A program made the position numbers and the translations under genes. Source: a virus. Taken from it: 25,985 nt of DNA. The stretch's first letter is position 1, and each line of letters begins with the position of its first letter. Below the pieces are notes generated by a model, which was not told the origin of the DNA, made no database searches, and saw only the letters and a list, made by a program, of their open reading frames with translations. Of the stretch, positions 1-25,985 are shown piece after piece. The DNA lies in the IMG/VR virus record IMGVR_UViG_3300013372_000155, positions 1-25,985 of that record. One strand, written 5' to 3'.

Positions 1-393
1 ACCTTCTGGGCACTTGTACTTGATCGTGGCAAGCAATGTTGCCTTACCCGGCGCAGGATCTTCTTTGAGCGTCAAGAAGTAGGTGAACGTATCTACTTCT
101 GGCCCAGCAGGCCCAGAGAACTTGGGGTTCGATGGAACCGCCTCATGCACCATGCCCTTGCCGTCTCGGATGCTTGGGGTGAACGATTCCACCGAGCAGT
201 CATCGCGCTTCTTGATCCTCGCTACCGTGACCTCAATCGGTTGCCCGATCTGTGCGGAAGGGATCTTAAAGTGTTCCGGTGCCCAGACGATAATCGGGCT
301 TTCCAGCCAACCCACCTTATCCACTAAGGTGTAGCCACCTCCCAGCGCAGCAACGCTGGCAGCAACAGTCCCGATTGTCTTGGAAACATCCAT
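1..393 (-). CDS. Membrane-anchored phage protein, 3'-truncated by window edge
   Basis: Reading the minus strand from ATG at 393 gives 131 open codons that run off the window edge, so the C-terminus is missing. The N-terminus (MDVSKTIGTVAASVAALGGG) is small and hydrophobic and looks like a single membrane segment. It is followed by a polar region rich in beta-type sequence (residues about 45-131) with two cysteines (near 66 and 128) that could pair. The start lies 4 nt after the stop of the preceding 27-aa ORF, fitting translational coupling; there is no strong Shine-Dalgarno. It follows the tail fibre genes, where lysis or virion accessory genes often sit, but I recognise no holin, endolysin or spanin signature. 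Function unknown. Confidence 0.75.
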   Translation of the reverse strand, partial: MDVSKTIGTVAASVAALGGGYTLVDKVGWLESPIIVWAPEHFKIPSAQIGQPIEVTVARIKKRDDCSVESFTPSIRDGKGMVHEAVPSNPKFSGPAGPEVDTFTYFLTLKEDPAPGKATLLATIKYKCPEG

Positions 394-397
394 CTCG

Positions 398-481
398 TTA
401 CTTTTGCGTGGTGACTACATCGCTCACCGGGATATTTCCGCGAGCGTAAGCATCAGCACGATGATCAGCGTCATCAGCCAT
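398..481 (-). CDS. Tiny coupled ORF (27 aa), hypothetical
   Basis: ATG at 481 begins 1 nt after the TAA stop of the upstream 108-aa gene, and the TAA at 398 is 4 nt before the next start. The ORF therefore fills the gap between two genes exactly. The product is polar, begins MADDADHRADAYARG and has no membrane segment or motif. No clear Shine-Dalgarno is present, so expression would rely on termination-reinitiation. The perfect fit argues for a real gene; the very short length argues against it. Confidence 0.45.
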   Translation of the reverse strand: MADDADHRADAYARGNIPVSDVVTTQK

Positions 482-482
482 A

Positions 483-809
483 TTAGGCACTTGCCCACGG
501 CAGGGGAGGGCTGACCACTACGGGGTTCTTCTGGAGGTAGATCTGCTGAGCTACAGCGGCTTCCGTCGCGGCCTTGTCTACGCCGTTTGCCCAGATCCAG
601 CCAAGCACTTCATTCTGCGTGAGTTGGTCGTAGGGAGTAAAGCTCGCCGGGTTCGGGCCGGGAACAGAACAGGTAGAGTAGACAGAGGCAGAGTAGGTTT
701 TATCCCCATCTACTTCGGTCTTGGATACGCGCCAGTGGACGCAATAGACAACATCACTCAATCCGTCTTCCTGTACGCGACAGTCAAGGGCACCAATAGA
801 CCAATCCAT
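483..809 (-). CDS. Small conserved-type phage protein downstream of tail fibre (108 aa)
   Basis: The 108-aa product begins MDWSIGALDCRVQEDGLSDVV and carries the segment VVYCVHWRV, then a Pro-rich stretch and a helical C-terminus (QNEVLGWIWANGVDKAATEAAVAQQI). From memory this pattern (DWSI, then VHWR, then an LT-x(3)-V-x-GW segment) resembles a small domain of unknown function often found next to phage tail fibre genes, possibly DUF7936; I cannot verify that. The start has a good Shine-Dalgarno (AGGAG) lying inside the last codons of the tail fibre gene, with 2 nt between that gene's stop and this ATG. A role as a tail accessory or fibre assembly factor is only inferred from position. Confidence 0.8.
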   Translation of the reverse strand: MDWSIGALDCRVQEDGLSDVVYCVHWRVSKTEVDGDKTYSASVYSTCSVPGPNPASFTPYDQLTQNEVLGWIWANGVDKAATEAAVAQQIYLQKNPVVVSPPLPWASA

Positions 810-811
810 GA

Positions 812-3805
812 TTAAGCTCCTTTGAGTGCGGCCACTTCGGCCTCTAGGGTTTCAATACGGGCCATTGCTTCTTGCAAGGCGACAGCGGCTTTCATAAGCA
901 GTACAGAGGTTTTGACTGACTTCACCGTACCGCCATCAATCCTATCTTCCGTTTCTTCCACAAGATTGGGAGAGGTCTGCTCTAACTCTTGGGCCACAAC
1001 ACCAAGCAAGTACGGCGCATCGGGATTGGCTGCGACATCCGTTTTCATCCGGTACTTGCGGAACCGGATTGCTTTGATGTCATCCCACTGGCTTGAGGCG
1101 TCAATAATGTCTTGCTTCAGTTTCTGATCTGAGATCGTGCCATATGACCCATTTGCGTTTTGTATATTGCCATTACCAAAAATTTTGATGTTAGCAACTG
1201 TATTCGCGTCACTGGTTCCGTAAAAATGTAGCCAATCTGTTCCGGCTGTTTTCGTTACCAACGACGAAATTGACTCCGATGTATAGCTTGCGTTTGTAGC
1301 GGATACAACGACTGCTTGCGCGTTGGCAGTTTGCCTTAGCTCGTGATAAGTCCCAGTGCTATTCGCATAAGTTCCCGCATCACTCGCCTTAAAGTACCCA
1401 CCGCTGGTGATACGGGCGCGTTCGGTGTAGGTTCCCGTTACCACAGTTCCAAATCGCAGCGCAGCGTTGTTGGCCGCAATCACCGCATCTGCGTTGCCAT
1501 CCATACCAAAAAACAAACCTTCTGTATCACTGTTTTGGCGGTTCAGAACAGCAGTAAATACAGGAGTAGTCGTGCTAGAGGTTGTGTCACTTCTGACTGT
1601 TAGTCTATATGCGCCCGCCGTATTCCCAACCAGCAGATTCCCACCGCTGGTGATACGGGCGCGTTCGGTGTTGTTGGTACCAAGTGAAACAAAACTGTTT
1701 TCTAAGTTCCACAAGTAAAACGCAGAGCCATTCAACTGGAACAACGTACCGTCGGCACCAGTTGCTCCAGTAGTAGTGTTTGTGAGCTTGAACTCAGTGG
1801 CATTTGCTCCACCGTCAATTTGAAGCAAACGACTGTTGGCCGTGTAAACTGCTGGGGATGTCACCCCAAGACCGAGGTTGCCGGAGGAGTCGATCCGCAT
1901 GCGTTCGGTGGCACTGGTGGCAAACCGCATAGCATCAGAGCCGTGGTCATAGCTGAGACGACCAGACAAAGTGCCGTCAGAATCTCGCCAGTTCAGGAAA
2001 CCAGTTTGGCTTGCGCCAGTTTGCTCAATGTTTACGCCTCCGTTATCACCAACGGCAACTTCCAGCTTTGCATCAGGCGAACTCGTCCCAAGCCCGAGGT
2101 TGCCGGAGGAGTCGAGAATCATCCTGTTCGTCGGGCCAGAACCATCTCGGAAGTAATGCGTGTTGGCATCGTAGTAATTGACGGAAGTTCCGTTGTAGCC
2201 AATACGAAGTTGTGCGAGCGTTGTACTTGCTCCGCTGACAACATGAAGTTTCGAGTCAGGCGTATTCGTCCCAATACCAACATTACCCCCACTAGTCGTC
2301 ACCAGCGTATCAACAGGCGTAGAGCCGTTAAAACTGATTGCTTGCGTTGACCCTGCTGTACCAGCACCTACTATGTTTAGTGTGCCGGTAGAGGTGAGGC
2401 GCATTTTTTCTGCGCCGCTTCCAGCTTCAAAAACTATATACGCTCCAGACGGATCATTTCTTATAAGCTGAATTGTTGCTGTTCCGTTTCCGTTGTTTAA
2501 TACTGTGCCAGCACCTCCAGAATTTAATCCTGTAAAGTAAGTCAAAGCATTTGATGTTAACCTCCCAACGCCGCCGTTTGACGGCAACGATGTTACAGAT
2601 GCGTCAATAGAAATAGCGCCTGAAACACCCAGCTTCGAGCCCGGCGAACTCGTCCCAATACCAACAGCATCCGCGCTAGCATCCGCAAAGATCAGGTTGG
2701 CGTCCGTATCACCCTCTACACGGAAGTCAACATTCGCACCGTTCTCGTTGAATACAGCCCCACCGTTAGCCGTGAGAGCTGTAGAGACTGTGACAGCCCC
2801 GGTAGAGTCCGTCAGGACGATAGCAGCAGTACCATCCTTGGCCTTGATGTTCGTGACCTCTAGGTTCGTAGTGTCGATGGTGGTGGAGTTCAGCGTAGCA
2901 GCGGTTACCGTGCCGTTCAGCGTCGTGGAGGTTCCGTTCGTAGAACCGATGGTAATGGTCGTGGTAGAGCCAGAGACACCAGCCGTTCCGAGGTTAATCG
3001 TCTTGGTAGCACCGCTCTCAGTTGCTCCAACACCAATTGAAACAACCGTCGTTTTTGTCGATTGACCAAACGCTAATGCACCAGTTTGCGCCGTGCCGCC
3101 AATCGTTATGTTTCCACTAGTTTGAGATGTGCCAAGATCAATGTTTTGAGTAGTGGCAGAGAACGTAACCGCATCACTCGCCGTCAAGGTCGTGATACTT
3201 AACCCAGATGACCACTGCGGCAATGAACCGCTTGAGGTCATTACCTGATTCGCCGTTCCGATAGACAAGAACGTCGTAGCTCCGGCACCCGACTGGTAAG
3301 GAACCGATCCTCCAGCACCACCCGCTAGATTCGTTGCAGTATTGACCGATATAGAACTCGGAGCAGCCCACCCAGGGATCGTTCCGTTTGACGTCAGAAT
3401 GTACGTATTCGATCCAATAGCAAGCTTAGACAACGTATTTGCAGCACTTGCATATAGAAGATCACCCTGCGTATACGTACTCTGCGCTGTACCGCCATAC
3501 GCCGCTCCTAACGCATTCGTTAGATTCAACGTGTTGATCGTCGCCGTCGTTCCGTTGAACGTAAAGTTCGCCGATCCGGCTAAAGAACCAGACGAGTTGT
3601 ACTGAACCTGCGTCGTCGATCCGCCAATCGTTCCAGTGGCCTTACTTGCAATAACCTGTACCGTTCCGCCACTGTCCTTGTAATACAACTTGCCATCAGC
3701 AATGTTGATAGCAAGCTCCCCATTGACTAGGTTCGTGTTAACCGGAACCGCAGAAGCAGTCGTCGAATGATAGAGCTGGATCGGCGTGAAGTTCGTGGCT
3801 GCCAT
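812..3805 (-). CDS. Tail fibre/spike with C-terminal S74 intramolecular chaperone
   Basis: This 997-aa fibre-type protein should form a trimeric host-binding fibre. Residues 1-60 (NLVNGELAINIADGKLYYKD) match the N-terminal module common in phage fibres. Residues 104-147 hold a GGTxQ...YTxGDLLYAS...LSKLA module. The middle has repeated GxVGIGTxxPxxKLxV and ERARITSGG units, typical of beta-stranded shafts. The C-terminal 106 residues are the peptidase S74/endosialidase chaperone domain: SDQKLKQDI with the predicted Ser892-Lys897 dyad, LLGVVAQELE and a terminal coiled coil (LQEAMARIETLEAEVAALKG). In characterised families this domain trimerises the fibre, then cuts itself off before the Ser, which would leave a mature protein of about 891 residues. 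The Shine-Dalgarno AAGGA precedes ATG 3805. No sialidase or depolymerase catalytic domain is recognisable. Confidence 0.93.
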   Translation of the reverse strand: MAATNFTPIQLYHSTTASAVPVNTNLVNGELAINIADGKLYYKDSGGTVQVIASKATGTIGGSTTQVQYNSSGSLAGSANFTFNGTTATINTLNLTNALGAAYGGTAQSTYTQGDLLYASAANTLSKLAIGSNTYILTSNGTIPGWAAPSSISVNTATNLAGGAGGSVPYQSGAGATTFLSIGTANQVMTSSGSLPQWSSGLSITTLTASDAVTFSATTQNIDLGTSQTSGNITIGGTAQTGALAFGQSTKTTVVSIGVGATESGATKTINLGTAGVSGSTTTITIGSTNGTSTTLNGTVTAATLNSTTIDTTNLEVTNIKAKDGTAAIVLTDSTGAVTVSTALTANGGAVFNENGANVDFRVEGDTDANLIFADASADAVGIGTSSPGSKLGVSGAISIDASVTSLPSNGGVGRLTSNALTYFTGLNSGGAGTVLNNGNGTATIQLIRNDPSGAYIVFEAGSGAEKMRLTSTGTLNIVGAGTAGSTQAISFNGSTPVDTLVTTSGGNVGIGTNTPDSKLHVVSGASTTLAQLRIGYNGTSVNYYDANTHYFRDGSGPTNRMILDSSGNLGLGTSSPDAKLEVAVGDNGGVNIEQTGASQTGFLNWRDSDGTLSGRLSYDHGSDAMRFATSATERMRIDSSGNLGLGVTSPAVYTANSRLLQIDGGANATEFKLTNTTTGATGADGTLFQLNGSAFYLWNLENSFVSLGTNNTERARITSGGNLLVGNTAGAYRLTVRSDTTSSTTTPVFTAVLNRQNSDTEGLFFGMDGNADAVIAANNAALRFGTVVTGTYTERARITSGGYFKASDAGTYANSTGTYHELRQTANAQAVVVSATNASYTSESISSLVTKTAGTDWLHFYGTSDANTVANIKIFGNGNIQNANGSYGTISDQKLKQDIIDASSQWDDIKAIRFRKYRMKTDVAANPDAPYLLGVVAQELEQTSPNLVEETEDRIDGGTVKSVKTSVLLMKAAVALQEAMARIETLEAEVAALKGA
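1397..1671 (-). repeat. Exact 32-bp direct repeat inside tail fibre gene
   Basis: The 32 bases at 1397-1428 recur without change at 1640-1671. Both copies encode the same N/T-TERARITSGG shaft repeat of the S74 fibre. Identity at the DNA level, including third codon positions, suggests recent duplication or gene conversion. Copies this close could recombine and delete 243 bp in frame (81 codons), shortening the shaft. Confidence 0.85.
1872..2115 (-). repeat. Exact 22-bp direct repeat inside tail fibre gene
   Basis: The bases at 1872-1893 recur at 2094-2115, with further near-identity on one side. They encode the start of a shaft unit (SSGNLGLG). The 222-bp spacing is a multiple of three, so recombination between the copies would keep the frame. 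Confidence 0.8.
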
Positions 3806-3814
3806 GATTCTTCC

Positions 3815-6241
3815 TTAGAATGTTCCTCCAGAGATCCCGCTCCACTGCGGGCCTGTAGCCCCGGCAGTTAGAACGTATCCCTGCGTTCCTAATGCAAGTT
3901 TACTCAATGCCGTCGTACCAGAGGCGTACAACAAATCACCCGCGGTATAACTTGTTTGACCCGTACCGCCTAATGCCGCAGTAACAGGAACCGTCAAACT
4001 AAACTGCGTCCCGCTTAACGTCAGGCCCGTGCCAGCAGAGTAAACCTGAGATGCTGAAAACTGCGTAAAGGTTAAGTTCGTCGTACCAATGATCAACGGA
4101 TTTGCCGTTGTCAAAACATACGACTCTCCGGCGCCTGTACTTCCCTCTTGAACGAAGAAGTAATCCCCCTGACCTAACCCGCTCGTCGTATCAGGTTGAA
4201 ACTTGTTTGCGTCCGTCGCCCGAGTCAAAACCCAGTTGGTTCCACCCGGATCTGGCGTTCCAACCGTAGTAACCGTATACACCCCGTTCTCATAAGCATT
4301 GACTTGGTTATATACAAGAACACGGTTGCCAATAGATAAACTCACACCGTCTATCTGAATCGCTGCCTTCGTCCCGGCATTCGTTAACGTAGCGCCAACA
4401 CCTGCGTTAACTAATCCGCTTATCGTTAACCCCGCCCCGTCAGTAAACGTCGTAATCTCTACTCCGTTATACGACGCAGCTAACGTAACTTGATTCCCAG
4501 CAGGAACAGAAAAGACGTAATACGCAGTTCCAGCAACTATCCCGTTTGACGACGACGAAAACACAATCTGATCGTTAAGAGAAAGGCTCGGAGATGTAGA
4601 AAACGTCAACGTCTTCCCCCCGCTGATCGTTGTCACCGTGACCGACGTCCCCCCTGGTGTATACGTAGCATTCAAAGCCGAAGGCGTCTCAACCCTCACC
4701 GGACTATGAATGTCAATCCCAGAGGCAACTTGATCATCTACGTATTGTTTAGTCGCAAGCTGTAACGCCGCAGTCGGGGCTTGAGTTACCGCAACCGACG
4801 TCAATCCCCCTAGAGTTAAAGACGTACCCCCGAGAGATATAGAGGTCGTTCCAATCGTGACGGCACTGTTTTGAAGAGAAGAATTCGGGATGTTCGACAA
4901 CGACAACGCATTTGAGCTTCCAAGCGCTACAGACGCACTCCCCGAGATACCCCCTGAGTACGTAAACGAAATCGTTGAATTGGTCAGAGAACCATTCCCA
5001 ATGTTGCTCAACGTATTGTCGGCACCACTGATCGTTTTGTTGGTCAGAACCTGAGATCCGGTAAGCGTTGCTACCGTTGAATCAATACTAATAGTCTTAG
5101 CCGCAGATCCATCAAACGTCGTTCCTGCGTTTAACTGAAGCCCGGTTCCGACCGTCAAAGCATTCGTTGTTGCAGCGGTAATCGTTCCAGACGCTCCAAG
5201 CGCTACCGTTACGCCGTTATACGTTACCGACGAGTTAGTAAGACTTGCGTTTGCGATATTGGACAGCGTATTCGTTGAACCGCTGATTGAAGTACCGGCA
5301 AACGTCGTGATCGTGCTACCCAAGGATACAGACGTAGATCCAATAGTTATCGCAGAATTAGTCAGCGCAGCGTTTGGGATGTTTGAGAACGTATTCAACG
5401 CCCCAGACATCGTCTTGTTCGTGAGAACCTGAGATCCCGTCAACGTCACAACCGTTGAATCAATCGAGATCGTCCCGGTCGTCGTTATCGGGCCACCCGT
5501 TAAACCCGTCCCCGTGTTAATTAAAGTAACCGCACCCGTAGGAAGGTTCGACCAACTACCATTTTCGTAAATCTCAAAAGCATTTGTCTCTGAGTTATAC
5601 CGAAGTAGCCCATCCGTTCCCGCGGGCCTTTGAGCAGTCGTACCGACCGGAACCCGAATAGCTCCCGTGCCAGGAAGCACTGCGTTATCCGCAATCCTAA
5701 ACGTCGGGTTGTTCGTTCCGTTTCCGCTCGTAATGTCAATCTCGTTCGTCGTACCCGTCAACACCCGAGCATTCACCGAACTACCGTTGATCGCCAGAAT
5801 TCCCGTCGACGATAACTGAGCTAACGAAAGAACAGAACCCGTTAGCCCAACCGCAGGGTTTCCAGACGCTCCGTTCCCGTTAGTAACAGAAATACCGTCA
5901 GAGCCTGACAAGATCGTCCTAGAAACGATCAGACCACTTGACTTGACTACAACCCCGTCAGAAGCCGTTTCCAAGCTTCCAGACGTACCGTTTAACGTCA
6001 GACGATAAAAGGATTGCGCCCCACCGTCCGTAAGCCCTAACCCCGTTCCCGTAGACAGATACCGAGAGTTTGGAAGCGTAGGCTCCGAAACAATCGTCAG
6101 GAACGTCTGATTCAGAATCGGAGCGTTCGCTATCGCCCCGGTCGTAGTTTGTCTAGTCTGCCCACCCTGAACAATAGGCACAGACTCCGTGCCATCTAAG
6201 GGTAAAGCCTGTGGCAACTGCGTGATCGTTACATTTGGCAT
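3815..6241 (-). CDS. Repetitive tail fibre protein (808 aa)
   Basis: The 808-aa product starts MPNVTITQLPQALPLDGTES, a typical N-terminal fibre module (virion attachment is inferred). Its middle is built from imperfect repeats of the type LTGSQVLTNKTISGADNTLSNI and SLTNSSVT, characteristic of phage tail fibres. A conserved-looking module near ATKQYVDDQVASGIDIHSPV is followed by ENGVYTV and NWVLTRATDANKF, also common in fibres. The C-terminus (758-800) is a GGTGQTSYTAGDLLYAS module related to one near the N-terminus of the next gene. There is no C-terminal chaperone domain, so it either folds without one or pairs with the downstream fibre. The start is 2 nt after the preceding gene's stop, without a clear Shine-Dalgarno, so translational coupling is likely. 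Confidence 0.9.
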   Translation of the reverse strand: MPNVTITQLPQALPLDGTESVPIVQGGQTRQTTTGAIANAPILNQTFLTIVSEPTLPNSRYLSTGTGLGLTDGGAQSFYRLTLNGTSGSLETASDGVVVKSSGLIVSRTILSGSDGISVTNGNGASGNPAVGLTGSVLSLAQLSSTGILAINGSSVNARVLTGTTNEIDITSGNGTNNPTFRIADNAVLPGTGAIRVPVGTTAQRPAGTDGLLRYNSETNAFEIYENGSWSNLPTGAVTLINTGTGLTGGPITTTGTISIDSTVVTLTGSQVLTNKTMSGALNTFSNIPNAALTNSAITIGSTSVSLGSTITTFAGTSISGSTNTLSNIANASLTNSSVTYNGVTVALGASGTITAATTNALTVGTGLQLNAGTTFDGSAAKTISIDSTVATLTGSQVLTNKTISGADNTLSNIGNGSLTNSTISFTYSGGISGSASVALGSSNALSLSNIPNSSLQNSAVTIGTTSISLGGTSLTLGGLTSVAVTQAPTAALQLATKQYVDDQVASGIDIHSPVRVETPSALNATYTPGGTSVTVTTISGGKTLTFSTSPSLSLNDQIVFSSSSNGIVAGTAYYVFSVPAGNQVTLAASYNGVEITTFTDGAGLTISGLVNAGVGATLTNAGTKAAIQIDGVSLSIGNRVLVYNQVNAYENGVYTVTTVGTPDPGGTNWVLTRATDANKFQPDTTSGLGQGDYFFVQEGSTGAGESYVLTTANPLIIGTTNLTFTQFSASQVYSAGTGLTLSGTQFSLTVPVTAALGGTGQTSYTAGDLLYASGTTALSKLALGTQGYVLTAGATGPQWSGISGGTF
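4790..5480 (-). repeat. Imperfect tandem repeat region coding fibre shaft
   Basis: Within the 808-aa fibre, segments for VLTNKT(I/M)SGAxNT(L/F)SNI and (S/A)LTNS recur several times with divergent DNA. Examples are the codings near 5425, 5050 and 5265. Boundaries are approximate. The pattern is that of an expanding and contracting shaft repeat. Confidence 0.7.
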
Positions 6242-6243
6242 GG

Positions 6244-6585
6244 CTAGGGCTGCTGGCTAATTCCATTGACGTTTCCGTCATCCTCCGGCGTTTGTGTCCC
6301 CTCTTGCGTAGAGATCACATAACCGCCATACCCAGTCGTCACTAAGTCATTCGGATCTACTGCTACCGATACATCCGGCCTAGGAAACCTAATCGTAATT
6401 CTTTCCGTCTTCCTAGCCGGCAATCTATACGGATCAAACTCATCTGCACAACCCTGATCACACACCGATAAACCAGGGAAATTAGGATCTGGCCTCATCA
6501 CCGCATGCGGACGCTTGAGACGACAACGGTCACAGATTGCGATTGCAATATCCGAGTAACCCGTCGTGTCTAGGAATCTAGGCAT
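6244..6585 (-). CDS. Small Cys-rich virion-associated protein (113 aa)
   Basis: I chose ATG 6585 (MPRFLDTTGYSDIAIAICDR) over an upstream in-frame start at 6684. The upstream part lies wholly inside the GIY-YIG gene, whereas 6585 overlaps that gene's stop by 8 nt and has a GGTGGG Shine-Dalgarno-like run upstream. The protein has a CDRC pair and a later CDQGC group, which could form a zinc site (residues about 18-50). A basic PARKTERITIRFPRP segment and an acidic Gln-rich tail follow. It lies between the connector protein and the fibres, so a role in the tail or at the head-tail junction is inferred. The family is not known to me by name. The GIY-YIG gene may have been inserted just ahead of it. 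Confidence 0.82.
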   Translation of the reverse strand: MPRFLDTTGYSDIAIAICDRCRLKRPHAVMRPDPNFPGLSVCDQGCADEFDPYRLPARKTERITIRFPRPDVSVAVDPNDLVTTGYGGYVISTQEGTQTPEDDGNVNGISQQP

Positions 6586-7222
6586 GATCAGCCCACCTAC
6601 ACTCAGTGATGTACCCGTATTTGCGCCCTCTTTGAATCTCTGGACGATTAATCCATCTATGAATTGTGCCATGCCTGATGCCAAGCATCCTAGATGCTTC
6701 CATCAATGATTTATATGTCACCCCGTTGATCACGCACGGTTTCATTGGATGGCAATTTTTAAGCGCTTCAACATGCTGAGCAGATAACTTTTTTCCGCTC
6801 AAAGCTTGGCTTATCTTCATTCTTATCTCGGGCCGAGCCATCGTTTCTTTCAACTTTTTGTATTGTTTTGCCCGAAGATCTGGATTAGCCATAGGGTTGT
6901 TTGCTTTTAGGATCTCAGCAATCCGTTTTTTGAATTCGTCCGTATGCCTGCAACCCGTTGCACCCAAACCGCCAGCGCTAATGTTGGCAAGCGTGTATCC
7001 CATGCTTCTGAAGGAATCAATCAATACTATCTCGTGGTCAAACGCATCTTGCTCGGTTTGCCACTCTGCTAACACCTTGACCTCAAATCCACCGTACTTT
7101 TGTACGATTCGCTTCCAAACCACGTTCCTGCCAAGTTTGCTATATGCTCGCTTAATAGACCCCTTGCCGATGTAAAACACGGTTCCATCGGGTCTATAGT
7201 GAGCGTAGGTAGCGAAACTCAT
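6578..7222 (-). CDS. GIY-YIG homing endonuclease with NUMOD motifs
   Basis: This is a 214-aa free-standing selfish endonuclease. Residues 1-80 form a GIY-YIG nuclease domain: the first motif is degenerate (YAHY at 6-9), the second is FYIGKG (16-21), with Arg25, the expected catalytic Glu64 (DHEIVLID) and Asn80. Residues about 85-145 (GLGATGCRHTDEFKKRIAEI and SQALSGKK) look like NUMOD3 DNA-binding repeats. Residues 163-195 (CVINGVTYKSLMEASRMLGI then THR-type turn and WINRP) look like a NUMOD1/IENR1 helix-turn-helix. The start overlaps the connector gene's stop by 4 nt (ATGA), so it is coupled to structural gene translation. Such genes copy themselves into phages lacking them by cutting near the insertion site. 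It is intact. Confidence 0.9.
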   Translation of the reverse strand: MSFATYAHYRPDGTVFYIGKGSIKRAYSKLGRNVVWKRIVQKYGGFEVKVLAEWQTEQDAFDHEIVLIDSFRSMGYTLANISAGGLGATGCRHTDEFKKRIAEILKANNPMANPDLRAKQYKKLKETMARPEIRMKISQALSGKKLSAQHVEALKNCHPMKPCVINGVTYKSLMEASRMLGIRHGTIHRWINRPEIQRGRKYGYITECRWADHA

Positions 7223-8292
7223 CTTGTGTACACGTGGATACCAGGAACGAGTTGTATCGGCGATTTGTCGCGCTCTTCGTTTTCCGCAAGTACTAGGTAC
7301 TTTTCTGCTTGACCTTCAAGATACTGCGTCCTTGCGAGGTCTACTCCAGGCAGCTCAAGGCTCATCTGGTGAGCCAACATGGATTGAATGGCTAGATACC
7401 ACCTCTGAGGGATCTCTAGCTCCCCTGAGAGGCTTCCAACGTCCATGATTTGCTTGGAATACCAGACCGTCATCTGAATAAACGGGTCTGAAGGCACAGG
7501 CCAGAGGTAAATCTCCGACTGTGGGATCGTTCTGTTGAACCAATACTGATACGGCTGGTTTGCAGTGAAGTTTTTGTTCGGCAAACTCGTGTAATCGTCC
7601 CTGTTCAGACGAGCCATCACAATTTCGGTTGAGTTATTGCCCAAAAAGAACTCCCGAAGGCTCAAAGTACCGCCTCCAGTCATCCGAATCCGGTAATACT
7701 GCACCGTTTGACCCGGTTCTATGTCGTACCAGAGCCATTCGTTGTCTACCCAGACCTGTGAACCAGGGTCATACAACGTATTCCACGTGATTCCGTCCGC
7801 AGAATACTCAAAAATGACCGAAAACGTCCCAGAAACACCCGGCAAGATACCAATCGACCCTACATACACCGGGTTATCCGTACCATAGTCCACCGCAATG
7901 TTGCCGTTTGCAGAGGTTTGGGTACACAACGTATCAATGTTTGAGTCAAAAGCGTTATCCACCACCCCGCCAGCACTTGACGTATAGTCTCCAGTACCGT
8001 TCGGAGTCGGTCGATTCATCTGACGGTACATGACATTCAGTACGTCATTACCCCCAACAGGCAACTTGTAGACATACTGGTCAGCTTTCAGACCGTAAAC
8101 CTTCTTCCCAATCGCCCAGTATTGAATACCAATGTTGATCAGGTTCGACAGAAGGAAAAACAACGACTCACGCGCACTCAAAACCTGCTCAGAAGTCAGT
8201 TCTTCAGCAAGTTTCCCGCATCTACGTGCCCCGTGATCAATCAGCGTCTGTACGCTGATAACCGTCGTCCCTGTAGTTCCGCTGTATGCCAT
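7219..8292 (-). CDS. Head-tail connector (P22 gp4-like) with inserted discoidin-like domain
   Basis: This 357-aa protein probably closes the portal vertex and joins it to the tail. The N-terminal part (residues 10-95: SVQTLIDHGARRCGKLAEEL, LFFLLSNLINIGIQYW) and the C-terminal part (245-340: QYWFNRTIPQSEIYLWPVPS, PQRWYLAIQSMLAHQM) resemble helical P22 gp4-type tail accessory factors. Between them, residues about 108-220 form a beta-rich insert (NAFDSNIDTLCT, IEYSADGITW-like FEYSADGITWNTLYDP, YYRIRMTGGG) resembling an F5/8 type C (discoidin) domain, a fold that often binds sugars. The insert splits the connector fold without breaking the frame. GGTGAG just before ATG 8292 is a fair ribosome site. 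The connector call is by pattern and position. Confidence 0.78.
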   Translation of the reverse strand: MAYSGTTGTTVISVQTLIDHGARRCGKLAEELTSEQVLSARESLFFLLSNLINIGIQYWAIGKKVYGLKADQYVYKLPVGGNDVLNVMYRQMNRPTPNGTGDYTSSAGGVVDNAFDSNIDTLCTQTSANGNIAVDYGTDNPVYVGSIGILPGVSGTFSVIFEYSADGITWNTLYDPGSQVWVDNEWLWYDIEPGQTVQYYRIRMTGGGTLSLREFFLGNNSTEIVMARLNRDDYTSLPNKNFTANQPYQYWFNRTIPQSEIYLWPVPSDPFIQMTVWYSKQIMDVGSLSGELEIPQRWYLAIQSMLAHQMSLELPGVDLARTQYLEGQAEKYLVLAENEERDKSPIQLVPGIHVYTR

Positions 8293-8296
8293 GTTC

Positions 8297-8695
8297 TCAC
8301 CAGTTCGGGCAATTCCAACGCTTCATAGAGGCACGAGCACGACTGCCCTTTTCACTCGCTCTGGCAATCGGTTCCATACGCGCACAGAACGAATCTCGCC
8401 TTTTCCCACCTTGAGGCTGAGGAGGCTTTAGGTTACTGCCAGTCTCACGGTTGTACTTCTCTCGACCCTTGGCAGTCAAACCAGCACCTTGAGACACAGG
8501 AAGCTTCTCTCCCCTACCTACCGCTAGACTAGGGCCACCGTCTTTCATGGGAAGCTCTTTGTAAGCCTTCTTCCCAACATTGCCCTCAGTAAACTCTTTG
8601 GCAACAGACGGCTTAATACCGACCTTCTTTGCAAAGGCCGGATTGTTCTCGGCTGCTTTCATGAGCCGAAACTGAGCCTTAGTCTTAGCTGGCAT
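8297..8695 (-). CDS. Small basic phage protein, DUF6321-like (132 aa)
   Basis: ATG 8695 (MPAKTKAQFRLMKAAENNPA) is chosen over 8746 because the extra upstream residues lie entirely within the previous gene; with 8695 the overlap is 11 nt. The N-terminus resembles a short helical KAQ-x-RLMKAA module seen in phage proteins. The C-terminal half (GLTAKGREKYNRETGSNLKP then a KRRDSFCARM segment and a WNCPNW end) matches my memory of the DUF6321 family. The protein is very basic, so nucleic acid contact is plausible, but its role is unknown. It contains a KDGG tetrapeptide related to the motif in the neighbouring 373-aa gene. Confidence 0.8.
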   Translation of the reverse strand: MPAKTKAQFRLMKAAENNPAFAKKVGIKPSVAKEFTEGNVGKKAYKELPMKDGGPSLAVGRGEKLPVSQGAGLTAKGREKYNRETGSNLKPPQPQGGKRRDSFCARMEPIARASEKGSRARASMKRWNCPNW

Positions 8696-9092
8696 AGGTC
8701 TTGACCATCTCAAGCTCAATCGAATAAGTATCCCCGGATGTGGCACCTATCGTTGAAAACTTGATATCTCCGGTCTTGCCCGTTCCGGAGTTATTTTTCA
8801 ATCCGCTGTTTTTACTGAAGTCCCAGGTGTATGAACCATCCGCACCGACAACAAACGCCGTAACGTCTGTATCCGCATCCCACAGAATGTTTACACCCAT
8901 GCCAGCAGTCGATGCAAAGATCTTGTTGATCACAACACCATTACACGCCTTACCGCTTGCACTTGGATTCAATGCAGAAACATCTACCTTCAGCACAGCA
9001 GATTCACCGCCGCCGTCAGAGATATTTGTGAATTTCATAATCGCCAGACGCTCGCCATCAAATAGCGTCTGACTGGTGACTGCATCAGCCAT
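8685..9092 (-). CDS. Hypothetical virion-associated protein (135 aa)
   Basis: The 135-aa product starts MADAVTSQTLFDGERLAIMK and is predicted to be mostly beta strand (VLKVDVSAL, ITYTWDF-like YTWDFSKNSG, YSIELEMVKTY). It has no signal peptide or membrane segment. Its composition (Gly, Ser, Thr and Asp rich) and position in the head-tail gene block suggest a minor structural or decoration protein. AAGGA, 6 nt before ATG 9092, is a clear ribosome site, and the U-tract end of a terminator lies just upstream. I do not recognise the family. Confidence 0.75.
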   Translation of the reverse strand: MADAVTSQTLFDGERLAIMKFTNISDGGGESAVLKVDVSALNPSASGKACNGVVINKIFASTAGMGVNILWDADTDVTAFVVGADGSYTWDFSKNSGLKNNSGTGKTGDIKFSTIGATSGDTYSIELEMVKTYAS

Positions 9093-9103
9093 GTTAAATC
9101 CTT

Positions 9104-9132
9104 AAAAGACGACAGGGGCCGAAGCCCCCGTC
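9104..9132 (-). terminator. Strong intrinsic terminator with UUCG tetraloop
   Basis: On the minus strand the stem GACGGGGGC (9132-9124) pairs with GCCCCTGTC (9119-9111) over 9 bp with one G-U pair. It closes on a TTCG loop (9123-9120) and is followed by GTC and TTTT (9110-9104). The stem begins directly after the TGA of the 373-aa gene. Strong GC stem, UUCG loop and T tract are the classic features of Rho-independent terminators. It would end or reduce transcription before the connector and fibre genes. Confidence 0.85.
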
Positions 9133-10254
9133 TCAGCACTTAACAGAACCGCCACGCTTTTTAGCGGGAGCCACAGTGACAGACCTTTCAGTCTTAGTGA
9201 CACTACCTTCAGGCGGCTTCTTTGAGAAGAAACCCTTAATACCTTCCATCATACGCTTTGGCGCACCTAGGATGGCATTACGTATAGCCTCGTTCTCTTG
9301 CGTCTGGCTCTTTTCCCAGTTTTCATACGCACGATTGGCTTCGTCCGTCTTCATCTGGTTCTTAGCTTCCTGCGGAACCTTACCGCCTTCGTTATATCTC
9401 TCGTTAGAGTAACGCTTGGCAGCTTTCATCGCAGAAGCATTCTCCGACGCATGCGCTTTCATCAAACGCGATTGCGCCGGAGTAACAGATCCACCGCGCT
9501 TAAACGTACCGGACAACTGATTGATACTCACCGGCGTAGACGGCTTCTTGCGGCCTTGTGGCATCGCTACGGGGGCACCGCTATCAACAACTCCCCCCGT
9601 AGCGTAGGCTTTTTTTGCTGCGCCACCTTTCATGTACGCCATGCCACCACCCATCATCTTGGTAGCACCGCCATGTTTGTAGCCGCCCGCATTAGCCTTC
9701 GCTACACCACCGGTCTTGTAGCCACCAGCGTTGCCAAGCTTCACACCTTCCGTCTTAGCCGGAGAATGATCCACCTTAGCCGTGCGCATCATCGTCTCGC
9801 CCTTCTTAGATTCGATGATACCGCCCGCTTTGTAGCCACCCTGGCCCATAACGACTCCGCCCGTCTTAAGCCCTTTATGCGCCTTAGACGCAGGCTTTGA
9901 AGCGTGTTCTTTCAACGCCTCAACCGTCTTAGCCATCTTCTTCATTTCTGATTTGTGCTCAGACTTCGACTCGCCGCCTTCCTTCATCATGCGACCAGCC
10001 ATCCCTACCGGAGCAGCAGGAGCCGCAGCAGCAGGCATAGCCATCATCGCACGACGACGCGCAGCCATCGAAGGACGCTTAGGTGCCATAGCCGGAGCCA
10101 TTCCACCTCGAGCAGGCATCGCAGGTTGTCCGGTCATCGTACCAAGACCAGGCATACCGCCAGCTTGCATCTTGACCGCTCCGCCCTTTTTGAGCTTTAG
10201 CTCAACCGTGGGCTCGGTGGTCATCATCTTCACCATCGGCTTAAACTGACCCAT
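9133..10254 (-). CDS. K-x-G-G repeat protein (373 aa), probable virion component
   Basis: The 373-aa product is highly basic and low in complexity. It carries about ten [K/R]-x-G-G or related motifs: KKGG 22-25, KEGG 92-94, KTGG 130-133, KAGG 142-145, KTGG 180-183, KHGG 193-196, KRGG 252-255 and RGG 367-369. Three of them fall in the fuller unit GGYKxGG (139-145, 177-183, 190-196). Residues 30-95 are rich in Met, Ala, Pro and Gly; residues 296-350 are helical and charged. The Shine-Dalgarno AGGAGG sits 5 nt before ATG 10254, predicting strong translation. It lies between the beta-helix gene and a terminator in the head gene block. Packaging with DNA or capsid lining are possibilities, but the function is unknown. 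Confidence 0.85.
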   Translation of the reverse strand: MGQFKPMVKMMTTEPTVELKLKKGGAVKMQAGGMPGLGTMTGQPAMPARGGMAPAMAPKRPSMAARRRAMMAMPAAAAPAAPVGMAGRMMKEGGESKSEHKSEMKKMAKTVEALKEHASKPASKAHKGLKTGGVVMGQGGYKAGGIIESKKGETMMRTAKVDHSPAKTEGVKLGNAGGYKTGGVAKANAGGYKHGGATKMMGGGMAYMKGGAAKKAYATGGVVDSGAPVAMPQGRKKPSTPVSINQLSGTFKRGGSVTPAQSRLMKAHASENASAMKAAKRYSNERYNEGGKVPQEAKNQMKTDEANRAYENWEKSQTQENEAIRNAILGAPKRMMEGIKGFFSKKPPEGSVTKTERSVTVAPAKKRGGSVKC

Positions 10255-10270
10255 TTTGACCTCCTATGAT

Positions 10271-10293
10271 CCGACCGCCTTGCGAGCGGCCGG
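10271..10293 (-). other. Intergenic hairpin without U tract
   Basis: On the minus strand CCGGCCGC (10293-10286) pairs with GCGGTCGG (10278-10271), an 8-bp stem with one G-U pair and a 7-nt loop. It sits between the beta-helix stop and the AGGAGG ribosome site of the K-x-G-G gene. With no T tract it is unlikely to terminate; mRNA stabilisation or processing is more likely. Confidence 0.6.
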
Positions 10294-10300
10294 AAGTTCA

Positions 10301-11329
10301 TTACGACGGATTAACGCCGATACCACCTGCCGAAGCACTCGGAGCAGGCATATCGACATAAATCTGAGCCAAGGAGGACGCATCGGACCCGAACTCGCCA
10401 ATACCAACCATCATCGAGTTCTTCACGACTACTTGACCACCGGCAGACGCCGCCAAAGTAGCCAGCGCAGTCATGCTCGTAGAGGTCGAACCCACGTTGT
10501 TGATAAAGGAACAGTTCTTGAACAGAGCATACCGATCCATACCAGTGGCCGCCACTTTAAGACCAAGCGGAGTACCAGCGCTGCACTGGAACGGAAATAC
10601 GCAGTCAATGAACGAGTTACGAGCCGTACCACCGGCAAGTTCAACCGTCGCATTAGCCGCACTACGGGCAACAGTATCACCACCCAACGTGCAGTTCATG
10701 AACGTATGCTCACCACCACCGTTCAACTTCAAGGAACGAGCATTGGCACCACCCGCCGAAGCAGCATCCGCCATACCGTAGATATTGACGTTAGAGTAAG
10801 CATTGCGCGAACCAGAATCCGTCCACGCAATCATGCTTGCCGAACCCGTGGAAAATCCACAGAACACCGACAGATTGGCAAAGTAACAGCCAGACGCAGT
10901 CACGTTAATGAACGCATCACTGTTAAACGTCGCCGCAGTGTAAGTGCCAGTCGGAGGAGCAATACGCGCTCGCTGCGCAACCGAAGTCGGAGCAGCCACA
11001 CCAATCAGGTGAGTCGCGTTCTTGTTCCAGTTAAGAGTCCCAGTGGTCGCAGCAGAATTGATCGACTGAGCCAGCGCGGTACTCAAACGGGCAGAACCCG
11101 CAGCAGTACCATCACCAACCAACACAACAACGTCGTTGTTGCCAGCCGTACACTTCGCAAGCGCACCGTACAGGGTCTTCAACGGAAGCTCAGGCGTACC
11201 GTCGTTACCATCAGCACCATTTACAGGATCTACAAAGTAGTAGTTCCCAGTAAACGGAAGTCCGCCAATAGTCCCAAGAACCGGCACCCCGAAACTCGTA
11301 ATCCCATTCGGGAAATTAGTCAGGGCCAT
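10301..11329 (-). CDS. Beta-helix-type structural protein (342 aa)
   Basis: Residues 25-75 (GNYYFVDPVNGADGNDGTPE then PLKTLYGALAK and DVVVLVGDG) match the N-terminal cap and first turns of right-handed parallel beta-helix proteins of the pectate-lyase or DUF1565 type. Repeating short strand segments follow (CYFANLSVFCGFS, AYSNVNIYGM, HTFMNCTLGG, RNSFIDCVFPF, ALFKNCSFINN), as expected for helix coils. No signal peptide and no obvious catalytic residues are visible. AGGAG overlaps the preceding endonuclease stop, giving a good ribosome site. It is placed shortly after the capsid gene, so a capsid decoration or surface-binding protein is likelier than an enzyme; that is inference. Confidence 0.78.
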   Translation of the reverse strand: MALTNFPNGITSFGVPVLGTIGGLPFTGNYYFVDPVNGADGNDGTPELPLKTLYGALAKCTAGNNDVVVLVGDGTAAGSARLSTALAQSINSAATTGTLNWNKNATHLIGVAAPTSVAQRARIAPPTGTYTAATFNSDAFINVTASGCYFANLSVFCGFSTGSASMIAWTDSGSRNAYSNVNIYGMADAASAGGANARSLKLNGGGEHTFMNCTLGGDTVARSAANATVELAGGTARNSFIDCVFPFQCSAGTPLGLKVAATGMDRYALFKNCSFINNVGSTSTSMTALATLAASAGGQVVVKNSMMVGIGEFGSDASSLAQIYVDMPAPSASAGGIGVNPS

Positions 11330-11338
11330 TTGATTCTC

Positions 11339-12010
11339 CTAAATTAAATTCTCAGATAAGTACGTGATCGCAGACTTTAGAGCATCAACGTCATCACGAA
11401 ACAATCCAAGACCTCGATTGCACTTGGTGCATAACAACCCTCGCGCTTTCCCAGTCTTGTGACAGTGATCGACAGGCATTGCAATTACCTTGTTCCTGAT
11501 AACAGCAGTTTCCGGCTGTTTACAAATGGCACAGACTCCATTTTGCTTGGAAAGAGTTTCCTTGTACCACTCCAAAGAAACTCCATACTTTCTACGAAGG
11601 TCTTGATCTGCGTAATACTCAGGGTTAGCGAGCCTGGATTTTTTATGCCATTCCCGCATGTACTCTTTGTACTCCTCCGCAGAAGACCTGCGCTCCTTCC
11701 AATAAAAGTTGTCTTTTGACCAAGGCAATCTTGCATCTGGTCGTGCTGGCTGAGATCGCTCAGGCTTTTCTGGGACGTCTTTGACAAAAGCCCAGAAATC
11801 TTCCCGCCACGATTCAGACATGTCCAAACGATGGTATCGCCGCAATCCACACCACGCTCTGTAAGCCGGGTGCTTTTCACGACTTCCCCAATCGTTTGAA
11901 CGGGTCTGCTCAACACTTCCATGCCTTTGCACTCGCATGTAATGCTTCCGGCATAAGCCTTTGGCAATCGACGGTTGAGTGCAGTTAATAACATGACACT
12001 TCTCAGGCAT
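11339..12010 (-). CDS. Homing endonuclease, endonuclease VII type (223 aa)
   Basis: I chose ATG 12010 (MPEKCHVINC) over an upstream in-frame GTG at 12049 because GGAG lies 6 nt before it. Residues 5-23 hold C5, C10, C20 and H23, a likely small zinc knuckle. Residues 45-108 (AWCGLRRYH, SWREDFWAFVKDV, NFYWKE) resemble the module accompanying phage HNH endonucleases. Residues 140-210 are a recombination endonuclease VII (His-Me finger) domain: C160-x2-C163, DHCH 181-184, ARGLLC and C194-x2-C197. It sits alone between the capsid and beta-helix genes, as mobile free-standing homing endonucleases do, and is intact. Its ribosome site lies inside a hairpin, suggesting restrained translation. Confidence 0.9.
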   Translation of the reverse strand: MPEKCHVINCTQPSIAKGLCRKHYMRVQRHGSVEQTRSNDWGSREKHPAYRAWCGLRRYHRLDMSESWREDFWAFVKDVPEKPERSQPARPDARLPWSKDNFYWKERRSSAEEYKEYMREWHKKSRLANPEYYADQDLRRKYGVSLEWYKETLSKQNGVCAICKQPETAVIRNKVIAMPVDHCHKTGKARGLLCTKCNRGLGLFRDDVDALKSAITYLSENLI

Positions 12011-12016
12011 CGGTAT

Positions 12017-12052
12017 CTCCAAGAGTTTATAGCCCTTGGAGTTTACCACTCC
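12017..12052 (-). promoter_or_regulatory. Shine-Dalgarno-masking hairpin with competing upstream hairpin
   Basis: In the minus-strand transcript, CTCCAAG (12041-12035) can pair perfectly with CTTGGAG (12023-12017), a 7-bp stem with an 11-nt loop. Its 3' arm contains the GGAG ribosome site of the endonuclease gene (ATG at 12010). A second hairpin just upstream, GGAGT (12052-12048) with ACTCC (12042-12038) and a 5-nt loop, uses the same CTCC bases. The two cannot form together: one hides the ribosome site and the other frees it. Masked ribosome sites are known for T4 homing endonuclease genes; the switch reading here is inference. Confidence 0.65.
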
Positions 12053-12074
12053 TAGTCTGCTTTACACAACTTTG

Positions 12075-12989
12075 TCACGCACCCGGAGTTCCGTACATTG
12101 CGCGCGGGTCAGTAAAACCTACATCATACCTCTCCGTTGCCTTGTAGCGCATCGTGTCGGTTTCGAAGTCCCCTTCCATCGTCTTTTCCAGACGACGGCG
12201 CATGAGCAGTTTCATGCCTTCGGGAGCATCGGTCTGAACCCACCATGCGGTCGGGCTGGTTAGACGCGACAGAACGGCAGCACCTTCATCAAGCAGACCA
12301 ATCGACTTGATGGGGTTGATGTCGTTGTTAGCGTTACCGGCACGAAGCACGGACTTCAGGAGAACCTCGGCCTGGAAGACGTTGCCAGGAGCCACCACCA
12401 GTTGACGGGGAACCAGACGAATCTTCTTGCCGTTGTTGTCTACCGCTTGACGGATCTGAATCAGCATCTGCTCAAGACTGGTTTGCGACAGAACCGCAGC
12501 AGTCGTCAGCAGGTTGCTAAACGTACCGTTCACGATAGGATGGGCGTTGCTGTTCAGGGCAACACCGTCACCACCGGGGTAGGACGAGTTAAACGCACGG
12601 TTCAGGACGTTTGCCGACAGGGTTTCCTTAGTCTCAATCAGCGACTGAGCAAGGTGACGGGCATAGACCTGACCAATACGAATATGATCACCGTCCTCAA
12701 CAAGAACTTTGGTCAGAGCAAACGCCAGACCGTAGACCTTGTAGACGTACCGCTTGAGGAACAACACACCACCCTGCTGATAGGTCACCGGGGTGCCATC
12801 AGGAAGTTGGGGAGCCGCGCCAAAGCCGTACAGAACGGGTTCTTCGTGGTAGTTACGGGGAATGCCTTCCTGCTCGCGGAACACGCGGCTCCACTCATCA
12901 GTGCGCTGATCGTAAACACCGTCAAAGCACTCATTCAGGATAGGTTCAACAATTGACCGAAAATCGGTACTGCGCATCGGGGCTGCCAT
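12075..12989 (-). CDS. Major capsid protein (HK97-type fold, 304 aa)
   Basis: The 304-aa product has the size and layout of a phage major capsid protein. There is an N-terminal arm with charged helices (FRSIVEPILNECFDGVYDQR), a likely extended loop (YGFGAAPQLPDGTPVTYQQG), a spine helix (ARHLAQSLIETKETLSANVL) and a P-domain ahead of PRQLVVAPGNVFQAEVLLKS. The C-terminal half (AWWVQTDAPEGMKLLMRRRL, RYKATERYDVGFTDPRAMYG) is typical of HK97-fold shells that bind neighbouring subunits. The product begins MAAPMRSTDF, and AAGGAGG 8 nt before ATG 12989 is the best ribosome site in the window, as expected for the most abundant virion protein. It follows the scaffold and head protein genes in the usual order. 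Confidence 0.88.
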   Translation of the reverse strand: MAAPMRSTDFRSIVEPILNECFDGVYDQRTDEWSRVFREQEGIPRNYHEEPVLYGFGAAPQLPDGTPVTYQQGGVLFLKRYVYKVYGLAFALTKVLVEDGDHIRIGQVYARHLAQSLIETKETLSANVLNRAFNSSYPGGDGVALNSNAHPIVNGTFSNLLTTAAVLSQTSLEQMLIQIRQAVDNNGKKIRLVPRQLVVAPGNVFQAEVLLKSVLRAGNANNDINPIKSIGLLDEGAAVLSRLTSPTAWWVQTDAPEGMKLLMRRRLEKTMEGDFETDTMRYKATERYDVGFTDPRAMYGTPGA

Positions 12990-13002
12990 GATTTACCCCT
13001 CC

Positions 13003-13626
13003 TTAAACGGCGATCGGCGTGTAATTCGTGCCGCTGACACGAATCTGGCCGTACTGATGTTGAGAGATTTTGGCGCGAACGATTACGTAAGCGTCACCCC
13101 AGTCGTTATCGGGATACGGAGCAATATCAACGATACGCATCTGCGCTTCGCCGTTTGCACCAACCACCGAGATTGACAACGTGCACTGACTCAGACCCGT
13201 AGTCGTAGATCCATCCGTGGTATTGCTCAGATCAGCCTCATCACCAATCGAGGTCTGAAGCAGCGTACCATCAGCTTGAATCTCATAAACGATGTTGGGA
13301 TCGTCATAGAAGTACGCCACAACCGAACCAACCTGGAACGACTCGTTCGCAGGCCAATAGTTCGAGACGCGACGACGACCAGTAGCATCAGTCCACTCGA
13401 CACCAGCGAACGCTCCGAGGAACGCATCGCCAGCAGCGGCAACTACAATGTACCCGTTAGTATCCATCTTGACCGGTTGGCCCTTCAGGATAGTGGTTGC
13501 ATAACCCGCCGAGACGTTTCCGCTCGTCGATACCGCTTGAATTCCGTTGGCAAGAGCTTGTGCGCGATCCAGACCACTCGGGTGAAACGCAGGCCGCAAG
13601 CCAAACGGAGCGCTAGTTGCTGACAT
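13003..13626 (-). CDS. Head decoration/cement-type protein (207 aa)
   Basis: The 207-aa product starts MSATSAPFGLRPAFHPSGLD and is dominated by beta strands (GYATTILKGQPVKMDTNGYI, VVAAAGDAFLGAFAGVEW, FQVGSVVAYFYDDPNIVYEI). The pattern of an N-terminal APFGLRP segment followed by a small barrel with GD-x-FLG-x-FAGVEW recurs in phage proteins lying directly upstream of the capsid gene. It probably coats or stabilises the capsid shell. AGGAG precedes ATG 13626 by 7 nt, and the capsid gene starts 13 nt after its stop, consistent with joint high expression. The name of the family is not certain. Confidence 0.75.
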   Translation of the reverse strand: MSATSAPFGLRPAFHPSGLDRAQALANGIQAVSTSGNVSAGYATTILKGQPVKMDTNGYIVVAAAGDAFLGAFAGVEWTDATGRRRVSNYWPANESFQVGSVVAYFYDDPNIVYEIQADGTLLQTSIGDEADLSNTTDGSTTTGLSQCTLSISVVGANGEAQMRIVDIAPYPDNDWGDAYVIVRAKISQHQYGQIRVSGTNYTPIAV

Positions 13627-13642
13627 AGCAAACTCCTAATGG

Positions 13643-14182
13643 TTATCCCGAAAATACGGGAGTTTTGACGGTTTCATCCAGCATCCCAAAGCCTTCACCT
13701 TCGACCTGACCGAGAGCCCTTCCTCGGCTATCCCGCCCCTGAGCCTGTTCGGCTTGATACCGAACCTTCTCCGCCTCCTCCATTGGAAGCTGATGGTGCA
13801 TGTGCAACATGACGTCTTGATACAAGTCCATAGGAAGCTTGTACAAAACCATCTCATTACACGAGATAAAACCAGTGTTTTCGCCAGACTTTACGCGGTA
13901 GTTTTCAAACCCAGGTATCTCATCCGAATTAACAGGCACATACCCGAGCCGAATCCGCTTATCAATACTGTCGTAACCGTTGGTGGTCGAAAGCCAGCAT
14001 AAATGCCAACCCGGCAAGTCCGGGAGCTTTGGTAATGCTGACTGGGTCCATTCGTCACTCCACATCTTGCGACGTTCCTGCGCGGAATGGAAAGATTCAT
14101 CTACCGCAGCACGGCTGGCGTCCTCACTAGCGCGAGTTTCGCGTCCACCGGCTGACAATGATTTCTTAAGTCTTGAATCCAT
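13643..14182 (-). CDS. Hypothetical head-assembly protein (179 aa)
   Basis: The 179-aa product starts MDSRLKKSLSAGGRETRASE and has a charged N-terminal helix. Then comes a compact region with Trp-rich segments (SALPKLPDLPGWHLCWLSTT, YDSIDKRIRLGYVPVNSDEI). A helical region (YKLPMDLYQDVMLHMHHQLP) and a Gln/Glu/Gly-rich tail follow. No membrane segment or enzyme motif is visible. It lies between the scaffold and decoration genes, and its GGAG ribosome site lies in the last codons of the scaffold gene. A minor capsid or scaffold partner role is inferred from position alone. Confidence 0.75.
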   Translation of the reverse strand: MDSRLKKSLSAGGRETRASEDASRAAVDESFHSAQERRKMWSDEWTQSALPKLPDLPGWHLCWLSTTNGYDSIDKRIRLGYVPVNSDEIPGFENYRVKSGENTGFISCNEMVLYKLPMDLYQDVMLHMHHQLPMEEAEKVRYQAEQAQGRDSRGRALGQVEGEGFGMLDETVKTPVFSG

Positions 14183-14187
14183 TTTGG

Positions 14188-15120
14188 TTAACTCCGATTG
14201 TTTCGTGCTTGTTCAGCGTATCGTTTAATCATCTTCGCCCGTTTTGCCGGGTCATCCCAGAAACCAGCATCTTTCATAGCCCTGACCTGTTCAGGTTCAA
14301 GATAAAAAGATCCTGTTCCGCGATTCGGAGATGATTCACGACCCGATCCGGTCACAAAACTTCTCGGCTTTCTCCTTGTGGATTCTTCACCACTCTGATT
14401 GTACCGATGTGGCAACCTTTTTTGCAAGCGATTGTCAAGTTCTTCCCAATACTCTTCACTATTGGGATCCCAACCTTCTTTATGCAGCTTTTGATCAATC
14501 ACTTTTGCAATCTGGCTGTCCTCATCGTCACCTTGAGGGTCATACCACGGGTTATCTCCCATCCAGCGATTCGCATATTTCATCAACTGAGGATTAACTG
14601 CACCGTTTTCGCTGGTTTGCGCCTTAGCCGACTCTTGTTTAGCCCGCTTTAACGCATCTAGACGCCCTCGAGTTTCATACCAAAGCTCTTGCGCTTTTGC
14701 TAGTTCTGAACCGTTTGAGTTATCTCCGGCCTCTCGAACCTTTGCTTGAGCATACTGAAGCCTTAACTCCTCGTCTTCAATCGCTTTGTCAAGTCGCGCA
14801 AGATCAGATGAATGCGTTTTCCTCTCTACAACCGATAAACGCTCCATTAACTCCTGATTCTGACGCTGAAGAAGCTCAAGCCTGCGATCCTTTTCCTCGT
14901 TCGTGCGCTTGATGTATTCCTTCTTGGCACGACGACGAGCTCTCCGAGCATCTCGAATAGCCTCGGTATCGTCAGGATGGTCTTCATCCCCTTCTTCTTG
15001 AGAAACTTCCCCGCCCTCTGCCCTTTCTTCCGGCATGAGCTCTTCAGGAAGTTCTACTTTTGCCGAACCGTCTTGTTCCTCAGTAACGGCAATCTCTTCT
15101 GGTTTTTCTTTCGTGTTCAT
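14188..15120 (-). CDS. Capsid scaffolding protein-like (310 aa)
   Basis: The 310-aa product has an acidic N-terminus (residues 1-50, mostly Glu and Asp). A long charged coiled-coil region follows (about 55-170: RRARRRAKKEYIKRTNEEKD, LLQRQNQELMERLSVVERK), then a Trp/Asp-rich linker (WMGDNPWYDPQGDDED). The C-terminal end is basic and helical (AKMIKRYAEQARNN). Acidic coil plus basic C-terminal helix, placed between portal and capsid genes, is the usual scaffold plan; the basic tail contacts the capsid protein in known systems. Its start overlaps the co-chaperonin gene's stop by 4 nt (ATGA). It could instead be a minor head protein. Confidence 0.75.
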   Translation of the reverse strand: MNTKEKPEEIAVTEEQDGSAKVELPEELMPEERAEGGEVSQEEGDEDHPDDTEAIRDARRARRRAKKEYIKRTNEEKDRRLELLQRQNQELMERLSVVERKTHSSDLARLDKAIEDEELRLQYAQAKVREAGDNSNGSELAKAQELWYETRGRLDALKRAKQESAKAQTSENGAVNPQLMKYANRWMGDNPWYDPQGDDEDSQIAKVIDQKLHKEGWDPNSEEYWEELDNRLQKRLPHRYNQSGEESTRRKPRSFVTGSGRESSPNRGTGSFYLEPEQVRAMKDAGFWDDPAKRAKMIKRYAEQARNNRS

Positions 15121-15542
15121 ACGAATGCCTTAAATGCTAAGGGATCACACGTTACCTTTGCGATAACTTCGTGATCGTTGAAAATAGCGAACAACGCAGG
15201 TTCTTCCTCATCTGTAGGAATCTCCCACCTGTCACCACCCCACTTTGGCACCCGGATGAAGTCACCCGCCTGACACCAAGCACCCTCCGGCCACGATTGC
15301 ATCGTGTCTCGGTGCTTAAACGCCAACGGACCTACTTCAACTACCTTGGCAATCATGTTCTGCCACTTTTCGGCCTCTTTCGTCTCATTCACAAGGATCA
15401 AACCACCGTGTGACTTTTTCTTCGTCCTACGAAGCTGCACAAGGATTCGTCCACCAAGAGGCTTTGCACCGGGATCCACGCTCGGAAATGCCCAAGCTAA
15501 TTCAGCATCGTTAGATGCTACCGGCTCATTCATGTTCATCAT
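15117..15542 (-). CDS. GroES-like co-chaperonin (Cpn10), phage-encoded
   Basis: The 141-aa product shows the Cpn10 pattern. PLGGRILVQLRRTKKK (28-43) is the first barrel strand. SHGGLILVNETKEAEKW (44-60) matches the GroES mobile loop, with GGLIL in the place of GroES GGIVL, the tripeptide that docks onto GroEL. IAKVVEVGPLAFK (64-76) is the next barrel strand and AGDFIRVPKWGG (92-103) corresponds to the conserved G-D segment. It is longer than host GroES (about 97 aa), with an N-terminal extension and a C-terminal FNDHEVIAKV end. The start may be any of the first Mets (15542 or 15533). It overlaps the upstream gene by 17 nt and the scaffold by 4 nt. It probably redirects the host GroEL to fold the capsid or another head protein, as T4 gp31 does. 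Confidence 0.85.
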   Translation of the reverse strand: MMNMNEPVASNDAELAWAFPSVDPGAKPLGGRILVQLRRTKKKSHGGLILVNETKEAEKWQNMIAKVVEVGPLAFKHRDTMQSWPEGAWCQAGDFIRVPKWGGDRWEIPTDEEEPALFAIFNDHEVIAKVTCDPLAFKAFV

Positions 15543-15711
15543 CTTCTCTTAAAAGATTATTGAGAATCTCAAGGGCATCTTCTAACCCTTGATGTTGTCC
15601 AACCATACGGTGATAAGCCTCCCATGTCGGCGCTTTTCCAGTCGCCAGGGCCAGGGCTATCTCTCCCTGTGAAGCCTTTATCCCACCAATAAGGTCGCTA
15701 ATCGTTTTCAT
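15526..15711 (-). CDS. Small helical hypothetical protein (61 aa)
   Basis: The 61-aa product begins MKTISDLIGGIKASQGEIAL and appears almost wholly alpha-helical and acidic at its C-terminus (EDALEILNNLLREDDEHE). Its start overlaps the stop of the 46-aa ORF by 4 nt (ATGA) and its 3' end overlaps the co-chaperonin gene, so it is translationally linked on both sides. The size and helical hairpin look are like small phage head-assembly or portal-adaptor helpers; no family is recognised. Confidence 0.8.
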   Translation of the reverse strand: MKTISDLIGGIKASQGEIALALATGKAPTWEAYHRMVGQHQGLEDALEILNNLLREDDEHE

Positions 15712-15848
15712 TTTTTCTTCAGTAGTTTCGGCTCCTGTTTAGGTTGGTCTTTGGCTTGCATGGATTGCCCGTTCAAGGGAACCCCCATAGCCATCCGTTT
15801 GTGTTGTTTCACAAACTCACTCTTCTGCTCTTTGTCGTAGTTCGACAT
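15708..15848 (-). CDS. Tiny charged hypothetical protein (46 aa)
   Basis: The frame from ATG 15848 to TGA 15708 encodes 46 residues starting MSNYDKEQKSEFVKQHKRMA and ending with a Lys-rich tail. AGGAG, overlapping the portal gene's stop codon, lies about 7 nt before the ATG. The stop overlaps the next start as ATGA. A strong ribosome site plus coupling on both sides supports a real gene despite its length. It is polar and basic with no motif. Confidence 0.8.
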   Translation of the reverse strand: MSNYDKEQKSEFVKQHKRMAMGVPLNGQSMQAKDQPKQEPKLLKKK

Positions 15849-15857
15849 GACACACTC

Positions 15858-18398
15858 CTATTGCAGCTTGGTTGAGAAATCTACTACCGTCTTATCCTGA
15901 TCTAGTTTCAGTCGCGCAGCATCCCGAGTAAGCCTTGCAGTCTCAATCCTCTCTTTTGTCTCTTGATCGCCCTTAGCTATCGCAAGACGCAATTGAAGAT
16001 CTTCCATCTCCATCTGCTGCTTCTGCTGTAACTCCAACATATCCAGTTGAAGCTTCTGAGCCATCTCCTGACCCTTGAGCTGCAACTCTGCCTGATCCCG
16101 CGCCTGGCGCCTCTGAGTCTCAGCCATGCTCGTCTGCAACAACACCTGACCATCCGGCGTCAAATCAGGCTTCGGCTTGAACTGCTGGATTGCCTGCGTC
16201 ATCTGCTGAATCACCGGCAGAATCCCACTCAACGTCTGCTGACTGTCCATGTCTACATGTTGCGACGCAGCACCGTACAACTTATCCAAAGCCTTCGGAT
16301 CATCCAACAACTCATAGTTGTCCGGCTTCTCACCAATAGACCTGTGGATATAACCTTCCATGCGGTTCAAATACCACAACGCTATGTGCTGCTTAATGTG
16401 TTCCATCGCCTTCGGTAGGAACGTCGGAGCAATCATTGGGTTCTGACCAAACACCGGGTTCTTGGCGTAATCCAAATGAGCCTGTATATGACCTAGATGA
16501 TCCTGTTCAGGATAAGCAAACGCTGCCTGACCAATTGACATCGCTACGTTTTCGTTAGCAGGATCCATCTTCTCCGGCCCAGGCATGTCAATCATCACCT
16601 CGTTAATACCGGGAACCTTCAACTGCTTCAAAAACCGCTCAATCACAATCTTCCGGTTAAACAGGTCAGGGTTCTTCTCCATCACCGCCATCACCGCTTG
16701 CGACTGCGCCATCCTCTGCGTCTCAGAGAAGATATGCGGATCACTTACCGGGATAACATCAGAAACCTTCGCAAAGTCCTCACGCTTGATATCTAGATCA
16801 ACCATGTCCTCACTACGGCGCATGTCCTCTAAATACCAACGGTTGATCCTCTGAAGGATCTTTAAGACCCTGCTCTGACTCTTATGAAGCCTTGCATGGA
16901 TACTTGAAAAGACCGCAGCACCCTGCTCAATCAACGCCTGAGTCGTTCCTACCGGCGTCTGAGCATTGACATCAGCGATCTTCTCTTCCGCGGTCGTTAC
17001 AACCCCCTTAGCTGCTGTTGTCAACCACCCCAACAGTTGGAACAACACCGGATTCGGCGGGTTAAAGGGAAACGGCATCGCAATCTTGCGAATATCATCT
17101 ACACCTGGAGCCGCTTCAATCTCCGCTACTTGAGTTACCTCAACCTGCTGGCTCTGACCCGATAGCTTCGCTCCCTTGAGCTTTAGCATCGTCGCAGCAT
17201 TGTTGATATGCGCTGAGTCCATCAACGCCCTCAGAGCACCCGTAAGAGCCGCAGACAACCCGCCAATCAAATGAGGTAGACCAATCGCATACGCACCGCG
17301 CCACGGAATAAACTTGTACTCGACAATCCAGTCAAGCTTTTCCATGACCTCATCGCCCTCTTCCCAGTTTCGGTAGAGTCCAATGACTTCAGTCTCAAGC
17401 TCATCAATCATCAAGATATACGGGGCAAGCTCTCCCTTCGTATAAGGGTCGCTCTCAATCTCAAGCCACGTATAAACGTGATACACCCGACGAACACCGT
17501 CTTCGTTATCGTTCGGGCTCTTTCCTTCTATCTTGTCCGTAGCCTTCTGCGCTGAAGTAGGCTCTGGATCCATCGTCGCCCGGACGTAACTTGCATCCCG
17601 GTACAACCCCGACCGAATCCTCTGCCGATACTCATAGTTCGACAGATCATGTACCTCTGTAACCCTCTGCGCCGTGTAAAAGTTCGTCGCCGCAAACGGT
17701 AAGATAACATTGTCAATCGGAAGGAATTCCGCGCAGGGACGCTTTTGCCTCTCGTCATACCAGAGCTTCAGATACTGAGAACCTCCTAGCGGAAGCTGCG
17801 TCAACATCTGCTCCTGCTCATCTAGGAACTCTGGAATCTGCTCGGTCAACTGCCAGTTCATGAAGTCGCGCTTGCGCTCTGCAATCGCAATCTTCTCTTT
17901 GTCTACATCCCCGATAATCTTCGTTCTCGTCGGACCATCCGCAGGAAACAACTCTTTGATCGCTCGAGCGGCAAAGTCAACACAACCCTCAGCCATGATC
18001 GGATGCACGACCTTAGACGCACCGTTAAACGTAGCGCCACCAGGAGCATCGTTCCCCATCCCAGTTCGACGAATACCCTCTTCATACTGCTTATCACGCT
18101 GCTTGCGAGCTTCCTTGTCTTTCTCAATTAGCTCAATGTATCTCAGCGCGAAACCAGCAATCTCATAACCGTCGTAAGCATCTACGTCAGCAAGATTCTC
18201 GTAGAAGTCTTGGTTCTCCATCGGGCCAGCAGGCAACTTAACCAGAGCAGAACCATCAGGAAGCTCTTCAATCTCGGATTCCTCAAGATCAAGATCTACC
18301 TCTACGGGCTCTTCTTGGAGCTTGTCCCCCTGCGCTAAACCACCGATGCCAGGGATCTCTCTACCGTAGTCCTGCTCAATAGGGAATTCAGTTGCCAT
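15858..18398 (-). CDS. Portal protein (846 aa)
   Basis: This 846-aa protein would form the 12-fold ring at the capsid vertex through which DNA enters and leaves. Residues about 60-140 form a helical, charged region (YIELIEKDKEARKQRDKQYE) leading into GGATFNGASKVVHPIMAEGC, a conserved-looking portal entry segment. The core has CAEFLPIDNVILPFAATNFY, WRGAYAIGLPHLIGGLSAAL and a helix with ALTGALRALMDSAHINNAAT, all characteristic of large P22-like or podovirus portals. The C-terminal 110 residues are a Gln/Glu-rich coiled coil, likely a barrel extending into the head. The acidic N-terminal 55 residues are extra. The start overlaps the upstream stop by 11 nt, with GAGG as the ribosome site. The portal identity is firm; the exact family is not. 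Confidence 0.9.
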   Translation of the reverse strand: MATEFPIEQDYGREIPGIGGLAQGDKLQEEPVEVDLDLEESEIEELPDGSALVKLPAGPMENQDFYENLADVDAYDGYEIAGFALRYIELIEKDKEARKQRDKQYEEGIRRTGMGNDAPGGATFNGASKVVHPIMAEGCVDFAARAIKELFPADGPTRTKIIGDVDKEKIAIAERKRDFMNWQLTEQIPEFLDEQEQMLTQLPLGGSQYLKLWYDERQKRPCAEFLPIDNVILPFAATNFYTAQRVTEVHDLSNYEYRQRIRSGLYRDASYVRATMDPEPTSAQKATDKIEGKSPNDNEDGVRRVYHVYTWLEIESDPYTKGELAPYILMIDELETEVIGLYRNWEEGDEVMEKLDWIVEYKFIPWRGAYAIGLPHLIGGLSAALTGALRALMDSAHINNAATMLKLKGAKLSGQSQQVEVTQVAEIEAAPGVDDIRKIAMPFPFNPPNPVLFQLLGWLTTAAKGVVTTAEEKIADVNAQTPVGTTQALIEQGAAVFSSIHARLHKSQSRVLKILQRINRWYLEDMRRSEDMVDLDIKREDFAKVSDVIPVSDPHIFSETQRMAQSQAVMAVMEKNPDLFNRKIVIERFLKQLKVPGINEVMIDMPGPEKMDPANENVAMSIGQAAFAYPEQDHLGHIQAHLDYAKNPVFGQNPMIAPTFLPKAMEHIKQHIALWYLNRMEGYIHRSIGEKPDNYELLDDPKALDKLYGAASQHVDMDSQQTLSGILPVIQQMTQAIQQFKPKPDLTPDGQVLLQTSMAETQRRQARDQAELQLKGQEMAQKLQLDMLELQQKQQMEMEDLQLRLAIAKGDQETKERIETARLTRDAARLKLDQDKTVVDFSTKLQ

Positions 18399-21300
18399 GT
18401 TTTTTCCTCAAGACGGACAAACCGCCAAGCTTTACCAAACCGCCTTTTTTCTTTTTTGTTCTAACGTCCGGCATAGCCTCGGATTTGAAGTAGGGCATCA
18501 ACACGCCCTCTCCCGTTTCAACCATATCCAATATGTAGTTGCGAATGTTTTTAGGCGTTGGCTTTACGCCTTGCCCCTGAAGAGTATACGCAGTTTGTTT
18601 CTCTAACAGGTCTAGAGCATCGCCTCTAGGAGACTTCAAACCCGTCAACTCTCCCCCTCCAAACCACCTTCCCGCCTGCGCCATCCCACCAGGAATGCCA
18701 AGCTCATTCGCTATATCCAACATTTTTGATTCGGCCAAACCATATTCCGTAGAACCGAAACCGCCTTGCCGAGTAAAATATGGGTGATACGGGCTTGCTA
18801 AGGTTTCTCCAGCGGCTTCGTGAACATCCAACACAACAGATTTCCCAAAGTCACCGGCTTTTTGCGTTCCATACGTTGGGATCTTGTAGTTGGTCGGTAT
18901 ATCCGCTTTAACCTGCTCTCGCAAGTTTGTACCGCCTTCAATGACCTGCTGAACGCCTTGTCGATGTACGGGCATCAATGGCAATCCCGTGCCATATCGT
19001 TGCTTGAACTTCGCCATCTCTTCGGCTACCGTCTTTTCGTCTAACGGCAATCCTCTAGCTTTCATATCCCTCAAGAACTGACCTACCGCCATCTCATTCA
19101 TAATTGAATTACGAGCAGATGCCGGGGCTGTTTCATATACGAACTGCTCAAACTTTTCCGCAGGAATCCCTCTTTCTAGAGCGGCCATCTTCAATGGATA
19201 CAACGACCCGTAGAAAGTTTCACCCCCCAGCGGAAGCCCGCGCATAATCTGCTGTTTGATAAGCTCTCGGTTCCGCGGATCGTCATACATCTCTCCCACG
19301 TAACCTACATCTGCTCGCGCAGGTTGATACCGCGGGAATCTCGTCTGCTCTACCCCAGGGAAACCTTCTAACGCTTCTTTAATGAGCGACCGGTCAAACG
19401 CTTGCAACCCAGGAGGAGGAGGCGTCCACGGCTCTGTCGGTTGACGCAAAAACTCTTCTGCCCTTTGTGCCCTTTCCTCTACAACTGACGGTACGTTTCT
19501 AAATCTTCTAGCCAGTGGCGCTGAATACGGCTCGTTTACAAGCTCACCAAAATCACTGACAGCAGACGGTTTATCGATACGCTCCCAACGGAATCTTGAT
19601 AACACATCTCGTTCTGCTTTCTTTTCTACTTCTTGCTCAGAAAGCTTTGGATTATCTTTGGCTATCCGCTTTGATGACTGCTGAATAGCTTTATCAAGTT
19701 CCGCAGGCGTGGCAACTGGCTTTTCAGAAATCTCCTCTAACTTTTTGGAAACTCTGATTGCAGCGTCTGACGCTTGTTTTGCACCCTTTGCTCCGGCTTT
19801 CGCTCCGGCTACAGCACCCTTAACTATTCCACCAGCCTGAAACGCTTGAACTAAGCCGCCCTTCTTGAATCGCTGCACCGGTGTTTGACGGTAAAGAATC
19901 GCCGTACCTTGCTCCGGGTTCATCATCCCTTCATAACCGTACTCTTTGACCATTCTTTCAACGTCTGTAAACGCTTGAAACGGGTCAGTCAAACCTTTGT
20001 TTGCTTGCGACGTATACGGAATCCTGTTCGCCTCCGCAGCAAGCACACGGAACTTCATAGGATCCGCCATAACGTCATACAAACTCTCCCCTTTAGCTCC
20101 GTACCTATACGGACCTAAACCGGGTTCAGGCTTTACTATAGAAGGATCTCCGGTATACGCATACGATCTTTCCATGACTGGATTCATCGCATACTTCAAA
20201 CGATTCATCTCTTCACCAGCAATACCACTTCCATACTTCAGCGGATCTAAAAACCTAATATCAGGAGAATGACTGAAGTGCGTCAGCATTTCCGATGCCG
20301 TCGTCCCCGCGGCAGGTTTACTCAAAGATTGAACGTACTCCGGCATACCGCCTTTGTACCCTAGATCAAGAAACTCCGGCGGTAGCAACACACTTTTCTG
20401 CGGCGCAAACTGAAACTCTTTCCACGCTTCATTCAAACTGGCATCAATGTCCGCGATATCTTTTGTTAACCCGCGCCTGCTTGCTTCCCAACGAGCCGCA
20501 TTCAGCTTGTTAATCCTTTGCTTCAACGGAGCATTGACAGGCGTGTAGTTCACAAACGAGTTCTGTCCTCGCGTTTCACTTGCCATCGCCATTCTTGCTA
20601 ACGGCGAAAACATCCGCGAATGCGCTCCGTATGCAATCTCTTCGCCTTTAGGCCCAAACGAGTTCCCATGTATGGCATGACCATAAAAATCATGCACTGC
20701 ACGAAACATCTCGTTTGTATTCAACCCGGTCGCAGGATCTACCGCATTGAGAAAATCGTGTATATCGCCACCCTGGTATACATACAGATGACGATTGCCA
20801 TATATGTCACGCAACATCTCGTTACTGGAACGGTAGTTCCCCTCTCCAGCACGGTGATACGACATATTTACCGGCAGCGCTCTAAATTGATCTGCCGTCT
20901 CTTTAGCTAACTGCCTATAAGCGGCCTCCATCAACTGATCGTAGTTTTTGGCACCAGTTGACTCAACCAATTCAGGGAACTTACTACCATAAGCATTGAA
21001 TACAGCCTGCTTATAGTCGTCACCACCTTCTGCCGCAATCTGAAAGGTTCGCCCAATCGCAGACTGCTTCGCTAGGCTCGACTCCGGCATTTCCGGGAGT
21101 TCATACTTCTGCCCAAGCGTTTTTTGACTGTAGTCTTCTACAGACTTCCTGACAAAATTTGTTGGGTCCTTAACTAACTGCCCAACCGCCTCGTCCGATA
21201 TTGGTTGCGGAACATCGCCTCCACCTGATCCTGGGGCACCTTCACCTGCCCGTACTTCTTCTCGTACCCCTCTATCTTTTGATCCAGCCTCTTGAGCAGA

Positions 21301-21984
21301 TCTTGATTTGACTCTGTAGAACGGGCCTTCTTGGATTGTTTCATATACGCCCCCCTCCGGGGCTGCTTTCATCATTAAACCTTGAGCACCTAGAATCCTC
21401 TCTGCACCCTCAGCTAACATAGGCTGTGCAGCCCTTAAACCGCCCTGCAAGCCCCTCTGAGCCTGCGCTGCTGCTGCGCCCGCCGGAATAGCCTGAAGCG
21501 CCTGTAACTGAACCTGCGGCATCGCAGGAATCTCTGGAATCAACTCAGCTACCGCAGACAACGCACCCATGCCCTCTTCGGTAGTCGGCACGTACATCTG
21601 GCGTTTCATCATGCCTAACGGGTCTTTTTCGCCAGTAACCAGCGATTGAACCATCGAGGGCACCGATAATGCCGCAGCACTACCCAATGACGCTAAAGCC
21701 TGACCAGCACCGAGAGTCTGCGCAGGAAGCTGTTTAAGCCTCTCTACGAACGTCGGATCTTTCTCAAAGACCCTAGATACATCCCCGCCGAGAATGTTCT
21801 CGCTCGGGACATCCCTCGCCCTCTCGCGCTCTCGAGCCATCGCTAACGCAAGATCGAATGCCTGATCCTCTGACATCCCGCCAGAAGTTAATTGATCCCG
21901 CATGGCATCCGTGTCAGACGCAAACGGATCCGGCTTACGAGATTTTGATGCGATATAACGGTCTAATCGGTCAGCAAGGTCCAT
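18388..21984 (-). CDS. Giant multi-domain phage protein with ADP-ribosyltransferase-like segment
   Basis: The 1198-aa protein lies between terminase and portal. Residues 1-200 are helical and Ala-rich with no clear signal. Residues 426-480 form a motif block, FRAVHDFYGHAIHG (H431, D432, G435, H436), then FGPKGEEIA, H455 and SETRGQN, recalling a domain of phage polyvalent proteins and possibly metal-binding. Residues 566-705 (LTHFSHSPDIRFLDPLKYGS, GEEMNR, RSYAYTG, SLYDVMADP, EYGYEGMMNP, TAILYRQTPV) resemble ADP-ribosyltransferase folds. RFKKGGLV at 705-712 and KKKKGGLVKLGG at the C-terminus are K-x-G-G motifs. Residues 880-1165 form another unrecognised globular region (VLDVHEAAGETLASPYHPYF). 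Its AGGAGG ribosome site is strong. It may be injected with the DNA or act in the host; function is inferred. Confidence 0.7.
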   Translation of the reverse strand: MDLADRLDRYIASKSRKPDPFASDTDAMRDQLTSGGMSEDQAFDLALAMARERERARDVPSENILGGDVSRVFEKDPTFVERLKQLPAQTLGAGQALASLGSAAALSVPSMVQSLVTGEKDPLGMMKRQMYVPTTEEGMGALSAVAELIPEIPAMPQVQLQALQAIPAGAAAAQAQRGLQGGLRAAQPMLAEGAERILGAQGLMMKAAPEGGVYETIQEGPFYRVKSRSAQEAGSKDRGVREEVRAGEGAPGSGGGDVPQPISDEAVGQLVKDPTNFVRKSVEDYSQKTLGQKYELPEMPESSLAKQSAIGRTFQIAAEGGDDYKQAVFNAYGSKFPELVESTGAKNYDQLMEAAYRQLAKETADQFRALPVNMSYHRAGEGNYRSSNEMLRDIYGNRHLYVYQGGDIHDFLNAVDPATGLNTNEMFRAVHDFYGHAIHGNSFGPKGEEIAYGAHSRMFSPLARMAMASETRGQNSFVNYTPVNAPLKQRINKLNAARWEASRRGLTKDIADIDASLNEAWKEFQFAPQKSVLLPPEFLDLGYKGGMPEYVQSLSKPAAGTTASEMLTHFSHSPDIRFLDPLKYGSGIAGEEMNRLKYAMNPVMERSYAYTGDPSIVKPEPGLGPYRYGAKGESLYDVMADPMKFRVLAAEANRIPYTSQANKGLTDPFQAFTDVERMVKEYGYEGMMNPEQGTAILYRQTPVQRFKKGGLVQAFQAGGIVKGAVAGAKAGAKGAKQASDAAIRVSKKLEEISEKPVATPAELDKAIQQSSKRIAKDNPKLSEQEVEKKAERDVLSRFRWERIDKPSAVSDFGELVNEPYSAPLARRFRNVPSVVEERAQRAEEFLRQPTEPWTPPPPGLQAFDRSLIKEALEGFPGVEQTRFPRYQPARADVGYVGEMYDDPRNRELIKQQIMRGLPLGGETFYGSLYPLKMAALERGIPAEKFEQFVYETAPASARNSIMNEMAVGQFLRDMKARGLPLDEKTVAEEMAKFKQRYGTGLPLMPVHRQGVQQVIEGGTNLREQVKADIPTNYKIPTYGTQKAGDFGKSVVLDVHEAAGETLASPYHPYFTRQGGFGSTEYGLAESKMLDIANELGIPGGMAQAGRWFGGGELTGLKSPRGDALDLLEKQTAYTLQGQGVKPTPKNIRNYILDMVETGEGVLMPYFKSEAMPDVRTKKKKGGLVKLGGLSVLRKKHGN

Positions 21985-22001
21985 GGCGCCCTCCTTCCCG
22001 C

Positions 22002-22025
22002 ATCATACTTTTATACTGCCGTCAA
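22002..22025 (-). promoter_or_regulatory. Promoter-like AT-rich boxes in 43-nt gap (weak)
   Basis: The minus strand of the gap before the giant protein gene holds TTGACG (22025-22020), TATAAA (22015-22010) and TATGAT (22007-22002). The spacing of TTGACG to either box (4 or 12 nt) is wrong for a standard sigma-70 promoter, so this is at most a weak or phage-specific signal. It is noted because this is one of few gaps in the operon. Confidence 0.2.
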
Positions 22026-22027
22026 GT

Positions 22028-23449
22028 CTATGCGGAGTATGGATTCTCTTTCGTTCTTCCGGTATCCACATAATCATCTTCGTCCCAGTCATCCCGCGGC
22101 GGAGGATCGACTTCTAACCATCCAGCATCTCTGAGCCATCTCAGAGCCTGCGTACACGCATCCACGAAATCGTCCCTAGTCGACTCAGGGAACGCACAAA
22201 CCTGACTTACTAACGGCTCCGCCCAGTCCTTTACGTACCCCTTCCTTCTGTCCGACTCAGGAACCCACACCCGCCCTCGAGCAATAATGTGACTGACGAT
22301 ATTCATCCGCTGGATCTTGTCCGCATTCCCCGGGTTATATCCAGACACCGGAAGATGCGCCCTTCTGAGATCCTGAATCAAACTAATCCCGGCGGACTTA
22401 TCCTCAACAAGGATCGTATCCACCCGCTTCTTGTCTTTTCCTTCCCCGAAGATCACCTCGTACTCTTCCTGAACCTTTTCCCTGAGATCCGGGTACTGTA
22501 AGAAATCCTGCCAGCAATCTAAGAGCATGACCGACATCGGGCCATCAGTCGGCTTGAATACTCCCCAAGTTCCGCAAGCCGTCGGGTCATTGTGCGTCTT
22601 CTCAGAGGTCGCACAGTCATAACTCTGAACGATGTACTCAAACCGCGGGAACTCCTTGCCCGCAGGCCAAAGCTTGAACCATTCCCTCTTTACGATTCCA
22701 CCGTCCTCGGGATCTATGATCTCAGCGTGAATCTCCTGCTTACCTAACTTTGTACCCTCGTAACTCAAAATCTGCTTCTGGAAGTTCTCAGAGAGATTCT
22801 TTAAGTTTGCATACGTGCTCGCTCGAGTGATGACTACATCGTCACCTTCTCGACCAATCAGTTCTAATAACAGATCTTTCGGCTTCGGCGTCGTTGTGAC
22901 TATCATCCGGGTTTTCATGTCCGGGAGCTTCAATCGCAACCCGAACTGGATCTGATCCCACGCTTCTTGAAGGTAGTCCCAGGCAGCGACCTCATCACCC
23001 CAGCCACCATGAAACTGCGGGCCCCTGAAGCGCTCCGGCTCACTCGCAGGAATACCCTTGATCAAACTACCATTGATGAGCTTTAACTCATGCAACGCCT
23101 TGTTGTAGTCCAGCACAAGCTCAGGAGGGATTACATTAAGCAACCCACTGTCGCCTTCGAAGCATGTAGCCCGGACGTCCGAGCTTGTAGGAGCCGCAAC
23201 CAACCACCGGGTTTTCGGGTAGCTCCACGCCCACCAACCAACCTGCTCTGCCGCGGTCTTAGTCTTGCCCGCACCCCTACCGGCTAACATCAACCATATT
23301 GACCACCAGTCTCCAGGCGGCAGGATCTGATGCTTATGCGCGTTGATCAGCCAGTTAGCCCTCCAACCAAAGGCTATCTGATCATGCGGAGCTAACCTCT
23401 CAAACTCTTCTCGAGTCTTCGGGTCTTTAAGTATCTCGAGGACGTTCAT
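22028..23449 (-). CDS. terL: Terminase large subunit (packaging motor ATPase-nuclease)
   Basis: The 473-aa protein drives DNA into the procapsid and cuts the concatemer. Residues 1-200 are the ATPase domain: Walker A AGRGAGKT (56-63), Walker B ending D152-E153 in GGWGDEVAAW, and a coupling-type TTTPKP motif (185-190). Residues about 270-440 are the RNase H-like nuclease: YDCA (D278), VEDKSAG (D350) and DDFVDA (D427-D430), the expected acidic triad. Family features match the Terminase_6/6C group. The ATG overlaps the HNH gene's stop by 4 nt (ATGA). All key residues seem present, so it should be active. Confidence 0.96.
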   Translation of the reverse strand: MNVLEILKDPKTREEFERLAPHDQIAFGWRANWLINAHKHQILPPGDWWSIWLMLAGRGAGKTKTAAEQVGWWAWSYPKTRWLVAAPTSSDVRATCFEGDSGLLNVIPPELVLDYNKALHELKLINGSLIKGIPASEPERFRGPQFHGGWGDEVAAWDYLQEAWDQIQFGLRLKLPDMKTRMIVTTTPKPKDLLLELIGREGDDVVITRASTYANLKNLSENFQKQILSYEGTKLGKQEIHAEIIDPEDGGIVKREWFKLWPAGKEFPRFEYIVQSYDCATSEKTHNDPTACGTWGVFKPTDGPMSVMLLDCWQDFLQYPDLREKVQEEYEVIFGEGKDKKRVDTILVEDKSAGISLIQDLRRAHLPVSGYNPGNADKIQRMNIVSHIIARGRVWVPESDRRKGYVKDWAEPLVSQVCAFPESTRDDFVDACTQALRWLRDAGWLEVDPPPRDDWDEDDYVDTGRTKENPYSA

Positions 23450-24000
23450 TCACGTGCTAGGCGTTCAGCAAAGGCTTGCATCTCTTCAAACGTCTCTTGA
23501 GGCTCTGGACGCCAATCTGTCTGATCCCAGTTGCCCTTGCCGTGGTTACACTCGTGGCACAACACCTGAAGGTTATCTAACTCTAAGGCCAACTCAGGGA
23601 ACAACCTCCGCGGCTTGATATGGTCTACATGTATCACAGCGCCTGTATCCGGCGTTGCACCGCAGCACATACACTTGCGCTCATACTTGATGATCGCCTG
23701 CATCCTTAGCTTGCGCCACTCATAAGACGAGAGGAACGCATCGGTGTTTGGGTCCATCCCAACCACCTTCTTGACTTTACCAGTCGCCTTGTTCTTCGCT
23801 ACGTAAGCTTTTGTCCAGGCTATGTGCTGTTTTACCCACGCCTTATCAGATACGCCTTCCGGCTTGTTAAACCCGTCCAGCGCTAATCCTCTGCACGCTA
23901 ACGTATATACGCTTACCTTGAACTCGGAAGCCCGCGGAAGCTTCAGCCTGATATATTCCCAGACCCTGCCCTTGTATAGCGTATTGTCACGTTTTGACAC
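23446..24000 (-). CDS. HNH endonuclease next to terminase (about 184 aa)
   Basis: The frame is open from TTG 24006; I place the start at GTG 24000 (MSKRDNTLYK), but TTG 24006 cannot be excluded because no strong ribosome site decides it. Counted from the longer version, residues 112-155 form an HNH zinc nuclease: C112-x2-C115, IHVDHIKPRR (D128-H129), LDNLQVLCHECNHGKG (N145, C150, C153, H155). The N-terminal 110 residues look like a DNA-binding or helical region (SSYEWRKLRMQAIIKYERK). It lies exactly between TerS and TerL, where related HNH proteins are known to take part in terminase cleavage of packaged DNA. It could instead be a homing endonuclease, though its tight overlap with TerL argues for packaging. 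Confidence 0.88.
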   Translation of the reverse strand: MSKRDNTLYKGRVWEYIRLKLPRASEFKVSVYTLACRGLALDGFNKPEGVSDKAWVKQHIAWTKAYVAKNKATGKVKKVVGMDPNTDAFLSSYEWRKLRMQAIIKYERKCMCCGATPDTGAVIHVDHIKPRRLFPELALELDNLQVLCHECNHGKGNWDQTDWRPEPQETFEEMQAFAERLARE

Positions 24001-24142
24001 CAGCAATCATCCGTTGAGATAGATTACGACACAACGCTACTAGAACCCGTACCTCTGCCTCAAGGAGTTCAATCCTCTCCGTCAGGGCTAGTTCTCTGAC
24101 CTCTTGCTTCGCTTTCTCATCTAACTTTTCTTGGTTAGTCAT
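23987..24142 (-). CDS. Small coiled-coil protein between TerS and HNH (51 aa)
   Basis: ATG 24142 overlaps the TerS stop by 8 nt and the frame runs to TGA 23987, overlapping the HNH gene by 14 nt. The 51-aa product (starting MTNQEKLDEKAKQEVREL) is strongly helical and charged, with heptad-like spacing in ALTERIELLEAEVRVLVALC. This looks like a short coiled coil, plausibly a partner of the terminase complex. It fills what would otherwise be an empty gap between TerS and the nuclease. Confidence 0.75.
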   Translation of the reverse strand: MTNQEKLDEKAKQEVRELALTERIELLEAEVRVLVALCRNLSQRMIAGVKT

Positions 24143-24683
24143 CGCTGGCCTCAATCTGTCTTGTCGCTTCTAGATTCTTCAATACCGTGTCAAATACGTG
24201 TCTTGACTCTATCTGGATCGGGGATCCGTCTGCTGCACCGGTCAACGCTACTCGATCCCCGTACTTCTTTGGGTTCCACTTTGCGAGGAGCTTCAGCCTA
24301 GTTTCAATCTGGAGCTTTCTGTGACCCAGCATATCCTCAACAGTAGTCGAGGTCCCTTGGTCAGACATCGTCTGCTTCTGGCCCCACTGTGGAGTGTCTG
24401 CAATCAATAAACACTCTTCCGCAATAGCGTCGTAGCCTTGATCCCGCGCACGCGCGATTGCTCCCGAAAGATCTGTGCCGCTCTCACCCAAAGCAGCATC
24501 CTTAGCCATCCACTCATAGATCTTCTGCCAAGCTGGCATATGGTCATCGCGGCAGATCTGACGTAGCGGTTCTCCGTTACTGAGTCTTTCGCATATCTCT
24601 GCTGCGATCTCTGGTGTGTACTTGCTTGGTCTACCGATCTTTTTTGGGACCTTTTCTTGTTTTATGACGGTTTCCGATTTCAT
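24135..24683 (-). CDS. terS: Terminase small subunit (DNA recognition, 182 aa)
   Basis: The 182-aa product carries an N-terminal helix-turn-helix region (residues 17-60: KIGRPSKYTPEIAAEICERL then NGEPLRQICRDDHMPAWQKI) like the Sf6-type small terminases. This domain recognises the packaging site and the ring it forms recruits TerL. An oligomerisation region follows (ISGAIARARDQGYDAIAEEC-like: LSGAIARARDQGYDAIAEEC), then QKQTMSDQGTSTTVEDMLGH and the segment RKLQIETRLKLLAKWNPKKY, a common small-terminase feature. The C-terminal part may bind TerL. The ribosome site is modest (AGGG). It is the first gene after the folded leader. Confidence 0.88.
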   Translation of the reverse strand: MKSETVIKQEKVPKKIGRPSKYTPEIAAEICERLSNGEPLRQICRDDHMPAWQKIYEWMAKDAALGESGTDLSGAIARARDQGYDAIAEECLLIADTPQWGQKQTMSDQGTSTTVEDMLGHRKLQIETRLKLLAKWNPKKYGDRVALTGAADGSPIQIESRHVFDTVLKNLEATRQIEASDD

Positions 24684-24713
24684 CGTATTCCCTAAAGGTT
24701 TTTGGTTGTTAGT

Positions 24714-24734
24714 AGCCGGTGTTGATCTCCGGCT
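24714..24734. other. Hairpin upstream of terS
   Basis: AGCCGG (24714-24719) pairs with CCGGCT (24729-24734), a perfect 6-bp stem with a 9-nt loop. It is about 30 bases before the terS start on the minus strand and has no T tract, so it is not a terminator. It may be part of a leader fold. Confidence 0.55.
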
Positions 24735-24740
24735 TATGGC

Positions 24741-24804
24741 ATAGATCTAATGCGGCTGCCATCCACCGCTGCAAGCGTGTCGTTAGGATCGACGCTAGAT
24801 CTAT
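24741..24804. ncRNA. Predicted three-way junction structure upstream of terS
   Basis: ATAGATCTA (24741-24749) and TAGATCTAT (24796-24804) are a perfect 9-bp inverted repeat. The 46 bases between them fold into two further arms on the minus strand: GCGTCG with CGACACGC (a 6-bp stem with a 2-nt bulge) and GCGGT with GCCGC (5 bp including one G-T pair). A closing stem with two side arms suggests a structured leader RNA or a protein recognition site on DNA. No known ncRNA family is recognised. Confidence 0.4.
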
Positions 24805-24939
24805 TGTGCATCAACCTGCAACTTCACTAACACGACTGGGGACTGGAAGGAAGGGGACAAGGCTTAGTAATCCTTACCCGACCGCGCACTGATAGCGTAA
24901 TCTCGCTCCATGCCTAGCGCCAACCCCCATGCGTGTTAG

Positions 24940-24955
24940 GCCCGTCTTTCCGGGC
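24940..24955. other. GC hairpin in leader
   Basis: GCCCG (24940-24944) pairs with CGGGC (24951-24955) around the 6-nt loop TCTTTC. No T tract follows on either strand. It may be a minor leader structure. Confidence 0.45.
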
Positions 24956-25001
24956 TGTCGGCTCACACTCATCCTTGAGGAGACACACCAGGGAGGATGA
25001 C

Positions 25002-25160
25002 ATGAGCTGCCGGTGTTTTTATCCACCTCCGGCTGGGATTAGTGCGAGTGCTAACCAACCCAATACCAGAAGTAAGCTTACCGCAAAATCGTCATGTTTG
25101 ATCAAACTGACGAACCAGTTGCGAGTCCGTCTCTCCCGCCAAGTGCCTGAGATCGGATAA
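25002..25160 (+). CDS. Possible plus-strand small protein (52 aa), doubtful
   Basis: ATG 25002 is preceded by AGGGAGG with 5 nt spacing, a very strong ribosome site in the only region where plus-strand reading is plausible. The 52-aa product (starting MSCRCFYPPPAGISASANQP) is basic, with Cys near the start and no recognisable domain. It runs opposite the minus-strand ORFs 25019-25105 and 25092-25259, so one strand may be a shadow. The ribosome site is the main support. Confidence 0.25.
   Translation: MSCRCFYPPPAGISASANQPNTRSKLTAKSSCLIKLTNQLRVRLSRQVPEIG
25019..25105 (-). CDS. Possible small membrane peptide (28 aa), doubtful
   Basis: From a TTG at 25105 the minus strand encodes 28 residues containing the hydrophobic stretch AVSLLLVLGWLALALIPAGG, which fits one membrane helix. 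It would overlap the upstream 55-aa gene by 14 nt. No strong ribosome site precedes the TTG, so expression would need coupling. Small membrane peptides are common phage genes, but this could be a chance frame opposite the plus-strand ORF. Confidence 0.25.
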   Translation of the reverse strand: MIKHDDFAVSLLLVLGWLALALIPAGGG

Positions 25161-25259
25161 GAGGAGTCTCGCTTCGCGGATTCGCTGTTTGAGGATCGCA
25201 TCTTCAATATCCTTGAGGGTTTTCTTGATGTCTAGCAAGCCTTCAACGTAGTCAATCAT
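25092..25259 (-). CDS. Small helical hypothetical protein (55 aa)
   Basis: I use ATG 25259 (MIDYVEGLLDIKKTLKDIED) instead of a longer frame that would overlap the upstream gene almost fully. The start overlaps that gene's TGA by 8 nt, supporting coupling. The product is strongly helical with charged and Leu-rich heptads (ILKQRIREARLLLSDLRHLA), like a short coiled coil. Function unknown. Confidence 0.65.
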   Translation of the reverse strand: MIDYVEGLLDIKKTLKDIEDAILKQRIREARLLLSDLRHLAGETDSQLVRQFDQT

Positions 25260-25464
25260 TCGTCTCTCGCAAAATAGGTTTAGCGGTCTGCAACGCCCAA
25301 TCAATGTCATACCCGATTGTGGCACCAGCTCCAATTTTCGCCCACCAGAGAAGGATTTCGTCATCATCCATCTTCCAAAACGGGGACAAACCTTCGAGCG
25401 TCTCACTAGGCATCGCGCCCCAAAACGCTTGGTCTAACGTATTCCGAATCGATTGATATTTCAT
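25252..25464 (-). CDS. Hypothetical protein (70 aa)
   Basis: The 70-aa product begins MKYQSIRNTLDQAFWGAMPS and is acidic with several Trp residues (FWKMDDDEILLWWAKIGAGA). AAGGA lies about 10 nt before ATG 25464. No motif is recognised. It forms a small coupled pair with the following 55-aa gene, probably an accessory unit upstream of the packaging genes. Confidence 0.7.
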   Translation of the reverse strand: MKYQSIRNTLDQAFWGAMPSETLEGLSPFWKMDDDEILLWWAKIGAGATIGYDIDWALQTAKPILRETND

Positions 25465-25491
25465 GGCTCGCTTTCCTTTCGCTTTGATGTA

Positions 25492-25520
25492 ATTGTCACT
25501 CAGATTTTAGACTCTGTCAA
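25492..25520 (-). promoter_or_regulatory. Sigma-70-like promoter candidate
   Basis: On the minus strand TTGACA (25520-25515, a perfect -35 box) is followed after exactly 17 bp by GACAAT (25497-25492, four of six matches to TATAAT). It lies at the end of the 65-aa gene and ahead of the 70-aa gene start at 25464, which is a sensible location for a promoter of the genes leading to terS. Confidence 0.4.
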
Positions 25521-25704
25521 CAGCTTTCCAGTAGCCCCGCTCGTCTTGCATGATCTCTTCCCACATGGCTTCGATCTGCGCCCATTCTTGTGACGTTGCC
25601 TTCCTCGCAAGCCACTCTGCCGGGTAACCTTTCCGATCTAACACCTCAAGACCGTCGTCGTTTGCCTGGATGATGCAAGGAATTCCGCTGATCTTCGCTT
25701 TCAT
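25507..25704 (-). CDS. Hypothetical protein (65 aa)
   Basis: ATG 25704 (MKAKISGIPCIIQANDDGLE) is chosen over ATG 25743 because AGGAG sits 6 nt upstream, whereas the longer version adds 13 residues with no ribosome site. The product is small and acidic with Trp-rich segments (SQEWAQIEAMWEEIMQDERG). It appears cytoplasmic. No family is recognised. Confidence 0.75.
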   Translation of the reverse strand: MKAKISGIPCIIQANDDGLEVLDRKGYPAEWLARKATSQEWAQIEAMWEEIMQDERGYWKAVDRV

Positions 25705-25780
25705 GTCGCTCTCCTGTGTTGATGGTGTAATTCTATGTTTCATTATCCGAGCAGTACAATGAATTATTTCTATCGAACCT

Positions 25781-25978
25781 TTACGCTTGTGAGGCTAGGG
25801 CTATACCCTCTTTAACCGCTTCGTAGTACCCGCGGTGAATTGATTTATGCCGTGGGCCTATGAGAACGTACTGGTCTGAGTTTAGATCCAGATCTGGCCT
25901 AACCTCGAAGGTTTTAACCCCTTTGATCGTAGCGTAGACACCTTCTCTTTGATACGTCTCACTTACTTGTGGCTTCAT
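25781..25978 (-). CDS. Hypothetical protein (65 aa)
   Basis: The 65-aa frame starts MKPQVSETYQREGVYATIKG and ends with a helical segment (EAVKEGIALASQA). Alternating hydrophobic residues (VYATIKGVKTFEVRPDLD) suggest a small beta sheet. Its ribosome site would be near or beyond the window edge, so the start cannot be fully tested. Function unknown. Confidence 0.6.
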   Translation of the reverse strand: MKPQVSETYQREGVYATIKGVKTFEVRPDLDLNSDQYVLIGPRHKSIHRGYYEAVKEGIALASQA

Positions 25979-25985
25979 GTTGCAC

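Follow-up and report, generated by a model that had tools for sequence, protein, structure and literature searches.

Polyvalent proteins and ADP-ribosyltransferases (ARTs) have been placed beside terminase and portal genes, and published analysis has assigned both polyvalent proteins and head-linked ARTs to the virion (PMC5512222, PMC9503650). In the H-Y-D ARTs of polyvalent proteins, the histidine lies in strand 1 and the tyrosine in strand 2 (PMC5512222). Here we describe P0001, a modular protein of 1198 aa encoded between the terminase large subunit and portal genes in a 25,985-base stretch of an IMG/VR virus record (hereafter the window), which had been predicted from sequence to carry an ART-like segment. 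As in polyvalent proteins, at least two domains of different predicted activity are joined in P0001, and its gene lies in a late virion gene setting. We lean towards reading P0001 as a compact polyvalent effector whose gene fills a slot for exchangeable cassettes, located between terL and portal in a set of tailed phages.

Genomic setting of P0001

The ORF of P0001 (18388..21984) was found where the original prediction had placed it between terL and portal, and lies on the minus strand, which that prediction had not given, with its ATG at 21984 and its stop at 18388. By Pfam and PHROGs, the upstream border of the slot is the terminase large subunit gene (terL, 22028..23449, minus) and the downstream border is the portal gene (15858..18398, minus). 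The P0001 ORF begins 43 bp downstream of the end of terL, while its 3′ end and the portal ORF overlap by 11 bp, and from this spacing P0001 is probably co-expressed with the head genes. Also on the minus strand of the window are genes for the small terminase (24135-24683), a GroES-like protein (15117-15542) and the major capsid protein (12075-12989), together with an HNH-like ORF recognized by eye (23446-24006).

Two further minus-strand ORFs were noted by eye only: one of 214 aa (6578-7222), whose start resembles GIY-YIG-type endonucleases, and one of 236 aa (11339-12049), which resembles an HNH endonuclease. Both are probably homing endonucleases among the late genes. Relatives of the window additionally encode giant proteins of 2468-2987 aa that end in SPLDYLKKARR (G001, 22267-31230; G002, 49308-56714), probably a further giant protein with a virion or delivery role.

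The terL-portal slot is an accessory position

To avoid bias, the slot was surveyed by searching with TerL, which yielded 80 loci, 43 of them with both borders. The 43 complete terL-portal gaps span 2.0-8.2 kb, and all but one (42/43) contain large ORFs, many of which are built from recurring modules. Canonical ART-PolyVal is present in 11 of the 43 slots, the type of middle part found in the near relative L004 in 10, DUF7178-like domains in 9, HDxxGH and ART-like domains in 7 (invariably as a pair, HD-ART), the L011-type N part in 6 and the C module of P0001 in 4, with none of these modules in the remaining 15. Other slot proteins exceed the Pfam cut-offs for ART-PolyVal, LPD23, DUF7178 or PcfJ. 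Relatives with similar TerL differ completely in module content, and in the isolated Caulobacter phage RW (TerL 44% identical) a tRNA-Val alone lies between terL and portal, the RW portal being annotated as hypothetical and placed by size and gene order. Since slot contents vary to this extent and RW has only a tRNA, the slot is an accessory position, and the original assumption that a structural protein is usual here is wrong for this lineage. The slot thereby gives a fixed place in the genome from which phage effectors can be gathered for comparison.

Module architecture

P0001 is composed of several modules, all given here with their minus-strand coordinates in the window. The N module (residues 1-211; 21352..21984) is shared with L004 and occurs in just 11 ORFs among the fetched loci. 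It is followed by a phrog_3170-like HDxxGH module (residues 300-558; 20311..21087), which forms part of a confident structural model and contains a putative metal site (residues 431-475; 20560..20694), and by the ART-like module (residues 560-713; 19846..20307) with H569, Y608/Y610 and E685. A first KKGG stretch (residues 706-722; 19819..19869) precedes the C module (residues 741-1180; 18445..19764), in which hhalign delimits a DUF7178-like core (residues about 929-1109; 18658..19200), and the protein ends in a KKKKGGLVKLGGL tail (residues 1176-1198; 18391..18459). Residues 1-211 and 741-1190 thus form separate modules that the earlier description did not include. The prediction of a polyvalent protein of several modules, one of them ART-like, beside head and packaging genes was borne out, with HDxxGH, ART-like and DUF7178-like domains found. 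No zincin-like peptidase domain was recognized in P0001, and its matches to DUF1522 and PqqF were rejected as far below the cut-off.

Elsewhere, the modules of P0001 are found in different orders, encoded by individual genes or built into giant proteins of other phages and of prophages. Among the IMG/VR relatives we observed HD-ART, HD-ART-C and C-HD-ART arrangements, split genes and the C module alone; in L005-L008, for example, the parts are divided over two genes of about 840 and 500 aa. The ART-like domain comes after the HDxxGH domain in nearly all relatives (187 and 183 ORFs). In L004, residues 1-211 and 701-1185 of P0001 are matched while the middle is different, with the first KKGG stretch as the downstream boundary of the exchange, showing natural cassette exchange between closely related neighbours.

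The HDxxGH domain

The motif block of H431, D432, G435, H436, E448, E449 and H455 was found exactly at the predicted positions and is invariant in 49 relatives. Across 88 phage and bacterial sequences, H431, D432, H436, E448, H455 and E470 are 100% conserved, and six polar residues that never vary suggest a metal site. On this conservation, the domain is probably a metal-dependent enzyme common to phages and bacteria. Its sole match in P0001 is phrog_3170, and for this domain neither P0001 nor eight bacterial representatives could be assigned to a Pfam or NCBIfam family. Many phages carry HDxxGH. In bacterial genomes, a scan returned at least 80 loci; their products are giant prophage-like proteins or free-standing ones of ∼230 aa, mainly from actinobacteria. 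It is therefore an unnamed but widespread domain of phages and bacteria with a strictly conserved H/D/E set.

In 24 Micromonosporaceae-type loci, the stand-alone HDxxGH gene adjoins an N6-DNA methylase gene in every case (24/24) and lies with a kinase gene in 22/24, and some of the loci also have a Cas3 gene nearby. Micromonosporaceae genes of this kind near N6-methylase, kinase, UvrD-like helicase and Cas3 genes were seen at L272, L277, L295 and L300, and these surroundings are a possible defence neighbourhood. Among phage proteins, gp205 of Rhodococcus phage E3 contains an HDxxGH domain and carries the annotation ‘structural protein’. A structure-search match (Q0E607) further led to ORF7 of Pseudomonas phage LKA1 (188 aa; L333:3662-4228), which has FRAFHDLGH...EEE...DTVGQSRY and is probably a distant single-domain relative of the family.

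Several known families were considered for this domain. A classical HD phosphohydrolase was rejected, as the preceding invariant histidines, H399 and H409, lie on or by predicted strands rather than in a helix, and Pfam gave no HD match. Coq4 (PF05019) has an HDxxH-x11-E motif that is alike by eye, yet hhalign gave 0.6%, and this link was dropped as unsupported. The aromatic amino acid hydroxylases (PF00351), a comparison chosen after the motif was seen, have a similar H-x4-H...E spacing in their iron site, with an hhalign value of 33% (P 4.5e-4), weak HMM enrichment and PAH entries at E 1-3 in Foldseek; this link is suggestive only.

The ART-like domain

The two domains were modeled together with high confidence (HD-ART model, residues 294-714; pLDDT 89.7, pTM 0.88). 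H569 lies on predicted strand 1 and Y608 on strand 2, and both are invariant in the 49 relatives. The third ART position, E685 in P0001, is E in 34 of these relatives, Q in 9, S in 3, T in 2 and N in 1. In the homologue from Limnohabitans phage DC33 the equivalent residue is D, and this position is D or E in DC33, zth2-2 and most relatives. A T4 Alt-type ART with an R-S-E active site could be ruled out, as the residues are the wrong ones, H and Y being invariant on the expected strands.

In profile searches, P0001 had no match to Pfam ART-PolyVal at an E-value of 1, nor had any of the 49 relatives at 0.1. Alignment of the domain with canonical ART-PolyVal by hhalign gave 40% (P 2.9e-4), and the canonical ART-PolyVal HMM scored P0001 at 3.4 bits, below the best of 1394 other ORFs, although 13/49 relatives scored above that best ORF. 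When the HD-ART two-domain model was searched against the PDB, there was no match at E < 0.001 and no ART among the 50 matches listed; BFVD matches to this two-domain query include one named ART-PolyVal-like. The segment originally placed at residues 566-705 therefore holds up as a discrete domain (560-713) with invariant H and Y on predicted strands and a weak profile match, but falls below the Pfam cut-off. The proposed structure prediction and fold search delivered a confident HD-ART model, while the search with the two-domain unit gave no solved ART among the 50 matches listed.

These search results would fit an alternative in which residues 560-713 are some other alpha/beta domain and P0001 has no ADP-ribosylating activity, since neither Pfam nor the PDB returned an ART and the profile match is weak. 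We regard this as rather unlikely given the invariant H and Y on the strands expected of an ART, a third residue that is D or E in DC33, in zth2-2 and in most relatives, and the repeated company of the domain with canonical ART-PolyVal and DUF7178 domains. We consider residues 560-713 to be a probable ART.

This company is seen in the isolated phage DC33, in which three domains lie in a single 3125-aa protein: a P0001-family ART bearing H-Y-D residues, a canonical ART-PolyVal and one that is DUF7178-like. Prophage-like giant proteins also combine related module families, and the closest isolated relatives of the parts of P0001 are freshwater phages. Searches of plasmids and of 200 genomes from the Paraburkholderia order with the DC33 ART returned no matches. 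The DC33 record (L435, PQ492659) carries the taxonomy Inoviridae, though its 39-kb genome encodes this 3125-aa polyvalent-type protein; DC33 is probably a misfiled tailed phage.

The C module

Aligned by hhalign with the DUF7178-like slot proteins, the C module gave 99.9% (E 4.6e-34) over ∼180 columns, compared with 0.1% for HDxxGH against DUF7178 as a negative control. The Pfam DUF7178 model (PF23802) itself had no match to P0001, and the link between the two runs via slot proteins, two of which exceed the Pfam cut-off. By this chain of sequence comparison, the C-terminal region is a remote relative of DUF7178. In L245, DUF7178 is fused to HDxxGH.

K-x-G-G stretches at module borders and junctions

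Both predicted K-x-G-G stretches are present, at residues 707-711 and 1179-1187. In 67 nonredundant slot proteins, K-x-G-G occurs in the last 24 residues of 40, against 4.5 expected from shuffled tails, and it is five times as dense in other regions as within the HD, ART and C domains (4.11 versus 0.81 per 1000 residues). In the comparison of P0001 with L004, the DNA sequences become similar again at the KKGGLVQA codons; relative to L002, P0001 is missing a segment of ∼140 aa, with the junction at GGCGG. The occurrence of K-x-G-G both at module borders and at the recombination junctions seen points to a possible route of cassette exchange.

A 373-aa late protein of the window (9133..10254, minus) contains 10 K/R-(x)-GG motifs, ends in KKRGGSVKC and has no Pfam or PHROG match. 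Late proteins of 369-397 aa with 9-11 K/R-(x)-GG copies are present in all seven genomes compared, the window and six relatives, and in G006 there are two gene copies. Two readings of the K-x-G-G stretches remain, in which they are either linkers for module recombination or a tag or processing site. A bolder proposal would take three things together: that the slot is a recombining cargo locus, that K-x-G-G is a short tag at the end of effector cassettes, recognized by or processed with the ∼10-copy late protein, which would load effectors into the head, and that HDxxGH is a new family of metal-dependent enzymes of phages and bacterial defence neighbourhoods. As a joint claim this is a long shot, though the tag idea, if true, would explain how effectors enter the head.

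A proposed role for P0001

In the role that we propose, P0001 would be made late, together with the head genes, carried in the virion and brought into the host along with the DNA, as its position, its module company and the literature (PMC5512222, PMC9503650) suggest. Early in infection, the ART-like domain might then transfer ADP-ribose from NAD+ onto a host molecule, while the HDxxGH domain would act in the host cell as a metal-dependent enzyme. New combinations could arise by cassette exchange through recombination at the K-x-G-G stretches that border the modules. RNA polymerase, originally put forward as a target, found no support in this analysis and is a possibility that stems from T4 Alt.

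P0001 might instead be a late intracellular protein that is not packaged and acts in the producing cell, for instance to counter superinfecting phages or to act on the metabolism of the host before lysis. The late-gene position is what the data show, packaging being a further step, and the methylase, kinase and Cas3 genes around the Micromonosporaceae-type HDxxGH genes would fit a protein of this kind; we nevertheless judge it unlikely, since both polyvalent proteins and ARTs linked to the head have been assigned to the virion in published analysis. Less likely still is an accessory structural or assembly protein of the head or portal vertex whose enzyme-like domains are inactive and which aids packaging or capsid stability: the position between terL and portal, a third ART residue that is neither E nor D in 15/49 relatives and the annotation of the phage E3 protein are in its favor, but the complete change of slot modules between relatives with similar TerL, the lack of any protein gene in the RW slot and the six unvarying HDxxGH residues, hard to account for without chemistry, argue against it.

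Comparison with known systems

The core FRxVHDxxGH...GE...H...ETRGQN is common to P0001 and the phrog_3170/HDxxGH family, but in the terL-portal slot HDxxGH is nearly always paired with an ART-like domain. Compared with DUF7178 (PF23802), the C module is too remote for Pfam and forms a longer, highly conserved module. As in ART-PolyVal (PF18760, Tox-ART-HYD2 clade), the invariant H and Y of P0001 fall on predicted strands 1 and 2, and an acid lies in a GYxG motif near the end; P0001 differs in scoring below the Pfam cut-off and in that this acid, E in P0001, is replaced by Q, S, T or N in part of its clade. ART-like domains of the P0001 type also have a conserved YGTG...PEPGLG...LYD..DP core that is not seen in canonical ART-PolyVal copies of the same slots. 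The likeness to T4 Alt lies in the proposed scheme, an ART that is packaged in the head and enters with the DNA, whereas the active site of Alt is R-S-E and the invariant residues of P0001 are H and Y.

The overall resemblance is to the polyvalent proteins of Iyer et al. 2017 (PMC5512222), which are likewise large, multi-domain, encoded beside virion genes and composed of ART-like and other predicted enzyme domains; module families are moreover common to P0001 and giant prophage proteins. Unlike those proteins, P0001 has no recognized zincin peptidase and none of its domains reaches a Pfam cut-off, and it is compact, divided into exchangeable cassettes within one fixed slot.
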